In this document: in pieces, positions 1 to 50,519 of the stretch
How the letters are laid out: every line of letters begins with the position of its first letter
Numbering within the stretch: position 1 is the first letter of the stretch
Assembly: GCA_945936135.1 (NCBI GenBank)
Contig: CAMESG010000004.1
Span: 1-50,519, forward strand
Length of the DNA: 50,519 nt
Direction of reading: 5' to 3'
Source of the DNA: an uncultured Mollicutes bacterium
GTDB taxonomy: Bacteria; Bacillota_I; Bacilli_A; RFN20; CAG-826
Made by a program: the position numbers and the translations under genes
Notes under the pieces: generated by a model
Told to the model about the DNA's origin: nothing
The model's input: only the letters and a program-made list of their open reading frames with translations
Database searches by the model: none

Positions 1-137
1 ATGCCTTCGCGGCCACCTCACCGAAAATCAATTCAAAATAATAGTTGCATGTGTACCACAGGATTCGCGATGCTCTCTTAAAAAGTCGTTAAAACGTTAA
101 AAAGTTGAATAATCGTTAAATAGTTAAATGTAAAAAT

Positions 138-180
138 AAAAAAAGACCAGATAATAGCTACTTAATTCACTACTTCTGGT
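138..180 (-). terminator. Probable second terminator of the tRNA-Ile/tRNA-Ser unit
   Basis: Read on the minus strand, the arms ACCAGA and TCTGGT enclose an irregular, partly paired loop and are followed by a long T-rich run. It lies directly behind another terminator at 226-256, so it probably acts as a backup. The interior pairing is imperfect. Bases 1-137 are AT-rich with several short gttaaa motifs, and I see no gene there. Confidence 0.45.
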
Positions 181-225
181 TTCTGAAAAACTGGCGGATA
201 GGATAATTTCCTCTTTCTGCCAAAC

Positions 226-256
226 AAAAAAAGGTCTGACACTACTGTATCAAACC
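226..256 (-). terminator. Rho-independent terminator after tRNA-Ser
   Basis: On the minus strand GGTTTGATA pairs with TGTCAGACC (nine pairs, two of them G-U) around the loop CAGTAG, followed directly by seven T. It lies 16 bases past the 3' end of the tRNA-Ser gene. Confidence 0.75.
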
Positions 257-272
257 TATGCTTCCTATATGG

Positions 273-362
273 CGGAGGTGTGGAGATTCGAACTCCAGCT
301 GGACCTTACGACCCACTTTCGGTTTTCAAGACCGACCCCTTCAGCCGCTTGGGTACACCTCC
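273..362 (-). tRNA. tRNA-Ser(UGA)
   Basis: The minus strand folds as a class II tRNA of 90 nt. The acceptor stem GGAGGTG pairs with CACCTCC, the discriminator is G, and there is a long variable arm typical of Ser. The anticodon loop CTTGAAA gives anticodon UGA. The T-loop is TTCGAAT. CCA is not encoded; the next bases are CC. It lies 8 bases downstream of tRNA-Ile in the same transcript. Confidence 0.93.
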
Positions 363-370
363 GAATGCGC

Positions 371-447
371 TGGTGGTCCATCGGCGGCTTGAACGCCGAA
401 CCTGGCGATTATAAGTCGCCCGCTCTGACCAGTTGAGCTAATGGACC
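371..447 (-). tRNA. tRNA-Ile(UAU), CCA encoded
   Basis: The minus strand gives a standard cloverleaf of 77 nt. The acceptor GGTCCAT pairs with ATGGACC, followed by A and an encoded CCA. The anticodon stem GGCGA/TCGCC encloses the loop CTTATAA, so the anticodon is UAU and reads AUA. Most bacteria read AUA with a CAU anticodon modified to lysidine by TilS, so a genuine UAU isoacceptor is uncommon. Confidence 0.9.
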
Positions 448-465
448 GCTATTTGCGCGTTCCCC

Positions 466-471
466 ATTATA
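466..471 (-). promoter_or_regulatory. -10 box of the tRNA-Ile/tRNA-Ser unit
   Basis: The minus strand reads TATAAT 18 bases before the tRNA-Ile 5' end. No good -35 box is seen 17 bases further upstream. The box lies between the tRNAs and the stop of the winged-helix gene. Confidence 0.5.
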
Positions 472-478
472 GGAGCAT

Positions 479-817
479 TCATTCCTCTATGGAAGGCGGA
501 TTTATCACGTAGCCCTTGCCGTATTTGGAGGTAAGGGTATAGGAATATTCGCCCAATTTCTTTCGTAAACGGGAGATGTGGACGTCGATTGCGCGCCCTT
601 CTTTCGCTTCGTTTTCATCGAAAGCGTTTTGGCTGAGGTCCAACCGGGAAACCGGACGTTTGACGTTGATCAGAAGACAGGTCATGATCCGTCCTTCTGT
701 CTCGGTCAACGCGACCTTCCTCCCATCAGGAAGAAAGAGCGTCTTCAAGCTCGGATCAAGGTAGTAGCCCGCTGCGATGATCGGTCGAGAGGGAGATGAA
801 AATTGGATGTGATTCAT
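479..817 (-). CDS. Stand-alone OmpR/PhoB-type winged-helix DNA-binding protein
   Basis: The 112-residue product is essentially one C-terminal response-regulator effector domain (Trans_reg_C). It has the typical order of a basic helix with SRLRKKL near residue 84 and the wing KYGKGYVI near the end. There is no receiver domain, so it cannot be phosphorylated like a normal response regulator and no histidine kinase is nearby. It probably binds DNA constitutively or through another signal. The start is backed by the strong Shine-Dalgarno AAGGAGG. The gene sits just upstream of the tRNA pair on the same strand. Target genes are unknown. Confidence 0.85.
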   Translation of the reverse strand: MNHIQFSSPSRPIIAAGYYLDPSLKTLFLPDGRKVALTETEGRIMTCLLINVKRPVSRLDLSQNAFDENEAKEGRAIDVHISRLRKKLGEYSYTLTSKYGKGYVINPPSIEE

Positions 818-938
818 TGATTTCCTCCTTAGTGTATAGAATGAATCGACTTCCCTGGTGGCTTAAGTCTAACTTGTTTCCAACATTTGGAAAGAGGGAA
901 ATGTGAAGAAACGAAAAGAATGTTAAACTTTCTCCGTC

Positions 939-1520
939 ATGAAACGTCAATTTATCTTCTTGGACAACTTCGGGGTGATTTACGAAGAGATCGCCCCTTT
1001 CGTCTTACGCGATGTCTACGGCGAGGAACTAGGAGCCAAAATCAAAAACACTTATTTCCCTGGATTAGACCTAGGAGAACGAACCCTCGAAGAAGGATTA
1101 AAAGAGATCGTGGAAACCTACGGGGGAAGCTTTGAAGACCTTCAAATGCGCTGGAAAAAGCAGACGAAAATCCGGAAAGGATTCGCGCAATTCCTTGCAA
1201 ATGTCCCTTCTTCCATTCATTTGGTCCTCGTAAGCAATGCCCCAATCGGGGTCATCGAATCCATGTACGAAGAGAATGGTCTTGCCTCCAAATTCGATGG
1301 CATCTTCTCTTCGAGCGTCTTCCATCTAGGGAAGCCCAGCAAGGAATTCTTTGATCTTGTCGAAGAACGTCTAGGGATCACCAAGGAAGATCAAATCCTC
1401 TTCGCCGACGACAACCCCAAGAACCTTGAAGCAGGCAAGGCAAGAGGCTACGAAACCTTTCTTGTCGAAAACGAAGGCAGTTTAAAAGATTTAGAGAAAG
1501 AGATCCTAAGGAGGGCGTAA
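939..1520 (+). CDS. HAD-superfamily phosphatase (subfamily IA, YihX-like)
   Basis: The product has 193 residues. The four HAD motifs are present: motif I FLDNFGVI with the nucleophile Asp, motif II VSNA, a motif III Lys in LGKPSKEF, and motif IV FADDNPKN. The second Asp of the usual DxD is missing, as in the YihX group (FDLGxV), whose E. coli member acts on glucose-1-phosphate. Such an activity would fit the nearby glycogen operon that consumes glucose-1-phosphate, but this is only inference from family and position. No Shine-Dalgarno precedes ATG; TAAACT lies 9 bases before it, so the mRNA may be leaderless. The next gene follows after 2 bases. Confidence 0.8.
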   Translation: MKRQFIFLDNFGVIYEEIAPFVLRDVYGEELGAKIKNTYFPGLDLGERTLEEGLKEIVETYGGSFEDLQMRWKKQTKIRKGFAQFLANVPSSIHLVLVSNAPIGVIESMYEENGLASKFDGIFSSSVFHLGKPSKEFFDLVEERLGITKEDQILFADDNPKNLEAGKARGYETFLVENEGSLKDLEKEILRRA

Positions 1521-1522
1521 GC

Positions 1523-1750
1523 ATGTGTTTCTTCAAGAAAAAGAAAAAGGAAGCCAAAGAACCCGTTATCTCTTCCTATGAAGTCGGTCAAAGGGTTGGG
1601 ATCATCCAAAAAGACTTCTCCTCCATCCCCGGGGTCGTGCACGATATTTACCTAGGTCCCAACAAGGAAGTCTTCATCGACGTCCAAGTCGGCGGCGAAT
1701 GCCCTTACGTCAAAAAAGGCTTAAAGGAATACGAGATCAAGGCAATCTAA
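1523..1750 (+). CDS. Small protein with basic N-terminus, unknown function
   Basis: The 75-residue product begins with MCFFKKKKKEAKE. A compact part of about 60 residues follows (SYEVGQRVGIIQKDF..PGVVHDIYLG), which resembles a small beta-barrel such as KOW/CarD-like folds by eye; that is not established. The start is supported by AAGGAGG inside the end of the HAD gene, so the two are co-translated. A bidirectional terminator follows at once. Confidence 0.7.
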   Translation: MCFFKKKKKEAKEPVISSYEVGQRVGIIQKDFSSIPGVVHDIYLGPNKEVFIDVQVGGECPYVKKGLKEYEIKAI

Positions 1751-1777
1751 AAAGGGGCGAGACGATCGCTCCCCTTT
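1751..1777. terminator. Bidirectional terminator between convergent genes
   Basis: AAAGGGG and CCCCTTT form the outer stem with an inner CGA/TCG pairing and a small bulge. T-rich tracts lie on both sides. It serves the small gene at 1523 on the plus strand and the glycogen operon on the minus strand. Confidence 0.7.
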
Positions 1778-1781
1778 CCTT

Positions 1782-2816
1782 TTACCAGCGATTGTAGACT
1801 TTCTCCGCAAAGCCAGGGCACGCATCGAATTCGATGATCGTCTCCCCGACGCGGATTGTTCCTGTATACGTCCCGAAGACTTGATTCTGCTTGGAACGGA
1901 TCAACAAGGCGTTCGTATCCGAGTGACGGTTATAAACCGGAGTGAACGTCAGCTTGATCGCCCCATCTTGGCTTCGAAAGTTCCAAGGCGAAAGATAATC
2001 GTCCTTGCCCATCGAAGTCAGAGGAATATCCATTCTCACGTCGTCTAGCTTATAGGCCTTCCCATCATAGAAAACCATGTTCTCGCTGGCGTTAGAGGTA
2101 TCTCCAAATCCATAGCCGAGATTGAAACTCACAAGATGTCCCTTGCTCATCGAAGAGCAGCTGGCCCAATACCAGGTATTCTTATAAGTCCAGACGCCTC
2201 TTCCCCAATCTAAGACCGCGAAAGAATCCTTGTTGAAGTCTAGGTAGGTATTCCCGATTTTCGCATACCCGCTGGCCTTAAGGGCATTGATCTTTTGGTT
2301 GTAATAGAAATGCCCTTCTTTCTTCCAGGGGATTGCGATGACCATCGATTCTTCGGTTGTTGGTTCTAGGAGGACATCACAATGGAAGGTTTGGCCTTTC
2401 TTCCCGAAGTTTTCCATCCTCGCGACGATGCGACGTTTCCCTTCTTCGTGACGAAAGGAAATCGAAAAGCCCTTCCGTTCATAGACGAGATCCCCTGCTT
2501 TGGAGGTCGAAGGGAGTTTTAGTTTTCCAAACGTCCCCCATTCGATGGGGGATTTCGTGATATCGAAGGGACGAGCGGAGCGGAAATCGAGATAAGTGAT
2601 CGAGGCCATTGCCATATAGGAATTGTCCGCGATCGTCAAAGCGATCCCGTAGTCTTTATTCCCAATGTAGTAATAGTCCCATTCCTTGATCCGGCTTGCC
2701 TTAGCCTTGATCGCTTCTCGCGAATAGGTTTTGACAAGCGACGTTGCATAACCTGCCTCGACGAGGTTTCCTTTTTCGTCGAGCAACGGTCCTTCCTTCA
2801 AACGATGTTGTTCCAT
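1782..2816 (-). CDS. DUF2804 family protein, last gene of the glycogen operon
   Basis: The product has 344 residues. It matches the DUF2804 family by its opening (EGPLLDEKGNLVEAGYA), the central DWGRGVWTYKNTWYW signature near residue 205 and the C-terminal region FTPVYNR..FGTYTG. No signal peptide or membrane helix is seen. The biochemical role of the family is unknown. The start uses GGGAGGT, which overlaps the glgA stop, and the gap to glgA is 10 bases. Co-transcription with glgC-glgD-glgA suggests a link to glycogen or carbohydrate storage, which is inference. Confidence 0.85.
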   Translation of the reverse strand: MEQHRLKEGPLLDEKGNLVEAGYATSLVKTYSREAIKAKASRIKEWDYYYIGNKDYGIALTIADNSYMAMASITYLDFRSARPFDITKSPIEWGTFGKLKLPSTSKAGDLVYERKGFSISFRHEEGKRRIVARMENFGKKGQTFHCDVLLEPTTEESMVIAIPWKKEGHFYYNQKINALKASGYAKIGNTYLDFNKDSFAVLDWGRGVWTYKNTWYWASCSSMSKGHLVSFNLGYGFGDTSNASENMVFYDGKAYKLDDVRMDIPLTSMGKDDYLSPWNFRSQDGAIKLTFTPVYNRHSDTNALLIRSKQNQVFGTYTGTIRVGETIIEFDACPGFAEKVYNRW

Positions 2817-2826
2817 GGACCTCCCT

Positions 2827-4263
2827 TTAGGAGTTCAACTCCTTGTATAGTCCTAAGTATAGTTCTGCGCTATAACGCCAGCTATGATCCTCGTTCATCG
2901 CATTCTTGCGCATGCAATCGCACAAAGCCTTGTTCTTGTAGATCTCGAAAGCCTTGGAGAAGGCATAACGGAACCCTTCTTCGTTATAGTCGTGGAATAA
3001 GATGCCGGTGGCTTCGTCGGAACGGATCCTGGAGTTCGCCGAATCCTTGATGGTATCGTGCAATCCTCCGACATCGCGTGCCACGGGCAAACTCCCGTAG
3101 GCTTCCGCGAGCAATTGGCCAATGCCGCACGGCTCGAAAAGCGAAGGCATCAAGAAGAAATCGCTCGATGCGTAGATCTTATGGGCGAGATCATTGCTAT
3201 AGCCTTCGTACACATAGACTTGGCTCGGATGACGCTCTTGTAGCCATTTGGCCTTCTCTTCCAATTCTTTGTCACCCGATCCGAGGATCGCGATGAGCCC
3301 GCCGCGAGCAAGGATCTCTTCCGCGCCGTTTAGGACGAGATCGATTCCTTTTTGATAGGTAAGGCGGCTCACGAGCCCGAATAAGGGTCCATCGAAGGTA
3401 GCGAGATGGTTCTCTTTCAAGAAGGCTTCCTTGTTGGCTTTCTTTCCTTCCTTCAAAGTCGAAGCGTCGTAGTTCTTTACTAAGCGAGGATCGGTTTTTG
3501 GATTCCATTCCTCGATGTCGATTCCATTGATGAAACCGCAGAAATCATAGGCGCGCATCCTTAAGACGCCATCAAGCCCGAATTCGGATACAGGAGAAAG
3601 CAATTCTTCGCGATGGGTCGGGGAAACGGTCGTCACCTTATTCGCGTCTACGATACCCGCCTTCAAGGTCGAGACAACGCCTTGGAAACGGGCGCGGCCA
3701 TTCTCGTAAAGCTCATAAGGAAGGTTGTAGAGGTCAAACAAAGAGGAAGGATCCAAGATCCCTTTGAAGGCGGGGTTATGGATCGTCAAAACGGTCTTCG
3801 TCTTCTTGAAGGTCTCATCGTGAGAGTGAGCGACCTTCAAAAGCGTCGGGACCATGCCGGCTTGCCAATCGTGCGCATGGACGATGTCGGGCTGAAAGTT
3901 GATTCGCTTCATGGCTTCGATCGAGGCCAAAGCGAAGAAAGCGAAGCGCTCTCCATCATCCTCATACCCATAAAGCGAGTCCCGTGCAAAATAGCGCCCG
4001 TTGCCCACAAGGTAGAACCGCACACCTTTCGCAACGCAGGTCCAAAGGTCGCAAACAGGGCGTCTCCAATTCATGGGAACCTCGAAATTTGCGACGAATT
4101 CCAAAGGATAGCCAAGTTTTGCGATGGTTGCGTAGTAAGGCAAAATCACAATCGCCTCTTCGTCCATCTTCCCAAGTTCCTTGGTGAGGGCGTAGACGAC
4201 ATCGGCCAAACCGCCGGTTTTGCAAAGCGGGTTCGCTTCGCTTGCGATCATCGCGATCTTCAC
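2827..4263 (-). CDS. glgA: Glycogen synthase (ADP-glucose, GT5)
   Basis: This enzyme transfers glucose from ADP-glucose to growing alpha-1,4-glucan. At 478 residues it has normal length. The N-terminal substrate loop KTGGLADV is at residues 15-22. The C-terminal GT-B domain has SRLTYQKGIDL and the EPCG-type motif FEPCGIGQL. The start is GTG, overlapping the glgD stop by 4 bases (GTGA), which implies translational coupling. It follows glgC and glgD in one operon. No branching enzyme or phosphorylase is in the window. Confidence 0.96.
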   Translation of the reverse strand: MKIAMIASEANPLCKTGGLADVVYALTKELGKMDEEAIVILPYYATIAKLGYPLEFVANFEVPMNWRRPVCDLWTCVAKGVRFYLVGNGRYFARDSLYGYEDDGERFAFFALASIEAMKRINFQPDIVHAHDWQAGMVPTLLKVAHSHDETFKKTKTVLTIHNPAFKGILDPSSLFDLYNLPYELYENGRARFQGVVSTLKAGIVDANKVTTVSPTHREELLSPVSEFGLDGVLRMRAYDFCGFINGIDIEEWNPKTDPRLVKNYDASTLKEGKKANKEAFLKENHLATFDGPLFGLVSRLTYQKGIDLVLNGAEEILARGGLIAILGSGDKELEEKAKWLQERHPSQVYVYEGYSNDLAHKIYASSDFFLMPSLFEPCGIGQLLAEAYGSLPVARDVGGLHDTIKDSANSRIRSDEATGILFHDYNEEGFRYAFSKAFEIYKNKALCDCMRKNAMNEDHSWRYSAELYLGLYKELNS

Positions 4264-5381
4264 ACGATCGCTCCTTGATGCAAGTAGAGAGGGTTCTCTT
4301 TCGTCCCGCCGATCTTCTTCGAACGGGTGATCATCGAATACTTATCGATCAAGGCATCCTCGATGAGGGCGTTTTCCCCGATATGGGTCGAAGAGAAGAT
4401 GATCGCGTTTTTGACGTTGGCCCCAGGAGCGATGCGGACATTACGACCGATGATCGAATGCTCGACGTTGCCTTCAATGAGGGCGCCGTTAGCGACCATC
4501 GAATCTTTGACGGAGCTTTTCGCGCCATAGAGGGCAGGCGGGGTATCGTGGGATTTCGTATAAATCGGCCAATCGGGACGGAAAAGCTGTTCGGCGATTT
4601 CCGGATTCAATAGTTCGAAGGAATACTCCATGTAATGATCGAAGGAATCGATGCAGCGGGCATAGCCTTCGTAAAGATGGAGGTGGCATTGGTATTGCCC
4701 TTCTTCCGCGGCCTGGTAGATGAGCTTGCGCAAATCCAAAGACGGGTTTGCCGGCAAGAAACGATGGATCATATCCGCGAGGACGGTGCGGTTGATGATG
4801 TAAATCGCCATCGAGAGGATGGCCGGCCCTTTTTCATCGCCAGGGTTGGGATAATTATCATAGATGCAGCCATCCTTATCGGCTTTGAGGATGTTTTCGC
4901 TTAAGAATTCCTTGCTCGCATCTTTGACCTTGGTCCCGACGACCGTGATCTTTTCGTGACGGGCGATGTGCTCAGCGAGAATCGGGCGCAAATCAAGAGA
5001 AGCGATGATGTGAGCGGGGGCAACGACGATGTAGTTGGCGTTCGAATCATAAAGCGCCCAGTCGTTCTCCTTGATGTTTTGCAAGTCGGTGTTGCAGGCA
5101 AGATTCTGGTGTCCTGGCTCGTTGTACATGATGATACGCTGGCTAGTCTTGGTGTTTCTTGTCCAAGAATCCAACGATCCGACGTGCTTCAAGATCGAGC
5201 GTTGATGGTCTTTGACCAAGAGGCCGATCGTGTCGATGCCCGCATTGCAGAAAGCACTGAGAGCGAAATCGCAAAGGGCATAGCGGCCCAAAAAGGACGT
5301 TGAGCCCAAGGGGCGGTTGTCCGTTAAGGGCGAAATTTCCGGGCTTGAATGGAAATTGATCAATCCAATGACGTTTTTCAT
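4260..5381 (-). CDS. glgD: Glucose-1-phosphate adenylyltransferase, GlgD subunit
   Basis: The 373-residue product is the regulatory-type partner of GlgC found in Firmicutes. The N-terminal nucleotidyltransferase domain is divergent: the GGKGTRL loop is replaced (FHSSPEISPLTDNRPLGS). The C-terminal left-handed beta-helix hexapeptides are present (ANGALIEGNVEHSIIGRNVRI). Loss of the catalytic loop fits a non-catalytic subunit that activates GlgC, as known for the family. The start ATG lies 3 bases after the glgC stop, with GGGGAG supplied by the glgC end. Confidence 0.95.
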   Translation of the reverse strand: MKNVIGLINFHSSPEISPLTDNRPLGSTSFLGRYALCDFALSAFCNAGIDTIGLLVKDHQRSILKHVGSLDSWTRNTKTSQRIIMYNEPGHQNLACNTDLQNIKENDWALYDSNANYIVVAPAHIIASLDLRPILAEHIARHEKITVVGTKVKDASKEFLSENILKADKDGCIYDNYPNPGDEKGPAILSMAIYIINRTVLADMIHRFLPANPSLDLRKLIYQAAEEGQYQCHLHLYEGYARCIDSFDHYMEYSFELLNPEIAEQLFRPDWPIYTKSHDTPPALYGAKSSVKDSMVANGALIEGNVEHSIIGRNVRIAPGANVKNAIIFSSTHIGENALIEDALIDKYSMITRSKKIGGTKENPLYLHQGAIV

Positions 5382-5384
5382 CTC

Positions 5385-6524
5385 TTATCTCCCCAAGGCT
5401 TTCTTGTTGCTGACCAAGGCGATCGTGCCCTTTTCGGGCTTCACCTCTTCGCCTTCTTCGACCAAGGCATGAGGGCCAATCATCGCGTCGACGACTTTGG
5501 CGCCTTTTTCGATACGCGCGCCAAGCATCAAGACGGAATTGGCGACGCTCGCGCCTTCTTCAACGATGACGTCGCTTGAGATCACGCAATGATCGACGGA
5601 ACCATAGACCTTCGCCCCTTGATTGATGAGGCAGTCTTTGACCGTCGCTTTCGGACCGATGAATTGAGGCGTCGCGTGGTTGTCCTCGCTATAGATGCGT
5701 TGGCCCCCAGTCATCGACATCAAATTAATCGTCGGATCGCCACTAAGAAGGAGATCCATGTTGGCTTGGTGCAAACTCGCGATGGTTCCGACATCCTTCC
5801 AATAACCTTTATAGGTATAGGCGATGAGCTTCTTCCCGCCTTCAAGCATCGAGGGGATGATGTTCTTCCCGAAGTCATGATCGCTGGTTTCGTCTTTCGC
5901 ATCGGCGACTAAGGCGCTGCGAAGCGATTTGTATTTGAAGATGTAAATGCCCATTGAAGCAAGGTTGCTCTTGGGTTGTTTTGGCTTTTCTTTGAAGGCG
6001 AGGATGTTGCCTTCTTCGTCGGTTTCCAAAATGCCGAAGCGGGAGGCTTCTTCCCAAGGAACCTCGCAGACGGAGATCGTGCAATCCGCGTCTTTTTCCT
6101 CGGTGAGATTCAACATCTCGTTGTAGGTGCAAGAATAGATGTGGTCGCCAGAAAGGATCAAGACGTACTCGGGATCGATTTCATCGAGCCAATCCAAGTT
6201 CTCGTATATGGCGTCCGCGGTCCCGCGATACCAAGAAGACCCTTCTTCCGTTTGCTTCGGGGTCAACACGGACATCAAAGCGTCTACGCCGTTGATGCCC
6301 CAATTGCGGCCAGAGCCGATGTAAGTGTTGAGCTCGCTTGATTCGTACTGCGTTAAAACGCCGACATGCGAGATGCCGGAGTTCGCGCAGTTAGAAAGAG
6401 GAAAGTCGATGATGCGGTATTTTCCGCCATACGAAACAGCGGGTTTGGCCGTTTTCCGCGTCAAAGACTGAAGGCGAGTGCCTTTGCCTCCGGCGAGGAT
6501 CATGGCCGCGATTTTGATGGACAT
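5385..6524 (-). CDS. glgC: Glucose-1-phosphate adenylyltransferase (catalytic)
   Basis: The enzyme makes ADP-glucose from ATP and glucose-1-phosphate, the committed step of bacterial glycogen synthesis. The product has 379 residues with the loop LAGGKGTRL at 10-18, KPAVSYGGKYRIIDFPLSN, the substrate motif GILETDEEG and C-terminal hexapeptide repeats. It is the first gene of the operon glgC-glgD-glgA-DUF2804. The ATG is preceded by AAGGAG. It is divergent from rpmB across 229 bases; apart from the rpmB promoter that spacer shows nothing distinct. Confidence 0.96.
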   Translation of the reverse strand: MSIKIAAMILAGGKGTRLQSLTRKTAKPAVSYGGKYRIIDFPLSNCANSGISHVGVLTQYESSELNTYIGSGRNWGINGVDALMSVLTPKQTEEGSSWYRGTADAIYENLDWLDEIDPEYVLILSGDHIYSCTYNEMLNLTEEKDADCTISVCEVPWEEASRFGILETDEEGNILAFKEKPKQPKSNLASMGIYIFKYKSLRSALVADAKDETSDHDFGKNIIPSMLEGGKKLIAYTYKGYWKDVGTIASLHQANMDLLLSGDPTINLMSMTGGQRIYSEDNHATPQFIGPKATVKDCLINQGAKVYGSVDHCVISSDVIVEEGASVANSVLMLGARIEKGAKVVDAMIGPHALVEEGEEVKPEKGTIALVSNKKALGR

Positions 6525-6671
6525 GAACTACTCCTTAACGATTCCCTTTGATTATAGCCAAACTCTCCTTGCTTTCCAAAGGAAACCCGCCAAGAAAGCG
6601 AGATTTCATCCCCGAAAACAAGCGTGCCGCGGGAGGTATTGGAAACCTTACCGAAAGAAGCAAGAAAAATC

Positions 6672-6700
6672 TCGACAATGCGCGCGCTCTATGGTATATT
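6672..6700 (+). promoter_or_regulatory. rpmB promoter
   Basis: TCGACA and TATATT are separated by 17 bases. TGG directly before the -10 makes an extended -10. The untranslated leader is about 45 bases and holds the Shine-Dalgarno AAAGAGGT. Confidence 0.7.
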
Positions 6701-6753
6701 CCTAACCGCGCTTGTAAGCGAAACCCATTAGCGAATAGAAAGAGGTAAACATT

Positions 6754-6966
6754 ATGTCGAAGTATTGCCCCATTACCGGTAAAGGACCGATGACCGGAAA
6801 CAACCGCAGCCACTCCCTCCGTGCGACCCGTCGCCGCTGGAACGTCAACCTCCAAAAGAGGAAAGTCATGATCGACGGCCAAGTTGTTACCATCCGTATG
6901 TCCAACCGCGCCTACCGCACGATCAACAAGACCGTCAAGGCCGCGGAAGCCGCCAAGGCCGAATAA
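6754..6966 (+). CDS. rpmB: 50S ribosomal protein L28
   Basis: The 70-residue product matches L28 (MSKYCPITGKGPMTGNNRSHS.. RRRWNVNLQK). The N-terminal Cys of the zinc-binding form is at position 5, but a complete four-Cys set is absent, so it is probably the zinc-free type. It is a single-gene unit with its own promoter and terminator. The C-terminus ends in an Ala/Lys/Glu tail. Confidence 0.96.
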   Translation: MSKYCPITGKGPMTGNNRSHSLRATRRRWNVNLQKRKVMIDGQVVTIRMSNRAYRTINKTVKAAEAAKAE

Positions 6967-6989
6967 GTCTCGGACTTTCTTTCCTATCG

Positions 6990-7016
6990 GGGTCCTTGTC
7001 AGGGCCCTTTTCTTTT
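6990..7016 (+). terminator. rpmB terminator
   Basis: GGGTCCT pairs with AGGGCCC (one G-U) around loop TGTC, followed by TTTTCTTTT. Confidence 0.75.
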
Positions 7017-7021
7017 CCTAA

Positions 7022-7045
7022 TAAAAAAGCTCCCGCGGAGGGAGC
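7022..7045 (-). terminator. Terminator of the DUF1904-rsmB-rlmN-prpC-prkC-rpe operon
   Basis: On the minus strand GCTCCC pairs with GGGAGC around a five-base loop, followed by TTTTTT. It lies 24 bases beyond the stop of the membrane protein gene. Confidence 0.85.
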
Positions 7046-7068
7046 GTGGATTGCAAACGAAGATGCCC

Positions 7069-7818
7069 TTAATCTAAGAACTCGGCGATCTTCAAGAAAT
7101 AGAAGAGCAATGAGGACGCAAACAAGAGATCGCAGAGAACATTAGCGAGAAGGGCGAACCATTCGGTGGCCGCGAGGATAAAGAACTTCGGGCGCGTGCA
7201 ATAGGTGCTACCGTCTTGGTTCATCGTCGAATGAAGTTCCGCCCACTTCCCCATCTGCGGGCTCATCAAAAGCACGGCGAAGCCAAGGGCGAAGACGAAG
7301 AGCGGGATCAAGAAACCAAGGGCGTTACCCGAGGGGACTTGATAGCCTTGGAAATGGTGGCCGACGTTGATAATGATCAGCCCATCGACGACGAAGCGGA
7401 TAAGCGTCAATCCTCCATAAATTGTGAAAATCAACGTATGGCGCTTTGGATTGATCGCCGAGACGATCGTAAGATAGAAATTCAAGCCAACTTCGCCTGC
7501 CGTTAAGAGAAGATGCACCAAAAAGAGCGCAAAGAAGCCTTCAAAGGGCGAGAATTTGCAAAGCAGCAGCGGGAAGAAAGCAAAGCCAAGCGCCGAGGCC
7601 GCATAGCCGATCAAGAAGCCTTGCCCGACTTTCGACTTCGCGTCCCTTGCTTCGTATAGCTCAAAAGGAAAATCCGAGAGATACGAATAACGCTTCCCCT
7701 GATGGGAACGTCGGAAGCTTTTCCTCGGCAAGAGGATCGCGACGATCAACGAGGCGATCTCCAAGACCATGAAGATCATGAAATAGGCAAAGTAGGGCCC
7801 GGTCGTTTCGTTTAACAT
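7069..7818 (-). CDS. Multi-pass membrane protein, unknown function
   Basis: The 249-residue product has about six hydrophobic segments, separated by short basic loops (LLPRKSFRRSHQGKR near residue 30; INPKRHT near 120). I do not recognise a family. It is the last gene of a seven-gene operon and overlaps rpe by 7 bases, so it is translationally coupled. It occupies the place after rpe where thiamine pyrophosphokinase is found in many Firmicutes, but it is not that enzyme. Confidence 0.75.
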   Translation of the reverse strand: MLNETTGPYFAYFMIFMVLEIASLIVAILLPRKSFRRSHQGKRYSYLSDFPFELYEARDAKSKVGQGFLIGYAASALGFAFFPLLLCKFSPFEGFFALFLVHLLLTAGEVGLNFYLTIVSAINPKRHTLIFTIYGGLTLIRFVVDGLIIINVGHHFQGYQVPSGNALGFLIPLFVFALGFAVLLMSPQMGKWAELHSTMNQDGSTYCTRPKFFILAATEWFALLANVLCDLLFASSLLFYFLKIAEFLD

Positions 7819-8474
7819 TCTTTCAATCCTTTCACGCGTTTCGCGTAATCATCGTGTCCATAAAGGTAGCTTCCTGCCACAAGAACATCGGCTCCCGCCG
7901 CGCAAGAAACCCTGCCCGTATCTTCATTGATGCCACCATCGACTTCAATAAGGTACGAATGGTTCTTCTCTTTTCGTTTCTTCGCAAAATAAGCGATCCG
8001 CTCTTCCGAATTCGGCAAATACCCTTGTCCGCCTTTCCCTGGTTCGACGCTCATCACGAGCACCAAATCCAATTCATCAAGGTAGGGATCAAGCGCGGTG
8101 ATGGGGGTATTCGGTTTGATCGACATCCCGGCTTTCGCGCCGCGAGAATGGATGAATTGAAGAAACCGATGCCCTTCTTCTTCGTCTTTCAAGGCTTCGA
8201 CATGGAAGGTCAGCCAATCAGATCCCGCCTCCAGAAAGGCGGGGATCGCCGTTTCGAGATCTTCGACCATCAAATGAGTATCGTTGTTCTTCAGGTGATA
8301 CGAAACCACCTCTTTCACAAGATCTGGCCCGAAAGTTGTCGCCGGCACGAAGCGCCCATCCATCACGTCCAAATGGATCCAAGAAGCACCCGCTTCTTCC
8401 ATTTTGAGGATTTCGTGTTTCAAATTCTCCCGATCCGCGGAAAGAATGCTAGGGGAAACGATAGCCATGTTCAC
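7812..8474 (-). CDS. rpe: Ribulose-phosphate 3-epimerase
   Basis: This pentose-phosphate enzyme interconverts ribulose-5-phosphate and xylulose-5-phosphate. The 220-residue TIM barrel shows SPSILSAD at the start, the metal motif HLDVMDGRFVP, SVEPGKGGQ and VDGGI with the second catalytic Asp. The start is either GTG at 8474, overlapping the kinase stop as GTGA, or ATG at 8468, which gives the more usual MAIVSPSILSAD; neither has a clear Shine-Dalgarno. It is in the same operon as the kinase-phosphatase pair, as in Bacillus, but rsgA, normally between, is missing. Confidence 0.96.
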   Translation of the reverse strand: MNMAIVSPSILSADRENLKHEILKMEEAGASWIHLDVMDGRFVPATTFGPDLVKEVVSYHLKNNDTHLMVEDLETAIPAFLEAGSDWLTFHVEALKDEEEGHRFLQFIHSRGAKAGMSIKPNTPITALDPYLDELDLVLVMSVEPGKGGQGYLPNSEERIAYFAKKRKEKNHSYLIEVDGGINEDTGRVSCAAGADVLVAGSYLYGHDDYAKRVKGLKEC

Positions 8475-9343
8475 TTAAACCCAAAGAGGCGCGAAAGAAA
8501 GCCTCTCCTTTCCTTGAAATTGTCCCGATTGGAAATCAAAGATTCGATCGCCGCGTGGAATTCATCGGCGTTGATGTAGCGTTCGCTTGGGTGTTTGCGA
8601 CAGGCGGTCGCAATCACCTTGTTCACGCTTTGCGGGAGCGAAGGCATAATCTTCGTCGCTTCCGGGAAGCGGTTCTTAACGATGTGGGAAGCCACTTCTT
8701 CTGGATTTTGCCCCTCGAAAGGGACCTGCCCCGTCACGAGCTCATAGAAGACGACGCCCATCGAGTAGATGTCGTTCGCGATCTCCGCGGGATTGCCCAT
8801 CAAGACTTCGGGTGCACAATAATAAATCGTCCCTTGAATCGCCTCTCCCGGCGGCATCGTCCCAATGGGGATCGAGATGCCGAAATCGGTGACTTTGACC
8901 GTGCCATCGCTTAAATAGAAGAGATTATCCGGCTTTAAATCGCGATGGACCAAGCCATGGCCATGGATGTAGCCAATCGCGCTCGTGAGCTGAAGCATCA
9001 CTTCGCAAGCATCCGAAAGCGACATGTTGACCGAGAAATTCAACTTATCGCGAAGGGTCTGCCCCTTCACGAATTCGGTCGCCATATAAGGGCGGCCTTC
9101 GATGAAGCCTCGCCCATAGACGCGGACGATATTCGGATGGTTAAAGCTCGCGGCAACCGCCGTTTCGTTGGCGAAACGCTCGACGTTGCGCGGGTCGCGA
9201 AGCAAGGATTCCTTCATGATCTTCAAGCAGACCACGCGCTTCATGATCAAATCGTTGGCTTCATAGATATCGGCCATACCACCGGTCGCGACGCGGCTTA
9301 AAATGCGGTAGCGCTCGTCAACCTTGTCCCCGATCTTAATCAT
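8471..9343 (-). CDS. prkC: Serine/threonine protein kinase, PrkC-like but soluble
   Basis: The Hanks-type kinase domain fills the whole 290-residue protein. Visible are the Gly loop VATGGMADIYEA, the VAIK-type Lys in CLKIMK, HRDLKPDN, the DFG of VTDFGIS and the APE-like CAPEVL. After the kinase domain there is only a short basic tail (KERRGFLSRLFGFK), with no transmembrane helix and no PASTA domains, unlike PrkC/StkP. The ATG at 9343 overlaps the phosphatase stop by 8 bases and starts directly at MIKIGDKVDERY. A longer frame upstream to 9394 is unlikely to be used. Its partner phosphatase is next to it. Confidence 0.93.
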   Translation of the reverse strand: MIKIGDKVDERYRILSRVATGGMADIYEANDLIMKRVVCLKIMKESLLRDPRNVERFANETAVAASFNHPNIVRVYGRGFIEGRPYMATEFVKGQTLRDKLNFSVNMSLSDACEVMLQLTSAIGYIHGHGLVHRDLKPDNLFYLSDGTVKVTDFGISIPIGTMPPGEAIQGTIYYCAPEVLMGNPAEIANDIYSMGVVFYELVTGQVPFEGQNPEEVASHIVKNRFPEATKIMPSLPQSVNKVIATACRKHPSERYINADEFHAAIESLISNRDNFKERRGFLSRLFGFK

Positions 9344-10079
9344 GGAAGGCCTCCCAGTAGGCGATGCCGATATTGTCGCTCCCTCCGGCGGCATTCGCGT
9401 CCGCGATCAGGTTCATGACCTTCTCATCGGCTCGTTCATCCGTCCCCAAGATCGCGCGGATCTCGGTTTCCGAAAGGTTGTTATAGAGCCCGTCGCTGCA
9501 AAGGAGGATGGATTCGCCATGATACGAATGCACCGCGACGTCCATCGAAGCGCTAGGATAGATCCCAAGGGCATTCATTAACACGTGACGGTCGGGATGA
9601 ACTCGCTTCTCTTCCTTTTCGATCTTCCCCGTCCGTTCAAGGTAATCGACGTAGGTTTGATCGTGGGTCATGCACTTCATGCCGCCGAGTTTGCTATAGA
9701 CGTAGCAACGGCTATCACCGATATTCGCCAAATAGAGTTTGTCGTCGATCAATAAGGCGGCGACGATCGTCGTCCCCGTGCCGGAATAGGTGGAATTCGA
9801 TTCCGAGCGGGCGAAGATCTCGCGGTTCGCCTTCTTGATTTCGCGGTTTAAAAAGCGGCGAGGGAAAAGAATGCGAGAACGGGAAGAAAAAGCTTCGGTC
9901 ACGGATTTGATCGCCGCCTTCGAGGCGTAGTCGCCCTTTTTTTGCCCGCCCATGCCATCGCAGACCACGAGCAAAACATCACCGCGCTCGTTGGTGAGCG
10001 CCGCGCTTTGGTCTTCGTTGCTTAGACGGATCTTGCCGCGATCGGTTTTCGCGGCGTATTGCCCGCGATAATGTTTCAT
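9336..10079 (-). CDS. prpC: PP2C-family protein phosphatase (PrpC/Stp)
   Basis: The 247-residue PP2C domain removes phosphate from Ser/Thr targets of the neighbouring kinase. Metal-binding motifs are visible: VVCDGMGGQKKGD near 36, NIGDSR, LLCSDGLYNN and the final GGSDNI. It overlaps rlmN (ATGA, 4 bases) and the kinase gene, so the three are coupled. No membrane segment is present. Confidence 0.95.
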   Translation of the reverse strand: MKHYRGQYAAKTDRGKIRLSNEDQSAALTNERGDVLLVVCDGMGGQKKGDYASKAAIKSVTEAFSSRSRILFPRRFLNREIKKANREIFARSESNSTYSGTGTTIVAALLIDDKLYLANIGDSRCYVYSKLGGMKCMTHDQTYVDYLERTGKIEKEEKRVHPDRHVLMNALGIYPSASMDVAVHSYHGESILLCSDGLYNNLSETEIRAILGTDERADEKVMNLIADANAAGGSDNIGIAYWEAFHD

Positions 10080-11125
10080 GAGCGCTCCTTCTGCATGACC
10101 TTAGCGCGCAACTGGCCACAGGCAGCGTCGATGTCGCCGCCAAATTCCTTACGGATCGTGGTATTGATGCCCTTCTTCATCAAACGGTCAGCAAAGGCTT
10201 TGATCGCCGTCGAAGAAGAACGCTTGAAGGGTTTTTCTTGCACTTCGTTATAGGGGATCAGATTGACGTAGGCGAAGATATCGTACTCGCGGATGAGGTT
10301 CGCCAAGGTATCGGCATCCTCCAGCGAATCGTTGATTCCCGCAAGAAGAATGTATTCGAAGGTGACGCGACGCCCGGCGTTCGCTTCGTATTCATGGATG
10401 GCTTCAAAGAGTTCGGGGATCGCGTAACGCCTTGCAATCGGCATGATCTTTTGACGCACTTCTTGGCTCGGAGCATGGAGAGAGATCGCAAGATTGAATT
10501 GAAGCCCTTCCATCCCGTAACGGACGATACCTTCAGGGAGGCCGCAAGTGGAAACGGTGATGTGGCGGGCGCCGATGGCTAGCCCAAACGGGCTATTGGC
10601 GCATTTCAAGAACGATAAAACGTTGTCGTAATTGTCAAAAGGCTCGCCGGTGCCCATGACGACGATGTGGGTGACACGTTCGCCGCGTTCTTGGAGGATG
10701 GCATTCATCACCAGGAGCTGGCCCATCATCTCCGCCTGGGTCAAGCCGCGTTCCTTGCGGTGGAGCCCCGAGGCGCAGAAGGCGCAAGCCATGGAGCAAC
10801 CGACCTCGCTAGAAACGCAGATCGCATTGCCATAGCTATAGGGCATCAAGACGGTCTCGACCTTCGCTCCGTCTTCCATTTCAAGAAGAAGTTTGACGGT
10901 TCCGTCTTTTGAAACCTGCTTCCGATAAATCGAAGGCAAGGCCAGGGAGTATTCGTTTTTCAAGACCTCGCGAAAAGCCTTGGATACGTCGCTCATCGCG
11001 TCAAAATCGTAAACGCTCTTTTGATAGATCCAGGAATAGAGCTGTTTTGCGCGGTATTTGCTTTCCCCGCGGGCCATTAGCTCCGTTGTGAGATCCTCAA
11101 GCGTCACCCCTAAAAGGTTCTTCAT
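10076..11125 (-). CDS. rlmN: 23S rRNA (A2503-C2)/tRNA (A37-C2) methyltransferase
   Basis: A radical-SAM enzyme of 349 residues. The cluster motif CSMACAFC is near residue 110. The SAM-binding GTGEPFDNYDNV and the GARHITVSTCG region are intact, and the C-terminal methyl-carrying Cys appears in DIDAACGQL. It overlaps both neighbours by 4 bases. Its place behind the rsmB position is conserved in Firmicutes. Confidence 0.96.
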   Translation of the reverse strand: MKNLLGVTLEDLTTELMARGESKYRAKQLYSWIYQKSVYDFDAMSDVSKAFREVLKNEYSLALPSIYRKQVSKDGTVKLLLEMEDGAKVETVLMPYSYGNAICVSSEVGCSMACAFCASGLHRKERGLTQAEMMGQLLVMNAILQERGERVTHIVVMGTGEPFDNYDNVLSFLKCANSPFGLAIGARHITVSTCGLPEGIVRYGMEGLQFNLAISLHAPSQEVRQKIMPIARRYAIPELFEAIHEYEANAGRRVTFEYILLAGINDSLEDADTLANLIREYDIFAYVNLIPYNEVQEKPFKRSSSTAIKAFADRLMKKGINTTIRKEFGGDIDAACGQLRAKVMQKERS

Positions 11126-12468
11126 GCCGCTTCTCCTTGCTTTGCAGAATAAGAGCGCGTTCTCGTTTCGCCCATTTGCTTCACGAGCAAGGGCGTTGGG
11201 ATCTTAAGCGGTTCGTGCTCCTTGCGGAACTCCGCGTAATAGACGCCGCTAAAGCAGGAATCTTCCTCAAAGGGGAAGTGTTGTTTCGCCTCGACTTTGG
11301 TGAACTCTTCATGACGGGAAAGGAATTCCCCGATCATCTTGCTTCCTTCTTTGCGGGAGATCGTGAAGACCATGTAGATCAAGGTTCCGCCGACTTCGAC
11401 TTGGGCGGCGGCATTTTCCAAGAGCTCTTCTTCTCCTTTCAGCAGCCCATCCATCGATTCGCGATCGAAACGGAGGAGGTAATCCGGCGTCGTTGGGATG
11501 TCGTCGAAATTGGTGGATTTCGGGGCGAGGATCACGAGATCCTGTTTACAGGAAACGGCGGAGGCGAAGCCATCCCCGTTGGGCGCAGAGAAGAAATTCA
11601 CGTTTTTTAGATCCGAATTCCGGATCATGCGAGTGACTTCGGGACGAGCCCCGGTATCGGGAACCGCGAGGTTCAAGCCGAGATTCTTGCCGTAGATCGA
11701 AAGGAGGTCTTTTTCTAAGCCGAGGTTCTCGTTTCCGTTATAAAGCAAGATCTGGCCAGGGGCCTCGACACGATGTTCTTTCAACACGCGATGGGCAAAG
11801 GGCTTGAGGCCAAAGATGTCGCCGGCGCGATAGGAGGCAAGCTTCGCCATCGCGGTTTTGCCAATATGGTCCGCCATTTCTTCGGGGAACAAGGCATTCG
11901 GGGCGAAATCCCCGTCTTTGCAAAGTTCTTCCATCGAGATCTTGCCCGGTACCAAACGAACGATGTTTTGCCGCTGACGGGCGTAGGAGCGAAGGATCTT
12001 GTAGGTCAGGCCATAGCCAAAATGCTGGAAGATTTTCAACGCCCATTCCGGGGTGTTGTAGCGAAGGGACAAATAGAGGTTGGACGCATGGTTCATGTTC
12101 GCGGGCAAGAGGTCTTCCGGCCTTTTGATGCGCTCAACCATCTCCAAGTAAACATTGACGTTCTCTTCGCTCACGTTTTCCTTCAGGTGCTTCACGACGT
12201 CTTCTTCTTGGAAGCGGCGGAAGAAATAATGGTTCGCTAGCGCAAGCGAAAGAAGGCGAGCGTCTTTTTCGTCTTTAACGCTGTCTTTTAGAAGGTAAGA
12301 AAACATCAAATGGTGGCGAAGCTCGCAGCCGACAAGCGCGGCGACGTTCTTGCGCAGCGGGCGCACGGCGAGATCGCTTTGGAAGCGGCGACGAAGCGCT
12401 TCCGAAAAAGGGACCTTTTCATCAAGGATGGTCTCAAGAGTGCTCAAAGCGAGATCGATTTCTTGCAT
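11122..12468 (-). CDS. RsmB-like protein with lost catalytic and SAM motifs
   Basis: The 448-residue product has the architecture of the 16S rRNA m5C967 methyltransferase RsmB. There is a NusB-like N-terminal domain (LALSTLETILDEKVPFSEAL.. ALVGCELRHHLMFSYLL), a middle part with PEWALKIFQHFGYG, and a C-terminal Rossmann-like domain. The SAM motif normally like DLCAAPGGKT reads YNGNENLG. The DAPCS motif reads LAPKST. The catalytic TC motif reads VFTIS. Both conserved cysteines are thus gone, while the frame is open and the operon position (before rlmN) is kept. A non-catalytic RNA-binding or assembly role is possible; this is inference. The Shine-Dalgarno is GAGGAGAG. Confidence 0.78.
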   Translation of the reverse strand: MQEIDLALSTLETILDEKVPFSEALRRRFQSDLAVRPLRKNVAALVGCELRHHLMFSYLLKDSVKDEKDARLLSLALANHYFFRRFQEEDVVKHLKENVSEENVNVYLEMVERIKRPEDLLPANMNHASNLYLSLRYNTPEWALKIFQHFGYGLTYKILRSYARQRQNIVRLVPGKISMEELCKDGDFAPNALFPEEMADHIGKTAMAKLASYRAGDIFGLKPFAHRVLKEHRVEAPGQILLYNGNENLGLEKDLLSIYGKNLGLNLAVPDTGARPEVTRMIRNSDLKNVNFFSAPNGDGFASAVSCKQDLVILAPKSTNFDDIPTTPDYLLRFDRESMDGLLKGEEELLENAAAQVEVGGTLIYMVFTISRKEGSKMIGEFLSRHEEFTKVEAKQHFPFEEDSCFSGVYYAEFRKEHEPLKIPTPLLVKQMGETRTRSYSAKQGEAA

Positions 12469-12488
12469 ACTGCTCTCCTCGTGCCGGC

Positions 12489-12995
12489 TTATTTATCGCC
12501 TTGCGCTTTGTTGAGGCGTTCTTCGAAACCTTCGAAGGCGTTGCCGGTGTAGAGCTCTTCTTCCTCGGATTCAGAACCATGGCCGTGATCGCAAGCGCAG
12601 CCTTCTTCCTCTTCGTCACCGACCTCCGCGGTCACTTCACGAACTTGGTCGGAAGTGATGAAACGCGGGTATTTGTCCGAGATCGCTTCGTAATAGGAAT
12701 GGTCGTGGAAATAGACGAATTCAACCTGCAAATTGATGGTATAAAGGTTCAAAGTCCTCAACAGGTAATCGGCGACCTGGCGCTCACAGGCCTCGTATTT
12801 ATGCGGCGCACGCACGATGATAAGCGCGTTCCAGCTGGATTGTTCCACGCCGCCATGGAAATAAACGGCGTCCCCGGAAAGGAAGGAGACATTTTGCTCT
12901 TCCGTTTCAAAAAGCTGGGCGAGATTTTCGCCATGCTCGCGGGAATATTGGCCAACGACGAAGTTGTCGAGACCGAGAATTTGAATGGTGATCAT
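12489..12995 (-). CDS. DUF1904-like protein with acidic, His-rich tail
   Basis: The 168-residue product is the first gene of the operon. The first 110 residues resemble the tautomerase-like DUF1904 family by eye (SSWNALIIVRAP..ADYLLRTLNL..EFVYFHDHSYYEAISDKYPRF). The tail is very acidic and holds CACDHGHGSE, a possible metal site, then a run of Glu. The family match is tentative. In other Firmicutes fmt often sits in this place between priA and rsmB. The Shine-Dalgarno is AGAGGT. Confidence 0.6.
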   Translation of the reverse strand: MITIQILGLDNFVVGQYSREHGENLAQLFETEEQNVSFLSGDAVYFHGGVEQSSWNALIIVRAPHKYEACERQVADYLLRTLNLYTINLQVEFVYFHDHSYYEAISDKYPRFITSDQVREVTAEVGDEEEEGCACDHGHGSESEEEELYTGNAFEGFEERLNKAQGDK

Positions 12996-13020
12996 ATCGA
13001 ATCGTTACCTCTGCGCACGC

Positions 13021-13026
13021 ATTATA
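13021..13026 (-). promoter_or_regulatory. Extended -10 promoter of the DUF1904-rsmB-prkC operon
   Basis: The minus strand reads TATGGTATAAT, a perfect -10 with the TGn extension, 25 bases before the start codon. The -35 region is GC-rich and weak. The element also lies between GCGC-rich inverted segments. Confidence 0.65.
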
Positions 13027-13134
13027 CCATACGCACGCGCAAAAAGCGCCTACGAGGAGTGCCAAAAGTTGGCGTTTCATCTCACGTTTGAAAAGATAAC
13101 GAAAACCTAAGCAAAAGATAGGCAAAGGCAAGGA

Positions 13135-15330
13135 TCAATAATCCAAAGCGTCGACGTCCAACGAGAGGCCGATCCCTCCCTTTCCATCAAGATCATGAAG
13201 CAAAGCATCCAAGAAAGGCTTGATCCGATCAGAGCTTCGATATTTGATGAGCAAGGTGCGTTTATGCATCTCCCCAACGATCGCATAATATGGGGTCATT
13301 GGCCCGATCGAATCGACGTTTTCAAAGCGCTGGTCCAAGATCTGCATTTTGATTTCATAGGCCGCTTGGGCAACTCTTTCTTCGTCTTTTCCCGAGAGAT
13401 GAAGGCAGCTTAAATAATAGTAGGGCGGGAAATGGGAAAGGTGGCGTTCTTGCATCTCCCGACGGTAGAAGGATTCATAGTCCTGCTTCGCGGCCAACGT
13501 AATCGCATAATGCCAAGGGTTGTAGGTTTGGATCATCGCTTCCCCTTGTTTCGATGCCCTTCCGCCTCTGCCGACGGCTTGGGCGATCAATTGGAAGGTC
13601 GATTCACTTGCCCGGTAGTTCGGGAAAAGCAAACCGGTATCCGCCATCAAGAGGCCAACCAACGTAACGTCAGGGAAGTCATGCCCTTTGGCGATCATCT
13701 GGGTACCTACCAAGATGTCGTACTCCTTGGCCTTGAAGGCGGACAAGGTCTTCTCCATGGCCTTCCGCACACGCGTTACATCCGTATCCATGCGGGCGAT
13801 CCTCGCGTCGGGGAAGTATTCCTGAAGGACTTTCACCGCGCGTTCGGTCCCGAAACCAACACGTTTCAACTTATCCGATCCGCATTTCGGACAGACTTCT
13901 GGATAATCCTCAACGTAACCGCAATGATGGCACTTCAAAAGGCCCTCTTCCTTATGATAGGTCAAATTCGATCCACAAGTTTTGCAGGTCAATGCCTCGC
14001 CGCATGCACAACAAGTAACGAAAGAGCAATACCCCCGGCGATTGACGAGGAGCATCACTTGTTCTTTCTTCTCCAATCGATTCTTGATCGCGCCGATCAA
14101 TTCTTTGGAGAAGACTTGGTCGCTTGCCATGCGGTCCTTCGAATTTCGCAAGTCGATGATCTTCACGGGAGGCAAGGGCTTTTGGTTTACGCGTTTGGTG
14201 AGTTCCGCCAATCCATAGACCCCTTTCCGTGCCCGAGCCTTGGTTTCAAAGCTTGGGGTCGCGGAGCCTAAAACCACCTTCGCTCCAAAGTGCTTTGCGC
14301 GCATGATCGCGACTTCTCTTGCGTGGTAGTAAGGCGGAGTATCTTGCTTATAGGTTTCGACGTGCTCTTCGTCCAAAATGATGAGCCCGATGTTCGATAA
14401 TGGCGCAAAAACGGCACTTCTTGCGCCAACAACGATACGGGCGTCTCCACGGGCAATGCGGCGATATTCGTCGTATTTCTCCGCCGGAGTCAAAGAACTA
14501 TGCAAAATCGCGATCTCTTTCCCGAAGCGTCTGGAGAAGTATTCGACCATGACGGGCGTCAAGGAAATCTCGGGGACGAGCATCAAGATGTTCTTCCCTT
14601 TCGATAGGTAACGCTCGCTTAAATGGAGATAGACTTCGGTCTTGCCAGAGCCCGTCACCCCTTGAAGGAGGATGACTTCTTTGGGGGAAGATAAAATCTC
14701 ATCGAAGGCTTTTTGCTGTTCGAGGCTCAAGGCGTGCGCCTGTTCTTTTTCATATTCCGGAATCACGAAACGAACGCGTTCTTTTTGAATCTTGGCGATC
14801 AAGCCCTTTTCCAATAAGGCTTTGATGACGCTTAAGGAGCCCGCTTCTTTCTTTCGGATCTCGCCGTTGAATTTCACGAGTTGGAAGATCTCCCGTTGCT
14901 TCGCGGTTAACTTTTCTTCCGGGTCCTTTATGTAGACCAAGTAGTCTTCATAAGCGATCTTTGGTTTGTTCAAGGCGCTATACGAAGGCTTCAAGGAAGG
15001 AGGAAGCATCGTTTGGAGGACGCTGATCATTGGGGAAAGGTAGTAAGCCTTCACTTCTTTCGCTAACGTATTGAGTTCTTCCGTCAAGAGGGCTTCTTCA
15101 TCGACGACGCTTATTAAAAAGGAGTATGGGAAGCCGTTTTCTTCTTCGAGTTCCTCTCTGCTCTCGCTTGTTTCTTGCACGTGCAAGACAAAGCCCATCA
15201 AGGTTTGGCCATTGAAGGGGACGAGCACCCGAAAGCCAACGTCTACCTTTTTCTTCCCTTCATATAAATAAGTAAAGGGGCGATCGAGGTTCGATTTTCC
15301 GTGTTGGATCAAAACATCTACGAGCAGCAT
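13135..15330 (-). CDS. priA: Primosomal replication-restart helicase
   Basis: The 731-residue protein has the PriA order: an N-terminal 3'BD domain, helicase core with Walker A GVTGSGKTEVY near 223, DEEH box, SATPSFET, the zinc module with CxxC pairs between about 440 and 480 (CACG, CKTC, CHHC, CPKC), then DTDVTR and QAVGRGGR. It reloads the replisome at stalled forks. TATACT lies 7 bases upstream of ATG without a Shine-Dalgarno, suggesting a leaderless mRNA. It begins 67 bases after gmk, past a terminator. Confidence 0.97.
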   Translation of the reverse strand: MLLVDVLIQHGKSNLDRPFTYLYEGKKKVDVGFRVLVPFNGQTLMGFVLHVQETSESREELEEENGFPYSFLISVVDEEALLTEELNTLAKEVKAYYLSPMISVLQTMLPPSLKPSYSALNKPKIAYEDYLVYIKDPEEKLTAKQREIFQLVKFNGEIRKKEAGSLSVIKALLEKGLIAKIQKERVRFVIPEYEKEQAHALSLEQQKAFDEILSSPKEVILLQGVTGSGKTEVYLHLSERYLSKGKNILMLVPEISLTPVMVEYFSRRFGKEIAILHSSLTPAEKYDEYRRIARGDARIVVGARSAVFAPLSNIGLIILDEEHVETYKQDTPPYYHAREVAIMRAKHFGAKVVLGSATPSFETKARARKGVYGLAELTKRVNQKPLPPVKIIDLRNSKDRMASDQVFSKELIGAIKNRLEKKEQVMLLVNRRGYCSFVTCCACGEALTCKTCGSNLTYHKEEGLLKCHHCGYVEDYPEVCPKCGSDKLKRVGFGTERAVKVLQEYFPDARIARMDTDVTRVRKAMEKTLSAFKAKEYDILVGTQMIAKGHDFPDVTLVGLLMADTGLLFPNYRASESTFQLIAQAVGRGGRASKQGEAMIQTYNPWHYAITLAAKQDYESFYRREMQERHLSHFPPYYYLSCLHLSGKDEERVAQAAYEIKMQILDQRFENVDSIGPMTPYYAIVGEMHKRTLLIKYRSSDRIKPFLDALLHDLDGKGGIGLSLDVDALDY

Positions 15331-15374
15331 CTTCTAAAGTATAAAGGCAAAACGAGAAAAGAAGAGAAGACAAA

Positions 15375-15398
15375 AAGAAAAATCGCCCGAAGGCGATT
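15375..15398 (-). terminator. gmk terminator overlapping the stop codon
   Basis: On the minus strand AATCGCC pairs with GGCGATT around TTCG, followed by TTTTCTTTTTG. The first arm contains part of the gmk stop codon (15397-15399), so the hairpin starts inside the gene. Confidence 0.8.
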
Positions 15399-15957
15399 AA
15401 GAAACGGAACGGATGATCGAGGCGATCTCACCCGCGGCGCGTTCCACGGAATCGTTGCAAACGCGGTGCGCGTACTTCCCTTCCATTTGGAGTTCGGAAC
15501 GGGCTTTCGCAAGGCGCCTCTGGATCGTTTCCTCTCCTTCGGTGCAACGTCCACGAATTCGCGCTTCCAAGGCTTCAAAAGAAGGGGGATATAGGAAAAT
15601 CGAAATGGCTTCGGGGCATTTCGAAAGCACTTCCATCGCCCCGTTGATCTCAATCTCAAGGAGGACGTTTTTCCCGCTTTCAAGCATTTCCTCGACTTTA
15701 TCCTTCGGGGTGCCATAGCAATTCCCCACGAATTCGGTCCATTCGAGAAGGTTTCCGCGCTTGACGTTATTTTGGAATTCTTCGCGGGTTACGAAGTAGT
15801 ACTCACGTCCATTTTCTTCGCCCTTCCTCGGTGAACGGGTCGTCATCGAAATGCTATAAAAGAGATGCAGATCGGTTTCCTGCATCAGCACTTGGCGAAC
15901 GGTCCCCTTGCCTACGCCGGAGGGGCCAGAAAGAATAAAAAGATGTCCCTTTTTCAT
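15397..15957 (-). CDS. gmk: Guanylate kinase
   Basis: The enzyme phosphorylates GMP to GDP. The 186-residue product has the P-loop GPSGVGKGT near residue 10, the GMP-binding TTRSPRKGEENGREYYFVT and the lid region. Its length is slightly below the usual 200. Upstream the minus strand has TAAAAT 8 bases before ATG and no Shine-Dalgarno, so transcription may be leaderless. The gmk-priA neighbourhood is common in Firmicutes, though rpoZ and coaBC, often between, are absent. Confidence 0.96.
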   Translation of the reverse strand: MKKGHLFILSGPSGVGKGTVRQVLMQETDLHLFYSISMTTRSPRKGEENGREYYFVTREEFQNNVKRGNLLEWTEFVGNCYGTPKDKVEEMLESGKNVLLEIEINGAMEVLSKCPEAISIFLYPPSFEALEARIRGRCTEGEETIQRRLAKARSELQMEGKYAHRVCNDSVERAAGEIASIIRSVS

Positions 15958-16013
15958 CGCTTGCTATTTTAGCCAAATTTTCTTTTAAAAGAAAAGCCCC
16001 TAGAGGTGTTTTC

Positions 16014-17027
16014 CTAAATTCCTTCCTCTAAGACGTAGCCATAAAGCGTTTCATCGAAATCCTTTTGAAGGAATTCAAGGAGTTTCCGTTTGAAATCGAT
16101 CGACAGGGAAGAGAGTCTCCCTTTCCCCTTCACGTAAGGATCGATATAGCGCTTTTTGGTTTTGATTTTTGCCGAGAACAATGGTTCGATTCCAGGTTTT
16201 GGTGAAGTCGTTACTTCGTAAAGGCGTTGATATGTTTTGAATAGATGCGCGCTAGGAGAGGAGAGCCACTTCTTCAAAAAGATTACCTCGTCTTCCATTA
16301 AATCGGACTCGTTTAGATCGCCCTTTCGAAGGGCTTCAGCGATTGCTCGGGATAGGGCTTCCATGGCAAAACGGTCTTCGTTTCGCGTGTACATATCCGC
16401 GTTCACGAGCATCGCTTCCCCGAACTTGGACGCGGACTCCAACGAAGAAAACATGATCTCTTCCTCGCCAAATTCGTTCTTTTCAAGGCAAAGATCGTCC
16501 AAAAGACCTTTCACTTCGTTTAATGACAGAACATGGAAATTTAAGAAATTCGAAAGGGAATACTCCAGCCGATCGCAGGATAGCTCGGGGGCATCGTTAT
16601 CCGCGATCGGGTAACGATGGTAATCCTCGACGTCTTCGACGCGTAAATGATGCTTTTCTAGATAGGCCATCACTTCTTCGTCGTTTCTTATTAACGCCGA
16701 AGTCGGCGCTTCGGTCGCGTCTTGTTTTTCATAATCCCCACGAAGAAAGTCGATCACGTGGGCGAAGACAGGCGTTGCGACATCGTGGAACGCCGCGGCT
16801 AAGGCGATCTTCGAATCATTAGAAAAACGATAGGCAAGCAAGGCGCAACCCAAAGAATGCTGATAGCGAGAATAAGGCAGGACGGATTGGAAGTAAGGGA
16901 AGGAAGAATATTCAAGGCCACAATGCATCCCGACGTGTTTTAGCCGAGTTAAAGCCTTCAAGAAAAACGCTTCTTCCAAAAAGGAAGGAACAACTTCGGG
17001 CAAATAGGCAGGAACTTCTTTCTTCAT
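16014..17027 (-). CDS. HD-domain phosphohydrolase
   Basis: The 337-residue product carries the HD metal motif set: RYQHSLG with H57, FHDVATPVFAH with H81-D82, and a later Asp in SCDRLEYSL near 170. This resembles the dGTPase/SAMHD1-like branch of HD proteins, but the substrate cannot be told. The mainly helical C-terminal half is unassigned. On the minus strand a perfect TATAAT lies 8 bases before ATG with no Shine-Dalgarno. It is divergent from rqcH across 61 bases. Confidence 0.8.
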   Translation of the reverse strand: MKKEVPAYLPEVVPSFLEEAFFLKALTRLKHVGMHCGLEYSSFPYFQSVLPYSRYQHSLGCALLAYRFSNDSKIALAAAFHDVATPVFAHVIDFLRGDYEKQDATEAPTSALIRNDEEVMAYLEKHHLRVEDVEDYHRYPIADNDAPELSCDRLEYSLSNFLNFHVLSLNEVKGLLDDLCLEKNEFGEEEIMFSSLESASKFGEAMLVNADMYTRNEDRFAMEALSRAIAEALRKGDLNESDLMEDEVIFLKKWLSSPSAHLFKTYQRLYEVTTSPKPGIEPLFSAKIKTKKRYIDPYVKGKGRLSSLSIDFKRKLLEFLQKDFDETLYGYVLEEGI

Positions 17028-17035
17028 CGCCGTTG

Positions 17036-17041
17036 ATTATA
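17036..17041 (-). promoter_or_regulatory. -10 box of the HD gene, 8 bases before ATG
   Basis: TATAAT on the minus strand ends 8 bases before the start codon, placing the predicted transcription start at or next to the ATG. Confidence 0.6.
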
Positions 17042-17052
17042 GGCTTCCTCCC

Positions 17053-17081
17053 TTTCGTTTTCATCGAAGAAATCCTATACT
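17053..17081 (+). promoter_or_regulatory. rqcH promoter, probably leaderless
   Basis: TTTCGT and TATACT are 17 bases apart. The -10 ends 7 bases before the GTG start and no Shine-Dalgarno is present. Confidence 0.6.
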
Positions 17082-17088
17082 TCCCTTC

Positions 17089-18489
17089 GTGGGGCTAAAC
17101 GCTTTTCAACTTGAAAAATACGCTTCTTGCCTGCAAGAAAGAATCAAGGGCGAATACCTTTCCAAGGCGGTCATGATCGAGGAAAGCGCCTTTTCCTTTT
17201 CCTTAAGCCGTTCCGGGCACTTGCTCATCGTCTTGGATGCGAATGACCCCTTCGTTTATCTATCAAGCGAACCTCTTGGCGTAACTTCGTTAAACCACCC
17301 CTTGGCCTCTTTCTTCCGCAAAGAGTTTTCCCATGCCCAGATCCTAGACGTCCACACGGAAAAAGAAGATCGCATCCTCTATTTTGAATTAGAAATCGTC
17401 GACGATATCTTCCAAAAAGCAAGGCGCACCCTCGTCATTGAATTGATCCCCCATCGTCCGAACCTTTTGGTCTTGGACGAAAAAGGCAAGATCTTGATCA
17501 CAAGGCGCTACGGATCCTTAAGCGATCCTCGGCCGATCTTGAAAGGCCTCGTCTATGAAGCCCCCGAGAAGAAAGGCGACCTTTCCAAGCTCTCGCACGA
17601 TTTTTCTTATGAAGCCTTCCTTTCTTCTTGCCTTGAGAAGGAAACAAGCCTCAAAGACAAGCGGAAACACACGAGGTTCAAAGACCTTCTTTCCGAAGCC
17701 CAAAGCAAGATCAAGGCAAGCGATCGCAAAATAAAGGCAATCAAAAAGGACATCGAGCAAGCGAAGCTCCATCTAAAGGACGGGCAATACGGAACTTACA
17801 TCTATACCTTCCTCCCTTCCATCCATCCCGAGGCGAAAGAGATGGACTATTATGGCGAAATCATTCCCCTAGATCCGCGCAAAAGCGCCATAGAAAATGC
17901 AGAATCCTTCTTTTTGCGCGCAAAAAAGGCAAAGGTCGCCGTAACAAAAGGGCAAGAAAACCTTGAACGCGCCCTCAACGAGAAAGAGAAATACGAGACC
18001 TTATTAGAAGCCATCCTTTCCAGCGAAGAAAGCGCTCTAGAAAGTCTCGCGAAAGAATACGGGATCGATAAATCAAACGCCCTATTGAAGAGCCCATTGA
18101 CCGAGAAAGGCTGCCTTCCTTACGCCCTGACCTATCAAGGTGTCACCTATCTCTTCGGGAGGAATGCCATTCAAAACGACTACCTCTCCTTCCTTTATGC
18201 AACGAAGAAAGACCGCCTTTGGTTCCATGTTAAAGATCAACGCGGTGCCCATTTGATTCTACAAAAAGATCATCCAACCAACGAAGAAATCCAACACGCC
18301 TGCGAATTCGCCCTTCTCGCCTCCAAACTTGAAAGCGGCGAAGTCCAATACACCGAGCACAAATTCGTAAAGCGGGGTTCCGTCAAAGGCCAAGCCGTGT
18401 TAAAGACGTACCAAAGCGCCTTGATCCGCGAGATTCCTGAAGAGATCAAAGAAGCCTTCCTTCAAGCCAAGAAAGCCAAGTTGAAATAA
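17089..18489 (+). CDS. rqcH: Ribosome quality control factor RqcH (NFACT family)
   Basis: The 466-residue protein has the NFACT-N domain, a central coiled-coil rich in Lys and Glu (about residues 190-330) and the NFACT-R domain near the end (YLSFLYATKKDRLWFHVKDQRGAHLIL.. VKRGSVKGQAVL). Family members bind split 50S-peptidyl-tRNA complexes and add alanine tails. At 466 residues it is shorter than the usual 550-570, mainly through a smaller middle. The start is taken as GTG; no better ATG is near and no Shine-Dalgarno is seen. Confidence 0.92.
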   Translation: MGLNAFQLEKYASCLQERIKGEYLSKAVMIEESAFSFSLSRSGHLLIVLDANDPFVYLSSEPLGVTSLNHPLASFFRKEFSHAQILDVHTEKEDRILYFELEIVDDIFQKARRTLVIELIPHRPNLLVLDEKGKILITRRYGSLSDPRPILKGLVYEAPEKKGDLSKLSHDFSYEAFLSSCLEKETSLKDKRKHTRFKDLLSEAQSKIKASDRKIKAIKKDIEQAKLHLKDGQYGTYIYTFLPSIHPEAKEMDYYGEIIPLDPRKSAIENAESFFLRAKKAKVAVTKGQENLERALNEKEKYETLLEAILSSEESALESLAKEYGIDKSNALLKSPLTEKGCLPYALTYQGVTYLFGRNAIQNDYLSFLYATKKDRLWFHVKDQRGAHLILQKDHPTNEEIQHACEFALLASKLESGEVQYTEHKFVKRGSVKGQAVLKTYQSALIREIPEEIKEAFLQAKKAKLK

Positions 18490-18492
18490 AAG

Positions 18493-18527
18493 ACGGGGCC
18501 GGCGCGTTAGCCGATCCCGTTTTGTTT
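18493..18527. terminator. Bidirectional terminator between rqcH and ppa
   Basis: A stem of 11 pairs with one mismatch (ACGGGGCCGGC with GCCGATCCCGT) around GCGTTA is followed by TTTTGTTTT on the plus strand and CTTTTATTTC on the minus strand. Confidence 0.8.
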
Positions 18528-18532
18528 TGGAT

Positions 18533-19069
18533 TTATTTCGCGGTGAATTTCTCGTCGTAGCGCTTGCGGCATTCGGCGATGACTTTCTTCGCTTCGTCAA
18601 CGCCCATGAACCCATCGATCACGGTGTCTTTGCGGTGTTCCAATTCCTTGTAGTGCATGAAGAAATGGGAGATCTGTTCCAAGATGTGGGGCGGGAGATC
18701 ATCCAAGGAAGTGAAACTGTTGTAGAAAGGATCGTTCTCGCAGACCGCGATGATCTTTTCGTCCACTTCCCCGCCATCGTTCATCTTGAGAATGCCGATC
18801 GGCTTGCAACGGATCAAGGACATCGGGACGACCGGCTCGCTCGTAAGGACCAAAACGTCAAGAGGGTCGTTATCCAAACTCCATGTCCTCGGCAAGAAGC
18901 CGTAGTTATGGGGGTAATGGGTGGCGGTATAAAGGACACGGTCAAGGATCAAAGCCCCCGTCTCCTTGTCCATCTCGTATTTGTTCTTGCAGCCTGCAGG
19001 GATCTCGATGCAAGCGATAAAGTGATCGGGCGTGATTCTCTTCCGATCGATCGCGTGTAGAATGTTCAT
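18533..19069 (-). CDS. ppa: Inorganic pyrophosphatase, family I
   Basis: This soluble enzyme hydrolyses pyrophosphate and so pulls biosynthetic reactions, including GlgC. The 178-residue product shows KYEMDKETG and the family signature DNDPLDVLVL with its Asp triad. Family I is less usual than family II in classical Bacilli but common in Mollicutes. The start is backed by GGAGAAG. Confidence 0.96.
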   Translation of the reverse strand: MNILHAIDRKRITPDHFIACIEIPAGCKNKYEMDKETGALILDRVLYTATHYPHNYGFLPRTWSLDNDPLDVLVLTSEPVVPMSLIRCKPIGILKMNDGGEVDEKIIAVCENDPFYNSFTSLDDLPPHILEQISHFFMHYKELEHRKDTVIDGFMGVDEAKKVIAECRKRYDEKFTAK

Positions 19070-19154
19070 TCCGCTTCTCCTATAAAATTTCTAGGCATAT
19101 TGTCGCCATTGTAAGAAAAAGAAACAAGGGAAAAATCCTTTTTTCCGAATTTCC

Positions 19155-20510
19155 CTAAGCCAAGGTGCATTCTTGTTTCGGCTCTTTATAGAGCGCCTTA
19201 AGCAAAATCGGGGTGAGGAAGGAAGAAAGCAGGATCAAGATCAAGCAGAACGGAACGATATCGTTGGAAATCAAGCCGGCATCCACGCCTTTTTGGGCGC
19301 AGACGATCAAAACCTCGGCGCGCGCCATCATGCCAACGCCGATCTTCAAGGCGTCCTTCCCTTTGAATTTGAAGCAGAGGGCAACACCGCTGCAACCAAG
19401 CACTTTGCCAACGAGGCCAAGGACGATCCAAAGGCAGCCAAAACCGAAAAACGTCAAGAAAGCAGGGTCCGTGAAATTGAAATTCGATTGGTACATGCCC
19501 AGTGCGATGTTTCCAAAGAAGACGGGAGCGAAAAGGTAGTTGTTCGTCGTTTCTGCGCGGTGGTCGATGTAGTTATGTTCCTTCGTCGAAGAAAGGATCA
19601 AACCCATCAAATAGGCGCCAGTGATATCCGCGATGTTGAAGTATTCCGCGACATAAGCCCAAAGGAAGCAGAAAGCCAACGAGAAGATCGTGTTGCGGAT
19701 ATGGTGGGGATATTTCTCGCCCATCCAGTTGAAGAATTTGCGAATGAAGATGCCTAACCCAATGGTCAAACCAAAGAAAAAAAGCATGAAGATGATGATC
19801 AAGGCAAGGTTCAAACCCGGGGATTGGGCTTCGTGAGGCAAGGCGTTCATGATCAAAGACGGGATGTCGCTCCCCGAATAATCGGCATTGTCAGAAGAAG
19901 AAAGCGAGATCACCAAGGAGAGGACGATGATGCCAATCACGTCATCGATGATCGCGGAAGATACCAAGGCCGAGCCAATCTTCCCGTCGAGCTTGCCAAG
20001 TTCCTTCAAGGTAGCGACCGTGATCGAAACGGAAGTCGCGGTCAAGACTACGCCGTAATAAAGTTCCGTAAAGATGGGGTCAACGCCAGGCAAGGCAAGG
20101 GCGTTGCCCGTGCACATATTGATGATGTGGGCAGCCACGAACGTTAAAAGCATCGGGACAAACACGCCGCCCAAGGCAATGAAGATCGAAGCCTTGCCAA
20201 CTTCTTTGATCTTTTTCAAATCGGTTTCAACGCCCGCGGAGAAAAGAATCAAGATCACCGCGATTTTCGAGAAGAACCCAATGCCATTCGTAACCGTGTA
20301 ATCCGTCAGGATCGTTTGCCCTGGGATTAAATAGATAAGACCGACGACGAGACCCGCACAAAGAAAGCCAATGACCTGAGGCACCTTAATCTTATGAAAG
20401 AGCAAGGCAAAGAGCTTCGCCGTCAATAAGATCAAGCCTAGGGGCAAGAGGATTTTGAACGCCTCGGGATGGGGATCCGTCGGGATATCAATCAACGTTT
20501 TTAAATACAT
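19155..20510 (-). CDS. Cation:proton antiporter, CPA2 family
   Basis: The 451-residue membrane protein has 12-13 predicted helices. The twin Asp motif in SAIIDDVIGIIVL is the ion-binding pair typical of NapA-like electrogenic Na+/H+ antiporters. No C-terminal RCK/TrkA-N domain is present, which argues against full Kef systems. TAGAAT lies 23 bases upstream of ATG, so it has a short leader. If it exports Na+, it would act with the presumed Na+-linked ATP synthase. Confidence 0.9.
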   Translation of the reverse strand: MYLKTLIDIPTDPHPEAFKILLPLGLILLTAKLFALLFHKIKVPQVIGFLCAGLVVGLIYLIPGQTILTDYTVTNGIGFFSKIAVILILFSAGVETDLKKIKEVGKASIFIALGGVFVPMLLTFVAAHIINMCTGNALALPGVDPIFTELYYGVVLTATSVSITVATLKELGKLDGKIGSALVSSAIIDDVIGIIVLSLVISLSSSDNADYSGSDIPSLIMNALPHEAQSPGLNLALIIIFMLFFFGLTIGLGIFIRKFFNWMGEKYPHHIRNTIFSLAFCFLWAYVAEYFNIADITGAYLMGLILSSTKEHNYIDHRAETTNNYLFAPVFFGNIALGMYQSNFNFTDPAFLTFFGFGCLWIVLGLVGKVLGCSGVALCFKFKGKDALKIGVGMMARAEVLIVCAQKGVDAGLISNDIVPFCLILILLSSFLTPILLKALYKEPKQECTLA

Positions 20511-20647
20511 GAATCGTCTTCTTCCGGTCGCTTATTCTAGGACGTTCAAAGGAAAAGGGAAGGACGAATTCCATAAAAGCGGTTTCCTTATGGAAAAATC
20601 CAAAATCACCTCTTCACCTTTCTTCTTTCCCATAGTTAAATAAGCCC

Positions 20648-21433
20648 ATGCGGCATCGTTGGTCACTTCTTCTCATTCTTCCTTTCCTCACCAGCTGTTT
20701 CGAGGATGCCTCGAAGGTGGAATTTTCTCCTTCGAACGAGGAAGGGAAACCGAGTTTTTTGCGAAATGGTGACCTCCTTTTTGAGACGACCTTTACCCAG
20801 CCTTTGGAAACTTATGTTCGAGATACCAACGCCGAAGATATGGCGGAACGCGTCAAACGAAGCGAACCATTTTACGTCTATTTGACTTCGCCTAGTTGCG
20901 CCCATTGCACCCGCGCAAAAGACGCCGTTTGCTCATTTTTGCAGCAAACCCGGCTTGAATTTCTCCATTTAGAAGGTTCTTCGATCCTCCAAGAGACGAT
21001 GGAGTTAAAGAATGCAATGCCGAATCTTGACATCCCTAAGATTCCGGGAAGCCCCTATCTTTTGCAATTTGATGGCGCTTCTTTCTCGTTGCGTGAAGTA
21101 AGTCCTTACGCTTCTTCTCCCCGACAATTCGGCGAGCATGTTTTAGAAGGAATCAACGTCTCAAACGTCTTTACCTTCCGGCGAACCGAAGCCTTTCCCC
21201 AAAGTGGTTTCACCTCTTACTATTGCACGTCCGACGACGATCCATATCGGGAAAAGATCCAATCCGAAGAGTTACGATTCTCGTTAAAGGAATTCGGGAT
21301 TCTCGAAATGGATTCTAAGACCATGAATCTCCCTGAACAAAGCGTGGGAACCCTCGTCCTTAACGGCGTAGCCTACGACCTAACGAAAAACCCCGAAGGC
21401 GGTTTCAAGGCCTTCGAGGATTTCTTGAAGTGA
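20648..21433 (+). CDS. Lipoprotein with thioredoxin-like CxxC domain
   Basis: The 261-residue product begins with a lipoprotein signal: a basic start, hydrophobic core and lipobox LTSC with C17. It should be anchored outside the membrane. A thioredoxin-fold part follows with SPSCAHC at 82-87, reminiscent of bacteriocin-transport/thiol-disulfide proteins, then a cis-Pro-like PKIPGSPYLL. The last 90 residues are unassigned. No Shine-Dalgarno is present; TTAAAT sits 6 bases before ATG. It is convergent with the ATP-grasp gene, with two bases between the stops. Confidence 0.8.
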   Translation: MRHRWSLLLILPFLTSCFEDASKVEFSPSNEEGKPSFLRNGDLLFETTFTQPLETYVRDTNAEDMAERVKRSEPFYVYLTSPSCAHCTRAKDAVCSFLQQTRLEFLHLEGSSILQETMELKNAMPNLDIPKIPGSPYLLQFDGASFSLREVSPYASSPRQFGEHVLEGINVSNVFTFRRTEAFPQSGFTSYYCTSDDDPYREKIQSEELRFSLKEFGILEMDSKTMNLPEQSVGTLVLNGVAYDLTKNPEGGFKAFEDFLK

Positions 21434-21435
21434 CG

Positions 21436-22662
21436 TTATTCGTAATGGACTTTTTCACGGACGAAGGTGTCGAATTCGAGTCCTTCTTCCAAGGTTTCAA
21501 AACGCGCATCGTAGAATTTATCTGCCATCGCGGCAGCCATCGCCGCGGGGTATCTTCCCCAATGGACGATCTTATCGCCATATCTTGCAAAGATTTCGGA
21601 CTCGCTATGCTCGTAGGCAAGGGTATCGCGACGATGGGTCGCCAAGGCATAATAGACCTTCGGATAAGGGGTGACCCTCGATTCGTTATAAGCGATCACA
21701 TCCGCGTAGATGTCGTAGACGCTTAAGGAGTTGCCATAATCGATAAGGTCCGGCGTATCGCCTCCTGGCGCGCGCATATTGCATTCCAAGGCAATGAAGT
21801 CGCCCTTCTTTCCTAAGCCTTCCTTATCTTGGTTCAAGACGAAGAACTCAATATGGAAGAAACGCTTCTTGATATTGAAGGCCTTCACGACTTGGCAACC
21901 GACCTTGTAGAACTCTTTGGCGTTGATATCCTTCATCTCCAAGGAGAAGGGAACATCGTAATAGTAATAATCAAGCTTCTCGTTCACGATCTTTGCAATG
22001 GGGACGGGGAAGTGATCGCTCGTCGCGAAGACGACCTCGCTTTGATCGTTGCAAATGCCATCGAAGCTCACGATCGAGCCATCGATGTATTCTTCCATAA
22101 TGTAGGTCTCCGGCAATTCGCGGGAGAAGAAACGGTCGAATTCGTTTTCGCCGTTGATGCGATAGGAATCGTTCGCGCCAACGCCGATATTTGGTTTTAC
22201 AAAGACAGGATAACCGACCTTCTTCACGAATGCCGAGGCGGCTTCTCTATCCTCAGGACCCTTGACTAAAAGATAACGAATGGTCTTCGCTCCGCCGAGT
22301 TCAAAGTAATGCTTCATGTCGCTTTTCGCCGTGAGACGATCCATGTCGGAAGGCAATAACCCAGGGATTCCGAATTTCGCCCGAAGTTTCGCATCCATGC
22401 GAAGCCACCACTCGTTCATGGACTCAAGATAATCGATCTTTCCGTACTTCTTTTCGAAATACTCGACAGCACGCGACATCGCTTGGAAATCGTTCATGTC
22501 GGGAACGAAATAATATTCGCGCATCGAATGGATCAAACGGGAATGTAGGCTTTCATAGGGCGCATCGCCGATCACGAGGACATTGAATCCTCTTGCTTTC
22601 AGGGCTTCCGTCCATTTGAAGTAGCGTACCGGGTAGTGTGCGGAGACAAAGATAAAATTCAT
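21436..22662 (-). CDS. ATP-grasp domain ligase, substrate unknown
   Basis: The 408-residue protein has a Rossmann-like N-terminal part (MNFIFVSAHYPVRYFKW) and a central ATP-grasp fold with VFVKPNIGVGANDS and the Mg-binding HIEFF..LECNMRAPGG. It looks like the carnosine-synthase/carbamoyl-phosphate-synthase-like group that joins a carboxylate to an amine. No partner gene indicates the substrate. An extended -10 (TGGTATTCT, minus strand) ends 7 bases before ATG and no Shine-Dalgarno is present, so the transcript may be leaderless. Confidence 0.87.
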   Translation of the reverse strand: MNFIFVSAHYPVRYFKWTEALKARGFNVLVIGDAPYESLHSRLIHSMREYYFVPDMNDFQAMSRAVEYFEKKYGKIDYLESMNEWWLRMDAKLRAKFGIPGLLPSDMDRLTAKSDMKHYFELGGAKTIRYLLVKGPEDREAASAFVKKVGYPVFVKPNIGVGANDSYRINGENEFDRFFSRELPETYIMEEYIDGSIVSFDGICNDQSEVVFATSDHFPVPIAKIVNEKLDYYYYDVPFSLEMKDINAKEFYKVGCQVVKAFNIKKRFFHIEFFVLNQDKEGLGKKGDFIALECNMRAPGGDTPDLIDYGNSLSVYDIYADVIAYNESRVTPYPKVYYALATHRRDTLAYEHSESEIFARYGDKIVHWGRYPAAMAAAMADKFYDARFETLEEGLEFDTFVREKVHYE

Positions 22663-22709
22663 ATGCGAAAGAATACCACAAGAAAAAGAATGTGATTCAA
22701 CAATTTTTA

Positions 22710-22736
22710 AGAAAAAGCGGCAAGTCGCCTTGCCGC
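22710..22736 (-). terminator. Terminator of the ATP synthase operon
   Basis: On the minus strand GCGGCAAG pairs with CTTGCCGC around a four-base loop (eight pairs), followed by TTTTTC. It begins 7 bases past the atpC stop. Confidence 0.9.
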
Positions 22737-22742
22737 CAAGCG

Positions 22743-25431
<2,689 letters not shown>

Positions 25432-25434
25432 TCG

Positions 25435-26940
25435 TCAATTCCTTTCGGCGAAATATTCCTTGATGGCGGAATGCATCTTCTTTTCGAGTTCTTGATCAAG
25501 GGCCTTCTTCGAGACGATGTCCGAGAAAATATCGGGGTGGGTGGAAGCGACATAGGCATCCAAATCCGCAAGGGTTTTGCCGACCAATTTGCGATCCAAA
25601 TGATCAAGATAACGGTGTTTTACGGCGAAAAGCTCAAATACCTGTTTCTCGACCGGATAGGGTTGATATTGTTTCTGTTTCAAGGTTTCCATCAAAACGG
25701 CACCATGGGCGAGAATCTTCTTCGTGGAGGCGTCGAGGTCGCTGCCAAACTGCGAGAAAGAAAGCATTTCGCGATAGTTCGCAAGTTCAATCTTAAGAGA
25801 GTTCGCGACCTGTTTCATCGCCTTGATTTGGGCGCTGGACCCAACACGGGAGACGGAGAAGCCTGAATCGATCGCAGGACGTTGTCCTTCCGCGAAGTAA
25901 TCGGTCAAAAGGAAGATCTGGCCATCGGTGATTGAGATGACGTTCGTCGGGATGTAGGCGCTGATGTCGCCCGCTTGCGTTTCGACGATCGGCAAAGCGG
26001 TGATCGATCCTCCGCCATATTCCGGGGAGAGACGGCAAGCGCGTTCAAGCAAACGAGAATGGAGGTAGAAAATATCGCCAGGGTAGGCTTCGCGTCCAGG
26101 CGAACGTTTCAAAAGCAAAGATAAGGTACGATAGGCAACGGCGTGTTTGGAAAGATCATCGAAAACGATGAGGACGTCTTGCCCTTGCTCCATCCATTCT
26201 TCGGCAATGGCCATGCCGGCGAAAGGAGCGATGTATTGTAGCGGCGCGGATTCGCTCGCCGAAGAGGAGACGATCGTGCAATAATCCAAGCAGCCGAGTT
26301 CGCGAAGGCGCTCGACCAACACCGCGACAGAGGAATTCTTTTGCCCAATCGCGACGTAGACGCATTTCACGTTCTTGCCTTTTTGGTTGATGATCGTATC
26401 CATAGCGATCGCGGTTTTTCCGGTTTGGCGGTCGCCGATGATGAGTTCCCGCTGCCCACGGCCAATCGGGATCATGGCATCGATCGCTTTGATGCCCGTT
26501 TCCAGCGGAGTATCGACCGATTTGCGGGTCATGACGCCCGGGGCGATACGTTCAATCGGGCGGGTTTTGGTATAAGGAACCTTTCCCTTGCCATCAAGCG
26601 GGGTGCCCAAAGGGTTGATGACGCGGCCAAGCAAGCCATCGCCAACGGGGACTTCCACGACCTTGTGGGTACGTTTGACGGTGTCGCCTTCTTCGATCTC
26701 GGCATCGTTGCCAAGCAAAACGGCGCCGACGTCTTCGCGATCGAGGTTCATAACCATGCCCATCACGTCGTGAGGGAACATCAATAGTTCGCCAAGCATC
26801 GCATCTTCCAAGCCATAGCAAAGGGCAATGCCATCGGCGACCGTCAAAACGGTACCGACATCGGCTTCTTCAAGGCGTTCTTCGAATCCCTTGATTTGGG
26901 ATTTCAAGATCGCGGCGATTTCACTGGAATCGATTTTCAT
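25435..26940 (-). CDS. atpA: ATP synthase alpha subunit
   Basis: The 501-residue subunit has the P-loop [10 protein letters not shown] near 169 and the alpha signature region [17 protein letters not shown]. The ATG overlaps the atpH stop as ATGA, so the two are coupled. Confidence 0.98.
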
Positions 26941-27482
26941 CGGGCATTACCTCCGGATATTAGTTGAGCGCGAAGCTCTTTCAAGCGATGGCGCAAACTG
27001 CCATCGAACACCTTGCCGTCGATCGCGACTTTGATGCCGCCCAAAAGGTGGTGGTCAAGAACGACGCGCAAGCTGGCTTTCCGACCCAAGCGTTCGGACA
27101 TCGCCTTCTCGATCGAGGCGACTTCTTCTTCCTTAAGGTCGAAAGCGGTATAGAGAATTCCTTCAAGCGTTCCCCTTTCTTGGTTCAAGAGGCTTTGGAA
27201 GCTCGAAGTGATTTCTTCCATTTGATCGAAGCGATGATTCTTCGCCACGATGCACAAAAACGGAAGGAAGTGTGGGATATTGCTTAGCGAAGCGAAAATG
27301 GTCTGGATCGCCTTTTCCTTTTCATCGAGCGAAAAGGAAGGGGAACAAAGAGCAACGCGTAACTCTTTAGAGTCGCGCAAAGCCTGCAAAACGTTTTGAA
27401 AACCTTGCAAAGCCTGCTCTTTTTCCTGGCCTTTCAGCAAATCGAAGAGGGCCGTCGCATATTGGTTCGCTAGCTCGTTCAT
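26937..27482 (-). CDS. atpH: ATP synthase delta subunit
   Basis: The 181-residue stator subunit starts with the typical [10 protein letters not shown] and ends with the conserved [22 protein letters not shown]. It links the top of F1 with the b subunit dimer. It starts 2 bases after the atpF stop. Confidence 0.96.
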
Positions 27483-27484
27483 CC

Positions 27485-28057
27485 TTATTCCCTCTTCAAG
27501 TCATCCACGAAAGAAGAGACCATTCTCTTGTGGTCTTCATCTTCTACGCTGCGCCCTAGAAGTTGTTCCGAAGCGAGCAAAGCGACGTTAACGATCTCGT
27601 CGCGGACTTCATCTTTCGACTTTTCTTTGGCAAGAGCGATGTCATCGTCTGCCGCTTTCTTGCGGGAAGCGATTTCAATATCGGCCTCTTCCAGCAAGCG
27701 GGCTTTTTCCGCTTCGCCTTGGGCGATGGCCTTCGTAAGGATCGCTTGCGCTTGCGCCTTGCCTTCATCGATCAAGGCAGCGCTTTTCGCCGCAGCGTCT
27801 TGCGCCACTTTATTGGCGGCTTCGGCTTCGGCGATCTCGTTGGCGACATGCTCTCTTCTTTTGACCACCATCTTCTTCACGGGTTTATAGCCAATGAAAA
27901 AGACGAACACCAAAAGGACGACGAACGCCAACAATTGGATGATCAAATCCCAAAAACCATTAGGGAAGATCTTGTTGATGAAGTCTTCGCTTTGAAACGG
28001 AGCATCATCGGCGAGGCGTGCGACGGTATCGAAACTGTTTTTGATCCAATCAAACAT
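27485..28057 (-). CDS. atpF: ATP synthase b subunit
   Basis: The product has 190 residues from the ATG giving MFDWIKNSFD. It shows an extracytoplasmic N-terminal stretch of about 30 residues, one membrane helix (WDLIIQLLAFVVLLVFVFFIGY) and a long charged Ala-rich coiled coil. The extended N-terminus is like that of Mollicutes and related Firmicutes. A TTG four codons upstream at 28069 is a less likely start. The gap to atpE is 16 bases. Confidence 0.95.
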   Translation of the reverse strand: MFDWIKNSFDTVARLADDAPFQSEDFINKIFPNGFWDLIIQLLAFVVLLVFVFFIGYKPVKKMVVKRREHVANEIAEAEAANKVAQDAAAKSAALIDEGKAQAQAILTKAIAQGEAEKARLLEEADIEIASRKKAADDDIALAKEKSKDEVRDEIVNVALLASEQLLGRSVEDEDHKRMVSSFVDDLKRE

Positions 28058-28073
28058 TTCGATCCCCAATTCT

Positions 28074-28355
28074 TTAGGCCTTGGCGCCGAGGACGAAGAT
28101 GATCAAGATCGCGACAATAAGTGCGTAAATAGCGCAGGATTCGTCAAGGGCGACCGCAAGAATCATCGTGCTTTGAAGCTTCTTCTGATTTTCCGGGTTG
28201 CGGGACATTCCGTCGATTGCATGGCAGCAGATCCAGGATTCGCCAAGGGAGCTGAACCCACCGGTGATAATGGCGATGCCAGCGCCGATCGCAATCAATC
28301 CGAGATTGCTGTTCGCCGTCTCGACGAGAGCGGCAAGACTTGAAAGGATACCCAT
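28074..28355 (-). CDS. atpE: ATP synthase c subunit with two-carboxylate site
   Basis: The 93-residue protein forms the membrane rotor ring with two helices. The ion-binding Glu is E72 in helix 2, followed by S73 and Y77, the E-S-x-x-x-Y pattern of Na+-binding c subunits. Helix 1 has E39 where Na+ rings usually carry Gln; the E39-E72 distance of 33 equals the Q32-E65 distance of Ilyobacter. A second carboxylate there is known from Fusobacterium nucleatum. The Gly-rich GxGxGxG run of helix 1 is partly replaced by GGFSSLGES. The start is chosen by AGGAGGAAAG; the longer frame to 28460 lies in atpB. Confidence 0.96.
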   Translation of the reverse strand: MGILSSLAALVETANSNLGLIAIGAGIAIITGGFSSLGESWICCHAIDGMSRNPENQKKLQSTMILAVALDESCAIYALIVAILIIFVLGAKA

Positions 28356-28366
28356 ATTCTTTCCTC

Positions 28367-29185
28367 CTATAGGGCTTTCGTAGTTTCCTTGTTCATCGGG
28401 CGAGTCACTTGACGATCGGTACCCATCGGATCGTCTTCCGGCATCTCCTGGCCGATCCAAACGGCATTAAGAGAAGCGAAAACGAGGGTCTGAATCGCCC
28501 CCGAGAACAAACTGAAATAAAGGTTGAAGACCCCAATGAACAAGGGCCCCAACACGATTTGGCCGGCTTCGCCCATGAAGCCAAAGATCGCTGTCGACGC
28601 CATCTTGGTCGCCCAATTGACGAGACCGATGACGACACTGCCCGCCAAGGCATTGCCGAACATACGAAGCGAGGTCGAAATGATCGGGGTCCACATCGTG
28701 ATCAAGTTGATGGGAAGCCAGGGGATGACGGGTTCGATATAGCGATGGAAATAGCCCCACTTTTGGTAACGGATGGCCGTCGCTTGGATAAGAATGAACA
28801 TCACGATACTCAACGTAAGGGGGATAACGAAATAATCGATGACCGAAGGAAGCCCGGTGATCGACCAAATGAAGGATAAGAACAAATAGATGAAAAGACC
28901 CATGAAGTAACCGGTGAATCCACGCGGCTTTCTGCCCATGATGTCGGTTGCCCAGTTTTCCACCCACTCATAGAAGCTTTCCAATAAAAAGAGCGGGCCT
29001 TTGGAGGGCTTGAGAGGATCATGGAAATGGGCCTGGATGCCAGCGATCAATACGAAAATCGCGATCAGCGCCATAATAATTAAAGAAGAAATGGTCGCGC
29101 CCGTGATGCGGAAGGAAACGTCCTTCATCGACTCGATCATGTCACCCAAGGGGTCGTTGGAAAAAAGAAGAATGTTATTCCACAT
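28367..29185 (-). CDS. atpB: ATP synthase a subunit
   Basis: The 272-residue membrane stator forms the ion channel facing the c ring. The essential Arg is in STSLRMFGNALAGS. Five to six membrane helices are visible. It overlaps the atpI-like gene by 11 bases and precedes atpE by 11 bases. Confidence 0.96.
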   Translation of the reverse strand: MWNNILLFSNDPLGDMIESMKDVSFRITGATISSLIIMALIAIFVLIAGIQAHFHDPLKPSKGPLFLLESFYEWVENWATDIMGRKPRGFTGYFMGLFIYLFLSFIWSITGLPSVIDYFVIPLTLSIVMFILIQATAIRYQKWGYFHRYIEPVIPWLPINLITMWTPIISTSLRMFGNALAGSVVIGLVNWATKMASTAIFGFMGEAGQIVLGPLFIGVFNLYFSLFSGAIQTLVFASLNAVWIGQEMPEDDPMGTDRQVTRPMNKETTKAL

Positions 29186-29693
29186 CTTTCTTTTCCTCCG
29201 AAGTATCTTGTTTTGCTACTTCTTCTTTCTTCGGGGCTTTTTGACGAAGCGAAGCCAAATTGGTGATGATTAAGATCGCGAAGAGAGGCATATACCCCGC
29301 AAAAACCGTCCAAAGATTGCAATATCCATGGGCCGAACTGCCCCAAACATAGGTCGCAAAACCGCCTAGCACGAGGCCGCCAGCATAAAAGGCAAGGCGG
29401 AAGATGCCAAACGCGGCGCCCAAATAGCCGAACTTGCTTTGATGTTCATCGCCACTTAAAAGGAACCGCGCGCCCCAAACAATGGTCAGATAGCAAAAAG
29501 CGCTGATCGCCGAGCCAAGGATCCAGCCGATAACAAGGCCAGGATTATCAACGAAAAAGCCAAACGACAAAACCAAGCAACCAAGCAAGCAGACGCAGCC
29601 GAGCAAGAAGAAATTCCTCTTTTCTTCCGACCATTTTAGATACGCGCGTGACAAAGACATAGCAACATGTGTAATTGTATCGAGTTTGTTCAT
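29175..29693 (-). CDS. Membrane protein at the atpI position
   Basis: From ATG at 29693 the product has 172 residues, four hydrophobic segments and a charged C-terminal tail (APKKEEVAKQDTSEEKKDVE). AtpI proteins, which assist c-ring assembly, precede atpB in many operons and are poorly conserved, so the assignment rests on position and topology. The frame continues upstream to 29786, but that part is basic and lacks a Shine-Dalgarno. No convincing promoter for the whole atp operon was found in 29694-29951 beyond the shared palindrome at 29846. Confidence 0.65.
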   Translation of the reverse strand: MNKLDTITHVAMSLSRAYLKWSEEKRNFFLLGCVCLLGCLVLSFGFFVDNPGLVIGWILGSAISAFCYLTIVWGARFLLSGDEHQSKFGYLGAAFGIFRLAFYAGGLVLGGFATYVWGSSAHGYCNLWTVFAGYMPLFAILIITNLASLRQKAPKKEEVAKQDTSEEKKDVE

Positions 29694-29842
29694 AATTTCA
29701 ACCCATGAAAAAAGCAAAGGCGGGAAATGCCGTTTCCTTTTACGGGAAGTCGGGATTTCGACACCGAAATATTCGAAATTCAACACGGATTTTTCTTCTG
29801 CTTTTCTTAGCTTTTCGCCTTCTTTTTACGAACGATTTTCCT

Positions 29843-29870
29843 TGTAATGTAAGCCCTTACATTTTAAACT
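29843..29870 (+). promoter_or_regulatory. Candidate promoter with embedded palindrome upstream of the nucleoside kinase gene
   Basis: TTGTAA and TAAACT are 16 bases apart, with the palindrome AATGTAAGCCCTTACATT (29846-29863; arms of eight bases, two-base centre) in the spacer. It also lies upstream of the divergent atp operon. A repressor bound here would block the plus-strand promoter. Confidence 0.5.
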
Positions 29871-29951
29871 AATGGGCTCAAGGACATTGAGCCGAAACGA
29901 AGCAAAAACCGCTTTTATCGTCCCTACTTACGAAGGAGATCCTATTATCTA

Positions 29952-31604
29952 ATGAACCCATTCAACGTCACCGCGTTCGGAGAAACGACCCGTTACGATC
30001 GGAAAGTCTCTCTCCTGGACGTCATCGGAGATCGCGATCCCGAAAAGCAAATCATCGCGTGCCGCGTCAACAACCGCGTACGCTCCCTCACCTACGAACT
30101 TTATTCCGATTCCCGCTTGGACTTCATCGGATGCAAGGACCCCGAAGCCGTCAAAATCTACGAAGCTACCCTCCGTTTCATCGTTGCCATGGCTTTTCAT
30201 CGCGCCTATCCCGAGCAGAAGATCCGCTTCTCCTACGACGTTTCGCGCACCATCTCGATCCACTTGATCCAACCCCGTATCAGCGCAACCACCGCGATGC
30301 TCCTTCGCGTCAAAAAGGAAATCGAGAAGATCATCGAAGCCGATTATCCGCTCGTCCGCCACGTGGTCTCGGTCGAAGAAGCAAGACGCGTCGCCGAAGA
30401 AACCAATCAACCGGATAAACTCGACATCTTGGAATACCGTCCGGAAAAGACGGCTCACCTTTATTCGTGCGATGGCTACCAAAACTACATGTACAACCAT
30501 CTCGCTCCTTCCACGGGTTACATCCACGATTACAAGTTGCGCCTTTACGCCCCGAGCCTACTTCTTCAATATCCGCGCGCGGAAACCGGCGGAACGATCC
30601 CCGAATTCGAAGACGCCCCGACCTTCAACCGCACCTTGAAGGAATCTCACGATTGGGCGAAGATCGTCAATTCCTCCTCGGTCGCCGGGGTCAACCACGA
30701 AATCGAAAAGCTCGGCGCCGTCGATTACATCAACCTCTGCGAAGCCCGTCATAACCGTCAAATCGCTGAACTTGGCGAATTGATTCAAAACGACATCAGT
30801 TCCATCCGTTTGATCTGCATCGCCGGTCCTTCTAGCTCTGGCAAAACCACGTTCGCGAACCGCCTTCGCATCGAGCTCATGAGCCGCGGCATCAAACCGA
30901 TCCGTATTTCGATCGACGACTACTACCGACCGAAAACCGAAATGCCCTTCGACGAAAACGGCAATCCTGACTTCGAGCACATCGACTGCTTGGACATCCC
31001 TCTTTTCAACCAGAACATGCTTGAATTGATCTCCGGACAGGAAGTCACGCTCCCGAAGTTCGACTTCAAGCTCGGCCACCGCGTCCCTGGCCGCACCTTG
31101 AAGATCGGGCCGAATGAACCGATCATCATCGAAGGAATTCACGCCCTTAACGACGCCTTGCACGTTGACATCCCCAAGGCTTCGAAATTCAAGATCTTCA
31201 TCGCCCCGCAGGCCCAGATCAATCTCGATGATCATAACCCGCTTAGCCTAACCGATCTTCGTTTGATCCGCCGCATCGTGCGCGACTATCAATTCCGCTC
31301 CTCCCCCGCGGAAGAAACGCTCCATATGTGGCCAAGCGTCCGTGCCGGCGAGTTCCGTTGGATCTATCCCTATCAAGAAGGCTGCGATTACGTCTTCAAC
31401 TCGATGCTCTCTTATGAATTGCCCGTTTTGAAAAAGTACGCGCTTCCACTTCTTTCCAAAATCGACGCAGAATCCGATGTTTTCCCCGTCGTTTTGCGCT
31501 TAACCCGCATGTTGAAGTTCTTCATCACGCTTGACGATGCATGGGTGCCAAACAACTCCCTCATGCGCGAGTTCATCGGCGGATCCTGCTACGCGGACGT
31601 TTGA
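29952..31604 (+). CDS. TGS/ThrRS-like plus uridine-kinase fusion protein
   Basis: The product has 550 residues. The first ~65 residues look like a TGS domain, residues ~70-240 resemble the editing region of threonyl-tRNA synthetase, and residues ~270-550 form a phosphoribulokinase/uridine-kinase domain with the P-loop GPSSSGKTT near 291 and SIDDYYRP. The order is a known but poorly studied bacterial family often annotated as nucleoside kinase. The true substrate is not known. The start has AAGGAGAT. It is a single-gene unit closed by a bidirectional terminator. Confidence 0.88.
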   Translation: MNPFNVTAFGETTRYDRKVSLLDVIGDRDPEKQIIACRVNNRVRSLTYELYSDSRLDFIGCKDPEAVKIYEATLRFIVAMAFHRAYPEQKIRFSYDVSRTISIHLIQPRISATTAMLLRVKKEIEKIIEADYPLVRHVVSVEEARRVAEETNQPDKLDILEYRPEKTAHLYSCDGYQNYMYNHLAPSTGYIHDYKLRLYAPSLLLQYPRAETGGTIPEFEDAPTFNRTLKESHDWAKIVNSSSVAGVNHEIEKLGAVDYINLCEARHNRQIAELGELIQNDISSIRLICIAGPSSSGKTTFANRLRIELMSRGIKPIRISIDDYYRPKTEMPFDENGNPDFEHIDCLDIPLFNQNMLELISGQEVTLPKFDFKLGHRVPGRTLKIGPNEPIIIEGIHALNDALHVDIPKASKFKIFIAPQAQINLDDHNPLSLTDLRLIRRIVRDYQFRSSPAEETLHMWPSVRAGEFRWIYPYQEGCDYVFNSMLSYELPVLKKYALPLLSKIDAESDVFPVVLRLTRMLKFFITLDDAWVPNNSLMREFIGGSCYADV

Positions 31605-31622
31605 TTTCACGCTTATTGATCA

Positions 31623-31653
31623 AAAAATCCCAGGCATCACGCTTGGGATTTTT
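31623..31653. terminator. Bidirectional terminator inside the end of the DUF5677 gene
   Basis: AAAAATCCCA pairs with TGGGATTTTT (ten pairs), with a further GC/GC pairing inside. The minus-strand gene stops at 31637 in the loop, so its last codons form one arm. Confidence 0.85.
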
Positions 31654-32761
31654 CGTTGTTCTTGGCTAGGCTTGCGAAGATCTTCTTCGACATCTCGTAG
31701 GCGGCGATCAATTCGCCGTAATAGAGCTTTCGCATCCTCGTGTAGCCTTCTTTTTCCTGCTGGCTGATCGAGGAAGTGTAGAGGGTCGTAAAGATCTGTT
31801 CCAATCGGAAAAAGGATTCATAGAGATTAAGCAACGTAAGATAGAAGAAATAGTTCTTCTTGCTGTAGATGAGGACGGGGCTAGAATGGGTGACCTCGCT
31901 GCTCATCTCATAGACTTTGCTATATTGCGATAATCCGGCGACCTTTTGAACGCCGTCTCGGAAATTGAATTTGAAGTCGGGAGTATCCATGACCCCGTCG
32001 ATCCCAAGCAACCATCCGTATTCGATGTAGCGTTTCATGTCCTTGGACTTCAAGCCCACGGCCTTCATGTTGTCCTTGATCTCGACGAAGATCGCATCGG
32101 TCGCCTCTTTGCTCCCTAAGCCGGAGCGGAAAGCAATTCCGTATTCGATGTGACGGAGGTAGCGGTCCATCGTCTTCTTCCCGGATTTTACCAAGCAATG
32201 GAGGATGCATTCGTTCTCGTGGAGGGTGCGCCAAGTGGAGAAAGCTTCGGTTTCATGTCCTCCTTCGAGGAGTTCGGCAACGCATTTTGCGACGCTGAAA
32301 CCTTTCGAGAGGATATCGACAATAAGGGTGTGTTCTGGATCCCCTTTCTTATAACGGGAAAGCATCCCGAGAATGAAGTTCAGATAAAGATCCAAGGTCG
32401 ACATCAAGGGACTATAACGCGAAGCCAACGTCCCCGATTTATAGAAGAGACGCTCGTTCGTAAAGTATTTATCGAGGCTTACCGAAGCAAGAAAAGAAAG
32501 ATACTCATCGCTTTGGGCCAAGGCTTCCTCGGTATCTTGGGGATGGGTCGATAAATAAAAGGAATGTTCGTTCACGAGGTACAAAACGAGTTGGACCCCA
32601 TTGATGCCTAGATCGGCCAAAGAGGCATTCGCCCCGCGCATTTCCTTCGCGCCTTCGATGCAGGCTTGATACGCTTCATAGAGAAAATCAGCGTTCAAGC
32701 TGTCGGGAACGCCAATACGTTTCAAAAGGGAAAAGAACGCGGTTTTTTCTTCCATCGGCAT
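31637..32761 (-). CDS. DUF5677-like protein
   Basis: The 374-residue, mainly helical, soluble protein resembles DUF5677 in the central AFSTWRTLHENECILHCLVK and the later YEMSSEVTHSSPV. Its role is unknown. It is third in an operon glpK - small gene - this gene, with a 4-base gap and only a weak GGGGGAATG as ribosome site. No membrane or signal segments are seen. Confidence 0.65.
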   Translation of the reverse strand: MPMEEKTAFFSLLKRIGVPDSLNADFLYEAYQACIEGAKEMRGANASLADLGINGVQLVLYLVNEHSFYLSTHPQDTEEALAQSDEYLSFLASVSLDKYFTNERLFYKSGTLASRYSPLMSTLDLYLNFILGMLSRYKKGDPEHTLIVDILSKGFSVAKCVAELLEGGHETEAFSTWRTLHENECILHCLVKSGKKTMDRYLRHIEYGIAFRSGLGSKEATDAIFVEIKDNMKAVGLKSKDMKRYIEYGWLLGIDGVMDTPDFKFNFRDGVQKVAGLSQYSKVYEMSSEVTHSSPVLIYSKKNYFFYLTLLNLYESFFRLEQIFTTLYTSSISQQEKEGYTRMRKLYYGELIAAYEMSKKIFASLAKNNEKSQA

Positions 32762-32765
32762 AAGT

Positions 32766-33335
32766 CTACTTCATTCCCCCGTTTTTGGGTAGATTCGAGG
32801 AGATCCCCTTGCGATACTCATCAAAGGAAGGAAGGCAGAGTTCTTTGATCTCCGTTTCGCTTAAGGAAGAATAGAGCTCTTCTAACGGAGCAAAACTAAG
32901 GCCCCTCTCCTCTTTGAATTCTTTTAATGCCCAGGAAGAAGAAAGATTTGGGATGTGTTGCATGAGCGCGGCAAACACCTTTCCATAGATCGCAGGATAT
33001 CCCATGTAAACCACGTTTTTCCCTTTAAAGAAGTCTTTATGAAAATCGGGTTTGACAAGAGAAGGAATCTTATTGGCCTTTTGGAATCTTGGGCTTTCTA
33101 ACGATGAAGAAAGAAGGCAAAGAAGCAATTTCCAAGCGCCTTCGGAAAGAGGGATGATCTTCTTCAAATCGTCGAAGAGTCCCTCGCCGATCGATGGGCA
33201 GAAAAAGCCGATGAGTTCTTCTAAATTGAATTGTTTAAAAGAAACTTCCGGATGCTTAACCCTGTAGTCATCCAAAGGGAAATATTCTTTCGGGGCGACA
33301 ACGAAAGCCCCGTTTAAAAGGTCAAATCGATTCAT
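32766..33335 (-). CDS. Unknown protein coupled to glpK
   Basis: The ATG at 33335 overlaps the glpK stop (ATGA), giving 189 residues; the longer frame to 33452 runs inside glpK. The sequence (MNRFDLLNGAFVVAPKEYFP.. FFCPSIGEGLFDDL.. VVYMGYPAIYGKVFAAL) matches no family I know. It is soluble and mixed alpha/beta by eye. Coupling to glycerol kinase is the only hint about its role. Confidence 0.65.
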   Translation of the reverse strand: MNRFDLLNGAFVVAPKEYFPLDDYRVKHPEVSFKQFNLEELIGFFCPSIGEGLFDDLKKIIPLSEGAWKLLLCLLSSSLESPRFQKANKIPSLVKPDFHKDFFKGKNVVYMGYPAIYGKVFAALMQHIPNLSSSWALKEFKEERGLSFAPLEELYSSLSETEIKELCLPSFDEYRKGISSNLPKNGGMK

Positions 33336-34816
33336 CTTTTCGGTTTGAAGGCCATCGAGGCTTTCACGGCGCAAAGCCATCCATCGTAACGATCTTTGGC
33401 TTCTTCTTCGCTCATCTTCGGGGTGAATTGCTTTTGGAAGGCATGGTTGCATTCAATCGCGTCCTTCGAAGCGTAGAATCCGCAGGCAAGGCCCGCGAAA
33501 TAAGCCGCGCCTAGCGCTGTGGTCTCTAAGCAATAAGGCAAATGGACTTCGCATTGGAGAATATCACTTTGGAATTGCATCAAGAGATCGTTGGCGCTCG
33601 CGCCTCCATCGACGCGAAGGGCGCGAAGCTCTAATCCCGCTTCTCGTTTCATTGCCTCGATCACGTCTTTGCTTTGATAGGCAATCGATTCTAAGCCCGC
33701 TCTTGTGATGTTATGGCGTTCCGCCCCGCGAGTAAGCCCGAAAATCGCGCCTCGCGCTTCATCATCCCACCAAGGAGTGCCTAAGCCAACGAACGCGGGG
33801 ACGAAATAAACGCCCGCGGTGTCTTTGACCTTCTTCGCGTAAAATTCCGAATCGCAGGAATCCTCGAACCAACGGGTCTGATCGCGCAGCCATTGGACGA
33901 TGGCTCCACCGATAAAGACCGAGCCTTCAAGGGCATACGTCGTCTCGCCTTTTTCGCGCCAGGCGACGGTCGTCAGAAGTCCTTCTTTCGAAAGAATCGG
34001 GGTTGATCCAATGTTCATGAGCATAAAGCAACCCGTTCCATACGTATTTTTCGAGTCGCCTTTATGGAAACAGCATTGGCCAAAGAGCGCCGCTTGCTGG
34101 TCGCCAGCCACGCCATAGACATGGACGTGTCCCGGGAAATAGGTTGCTTCGCCATAATCCGCAGAATTGTCTAACACCTTCGGAAGCATGCACGTGGGAA
34201 TGTTCCAAATCGAACAAAGGTCTGGACACCATTCCATCTTGAAGATGTCGTAAAGCATCGTGCGGCTTGCGTTCGTCACATCGGTATAATGATTGCCTTT
34301 CGTAAGCTTGTAGATCAGCCAAGAATCAATGGTTCCAAAGAGCAATTCACCCTTCTCGGCACGTTCTTGCCCATTGGGAATAGCATCAAGGATATAGCGG
34401 ATTTTCGATGCAGAGAAATACGGATTCAAGCGCAAACCCGTCTTGCTTTGAATGAAATCTGCGTAGTTTTCCCGTTCATCGCAAAGGGCTTGGGTCTGCT
34501 TGGATTGCCAGACGATCGCATGGTGAACCGCATGCCCTTTTGCCTTATCCCAGACAACGGTCGTCTCGCGTTGGTTCGTGATGCCGATGCCGGCAACATC
34601 GTCCATCGAGGCGTCCGCCAGAATCAAAAGTTCGTTGATGACGTCAACGACCGAAATCCAAATTCGGTCCGCGTCCATCTCCACCCACCCCGCTTTGGGG
34701 TAGATGCAATCCACGGGACGTTGGGCTTTGAAAACCGCTTCTCCGTGGTCGTTTACCAAAATGGCGCGGGTCGACGTGGTTCCCTGGTCGATCGACAGGA
34801 TATATTTTTTGTTCAT
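33332..34816 (-). CDS. glpK: Glycerol kinase
   Basis: The enzyme makes glycerol-3-phosphate from glycerol and ATP. The 494-residue FGGY protein begins with DQGTTSTRAILV and keeps the phosphate loop TYGTGCFM and the C-terminal RVDGGASANDLLMQFQSDIL. No glpF or glpD/glpO is adjacent, unlike most Firmicutes loci. On the minus strand TATAAT ends 6 bases before ATG and no Shine-Dalgarno is visible. Confidence 0.97.
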   Translation of the reverse strand: MNKKYILSIDQGTTSTRAILVNDHGEAVFKAQRPVDCIYPKAGWVEMDADRIWISVVDVINELLILADASMDDVAGIGITNQRETTVVWDKAKGHAVHHAIVWQSKQTQALCDERENYADFIQSKTGLRLNPYFSASKIRYILDAIPNGQERAEKGELLFGTIDSWLIYKLTKGNHYTDVTNASRTMLYDIFKMEWCPDLCSIWNIPTCMLPKVLDNSADYGEATYFPGHVHVYGVAGDQQAALFGQCCFHKGDSKNTYGTGCFMLMNIGSTPILSKEGLLTTVAWREKGETTYALEGSVFIGGAIVQWLRDQTRWFEDSCDSEFYAKKVKDTAGVYFVPAFVGLGTPWWDDEARGAIFGLTRGAERHNITRAGLESIAYQSKDVIEAMKREAGLELRALRVDGGASANDLLMQFQSDILQCEVHLPYCLETTALGAAYFAGLACGFYASKDAIECNHAFQKQFTPKMSEEEAKDRYDGWLCAVKASMAFKPKR

Positions 34817-34822
34817 GAAGAG

Positions 34823-34828
34823 ATTATA
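34823..34828 (-). promoter_or_regulatory. -10 box of glpK, 6 bases before ATG
   Basis: A perfect TATAAT on the minus strand predicts transcription starting at or beside the start codon. A weak TTCGCA lies about 18 bases further upstream. Confidence 0.6.
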
Positions 34829-34870
34829 CGCCTAAGGCTTTTCTTTGCGAATGGGGAAACCTTCAAAGGA

Positions 34871-36139
34871 TCAGCGGTAACGAGAAGACAAGAATGTTTC
34901 GATGGCATCGGGATCCTTCATAATGCCTTCGCTGAGGTTCTCGCAGCCGTCCTTCGTGATCAAAAGATCGTCTTCGATGCGGACGCCGATCCCGAGATCC
35001 GCAAAATATAGGCCTGGCTCGTTGGAAATGATGTTTCTTGCCTGGAGCGGTTTGTTGCGATCCCCAACATCGTGGGTATCCAAACCGATGAAATGCGAGA
35101 CGTTATGGAAGTAAACCTTTGATAGATCCTCGGGTTTTTCAATCAAGCCCTTGCTTACGCATTCGTTGGCCATGAAAGAGATTACCATGTTTTGCAATTC
35201 CTTGATGGTGAGGCCGGGACGAGCGATGCTAGCGACCATCTTGTTCGCGCCCAAAACGATTTCGTAGATCGTGCGTTGCAACGGGGTGAATTTGCCGTTC
35301 ACCGGGAAGGTGCGCGAAATGTCCGCGCAATAATATTCGTGGCGGGCGCCTAAATCGATAAGCAACAAGTCGCCATCTTTGCATTCGCCTAGCGGGCGAG
35401 GATAGTGCAAGGTGCAAGCATGGTCCCCGCTAGCGATGATCGAATTAAACGACAAACCGTTGTAGCCGTTGTCATCGTTGATCACGTGTGCGAAAACGTC
35501 GGCGAGTTCATACTCTTTGACGCCGGGATGGAGTTCCGCCATCAAGGCGCGGATCCCAAGGTTCGTGGTTTCGATTGCTTTGGAGAATTTAGCGATTTCA
35601 TCGTCGCTTTTGATAAGCCGAAGTTCGGAAATCAAAGGGTGGACATCCAGGATACTGACGCCGGGAAACTTCGAAGAGAGGGTCTTCGAATAGGAACGGG
35701 TGCTCATCTCTTCTTGGATCTTAAGTTCGGGACTTAGATCAAGGTAGACCTTGTCGACGGTCCCGAAATCGCTATACGAGCCGGAAAGCTCGCTTTCAAT
35801 CCTCCGTTCGAGGGAAGAATCGATCAAGACGTTGCGAATGCCAGAAAGCGATGAAGCCTCTTCGATGCTCAAACGTTTGCCATACCATTTGGCCTTCGTT
35901 TCATCAAAGGGAGGAATAAAGAGATATTCCTTGCGTTCCCCTTGGTTGCTTACGAGCATCAACACGCACTCTTCTTGCTCGATGCCCGTTAGATAATAGA
36001 AGGAATGATTGACTTCAAAATTGAAGTTCTCGTCCTCGCTTTTGATTTTCGGATAGCCGGAGAAGATAAGCGCAACGCTTCCATCTTCCATCCGGTCCAA
36101 CAATGCCTTGCGACGCAAGGCCAATTCCATGGTTTTCAT
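34871..36139 (-). CDS. pepP: Xaa-Pro aminopeptidase, M24B family
   Basis: The 422-residue metallopeptidase removes an N-terminal residue next to proline. The N-terminal creatinase-like domain precedes the pita-bread domain, whose five metal ligands are visible: DLGARHEYYCADISRTFP (two Asp), HNVSHFIG, SNEPGLYF and GVRIEDDLLI. It follows the yigZ-family gene by 3 bases, with GGAGGC before ATG. Confidence 0.95.
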   Translation of the reverse strand: MKTMELALRRKALLDRMEDGSVALIFSGYPKIKSEDENFNFEVNHSFYYLTGIEQEECVLMLVSNQGERKEYLFIPPFDETKAKWYGKRLSIEEASSLSGIRNVLIDSSLERRIESELSGSYSDFGTVDKVYLDLSPELKIQEEMSTRSYSKTLSSKFPGVSILDVHPLISELRLIKSDDEIAKFSKAIETTNLGIRALMAELHPGVKEYELADVFAHVINDDNGYNGLSFNSIIASGDHACTLHYPRPLGECKDGDLLLIDLGARHEYYCADISRTFPVNGKFTPLQRTIYEIVLGANKMVASIARPGLTIKELQNMVISFMANECVSKGLIEKPEDLSKVYFHNVSHFIGLDTHDVGDRNKPLQARNIISNEPGLYFADLGIGVRIEDDLLITKDGCENLSEGIMKDPDAIETFLSSRYR

Positions 36140-36142
36140 TCG

Positions 36143-36739
36143 TTATGCCTCCACGATCCAAAAGATCTCTTCTTTTTCTTTCAATGTATGGGCCAAGCCC
36201 AATTCTTGGAACGCTTCTTCCAGCGGTTTCTTGGCAATCAAGGTCAAACGCACTTCGTCTTGGAATTCCTTTTCCGCGATTTGGAATCCCATTCGTTGCG
36301 AGAGTCGCTCCAAATCCTGATACTCGGAATACGTTGCTTGTGCGAGGTAGCGAAACCGCGCCTCCTCGATGCCGAATTTTGCGTTGGCAATCGCATCCTT
36401 TCCGGCTTCCACGAAGCAACGGCGAAGGTTCCCTACGCCTAGCTTGCTTCCGCCGAAATATCTTGCGACCCCAAGGAAGGCGTTATCGATGCCTTCGCTT
36501 TCAAGAAGCGTCAGCAAGGGACGTCCTGCACTTCCTCCAGGCTCCCCGTCGTCGCTCGATCGTCCTTTTCCTTCCACACGGCAGGCATAAGGGTAATGAT
36601 CGGCTTTCGGATAGGCTTTTTTAAGTTCCACAAGAAGGGCGGGTGCCTCTTCCAAGGTAGAAAGCGGGGCAAGGACCGCTAAGAAGCGCGATTTGTTCAA
36701 ATCCGTTGATCCAACGCCTTTTTGAAGCACCCGTTTCAT
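36143..36739 (-). CDS. yigZ: YigZ/IMPACT (UPF0029) family protein
   Basis: The 198-residue protein has the UPF0029 signature region KGRSSDDGEPGGSAGRPLL near residue 60 and the C-terminal ferredoxin-like DUF1949 part. The family binds nucleic acid, possibly ribosomes, and its role in bacteria is unclear. TTGAAA and GATAAT are 17 bases apart upstream, the latter 8 bases before ATG, with no Shine-Dalgarno. Confidence 0.93.
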   Translation of the reverse strand: MKRVLQKGVGSTDLNKSRFLAVLAPLSTLEEAPALLVELKKAYPKADHYPYACRVEGKGRSSDDGEPGGSAGRPLLTLLESEGIDNAFLGVARYFGGSKLGVGNLRRCFVEAGKDAIANAKFGIEEARFRYLAQATYSEYQDLERLSQRMGFQIAEKEFQDEVRLTLIAKKPLEEAFQELGLAHTLKEKEEIFWIVEA

Positions 36740-36747
36740 ACCCCGGT

Positions 36748-36776
36748 ATTATCGCCTTTGCCTTGATCCCTTTCAA
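36748..36776 (-). promoter_or_regulatory. yigZ-pepP promoter, probably leaderless
   Basis: On the minus strand TTGAAA (36771-36776) and GATAAT (36748-36753) have a spacer of exactly 17. The -10 lies 8 bases before the ATG. Confidence 0.7.
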
Positions 36777-36809
36777 GGGATCGACACAAGGAAAGACGAG
36801 GGAACGAAG

Positions 36810-36838
36810 ATGACAATTCTTCTTCATGGTGGTAAAGT
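36810..36838 (+). promoter_or_regulatory. Promoter of the CPBP protease gene, probably leaderless
   Basis: ATGACA and TAAAGT are 17 bases apart; the -10 ends 7 bases before the ATG at 36846. No Shine-Dalgarno is seen. Confidence 0.65.
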
Positions 36839-36845
36839 CAGGGCC

Positions 36846-37718
36846 ATGAAAACGCGTTTTCAATCCCAAATCTGTTCCAAGTGCAGCACCGTCTATGATG
36901 GGCTTGCCTCCCGCTGCCCTCATTGCGACGAACCTTCGTCGGATGAAGGAACAAAGAAATTCGATCACTTTCTCCATCCCCCCTTGGTCCGACAGGTCGG
37001 TTTGTTCTTCCTGGGGTGGGCGGGATTCCAACTCATCGCGGTCATCCTCTCGTTGATCTTCCAAACCGCTTGGGCTGCGGCGAACCCAGGCTTCACCCCC
37101 GAGATGGCGGAAGAATACGTCCACAGCGCCTCCTATTCCGCGCCCGTCCACTTCATCGCCTACACCCTCCTTTTCGGTTTTCTTACCTTGCTTCTTTGGA
37201 AGGATAATCTTCTCGTCCTAAAGTCGTTCAAGAACAAAAAGGGATGGTTGATTGGTCTCTCTGGCTTTGCCGCATTGTTCGTTTTTCAACTCGTTTACAG
37301 CAATGTCGTTTCCTTGATTTTGAAAGCATTCGGCTTGGAATTGCAATCAAACGCGAACGAAAACGCGTTGAATGTCTTGACGAAGGCCTATCCCGTTCTT
37401 TCCGTTTTGATCTTTGGTTTTGTTGCCCCCTATTGCGAAGAGCTCACCTATCGCGCGGGCCTCTTCTCCTTCTTTGGACGCATTGGAAAATGGGCGAGTT
37501 ACGTCTTAAGCGCCTTGGTTTTCGGCCTCATCCATTTCGATTGGACGTGCTTTGGCGATACCGATGCCCTGCTCATCGAGCTTTACAATCTGCCGGTCTA
37601 CATCATGGCTGGCGTCATCTTGGGTTACGTCTACGATAAAGGCGGGTTCAACGCCAGTTTGACGACCCATGTCTTGAATAATCTCTTGTCGACAATCGCC
37701 ACGATCTTCGCGGAGTAA
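36846..37718 (+). CDS. CPBP intramembrane metalloprotease with zinc ribbon
   Basis: The 290-residue protein starts with a zinc ribbon (CSKC..CPHC at about residues 10-28), then about seven membrane helices. The catalytic CPBP/Abi motifs are complete: EELTYRAG (EExxxR), FGLIHF (FxxxH) and HVLNN. Such proteases process prenyl-like or small membrane substrates; the target here is unknown. The ATG at 36846 is preferred to the one at 36810 because the latter lies in the promoter. It forms an operon with the TraX-family gene. Confidence 0.9.
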   Translation: MKTRFQSQICSKCSTVYDGLASRCPHCDEPSSDEGTKKFDHFLHPPLVRQVGLFFLGWAGFQLIAVILSLIFQTAWAAANPGFTPEMAEEYVHSASYSAPVHFIAYTLLFGFLTLLLWKDNLLVLKSFKNKKGWLIGLSGFAALFVFQLVYSNVVSLILKAFGLELQSNANENALNVLTKAYPVLSVLIFGFVAPYCEELTYRAGLFSFFGRIGKWASYVLSALVFGLIHFDWTCFGDTDALLIELYNLPVYIMAGVILGYVYDKGGFNASLTTHVLNNLLSTIATIFAE

Positions 37719-37720
37719 AC

Positions 37721-38587
37721 ATGGAAATCGAACGCAAACTTCCTCTTTCGGGTTTCGTCCTCAAAGTGATCGCTATGGTGCTTATGACCATCGATCACAT
37801 TGGGGTTTTCATGCAAATGGAAAGGATGGGGGATCCGGTCTTTGTCACGGTTTTGCGCATCATCGGTCGCCTCGCGCTCCCTATCTTCCTCTTTCTATTC
37901 ATTGAAGGGGTCCGCCATACCCATAGCCCTTATCGCTACCTTGGCCGAATCGGGATTCTCTATGTGCTGCTTTCGACCTTTTCCGCGATTGCGATCTACG
38001 GCTTTAAAGAAGCGATTCCCGGCAACATTTTCACCGATCTATTTTACATCCTCGCCTTCTTCGTTTTCCTAAGAGACAAGGGATGGCGAAAACTTCTCTG
38101 TTTGATCCCTTTAACCTTCATCCTCGGGGGTTATATCTGCGATGTCGTCGAGAAATTCACCGACACAACCATCCTTTGGTATCCGTATATTTTAAGACCC
38201 TCTTATGGTCTTGTATCCTTCTTAATGGCCTTAGGCTTTTACCTCGCCCCGAAATTCATCGCGCTCCTCACCAAGCAAAAAGATGGAGGCGAATCCTTTA
38301 CCGCTTTCTTGGAAACTTCCCAAGGAAGGAAAGCGGTCAACATCGCTAGCGGCGCCTTCCTTTTCGTCATCGTCCTTCTTCTTTGGGGCATTAGCTATGC
38401 GACCCCAGGGCGGGAGTTAGGCGGTTTCCTCGACATGTCTCTTGAAACTTACAGCCTCCTTGCAATCCCCTTTCTCTATTTCTATTCCGGTAAGCGCGGC
38501 TACGACTCCAAGGCCTGGCGAATCTTTAGCTACGCCTACTTCCCCGCGCACCTTGTCGTTCTCTTTTTGATCTTCGCTTTAATCTAA
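37721..38587 (+). CDS. TraX-family membrane protein
   Basis: The 288-residue protein has eight to nine membrane helices and the TraX features (MVLMTIDHIG near 20, RIIGRLALPIFLFLFIEGVRHTHS). TraX of F plasmid acetylates pilin, but chromosomal relatives in Firmicutes have no set role and are presumed membrane acyltransferases. It starts 2 bases after the CPBP stop. Confidence 0.88.
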   Translation: MEIERKLPLSGFVLKVIAMVLMTIDHIGVFMQMERMGDPVFVTVLRIIGRLALPIFLFLFIEGVRHTHSPYRYLGRIGILYVLLSTFSAIAIYGFKEAIPGNIFTDLFYILAFFVFLRDKGWRKLLCLIPLTFILGGYICDVVEKFTDTTILWYPYILRPSYGLVSFLMALGFYLAPKFIALLTKQKDGGESFTAFLETSQGRKAVNIASGAFLFVIVLLLWGISYATPGRELGGFLDMSLETYSLLAIPFLYFYSGKRGYDSKAWRIFSYAYFPAHLVVLFLIFALI

Positions 38588-38654
38588 GGAAGCGTTTCGT
38601 TTCCTAATTCCTTTTTCTTCGTCTATCATTCTCTCGAAACAAGGAGGTAATCCC

Positions 38655-38960
38655 ATGGAAATGGAAATCACATCATACGAACAATTCAAAGAAGCGATTA
38701 AGGAAGGCGACGTCCTCGTGGACTTCTACGCCACATGGTGCGGACCCTGCAGGATGCTTGGACCCGTGATCGCCGAAGTTGCCGAAGACCACCCCGATCT
38801 CAAAGTCCTTCGCGTTGACGTCGACAGAGTCGGTCAAGCCGCGGCCAATTACGGCGTTTCCTCGATCCCAACCCTCGTCCACATCCAAGACGGAAAGACG
38901 GTCAATCAAACCCTCGGCTTCATGCCGAAAGCGTCCGTCGAAAAGTTCCTCGGCCGCTAA
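38655..38960 (+). CDS. trxA: Thioredoxin
   Basis: The 101-residue cytoplasmic disulfide reductase carries the active site WCGPC at 28-32 and the cis-proline in SSIPTL. The Shine-Dalgarno is AAGGAGGT. It has a probable own promoter with TATCAT upstream. Confidence 0.96.
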   Translation: MEMEITSYEQFKEAIKEGDVLVDFYATWCGPCRMLGPVIAEVAEDHPDLKVLRVDVDRVGQAAANYGVSSIPTLVHIQDGKTVNQTLGFMPKASVEKFLGR

Positions 38961-38975
38961 AAACAAGCCTCTCCT

Positions 38976-39011
38976 AGCCCTGGTTTTCTTCGAAGTCGGG
39001 GCTTTCTTTTT
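38976..39011 (+). terminator. trxA terminator
   Basis: AGCCC and GGGCT form a short stem around a long, partly paired loop (CTTCGAAG inside), followed by TTTCTTTTTG. Confidence 0.55.
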
Positions 39012-39028
39012 GAAGTTCGAAAAAACCT

Positions 39029-39057
39029 TTGGCGTATTCCTGTCGTTGTGCTATATT
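39029..39057 (+). promoter_or_regulatory. Promoter of the tRNA-Asp/tRNA-Gly unit
   Basis: TTGGCG and TATATT are 17 bases apart, and the tRNA-Asp gene begins 10 bases after the -10. Confidence 0.7.
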
Positions 39058-39067
39058 ATCGTCCGCT

Positions 39068-39144
39068 GGACCATTGGTGTAGCGGCCCAACATGCTTCCC
39101 TGTCACGGAAGAGATCACGGGTTCGAATCCCGTATGGTCCGCCA
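39068..39144 (+). tRNA. tRNA-Asp(GUC), CCA encoded
   Basis: The 77-nt cloverleaf has the acceptor GGACCAT/ATGGTCC, discriminator G and encoded CCA. The anticodon stem CTTCC/GGAAG encloses CTGTCAC, giving GUC. The T-loop is TTCGAAT. Confidence 0.95.
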
Positions 39145-39151
39145 GCGATTC

Positions 39152-39225
39152 GCAGGTGTAGTTCAATGGTAGAACACCAGCCTTCCAAGCTGGTTACGCG
39201 GGTCCGATTCCCGTCACCTGCTCCA
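39152..39225 (+). tRNA. tRNA-Gly(UCC), CCA encoded
   Basis: The 74-nt cloverleaf has the acceptor GCAGGTG/CACCTGC, discriminator T and encoded CCA. The anticodon loop CTTCCAA gives UCC. The T-loop is TCCGATT rather than TTCGATT, so position 55 is C instead of the near-universal U. Confidence 0.93.
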
Positions 39226-39236
39226 AACGAAAATTA

Positions 39237-39260
39237 GGCGGCCTTGGCTGCCCTTTTTTG
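39237..39260 (+). terminator. Terminator of the tRNA-Asp/tRNA-Gly unit
   Basis: GGCGG pairs with CTGCC (one G-U) around a six-base loop, followed by CTTTTTTG and more T. Confidence 0.65.
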
Positions 39261-39277
39261 TTTTCTTCTGCCCAAGA

Positions 39278-40741
39278 TTAAGCTTTCGCGGGGGCGTTTG
39301 TTTCCATCTGCGCTTCTCGATCGAGTTTTTTAAACTCCTTCTTTCGCAAGATCGGCAAACAAATGAAATCCGCGATAACGGCGAGGATCCAAGAGAACGG
39401 ATAGACGCTATATAGCCATAAAAGGGTGCGCATCGATTCGATTTGGAGAACCAATCCTTCGATCATCGCGATGCGGAAGACGGTGCAGGTAAGCGCCGTA
39501 ACGATCGCGGGCGCCAGGGGATGGCGCATTCCCTTCATAGAACCGCTACTAACATCCATAAAGCCGTCAAGGAAATACGTTAAGCCAACAATCCAAAGGC
39601 GGTCGCGACCCGCCATGATGGCTTCCATGTTATCGCCGTCAACGAAGAGGGAAAGCAAGGGCTGGTAAGCGAAGAGAATCAAAAGGCTATAAAGGACTTC
39701 GGCCATCATCGTCCAAATCAAGCCGTAGTGGAAAACCTCCTTGATGTTTTTCTTGTTTTTCGCGCCATAATTTTGGGCGGTAAAAGCCATGGTCGCGCTC
39801 GATAAAGCCTCAATGAAGGCGTAATTGTAGTTGTTGATGTTGTTCGCGGCGATCGCTCCGTTTTGCAGCGAGATGTTATCGGCACCGATTTGGTAAAGAG
39901 CGGATTGGATGAAGGTATTCGGCAAGGCAAAGAAGAAACCCTGAAGACCTGCGGGAAGACCCAATTTCACGATTTCGACCAAGGAATCTTTATCGATCTT
40001 GAAGGATTTCCATTCCAAATGAACGAAAGCCTTCTTATGAAGGAAGAAAGAAACAAGGAGAAACAAGGCACTTACGGCCTCCGAGATCACGGTCGCCCAG
40101 GCAACGCCACGGACATTCCACTTCAAGGCATAAACGAAGATGAAGTCGAAAAGAACGTTCACCAAACCGGAGATCACAAGGGCCAAGAAAGGCGTCGAGC
40201 TATCCCCGATCGCGCGGTGAATTTGCGCGGAATAATTGAAAAGCATCAACAAAGGCAAACCGATGAAATAGATTCGCATGTATTGCGTGGCTTCTTCCAT
40301 GTATAACGGCTCGATATTGATGAGTTCAAGGAAGAGAGGTGTGCAGGAGAAACCGAAAATGCCGACGACAATTCCGCAGATAAGAGCGAAAATCAACGAG
40401 GTATGAAGAACCTTTTGCGCGTGCTCCTGCTTCTTAGCGCCGACGGCAATGCCAATCGCGACGTTGGCGCCAACGGCCATGCCGCTGAACATAACGACGA
40501 TGAGGTTGATAAGCGCACCATTCCCGCTGATCGCCGAAGCACTTGTTTCTCCTCCGCCCCACAAATGGACGGAGATGAGGTCGACCGTCGTGTAAAGCAA
40601 TTGAAGGATCGTGGTCAAGGCCATGGGAAGGGCGAATAGCCCAAGTTTCCAAAAAAGATTGCCTTTGGTAAGATCCATCGAGCGAATTCTTGAGAAGAGC
40701 CCTGGTCGTTTTATCGTTGTCGCGGTCGGTTCCTGATTCAT
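39278..40741 (-). CDS. MATE-family efflux transporter
   Basis: The product has about 487 residues from ATG at 40741 and 12 membrane helices in two similar halves, typical for cation-coupled MATE exporters (ALPMALTTILQLLYTTVDLISV at the start). The frame extends to a TTG at 40819, but TAAAAT lies 10 bases before the ATG (minus strand), so the ATG is preferred. No Shine-Dalgarno is clear. Substrate unknown. Confidence 0.92.
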   Translation of the reverse strand: MNQEPTATTIKRPGLFSRIRSMDLTKGNLFWKLGLFALPMALTTILQLLYTTVDLISVHLWGGGETSASAISGNGALINLIVVMFSGMAVGANVAIGIAVGAKKQEHAQKVLHTSLIFALICGIVVGIFGFSCTPLFLELINIEPLYMEEATQYMRIYFIGLPLLMLFNYSAQIHRAIGDSSTPFLALVISGLVNVLFDFIFVYALKWNVRGVAWATVISEAVSALFLLVSFFLHKKAFVHLEWKSFKIDKDSLVEIVKLGLPAGLQGFFFALPNTFIQSALYQIGADNISLQNGAIAANNINNYNYAFIEALSSATMAFTAQNYGAKNKKNIKEVFHYGLIWTMMAEVLYSLLILFAYQPLLSLFVDGDNMEAIMAGRDRLWIVGLTYFLDGFMDVSSGSMKGMRHPLAPAIVTALTCTVFRIAMIEGLVLQIESMRTLLWLYSVYPFSWILAVIADFICLPILRKKEFKKLDREAQMETNAPAKA

Positions 40742-40928
40742 AGCGGGCACTATTTTAGGAGGATCTTTGCGAAAGGCAATCCCAAAGGGATATGATTTTT
40801 TGGAAAGCGTTTTAGCCAAAGATTCTTGTTAACAAACGAGGAAGCAATTTCTTGCCGAAACACCTTCCTTTTTGTCTCCTTCTTCCTTTTGTTTCTTTGT
40901 GCTATCCTAAACCTCAAAGGAAGCCCTT

Positions 40929-41522
40929 ATGAACAAAGAAATCGTGCTCGCCACTTCAAATCCCGGAAAGTTAGAAGAATATCGGGAAATCCTCGCTCCG
41001 ATGGGTTACATAATTTATTCTCCAAAAGATCTCGGGATTGAATCCGATCCGGAAGAAAACGGAACGAATTACCGCGAGAACGCCTTTATCAAAGCCAAAG
41101 ATCTTGCGAACAAAGTAAGCTTCCCAATCATCGCGGACGATTCCGGGTTAGAAATCGAAGCCTTGGACAACGATCCTGGTCTTCGCACAGCAAGATACGC
41201 GAAAGAAAACGGGGGTTTCCCTCGCGTTTTTGACGTGGTCCTTTCGCGCTTGAAAGGACAAAGCAACCGCAATGCCCGTTTCGTTTGCTGCATCTGTTAT
41301 CTTGATTCCATCGACGCAAAACCCCTCTATTTTGAAGGAATTTGCCCAGGAACCATCCTTGAAGCACCACGTGGGGCGCATGGATTTGGCTATGATCCCA
41401 TTTTCCATAGCGAGGAAGCTGATATCGATTTCGGCATCGCTTCCCCTGAGATTAAAAACAGTTTCTCCCACCGGGGAAAGGCGATTCAAGCTTTAAAGGT
41501 TTACCTTGCCATCAAAGGGTAA
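40929..41522 (+). CDS. rdgB: XTP/dITP diphosphatase (HAM1 family)
   Basis: The 197-residue enzyme removes non-canonical purine nucleotides. Motifs are TSNPGKLEEY near residue 9, ADDSGLEIEAL with the catalytic Asp, and the C-terminal SHRGKAIQAL. AAAGGAAG serves as Shine-Dalgarno and TATCCT is a probable -10. Its end overlaps the convergent YhhN-family gene by 11 bases. Confidence 0.96.
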   Translation: MNKEIVLATSNPGKLEEYREILAPMGYIIYSPKDLGIESDPEENGTNYRENAFIKAKDLANKVSFPIIADDSGLEIEALDNDPGLRTARYAKENGGFPRVFDVVLSRLKGQSNRNARFVCCICYLDSIDAKPLYFEGICPGTILEAPRGAHGFGYDPIFHSEEADIDFGIASPEIKNSFSHRGKAIQALKVYLAIKG

Positions 41523-42216
41523 GAAGGAAACCTAACGTCACGAAGAATTGAGCCGAAAGATACGTGCCCATGATATAGAAATCGCTTCTTTTGTCGTCTT
41601 TAATAAAGATGGTTTTCACTAAATAGATATCCGACGATAAGAAGAACAACATTCCAATCGCGTTCAAGAGGAAATAATCCCAACGCCCGAGGATCAAGGC
41701 CACGAAAGCAAAGAAAGCATCCGCGAAGATAACGGAGAAATAAAGCACCCCTCCAAAGGCGATCTTCTTTTTTACGCTCTTGCGAACGTAGAAGAGAATT
41801 CCGACCATAAGGATTAAGGCCACGACAAGCCCGACGATCAAATAAAGATACCAAGCAAACGCGCTTCCGAACCAAACAATATATTGGGCGATAAAGAAGA
41901 AATGATTGACCATGAAGCAGATAGTCCCGATCGTCAAAAGGACTTCCTTGTCTTTAAAGATCAAGAAGATGTCACCAATCATCCCAAGAAACAAACCGAT
42001 GTAGACCAAATAGAGATGGGGCGCGGAAACCAAGACGGCCAAAGCCAAGAAGAAAACACAAAACGGTTTCGTAATCTTTCGCCACTTCTCTTGTTCCAAA
42101 AAGCAAAAAATTAAATGTGCGATCGAAACAATTCCGAAAAGGACGAGGAAAGCAATTCCTCTGGCGCTGATGTTCGAAGCAAAAAGTTTAAACATTCGCG
42201 ATATTTCTGCTTTCAT
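41512..42216 (-). CDS. YhhN/TMEM86-family membrane protein
   Basis: About 234 residues with eight membrane helices. The family pattern is seen in KPFCVFFLA, GLFLGMIGDIFLIF, FMVNHFFFIAQY, SDIYL and YLSAQFFVTLG. The animal relative TMEM86B is a lysoplasmalogenase; the bacterial role is not settled. On the minus strand TTGCTT (42244-42249) and TATACT (42221-42226) have a 17-base spacer, just 4 bases before this ATG, so the start may instead be the ATG at 42195. Confidence 0.82.
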   Translation of the reverse strand: MKAEISRMFKLFASNISARGIAFLVLFGIVSIAHLIFCFLEQEKWRKITKPFCVFFLALAVLVSAPHLYLVYIGLFLGMIGDIFLIFKDKEVLLTIGTICFMVNHFFFIAQYIVWFGSAFAWYLYLIVGLVVALILMVGILFYVRKSVKKKIAFGGVLYFSVIFADAFFAFVALILGRWDYFLLNAIGMLFFLSSDIYLVKTIFIKDDKRSDFYIMGTYLSAQFFVTLGFLLTL

Positions 42217-42222
42217 AATAAG

Positions 42223-42228
42223 TATATT
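42223..42228 (+). promoter_or_regulatory. -10 box of the MFS gene, 8 bases before ATG
   Basis: TATATT lies 8 bases before the start codon. It overlaps the TATACT of the divergent YhhN-family gene on the other strand, so the two promoters must compete for the same DNA. Confidence 0.5.
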
Positions 42229-42236
42229 ATTTTGAT

Positions 42237-43631
42237 ATGAACAAAGCAAAACGCAGAGAGACGTTCCGTCGCATTGGGGCGATTCTTCTCATCGGGTTGA
42301 TTGGGCAAATCGCCTGGGCGATCGAGAATAACTTCATCAACCTTTGGGTTTTCAGCCAATCCCACGATGTCAATCACATCAATTGGATGACGACGGCAAG
42401 CGCGGTCGTCGCCACATTGACGACCTTCTTTATGGGCGCGCTATCCGACCGCTTGGGCAAACGAAGGATCTTCATTGCCTTGGGCTATACGATTTGGGGC
42501 GTCTTTGTCTTCCTCTTTGGGGTTGCTTCCTTCTCTAACATGGAAGCCATCGCCGGAGGGGATCCCGCCACGGCCATTCTTCTTGTTGGCGTCTTCAACG
42601 TCATTATCGATTGTTTGATGACCTTCTTTGGCTCGACGAGCAATGACGCGGCTTTCAATGCCTTCGTCACCGATCAAACCTCCGAACAAGAACGGCCTCT
42701 ACTTGAAAGCGTTCTTTCGGTGATGCCCTTGCTTTCGTTGGCGATCATGATGCTCATTGGCATGGCGCTAGGCATTCCTGACGCGAGCAAGAGCGCCGCA
42801 GAAATCGCAGGACCATGGTTCATCTTCTTCTTGATCTTTGGAATTCTCATAACGTCGATCGGCATTCTTAGTTTTTTCTTCTTGCCAAAGGACAACGTCA
42901 TTCCCAACCGCGAAGAAAACTACCTCAAGCATATGGTTTCGGGTTTTCGGCCAAAGAACGTTAAGAAGCATCCTTCGTTCTACATCGCCTTGTTGGCCTT
43001 CCTTTGCTTCAACATCGCCGTCGATGCCTTCATGCCCTATTTCATGGTCTATTTCCAAGGCATGAGCACTTTCTCCGGGATGAACTTCTACATTGCCCTG
43101 GGATCCATCATGGGCGCTGGATCCATCTTCGTTATCGTTCTCGGCCTCTTCATGGAGAAAATCGGAAAGATGAACGTGTTGATTCCTGCGATCGTCTTGA
43201 TGGCAGGAGGCGCATTGGGCCTCTATTTCTCGGGCGATAACTTCGCGTTTTGCATTGTTTTCGGCATTCTCTTGATCGCAGGTTACCTTGTCGGGACAGC
43301 TTCTTTAAGCGCCGAAATCCGCGATCATACTCCCCAGCAAGAAGTCGGCGCCTTTCAAAGCGCCCGCATGGTTTTCGCGGTCATGGTCCCGATGGTCATC
43401 GGCAGCAACATCTCCAATGCCGTTTTCGCCCATGAGTACACGGATGAATTCGGGCAACTCGTCAAAGCACCGGACCGCAATATGTGGTTGGTCGTCCTTG
43501 TGGCAGCTATCGTTGCGCTAGCCCCCATCCTTTGGCTTCTCCTTTATACGAAAAAGAGCAAACTCGCCAATCTCACGGCACCCCAGCAAAACAAAGAAAT
43601 GGGCACCGAAACTGATGAATCAGCAAAATAA
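42237..43631 (+). CDS. MFS transporter
   Basis: The 464-residue membrane protein has 12 helices and the MFS A-motif-like loop GALSDRLGKRRIF between helices 2 and 3. It resembles SLC45/sugar-type transporters in general layout; the substrate is not known. No Shine-Dalgarno precedes ATG. Confidence 0.9.
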   Translation: MNKAKRRETFRRIGAILLIGLIGQIAWAIENNFINLWVFSQSHDVNHINWMTTASAVVATLTTFFMGALSDRLGKRRIFIALGYTIWGVFVFLFGVASFSNMEAIAGGDPATAILLVGVFNVIIDCLMTFFGSTSNDAAFNAFVTDQTSEQERPLLESVLSVMPLLSLAIMMLIGMALGIPDASKSAAEIAGPWFIFFLIFGILITSIGILSFFFLPKDNVIPNREENYLKHMVSGFRPKNVKKHPSFYIALLAFLCFNIAVDAFMPYFMVYFQGMSTFSGMNFYIALGSIMGAGSIFVIVLGLFMEKIGKMNVLIPAIVLMAGGALGLYFSGDNFAFCIVFGILLIAGYLVGTASLSAEIRDHTPQQEVGAFQSARMVFAVMVPMVIGSNISNAVFAHEYTDEFGQLVKAPDRNMWLVVLVAAIVALAPILWLLLYTKKSKLANLTAPQQNKEMGTETDESAK

Positions 43632-43655
43632 TCCCGACGAGATATACTCCTTTCT

Positions 43656-43684
43656 TGCTCTTCCTTTAAAGGAAGGCTATACTT
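43656..43684 (+). promoter_or_regulatory. Promoter with a perfect 16-base palindrome in the spacer
   Basis: TTGCTC and TATACT are 17 bases apart. The spacer contains the perfect palindrome CTTCCTTTAAAGGAAG at 43661-43676, which overlaps the last base of the -35. This is the position expected for a repressor operator. It drives the small membrane protein at 43705. Confidence 0.65.
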
Positions 43685-43704
43685 GCACCCGGTAGGTTAA
43701 TAAT

Positions 43705-44175
43705 ATGAAAAGTTCGAAAATGAAATTATTCCTCGGCGTCGTGGTTGCGATCTGCGCCATCGCCGCTATTTTCGGTCTCTTCGGCAACGCGTTTGCTGAT
43801 GGCAAGACCCCCGATCCCCACGGTTCGATCTTTGATTTGATGCTCCACGCGGAACAACACGGCTACAACGACATGCCTCTCTTCGGCGTCGCTTTCGGCT
43901 TCTTGATCACCGGAGGGGTCTTCGGCCTCGTCGGCGCCTTCCTTCCCCGAAAAATCGGTGGCTTGTCGCTTGGCATCGCCGCTCTCTTCCTCATCGGCGC
44001 GATCGTCATCCTCCTCAACGCGAAAGAAATCCTCGTCTCCGCGGGAACCATCAAAGATGGGCTAGAGATCATCGATGCAGAAGGTCTTGGCATTGGCGTC
44101 ATTCTCCCGACCGTCTTCGGCGGACTTGGCGCGTTGCTTGGCGCCTACGGCGCTTACGTCGGATTCAAAGCCTAA
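43705..44175 (+). CDS. Small four-helix membrane protein, unknown function
   Basis: The 156-residue product has an N-terminal helix that could be a signal or anchor (FLGVVVAICAIAAIFGLFGNAFA) and three more hydrophobic segments rich in Gly and Ala. There is a His/Asp-rich external loop (DGKTPDPHGSIFDLMLHAEQHGYND). I recognise no family. It is a single-gene unit with a promoter-embedded palindrome and a strong terminator. Confidence 0.75.
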   Translation: MKSSKMKLFLGVVVAICAIAAIFGLFGNAFADGKTPDPHGSIFDLMLHAEQHGYNDMPLFGVAFGFLITGGVFGLVGAFLPRKIGGLSLGIAALFLIGAIVILLNAKEILVSAGTIKDGLEIIDAEGLGIGVILPTVFGGLGALLGAYGAYVGFKA

Positions 44176-44197
44176 TTCGCTTCTTCTCCATCCATTT

Positions 44198-44225
44198 GCC
44201 AGGCTTCATGCCTGGCTTTTCTTTT
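44198..44225 (+). terminator. Terminator of the four-helix protein gene
   Basis: GCCAGGC pairs perfectly with GCCTGGC around TTCAT, followed by TTTTCTTTT. Confidence 0.9.
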
Positions 44226-44229
44226 GAAT

Positions 44230-44254
44230 GAAAAAGCTCGCCACGGAGGCGAGC
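44230..44254 (-). terminator. carD terminator
   Basis: On the minus strand GCTCGCC pairs with GGCGAGC around a five-base loop, followed by TTTTTC. Confidence 0.85.
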
Positions 44255-44270
44255 GAGTTAACGTAATCTC

Positions 44271-44774
44271 TTATTCGAGTTCCATAGCCGCGGCATGATC
44301 GATGATATACTGCGGAACATCTTCGAAAGGGATATCCAAGCTATAGGACAATTCCCCATAAATAATAGGTATCGCGCGTGCGACGAAGAGGGCATCCATG
44401 CTGTTGAGATGGCCATCCTTGGCTTTGCGCTGGAAGGCACCTTCAAGCAACGGGGCGAGTTCTTGGATCAAACCACGTTTCAAAGAAAGGTCATAGGCGT
44501 TCTTGCGCTTCTTTGAATCCTTCAAATACAGATCCTTGGAAGTGTCTGGCCATTCTTTGACGATTTGCAACGCTTCTTTCTTCGTCAAAGGAATCATCAA
44601 AGAAATCGGGTTCGCCAAAGGAACGCGAACGATGTTTCCCTTATCGTCTCCATATAAAGGCTTCAATACATAATAAAGAAAAGACGCATCCGATCCGCTT
44701 AATGGGGCAATGTCATCAACGTAGCAGACCCCACAATGACTGTGAAAGACGTGTTGGCCGATTTTGTATTCCAT
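44271..44774 (-). CDS. CarD-family transcription regulator
   Basis: The 167-residue protein has an N-terminal RNA-polymerase-interacting Tudor-like domain (YKIGQHVFHSHCGVCYVDDIAPL) and a helical C-terminal DNA-binding domain, the layout of CarD/CdnL. Members bind RNA polymerase beta and stabilise open complexes. The Shine-Dalgarno is AAAGGAGG. It has two tandem -10-like boxes upstream. Confidence 0.88.
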   Translation of the reverse strand: MEYKIGQHVFHSHCGVCYVDDIAPLSGSDASFLYYVLKPLYGDDKGNIVRVPLANPISLMIPLTKKEALQIVKEWPDTSKDLYLKDSKKRKNAYDLSLKRGLIQELAPLLEGAFQRKAKDGHLNSMDALFVARAIPIIYGELSYSLDIPFEDVPQYIIDHAAAMELE

Positions 44775-44821
44775 GCGCTTCGTTGCCTCCTTTTCTTCGT
44801 GTATGGCCCTTAACCTTCCCT

Positions 44822-44867
44822 ATTATAAGGGAAACTTCGAAAAAATTATAAGGGAAACCTCGAAAAA
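44822..44867. repeat. Two tandem 23-base repeats with duplicated -10 boxes upstream of carD
   Basis: Copies at 44822-44844 and 44845-44867 differ at one base. On the minus strand each contains CCCTTATAAT, so two perfect TATAAT boxes (44822-44827 and 44845-44850) lie 23 bases apart, about two helical turns. This could be a duplicated promoter or a pair of binding sites on the same face. Confidence 0.75.
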
Positions 44868-44885
44868 ATGTAAGCCTTTGACTGT

Positions 44886-44903
44886 CTCACATATGAATGT
44901 GAG
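44886..44903. promoter_or_regulatory. Inverted repeat in the carD-surface module spacer
   Basis: CTCACAT and ATGTGAG form perfect seven-base arms around ATGA. It lies between carD and the surface module in a spacer of 428 bases, AT-rich from 44960 to 45120. No gene is seen in the spacer. No clear -10 was found for the gene at 45203; a TTGACA is at about 45152. Confidence 0.45.
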
Positions 44904-45202
44904 TCATGCAAATGGAGAGGGCGGCCAGCCTTCAAATCAAGCGATTTTTGACGTGAGGCCCACCTTGATATGATAAACAATTTTGCATTTTTTGTTCAAA
45001 ATTGTAACAAACGAAAATTCTCTTGCTTTGAGAAAAATAGAAAAATAGTATCGATAGCGCCGAGTATATTTCCAATTCTCCCAACAAGAGAATCCATTTC
45101 TTTACATGCGAGCGCGTAAAAAAGGTTCGTAGAGTGACTTTGACATCGCTCTTCCTAGAATGACAGTTGTCCAAAAGGGCAGAAAAGGAGAAACCGCAAT
45201 CG

Positions 45203-46159
45203 ATGAACTTCTTAACAAAAAGTTTCGAAATCCCAACGTTGTTCTTTCTCGCCCTCGCTTCTGGCTCCACCGCAGGCTTCATCGTCCACGATTCGTTAAG
45301 AGGAACGCTCTTCACCGTCGAGGGAGACGCTTCGGCCTTCGCCATGGATAACAAAGCCGCTTACGAGAACTACGAAAAGGCCAAGAAAGCCGGCAAGGAT
45401 CTTGCAACGGCATTGACGCCAAGCGAATTGATCTCCGTCGCCTATACCAAACTTGCCCAACACGAATACATCTATAGCGAAGCGCTTGGGAGTTCGAAAG
45501 CCATGGGCTTGGTTGATCAAACGATCCAATCACGTGCCATCAGGGACAAGGACGACTACTTTGAGGAATCGAATTCCTTCTCCAACTTCGTAAAAATCTA
45601 CAATCGCATGTATCAAACCGGCGATGAAACCACAAAATATTGGGGCAGTTCACCTTCCTATCAAGGATATACACCGGTAAAAGTAACCAACGAGACGTAC
45701 GCCGAGGAGATGGGGCGAACCATCAGCGAATCCTTGATCTATCTCGTTTCTCCCAAAACCGAAGGAGACACCGATCGCTCGGGTTTGGGTCTTACAAAGG
45801 TCACCAAGACTGGATCGAATCTTCAAATCGACTTCGAAGCGAATCCCGCGAAATCGACGCTTCGCTACGTAAAGCAGATGAAGACGATCTCGAACTTGAA
45901 GGAATACCCATCCTTCTATTACGTCCATCTGCAAGTCGTTTGCACCCAAGATCTCGATCTGCTGTACATGAAATCCTTCGAGAAATACCAAGCGACCCTT
46001 GCAAGCGGAATCGGATCCGCCTGCGAAGGCACAATGACGACGATCTATCAAATCCCAAGCAATCCACCCGTCCTTCCTAAGCCCGATGCACCAAGCGAAG
46101 CCTACGCGTCCTCGCAAGACGATCTGCTCAAGAAATACGGATACGACAACATTCAGTAA
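45203..46159 (+). CDS. Membrane-anchored extracytoplasmic protein, partner of the giant repeat protein
   Basis: The product has 318 residues from the ATG backed by AAAAGGAGAAA; the frame upstream to 45167 lacks a ribosome site. One hydrophobic segment near residues 10-30 (PTLFFLALASGSTAGFIV) has no cleavable pattern, so it is probably an anchor with the rest outside. The external part is mixed alpha/beta with no family I know, and ends in a Pro-rich linker (PSNPPVLPKPDAPSEA) and a short acidic tail. The giant gene follows after 15 bases, so both are made together. Confidence 0.8.
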   Translation: MNFLTKSFEIPTLFFLALASGSTAGFIVHDSLRGTLFTVEGDASAFAMDNKAAYENYEKAKKAGKDLATALTPSELISVAYTKLAQHEYIYSEALGSSKAMGLVDQTIQSRAIRDKDDYFEESNSFSNFVKIYNRMYQTGDETTKYWGSSPSYQGYTPVKVTNETYAEEMGRTISESLIYLVSPKTEGDTDRSGLGLTKVTKTGSNLQIDFEANPAKSTLRYVKQMKTISNLKEYPSFYYVHLQVVCTQDLDLLYMKSFEKYQATLASGIGSACEGTMTTIYQIPSNPPVLPKPDAPSEAYASSQDDLLKKYGYDNIQ

Positions 46160-46174
46160 CAAAGGAGTCATTCT

Positions 46175-49100
46175 ATGAAAACCAACCAGAAAAAACGAAA
46201 CGAAAAAGAAACGTCGCGGAAGCATGCACTGCTTCTTCTTACGGCTTTCTTTGGGACCTTCGGCGTTTCGGCCGGCACGGTCTTCTTCATGCTTCCGCAA
46301 CGTACGATCACCGATTTGCTCACGACCTCCGACGATCCGAACATCGACCCTCCAACCCCTTCGCAAGCCTTCATCAACAAGCTTCTTGAAAGCGCAAAGA
46401 GCGGTCTCACTTTGGACGTCAATCACTTGGATTTCAATATCCCGGGGGCCGTTAAAAACGTCGAAGGAACCGAAGTCACCACGGAAAACCGCATCACGAA
46501 TATCGAAGGAAAAAACCCGCAAATCGCCCTTAGTTTGGAAGAACTTTCCTTGCAAGGCATCAATCTCCGCGCCGAACTTCCGCTCGCCTACAATGGCTTG
46601 AAGCGCGAAGTAGACCTTGGTTTGATGGGCAACGGCGAGGTTGACAAGAACCTCTACATCGGCATCTCCGACATTGATGGAGACGCCAAGGATTGGACCG
46701 CGGGGTATCAAGTTGACGTTAAGCGTTATACCTCGGACATCATCGACGAAGAAACCGGCGGCAAAATCGGTTATGAATATGGTCGTCTTTCCTTCATCTT
46801 GGAAGACATCCTCGAAATCTTGTCGAAGGGCGGTATCAACCTCAATACCTACGGCAAGATCGGCGGGGCGATCACGGGATCAAACGGCAGCGGCGCTTCT
46901 TCCGATGCCTCTTCCTCCTCTTCCATCAATACTCAAGACCTTCTTGACGCGTTAAACAACATTCAAGAAAGCGTCTATGAAGGCAACACCTACTTCACCT
47001 TGAATTTGCCTTTGGGCGGCATTGAATTTTCCATCGGCATGGGCGCGGATAAGGACTTCAATCTTTCATCCGTCGACATCCCATCCAAATTAAGCACCGA
47101 AACCACCCAAAAGCTCTCCGCGACAAACGACATGACGCTCGCTTTGAACGCAGATGTTTATACGGTCGCTAGCGGCGAGTCCTACGACTGGGTCGTTCCC
47201 GAAGCCTGGAAGTCCTACAAGAAACTCGATGACTCTCTAGCGCTCTTTGAACGCGTTGCCAATCTCGTCGTCGATCCTAAATTTGGTTTGCAACTTGATG
47301 TCGAAATGATTCATTCTAAGAGCGGAAAAGAAGGCACCTTCACGACTTTCTCTCGAAAGCCGATGGAGCAAGCCGCCCGCCTTTCTTTGAATGGCGATGT
47401 CGACCTTTCCCTCAATACGTTGGATGGCGCGATCACGGGCGTGAACTTCAACTCCGCCGCTGCAGATTTGGCCTTCACCCAGCTTCAAAAAGATGAAAAT
47501 GGCAAGTGGGTCGATAGCACGGCCAAGCAGATGCTTTCCGCCTACATCGATAATACCGATTCGAGCAACGCTGCCGCCTACATCAATGTCGCGGATACCT
47601 TGAAAGTCCGCACCACCAAGTCCGTTTTGGACGAAGTCATCGGCAAATTCCGCTCCGAAACCGTCCCAAGCGATCCGGTTGAAGGCGCTCAAGAAGAAAA
47701 GACCAACATCCAAATCGACAAAGTCGTTGACACCTTGACCCAAGTCATTGGCATCCTCCAAGGGCAAGACAACTTCGAAACCCCTGCGCTTCTTGCCGGC
47801 TTGAAAGAAAAGCATTACGAAGTAATCGTTGATATGATCGACAAGGTCGAAATCGACGACAACAAGATCCAAATCGATCTTTCCCTCGCCGGTCTTGGCT
47901 TCAACGATGCGATGATCTCCGTGATCCTCAATGGTTCCGCTGATCATAGCCTTGCCTCGATCGAAATCACTTCCTTGAAACTCAATACGTTGGAATTGAA
48001 CCTCGCTTTGAAGACCACCGGCCATACCGCCAAGACCCCGGAAGAAATGGAAACCATGAACGAATGGGCTTTCATGAACAAACTCCCGACCTTGATGGAC
48101 CCGATCGCCGAGATCGCGAAGAACAAACAAATCTCCCTCGGCTTGCAAGGAACCGTTTCCGACCGTGGCACGATGGACGTCTATCAAGACGTCGCCAAAA
48201 CCGCCGGCATGGACATCAACGGAAGCATCAATCTCGACTTCTCCAAAGAAAAGGCCGAAGGCGCTACGAATCCGGCCCTCCTTGATGGTGCCATCGATTT
48301 GACCCTCACCGAGAAGAACGCTTCTTACTACCAAGATCACAACATCAAATTGGACGTTGCAAATAGCGCAGAAGATCTGACTTCCACGCAAAACGCGGTT
48401 TATTTGCACTATGATTCGAGCAATCCCGCCAATAGCGCAGACGTTGAAAACCGTACCAATCCCACCAATAAGGATGGCGTCAACGGCAAGTTCTACATTA
48501 CTGATGCCGCCGATATCCTTGAAGGCCTTATCAACACCATCACGGGTGCCGATGATCGTTTTGGACGCATCTCGCGCTTGATGGCTGCTCCTGCCGAAGC
48601 GACCTTCTTAAGCGAACTCACCTCGGGCAACTACGTCTCCGCGATTGCCAATTACAGCATCCTCAAAGAAGCCACAATCGGCGAACACCGCGACGTCATC
48701 GTCCTCAATGGTTCTGCTCTTGGCATGGATTCGGATTTGACCCTTGCCCTCAACTTCTCTTCGGATGCGTCGACCTTTGATAACATCGAGATCGGCCTCT
48801 CCACCGGCAAAGACGAAGCAACCGCTACGGATATTTCCTTCAAGCTTTCCTTCGACAAGGTTACCGCCGATACCTCCTTCTCCTGCTTGGACCACGAAGC
48901 TTCCTACGATGATTTCTCGGGCATCTTAAGCCTTGCTGATTACGCTGTTTCGACTGCCCTCCTTGGCTTAGAAAACGGCGAAGGTGTCTCGACTTACGAT
49001 ATTGAAGGCATCGCGAAAATCGCTCTTGGCAACTACGAAGCCGAATTGGCGCGTGCTTCCATGCAAGCTAGCGTTGAAGGCGCGAGAATCAAGCTCCATG

Positions 49101-49900
49101 GCGAACTCAATGATATCCCCGTCATCCGCGGCATCAACGCGCCGGATGATGAACGCTACTTCCGTCCGTTGGAAATCGGTGGCAACCGCGATGCCTCCTT
49201 CTACTACTATTCGGATGGTTTAGAGAATGAGGATGGCGAATTGACCACCGAGTTGCTCATGACCCGCCATAGCGATTACGGTCGCCTTATGGACGTCAAT
49301 GATTCCGTGAAGCTCAACAAAGAAGGCGCCTTCAAGGACGATGCCTTGAGCTACCTCCTCCAATACTTCCTCGGCGTGGATGAATCGCTCTTCGCAGACA
49401 ATGGCAACGAAACCGTCGCTGAACCTTCTACGGACGCGAAAGCCTTCCACGTTGAAGATCTCTACCGCGGCTTCACCAAGACGGTTGATGGCGATGACGT
49501 CAGCTTCGAAATCCGCGTAAATCTCAATTCCTTGATCGGCGTTTCGATTCTCAATGACATCGTTCTACGTATCGATGGCGGTACCTTCGGCGGCTTCAAA
49601 GCGCTCAATGGCATCCACGTTGATACCGGCGTTTCCCTCTTCGGAAGCGAAGGCGGACGCATCAAACTCGTGGGTGTTTCCTTAGATCTTTATTTGAACA
49701 ACCTAAGAGATGGCGAATACCTCAATGGTTGGGAGAAAGGCGAAGAAGCCTTCGAGGCGAACTTCCTCCACTTCGAAAACGATGGAAGTTACAAGGAAGT
49801 CGGCGTCTATGACGATGCCAGCCGCACCAAAGCCTGGCATCATGGCGTTGATCCAGAGAACGCGGGACACCGTAACTACTACCTTGGCTTAAGCCATTAA
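46175..49900 (+). CDS. Giant N-terminally anchored surface protein with four internal repeats
   Basis: The 1241-residue product has a basic N-terminus, one membrane segment at about 18-40 and then only extracytoplasmic sequence, with no LPxTG or C-terminal helix. It is rich in alternating hydrophobic strands. Four divergent repeats can be aligned by eye: unit openings at about residues 128 (GINLRAELPL), 403 (LSLNGDVDLSL), 679 (MDINGSINLDF) and 962 (ASMQASVEGAR), spaced 275, 276 and 283. Each continues with a G-K/R-hydrophobic-D-x-hydrophobic helix (206, 467, 771, about 1020-1065) and a LxLNxxLG strand block (277, 570, 845, 1116). A Ser-rich linker sits near 236-250. AAAGGAG precedes ATG. The strand-rich repeats could be a lipid-binding groove or adhesin; neither is shown. 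Confidence 0.85.
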   Translation: MKTNQKKRNEKETSRKHALLLLTAFFGTFGVSAGTVFFMLPQRTITDLLTTSDDPNIDPPTPSQAFINKLLESAKSGLTLDVNHLDFNIPGAVKNVEGTEVTTENRITNIEGKNPQIALSLEELSLQGINLRAELPLAYNGLKREVDLGLMGNGEVDKNLYIGISDIDGDAKDWTAGYQVDVKRYTSDIIDEETGGKIGYEYGRLSFILEDILEILSKGGINLNTYGKIGGAITGSNGSGASSDASSSSSINTQDLLDALNNIQESVYEGNTYFTLNLPLGGIEFSIGMGADKDFNLSSVDIPSKLSTETTQKLSATNDMTLALNADVYTVASGESYDWVVPEAWKSYKKLDDSLALFERVANLVVDPKFGLQLDVEMIHSKSGKEGTFTTFSRKPMEQAARLSLNGDVDLSLNTLDGAITGVNFNSAAADLAFTQLQKDENGKWVDSTAKQMLSAYIDNTDSSNAAAYINVADTLKVRTTKSVLDEVIGKFRSETVPSDPVEGAQEEKTNIQIDKVVDTLTQVIGILQGQDNFETPALLAGLKEKHYEVIVDMIDKVEIDDNKIQIDLSLAGLGFNDAMISVILNGSADHSLASIEITSLKLNTLELNLALKTTGHTAKTPEEMETMNEWAFMNKLPTLMDPIAEIAKNKQISLGLQGTVSDRGTMDVYQDVAKTAGMDINGSINLDFSKEKAEGATNPALLDGAIDLTLTEKNASYYQDHNIKLDVANSAEDLTSTQNAVYLHYDSSNPANSADVENRTNPTNKDGVNGKFYITDAADILEGLINTITGADDRFGRISRLMAAPAEATFLSELTSGNYVSAIANYSILKEATIGEHRDVIVLNGSALGMDSDLTLALNFSSDASTFDNIEIGLSTGKDEATATDISFKLSFDKVTADTSFSCLDHEASYDDFSGILSLADYAVSTALLGLENGEGVSTYDIEGIAKIALGNYEAELARASMQASVEGARIKLHGELNDIPVIRGINAPDDERYFRPLEIGGNRDASFYYYSDGLENEDGELTTELLMTRHSDYGRLMDVNDSVKLNKEGAFKDDALSYLLQYFLGVDESLFADNGNETVAEPSTDAKAFHVEDLYRGFTKTVDGDDVSFEIRVNLNSLIGVSILNDIVLRIDGGTFGGFKALNGIHVDTGVSLFGSEGGRIKLVGVSLDLYLNNLRDGEYLNGWEKGEEAFEANFLHFENDGSYKEVGVYDDASRTKAWHHGVDPENAGHRNYYLGLSH

Positions 49901-49914
49901 TCCAACGCTTCTAT

Positions 49915-49944
49915 GGGTCCGGATTTATCCGGGCCCTTTCTTTT
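49915..49944 (+). terminator. Terminator of the surface module
   Basis: GGGTCCGGA pairs with TCCGGGCCC (nine pairs, one G-U) around TTTA, followed by TTTCTTTT. Confidence 0.9.
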
Positions 49945-49970
49945 GCCCTTCCCCTTCCCTTGACTTTTGC

Positions 49971-49984
49971 CTTACAATTGTAAG
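49971..49984. promoter_or_regulatory. Perfect palindrome over the start of the XRE gene
   Basis: CTTACAATTGTAAG is a perfect 14-base palindrome ending one base before the ATG. It contains TACAAT (49973-49978), a possible -10 located 7 bases before the start codon. The position suggests autoregulation of a leaderless gene. Confidence 0.6.
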
Positions 49985-49985
49985 C

Positions 49986-50519
49986 ATGGAAAACATCTCA
50001 GCCATCGTTGGAGCCAATCTATCTGCCCTTCGCAAAGCCAAGGGGCTCACCCAGCAAGAGCTTGCCAGCGAAATCCATTACAGCGACAAATCCATCTCCA
50101 AATGGGAGCTTGGCTATTCCTGCCCAAGCGTCGACGTTTTGATGGATTTCGGCGCGTATTTTGGAGTTTCTCTTGAATACCTCGTCTCCACCCACGAAGA
50201 AGGCGAAGCCGCGGATGCCATCGCTCCGATCGAAGAGACGAAAAATAGCCCGTTGATGACAAATAAATTCGTCATTCTTGGCCTCACTATGGCTGTTGTT
50301 ATCCTCGCGGATCTATCTTTGTTCTTCACCCAATACCTCTTCACGGGCAAAGAGATTCCACTCGAAGCCTGGTCCATCTTCCCTTGGGTTGTCCCGATCT
50401 GCTCGATCCTCGCGGCCTTGGAGGTCAAATTCTTCTTCCGCGACCGGTTCTGGATCACCATTCTCCTTTCCGTTTCCGTGTGGAGCCTATTGCTTTGTCT
50501 CTGCCTCCATCAAGCCGTT
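49986..50519 (+). CDS. XRE-family regulator with C-terminal membrane helices (cut by window end)
   Basis: The open frame gives 178 residues and continues past the window. Residues 6-62 form an HTH_3 domain (LRKAKGLTQQELASEIHYSDKSISKWELG). After an acidic linker, three hydrophobic segments follow (LGLTMAVVILADLSLFF, WVVPICSILAALEV, WITILLSVSVWSLLLCLCL). DNA-binding proteins tied to the membrane in this way are common in Firmicutes and often respond to envelope signals. It could regulate the surface module just upstream, but that is inference. Confidence 0.88.
   Translation, partial: MENISAIVGANLSALRKAKGLTQQELASEIHYSDKSISKWELGYSCPSVDVLMDFGAYFGVSLEYLVSTHEEGEAADAIAPIEETKNSPLMTNKFVILGLTMAVVILADLSLFFTQYLFTGKEIPLEAWSIFPWVVPICSILAALEVKFFFRDRFWITILLSVSVWSLLLCLCLHQAV

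Follow-up and report, generated by a model that had tools for sequence, protein, structure and literature searches.

Adjacent genes for membrane-anchored proteins with predicted LolA/LppX-like domains: a candidate module for extracellular lipid handling in class Bacilli

The window (the whole stretch of 50,519 nucleotides that was analysed) carries close to its 3' end two adjacent genes for proteins with large predicted extracytoplasmic parts. The first, here called the companion, is encoded at 45203–46159 (+) and comprises 318 aa counted from ATG; an in-frame TTG lies upstream, at 45167. The second, giant 1, is encoded at 46175–49900 (+) and comprises 1,241 aa. Both frames are open and the genes are separated by 15 nt, in agreement with an earlier, sequence-only reading of this DNA. 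That reading had also credited both genes with good Shine-Dalgarno sequences. This is correct for giant 1, where a clear AAAGGAG occurs 7 nt ahead of the ATG, but the AAGGAG found 12 nt ahead of the companion ATG is acceptable rather than good. One N-terminal anchor had been assigned to each protein, and TM prediction identified a single hydrophobic stretch in each and no second one (45230–45286 (+) in the companion, Kyte-Doolittle 1.74; 46229–46285 (+) in giant 1). The terminator proposed for the pair was located 3' of giant 1 at 49915–49936 (+), as a terminator-like hairpin with a 9-bp stem and a T-run. Terminator-like sites as a class are not enriched (9 found vs. 7.1 expected), but none of the others has as many GC pairs. 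Following it is the membrane-linked regulator of the earlier reading, an XRE helix-turn-helix protein of 220 aa (HTH_3, E 3.9e-14) with four predicted TM segments, encoded from 49986 to the end of the window at 50519 (+) and beyond.

The spacer 5' of the companion (44775–45202) had been described as long and as containing several repeats. It contains one 23-nt direct repeat pair (44822–44867) and four weak, imperfect inverted repeats. The direct pair, which consists of two tandem copies, coincides in part with a promoter-like site of a divergent gene for a CarD-like protein, so it may serve that gene and need not belong to the companion/giant module. The spacer probably belongs to the promoter region of the CarD-like gene. 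The genes for the CarD-like protein (44271–44774, −) and for a small membrane protein (43705–44175, +) keep their upstream position in many loci of the genus. In the genome of one relative (G007), a lipoprotein-like ORF with a collagen-like N-terminal region (GPQGPQGEQ) is encoded between these two genes (L063:7020–8003, −).

A second giant gene lies past the window end. Giant 2 (G000:C4:50747–54262; L062:7748–11263) starts 228 bases beyond the window, directly after the regulator gene. A search of the organism's own genome, an assembly of 13 contigs totalling 1.23 Mb, showed that this 1,171-aa ORF is 30% identical to giant 1 over residues 73–1015 (E 8.8e-56). A lipobox-like LASC motif occurs near its N-terminus, and giant 2 is likely a lipoprotein, as judged from its sequence. 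Within the genus, a lipobox-like motif was found in the first 90 residues of 10 of 20 full-length second giants vs. 1 of 18 first giants, whereas an N-terminal hydrophobic segment is present in 17 of 18 first giants vs. 7 of 20 second giants. Two giants per locus are common in the genus; elsewhere a single giant is the usual number. Also encoded in the window's own genome, after giant 2, is a serine-rich lipoprotein-like ORF (L062:11317–11997, −).

The outer domains had been said to belong to no recognised families. For sequence this stands: neither the companion nor giant 1 has a match above the curated cut-offs of Pfam and NCBIfam. The LolA, LppX and RseB Pfam families matched none of 22 companions and none of 23 giants, NCBIfam returned 0 matches for these proteins, and the AsmA/chorein (Chorein-N) Pfam domain matched neither companion nor giants. 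Searches with PADLOC, PHROGs and PDB-sequence profiles yielded no usable family for either protein; one weak PHROG of unknown function (phrog_19841, E 3e-4) touches the companion. PADLOC matches of the regulator cover mostly its helix-turn-helix part and were set aside. For fold the statement no longer applies, since the predicted models of both proteins are of LolA/LppX type, as described below.

Used as a single query, the companion was found in 49 of 96 relatives and the giant in 28 of 96, the latter nearly all members of the window's own genus. The companion profile identified 156 of 222 genomes in a sample of the order (66/222 lack a companion at E 1e-5), 66 of 395 in a sample of the class and 56 of 392 in a draw from the phylum, in which all matches listed fall in the class. 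The giant profile identified 107 of 196 genomes of the order. In named records it found 26 loci, including those of two Candidatus Alloenteromonas species and of other gut and rumen Bacilli assemblies, and to judge by these records the window's genome falls in the Candidatus Alloenteromonas group.

The AlphaFold2 model of the companion, built with an alignment of 22 sequences, has a pLDDT of 90.7 and a pTM of 0.84. It displays the features of the LolA/LppX fold superfamily, namely a strongly curved antiparallel sheet, an N-terminal helix and a helical lid. The best solved structure in a Foldseek search is LprG (E 1.7e-5). VIA-align placed an LppX-like domain at model residues 70–292 (45410–46078, +), with LppX at Z 10.8 over 168 residues and 3.8 Å and LprG at Z 10.6; scores to lipid-bound entries are 10.2 and 10.1. 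Other matches are LprF (Z 9.5), LolA (up to Z 8.6), RseB (Z 8.3) and the LolA-fold protein SAOUHSC_02783 of Staphylococcus aureus. In its predicted structure the companion is thus a LolA/LppX clam fold with a TM anchor. A common trait of this fold, as set out in PMC6363788, is a hydrophobic pocket that accepts varied ligands.

Giant 1 had been called a repeat protein, and its internal repeats are real. Comparison of sequence profiles with hhalign resolved four units: alignment of two units against two gave E 3e-17, and unit against unit the probability was 98.9% (2–3), 92.3% (1–2) and 62% (1–4), with the remaining pairs at 7% or less. A reversed-profile control reached at most 2.9% over 12 comparisons. 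An AlphaFold2 model of residues 45–1241 (pLDDT 76.0, pTM 0.54) was searched with VIA, and the domain boundaries obtained agree with those of the independent sequence-repeat analysis. All four units have LolA-superfamily matches. Domain 1 (residues 61–354, i.e., model residues 17–310 shifted by +44; 46355–47236, +) matches LolA with Z 9.8 over 161 residues and 4.0 Å. Domain 2 (residues 362–620; 47258–48034, +) matches S. aureus SAOUHSC_02783 with Z 7.6, domain 3 (residues 636–915; 48080–48919, +) the LolA of P. gingivalis with Z 7.8, and domain 4 (residues 911–1210; 48905–49804, +) LprF with Z 8.2. Scores for units 2–4 are near the noise level of the tool, which warns of common arrangements at Z < 8 (units 2 and 3); the fold of units 2 and 3 therefore rests also on their homology to unit 1, and the sequence similarity of unit 4 to unit 1 likewise speaks for the assignment. 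Giant 1 is modelled as four tandem LolA/LppX-like domains behind a TM anchor, with a fold that is less firm than that of the companion.

Several other candidates were considered for giant 1. The companion is not supported as a fifth, sequence-related unit (hhalign ≤0.9% in one comparison and ≤0.5% in another), and the link between the two proteins is structural only. Foldseek matches of the whole model to long beta proteins (LptD, CPSF160, porins) were rejected as meaningless, with rmsd values of about 30 Å or more, in favour of the VIA matches to single units. Outer-membrane barrels in the VIA list (OmpG, CymA and autotransporters), which fall mostly on unit 3, were taken to reflect shared beta-barrel geometry. 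AsmA, TamB, VPS13 and TULIP chains were not among the VIA matches listed for giant 1, an absence that excludes nothing.

Gene order in relatives bears on whether the two proteins act together. We fetched 99 neighbourhoods and scored them with profiles of the companion, the giant and the regulator; linkage was counted over the 77 separate companions with a profile E < 1e-40. Outside this set are L195, whose companion was missed by the ORF filter, and L203–L205, with weaker E values. The ORF filter also missed the companion of L095 in the neighbourhood table of the genus, although the single-query search had found it. The giant is the next gene on the same strand in 65 of the 77 loci. The gap between the two genes ranges from −23 to 51 nt with a median of 9 bp, which suggests translational coupling. 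In the remaining 12 loci no giant directly follows the companion. Among these, a short giant-like ORF adjoins in L164 (584 aa, E 2.9e-6) and L169 (456 aa, E 2.9e-14), and a 487-aa ORF without a profile match is present in L171. In five loci (L162, L163, L191, L197 and L199) companion and regulator persist and no giant was seen beside them.

Elsewhere in the class, in families other than that of the window, companion and giant profiles match within one ORF. Eight such fused ORFs of 989–2,802 aa were identified (L128, L129, L130, L133, L134, L141, L142 and L145), in which the companion domain forms the N-terminus and giant-like sequence continues from it. Thus, homologs of the two proteins do not occur mostly apart, nor was a published function for either found in the literature searched. 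Adjacency in 65 of 77 loci, together with the fusions, supports the earlier view of the pair as a dedicated two-gene extracytoplasmic surface system.

Further long ORFs of this type (2,099–2,840 aa) occur in L207–L213, at sites identified through the companion domain alone. Self-comparison indicated a repeat period of about 170–190 residues in two groups of fused proteins, from which arithmetic gives about eleven units in the longest. In several genomes of one family, the gene 5' of the fused gene is one that we take to encode acetate kinase. At this site the L135 gene encodes just a repeat-free companion of 311 aa, the L133 protein has 1,361 aa and those of L129 and L130 exceed 2,400 aa. These differing lengths imply that the N-terminal domain is retained and the repeat part lengthens and shortens. 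The long fused genes of L128 and L134 have neighbours unlike those at the acetate-kinase site of L129, L130 and L133, and point to at least two chromosomal sites in the family. Repeat number that differs between lineages is a feature of many adhesins, and the giants may be structural surface repeat proteins or adhesins for which the LolA-like fold is only a stable module. We consider this very unlikely, given that the LppX-like domain stays in front at any repeat number and that no known adhesin family was found for companion or giant in Pfam or NCBIfam.

The regulator is encoded within four ORFs of the companion in 60 of the 77 loci, most often immediately upstream and in divergent orientation. 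In the window's own genus it is mostly found between or after two giants, and in the window's own genome it is single copy, with no paralogue at E 1e-5. LolA folds also act as protein regulators (RseB, GerS), which counts against a lipid-carrier reading. It is conceivable that the LolA-fold domain of the companion binds a protein, namely the XRE regulator with its four TM segments or an enzyme of the cell wall, and relays the state of the envelope, with the giant as a scaffold or ligand trap. The RseB match to the companion, the frequent proximity of a single-copy regulator and its persistence in the five loci where no giant was seen are consistent with such a sensor, as are the Gram-positive precedents described for SsdC (PMC7769602) and GerS (PMC8496864). 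A sensor would not require four or more tandem units, however, and no counterpart of the regulator was identified among the fetched neighbours of any of the eight fused ORFs. The fused forms indicate that the regulator lies outside the core of the module. Thus, a sensor or protein regulator is ranked second, as an unlikely explanation.

If the module captures lipids, its hosts should need lipid from outside, and we therefore examined genes for ketoacyl synthase and FakB. Ketoacyl synthase (FabF/B, PF00109) is absent from 95 of 96 relatives, the window's own genome included, and present in 10 of 14 control genomes. DegV/FakB-type proteins are encoded in 95 of 96 relatives, again including the window's own genome, where PlsY is also present. 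On these two markers, this genome fits the profile of a fatty-acid auxotroph (PF00109 absent, DegV present). G044, the only relative that encodes a ketoacyl synthase, lacks the companion. In the class sample, PF00109 was found in 5 of 66 companion-positive vs. 113 of 329 companion-negative genomes (Fisher p 3e-6, a value that ignores phylogeny). Both PF00109 and the companion are lacking in 216 of the 395 genomes, and the loss of fatty-acid synthesis is thus wider than the module. Of the five companion-positive genomes with PF00109, one (G384) has a standard 424-aa frame and four have an odd double protein of about 800 aa. These four (G300, G413, G499 and G554, one genus of family f27) encode frames of about 800–817 aa, in each of which ketoacyl synthase is matched twice; a double synthase of this kind is unusual. 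As a gene-content test of lipid scavenging, these data are supportive but confounded by phylogeny. In RF39, an uncultured gut order of the same class, fatty-acid biosynthesis has been lost and incorporation of exogenous fatty acids was suggested (Nayfach et al., 2019, PMC6784871). Extracellular lipid gathering and the companion/giant module are not addressed in that study, so far as the parts consulted cover it.

The explanation that we favour is that the companion and the giant or giants form one membrane-anchored extracytoplasmic array that binds lipids and passes them on; we consider this somewhat probable as a whole. The array architecture of LolA/LppX-fold domains is very probable. It would comprise one such domain in the companion, four in giant 1 and probably four more in giant 2, with the companion nearest the membrane and the giants reaching outward. 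Gene order, fusion, repeats and the companion fold are computed results, as is, less firmly, the fold of the giant's units. We infer that the concave pocket of each domain may accommodate a lipid or acyl chain, and on balance lipid binding by these domains seems slightly favoured. Ligands could then be handed from domain to domain, between the outside and the membrane. Transfer may run chiefly towards the cell, providing exogenous fatty acids or other lipids where type II fatty-acid synthesis is missing, although uptake as the main role is put forward only tentatively. The four-TM XRE regulator probably tunes expression of the module to the state of the membrane or its lipids.

Traffic in the other direction has also been weighed. 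The nearest folds are those of the mycobacterial carriers LppX, LprG and LprF, and a long tandem array would suit the spanning of a cell wall. The array could be an outward carrier that moves a lipid-linked product or lipoglycan across the wall from membrane to cell surface, in the manner of mycobacterial LprG and LppX. Members of the class Bacilli are established monoderms, and we know of no receiving membrane in this class, which counts against the proposal. So does the finding that, outside the window's own genus, no neighbour but the regulator is recurrent (as judged by eye). We view outward transport as distinctly unlikely, and place it, like the structural role, below the sensor.

For the lipid-binding array, the implications extend beyond this genome. 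The module is a conserved sequence-orphan candidate for extracellular lipid gathering, with a predicted fold that is tied to lipid carriage. If this is true, a direct target would be the question of which lipid sits in the domains and whether supplying it aids culture. More speculatively, and we regard this as doubtful, these proteins may represent a new class of extracytoplasmic lipid conduit in monoderm bacteria, made of about 5 to 12 tandem anchored LolA-like carriers and of lineage-dependent length. It would gather lipids from the surroundings of cells that do not synthesise fatty acids, or serve an outer lipid layer that has escaped recognition. Such a conduit would be a bucket-brigade counterpart, with a different fold, of bridge-like lipid transfer proteins.

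Among known systems, the mycobacterial proteins LppX, LprG and LprF are most like the companion, in that they share its fold (Z 9.5–10.8) and are anchored outside the cytoplasmic membrane. They are single-domain lipoproteins. The companion differs from them in its TM anchor, in having no Pfam sequence match and in its giant repeat partner. LolA resembles units 1 (Z 9.8) and 3 (Z 7.8) of giant 1 in fold. It is soluble, has a single domain and shuttles through the periplasm from one membrane to the other, whereas the units of the giant are in tandem, anchored and encoded in class Bacilli.

RseB/MucB and SsdC (YdcC) of Bacillus subtilis place a LolA-type domain outside the membrane, as the companion does. 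They have no tandem array; RseB is partnered by an anti-sigma factor and SsdC by the spore envelope. The companion is single-domain and lacks the second C-terminal domain by which RseB/MucB are recognised, and its linked regulator is of XRE type, not an anti-sigma factor. SsdC is a TM-anchored example from a monoderm, described as shaping the spores of B. subtilis (PMC7769602). Clostridioides difficile GerS is a Gram-positive lipoprotein with a LolA-family fold, reported as a domain-swapped dimer that activates the amidase CwlD (PMC8496864); unlike the giant, it has no repeats.

A tandem anchored array of LolA domains was not found described in the literature searched. For length and anchoring, the bridge-like lipid transfer proteins offer a comparison: AsmA/TamB and VPS13, proteins with a repeating beta-groove, are presented as anchored proteins with repeat number setting their length and with a proposed role in lipid handling (PMC7613979, PMC6791001). 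This is a working analogy only, as theirs is a continuous groove and separate half-barrel domains are predicted here; the pTM of 0.54 for giant 1 leaves the arrangement of its units, and hence the comparison with a continuous groove, loose. What is known, therefore, is the LolA/LppX fold. What appears new is its predicted use in a tandem anchored array without a Pfam or NCBIfam family, and LolA-type domains, it would appear, can form long tandem arrays.

Follow-up and report, generated by a model that had tools for sequence, protein, structure and literature searches.

The window, i.e. the whole stretch of 50,519 nucleotides that was analysed, encodes a giant membrane-anchored protein of 1241 amino acids (hereafter A) which contains four divergent repeats, predicted to adopt the clam-like fold of the LolA, LprG and LprF proteins. 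The gene directly upstream encodes a smaller protein, S, with one predicted domain of this fold, and a paralogue of A, named B, is encoded just past the window end. With moderate confidence, we propose that S, A and B together make up a tandem array of lipid-binding domains tethered to the cell surface, whose most likely role is lipid acquisition. The features of the locus are as follows (Z values are from structural alignments, in which a Z below 8 may, according to the tool's own note, reflect merely a common arrangement).

45203-46159, + strand: S, about 318 amino acids from the ATG at 45203, with an N-terminal transmembrane anchor and one predicted LppX/LprG-like domain (about 45395-46093)
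46161-46167, + strand: ribosome-binding site of A, AAAGGAG, located one base past the S stop codon (from the sequence)
46175-49900, + strand: A, giant protein of 1241 amino acids, with a transmembrane anchor and four predicted LolA-like repeats
46223-46297, + strand: N-terminal membrane anchor of A, residues 17-41 approximately (from the sequence; kept in the orthologue alignment)
46358-47224, + strand: repeat 1, residues 62-350, predicted LolA/LprG-like (LolA Z 10.0; LprG Z 9.1)
47225-48082, + strand: repeat 2, residues 351-636, homologous to repeat 3 over its full length (Csa1B Z 7.4 only)
48083-48916, + strand: repeat 3, residues 637-914, predicted LolA-like (LolA Z 8.3 and 7.9)
48917-49774, + strand: repeat 4, residues 915-1200, predicted LprF-like (LprF Z 8.4; LprG Z 7.7)
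49915-49936, + strand: terminator-like hairpin of nine pairs, GGGTCCGGATTTATCCGGGCCC then TTTCTTTT, with a T-run, closing the S-A unit
49986-50519 (gene to 50648), + strand: XRE-type HTH regulator with several predicted transmembrane segments (HTH_3 E 4e-14)

Internal repetition of the giant protein A

The open reading frame of A is intact and begins with an ATG. The genome that carries it (1.23 Mb) is rated 100% complete, and several close relatives of this genome were sampled from the rumen or other animal gut. A has an orthologue with 60% identity over the full length and more than 20 further relatives. An earlier reading of the DNA, made from the sequence only, had assigned to A an N-terminal membrane anchor and no sorting signal; the anchor is indeed present, with a conserved FGxSAGxTFFLxPQ stretch, and the lack of a sorting signal is consistent with the absence of sortase from the genome.

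The same reading had divided A into four divergent repeats, a proposal now confirmed by profile self-alignment and by the order of the elements in the AlphaFold model. A comprises four copies of about 285 amino acids, with structural starts at residues 62, 351, 637 and 915, as indicated by the following lines of evidence. First, a profile made from 18 orthologues aligned residues 286-598 with 582-873 (E 7.6e-7), and in a profile made from 42 sequences residues 123-599 matched 422-874 at an offset of one repeat (388 columns; E 4.3e-10); the reversed profiles that served to control for chance repetition gave a best E of 0.13 (42-sequence profile). Second, weaker matches occurred in register at three repeats (109-304 versus 964-1140) and two repeats (125-307 versus 675-878). 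Third, the global hhalign comparison of repeats 2 and 3 gave an E of 2.7e-11 over 241 columns. Repeat 4 is the weakest copy by sequence (E 0.002-0.04; 0.002 against repeat 1 and 0.008 against repeat 2), and its recognition as a copy rests partly on the predicted structure. Fourth, every copy has an LxLNxxLG block, as first noticed in the sequence, and these blocks are equivalent sites: their glycines (G281, G575, G850 and G1122) lie 294, 275 and 272 residues apart, and the last three are invariant in the 18 orthologues. The openings originally placed at residues 128, 403, 679 and 962 gave the correct period but not the starts of the units, each of which begins with the helix at the structural starts given above. 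Similarly, the G-K/R-x-hydrophobic motif attributed to all copies occurs literally in copies 1 (GRLS) and 3 (GKFY), but not in the other two.

The view that A has an architecture with no known family also holds. Neither A nor S has a Pfam match above the cut-off, nor one that is consistent across 42 homologues; NCBIfam gave no match to A, B or S, and Pfam likewise covers none of the three. The weak Pfam matches ACP_SdgA_C and DUF4251 were set aside, as they concerned one member each. A has no AsmA/TamB Pfam match, and its matches to PDB sequences were chance ones only (S100A1 and beta-amylase). By sequence, A and S are therefore filed neither in PF03548 (LolA) nor in the other curated families.

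Predicted fold of the repeats and of S

As no sequence family matches, the LolA-type fold is assigned from predicted structures. The AlphaFold model of A (residues 50-1241, i.e. 1192 residues; mean pLDDT 74.8; pTM 0.58) displays the same order of elements four times: a helix, a strand block, two or more helices and a second strand block. LolA, LprG, LprF and RseB structures top the list of VIA-align matches to A. The AF2 model of S (pLDDT 90.6) aligns with LppX (Z 10.9) and LprG (Z 10.6), and Foldseek relates it to LprG with a probability of 1.00. The models of S and of repeats 1, 3 and 4 thus show the layout of the LolA-fold superfamily (CATH 2.50.20, which includes LolA, LolB, LppX, LprG, RseB and EPDR1), namely helix, antiparallel strands, capping helices and antiparallel strands in a curved clam. 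Repeat 2 is not independently proven, since its best Z (7.4) falls under 8; it is assigned to this fold through its homology to repeat 3. These models support the earlier guess of a hydrophobic groove for lipids, since LolA, LprG and LprF are lipid or lipoprotein carriers. The alternation of hydrophobic and polar residues along the strands, a sequence proxy for a hydrophobic pocket inside the curved sheet, is consistent with the guess: it amounts to 2.75 Kyte-Doolittle units over all four repeats of A, as compared to a mean of 1.36 and a maximum of 1.83 in shuffles.

The top Foldseek E-values obtained with the whole 1192-residue model (CPSF160, LptD and porins) were rejected as the noise of a large beta-rich model, with TM-scores of about 0.1 or less. 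The weak whole-model matches to MTP, lipovitellin and ApoB, which have large beta-sheet lipid cavities, were also discarded as relatives (TM-scores below 0.2, other domain organisation), and a search of a viral structure library returned nothing usable.

Three groups of known proteins are worth comparing with this system. The mycobacterial lipoproteins LppX, LprG and LprF (LppX_LprAFG) have the clam-like fold predicted for S and repeats 1 and 4 (Z 8-11), and they too are tethered to the outside of the cytoplasmic membrane. However, they are single domains of about 200 amino acids from a bacterium that has a mycolic-acid membrane as its second one, they are not connected to the present sequences by any Pfam match, and the present chains have 4-10 repeats in Bacilli that seemingly possess one membrane. 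LolA and LolB, the lipoprotein carriers of diderms, have the fold predicted for repeats 1 and 3 (Z 10.0 and 8.3), and LolA is similar in size to the repeat unit of the larger homologues described below, but they are soluble single-domain shuttles of the Lol system. Lastly, in the bridge-like proteins with repeating beta-grooves (VPS13, ATG2) and in TamB/AsmA, the length tracks the number of lipid-binding sheet units (PMC7613979). Their unit is an open groove, stacked with the others into a continuous one, whereas the predicted unit of A is a LolA-like sheet capped by helices, and the cavity of A may consequently be split into separate pockets.

Companion gene, neighbourhood and distribution of the family

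S is separated from A by 15 bp, and an in-frame TTG (45167) precedes its ATG. Of 39 loci, 36 have a relative of S immediately 5' of the giant gene, for the most part separated from it by no more than 30 bp or slightly overlapping it. S has no sequence similarity to the giant repeats (hhalign probability 0.09%), with which it therefore has only the fold in common. In another Bacilli family of the same class (f27), the homologues of A are larger (2.1-2.6 kaa; E 2e-26 with the A profile), with 5-10 repeats of about 181-188 amino acids, and an S domain is fused at their N-terminus; hmmsearch recognised it in six of eight (E 1e-25 to 1e-32), and hhalign gave an E of 1e-22. The occurrence of side-by-side genes in one lineage and of their fusion in another is strong evidence that S and the giant protein work together. 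Across the whole family the copy numbers of the repeat are 4, 5, 8, 9 and 10, a variation that fits what is expected of a modular array. Two side observations concern S. In a distant genome of the same order (G048), an S-type lipoprotein lacks a giant partner and is flanked by an M6-like peptidase on one side and two ABC exporters on the other (L050:8167-15529). Another genome, G108, has two very large open reading frames of 1474 and 1544 amino acids (L120:2431-6852 and L120:8410-13041), one of which adjoins a 425-amino-acid S-type protein matching the S profile in two pieces; these frames are a possible further expansion of the family.

B is a lipoprotein of 1171 amino acids (lipobox LLASC; G000:C4:50747-54259, L003:6748-10260) that begins about 0.85 kb downstream of A. 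It also has four repeats (residues 100-539 versus 372-792, E 2e-7 by self-alignment). B stands beside A in nearly all genus mates but not in most other genera of the family. Among the 245 genomes of the order, 122 have a detected giant, spread over 23 of 54 genera; for the class, the figure is 40 of 395 genomes. In two f27 giants (L106 and L109), sub-cutoff matches to the Listeria-Bacteroides repeat (Flg_new) and to BspA-type LRR_5 lie C-terminal to the LolA-like repeats, so that some larger forms may carry extra surface domains.

The sequence-only reading had offered an adhesin stalk as an alternative, in which the domains would be spacers displaying a binding tip with no lipid cargo. Surface anchoring, the large and variable size of the proteins, the match of repeat 2 to the fold of the staphylococcal surface antigen Csa1B (Z 7.4, thus below 8) and the sub-cutoff C-terminal repeats of the larger homologues are in its favour. 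Nevertheless, the conservation of A is distributed across all repeats, with peaks within repeats 1 and 4 (the best conserved stretch, residues 980-1039, lies in repeat 4) and not at the C-terminal tip. Moreover, A has neither the sortase signal nor the adhesin or stalk domains of the sortase-anchored class, its genome has no sortase, and a stalk leaves the fixed link to the single-domain S unexplained. The alternative found no support, and we regard it as quite improbable.

In 26 of 47 loci examined, a relative of the XRE-type regulator that follows A is part of the cassette or close to it. The start codon of the regulator in the window comes shortly after a perfect palindrome, TTACAATTGTAA (49972-49983), which is possibly an autoregulatory operator of the gene. 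LolA-fold proteins include sensors (RseB) and enzymes (VioE), and RseB structures match both A (Z 7.8, hence under 8) and S (Z 8.2). S and the array might then capture lipid or misfolded components of the envelope and pass a signal, in the manner of RseB, to the membrane-bound regulator. We find such an envelope sensor very improbable, since 4-10 domains are far beyond the need of a sensor, and the regulator may merely control the genes of the cassette; XRE regulators with transmembrane segments are common in Bacillota.

A putative lipid-acquisition array in Bacilli devoid of fatty-acid synthesis

The source genome has no ketoacyl-synthase and possesses a DegV/FakB homologue. Only 15 of the order's 245 genomes gave a ketoacyl-synthase match, and the enzyme is also missing from 17 of 20 further giant-bearing genomes that were tested. 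The only giant-bearing f27 genomes with matches (G435, G523 and G580) have two ketoacyl-synthase domains in a single frame of 800-817 amino acids, which looks unlike an ordinary FabF. As a correlate of the giant, the loss of ketoacyl-synthase was rejected: since nearly the whole order lacks the enzyme, genomes that have a detectable giant cannot be told by it from those that have none, and the loss is background and not a correlation. About half of the genomes of the order have no detectable giant, although nearly all of them lack ketoacyl-synthase, so the array is dispensable for some such lifestyles. In RF39, an order of uncultured Bacilli, fatty-acid synthesis has been lost and exogenous fatty acids are used (PMC6784871).

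Our proposal of a lipid-acquisition array is based on the repeats, the operon-like gene order, the fusion, the predicted fold, the absence of ketoacyl-synthase and the presence of DegV/FakB. The array would comprise one LolA/LppX-like domain from S, four from A and four from B, each being a helix-capped curved beta-sheet whose strands would have one hydrophobic and one polar face, which is how LolA and LprG hold acyl chains. S would act on the outer side of the cytoplasmic membrane, with A and B extending outward through the cell wall. By analogy with the characterised LolA-type clams, which bind hydrophobic ligands in their curved sheet (PMC6363788), the three proteins would bind fatty acids, lysolipids, phospholipids or glycolipids and relay them between the surroundings and the membrane, possibly by hand-over from domain to domain. 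As the organism is unable to synthesise fatty acids, transport would more likely run inward. Several points weigh against this reading: the sensors and enzymes among LolA-fold proteins, the many genomes of the order with no detectable giant, the lack of a constantly linked transporter gene, the uncertain placement of the domains in space (pTM 0.58) and the weak direct fold match of repeat 2.

The main rival, which we consider improbable, is that the array exports or assembles a cell-envelope lipid. It would then carry a glycolipid, a lipoteichoic-type lipid or the acyl chains of lipoproteins away from the membrane, which is the task of LprG and LppX in mycobacteria. Export is the function served by the proteins with the closest solved folds (LppX, LprG, LprF and LolA), and LprG receives triacylglyceride into its own pocket from an MFS transporter (PMC10576003). 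The window has an MFS gene (42237-43631), and such a gene lies in the vicinity of the cassette in 11 of 47 loci; the lone S-type lipoprotein of G048 adjoins two ABC exporters. However, the MFS gene is not constantly linked to the cassette (nor is any other transporter gene in the 47 loci), and sugar-type MFS models match it as well; its presence in only 11 loci led us to drop it as an Rv1410-like partner. Furthermore, an exporter would have no outer membrane as a target: Omp85 (PF01103) and LolA (PF03548) are absent from the complete source genome, with control genomes giving matches, so that the components of the Lol lipoprotein-sorting pathway (LolA and Omp85, with an outer-membrane destination) are lacking. 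Uptake would also benefit a fatty-acid auxotroph more.

Within the lipid-acquisition reading, S, A and B, or the fused chain of 2.1-2.6 kaa, might even constitute a continuous wall-spanning conduit of head-to-tail LolA-type clams for lipid uptake in single-membrane cells. Because the interdomain geometry is uncertain (pTM 0.58), we put forward this conduit as a possibility only, and a rather unlikely one.

A literature search for tandem LolA-type proteins found no description of them. The fold is known. The databases and literature searched contain no apparent description of the tandem array, of its S partner or of its spread among fatty-acid-auxotrophic Bacilli. The LolA fold, known from single-domain carriers, is here predicted to be strung in chains of 4-10 copies. 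Fatty-acid synthesis has disappeared from several lineages of uncultured Bacilli of animal guts, among which the present system is widespread. As its predicted fold has characterised members that bind hydrophobic ligands, the system makes the question of how these bacteria take up lipids across the wall directly testable. If it exists, the conduit would be a lipid-uptake machine feeding bacteria devoid of fatty-acid synthesis, and a lipid-bridge design separate from the VPS13/TamB-type grooves.
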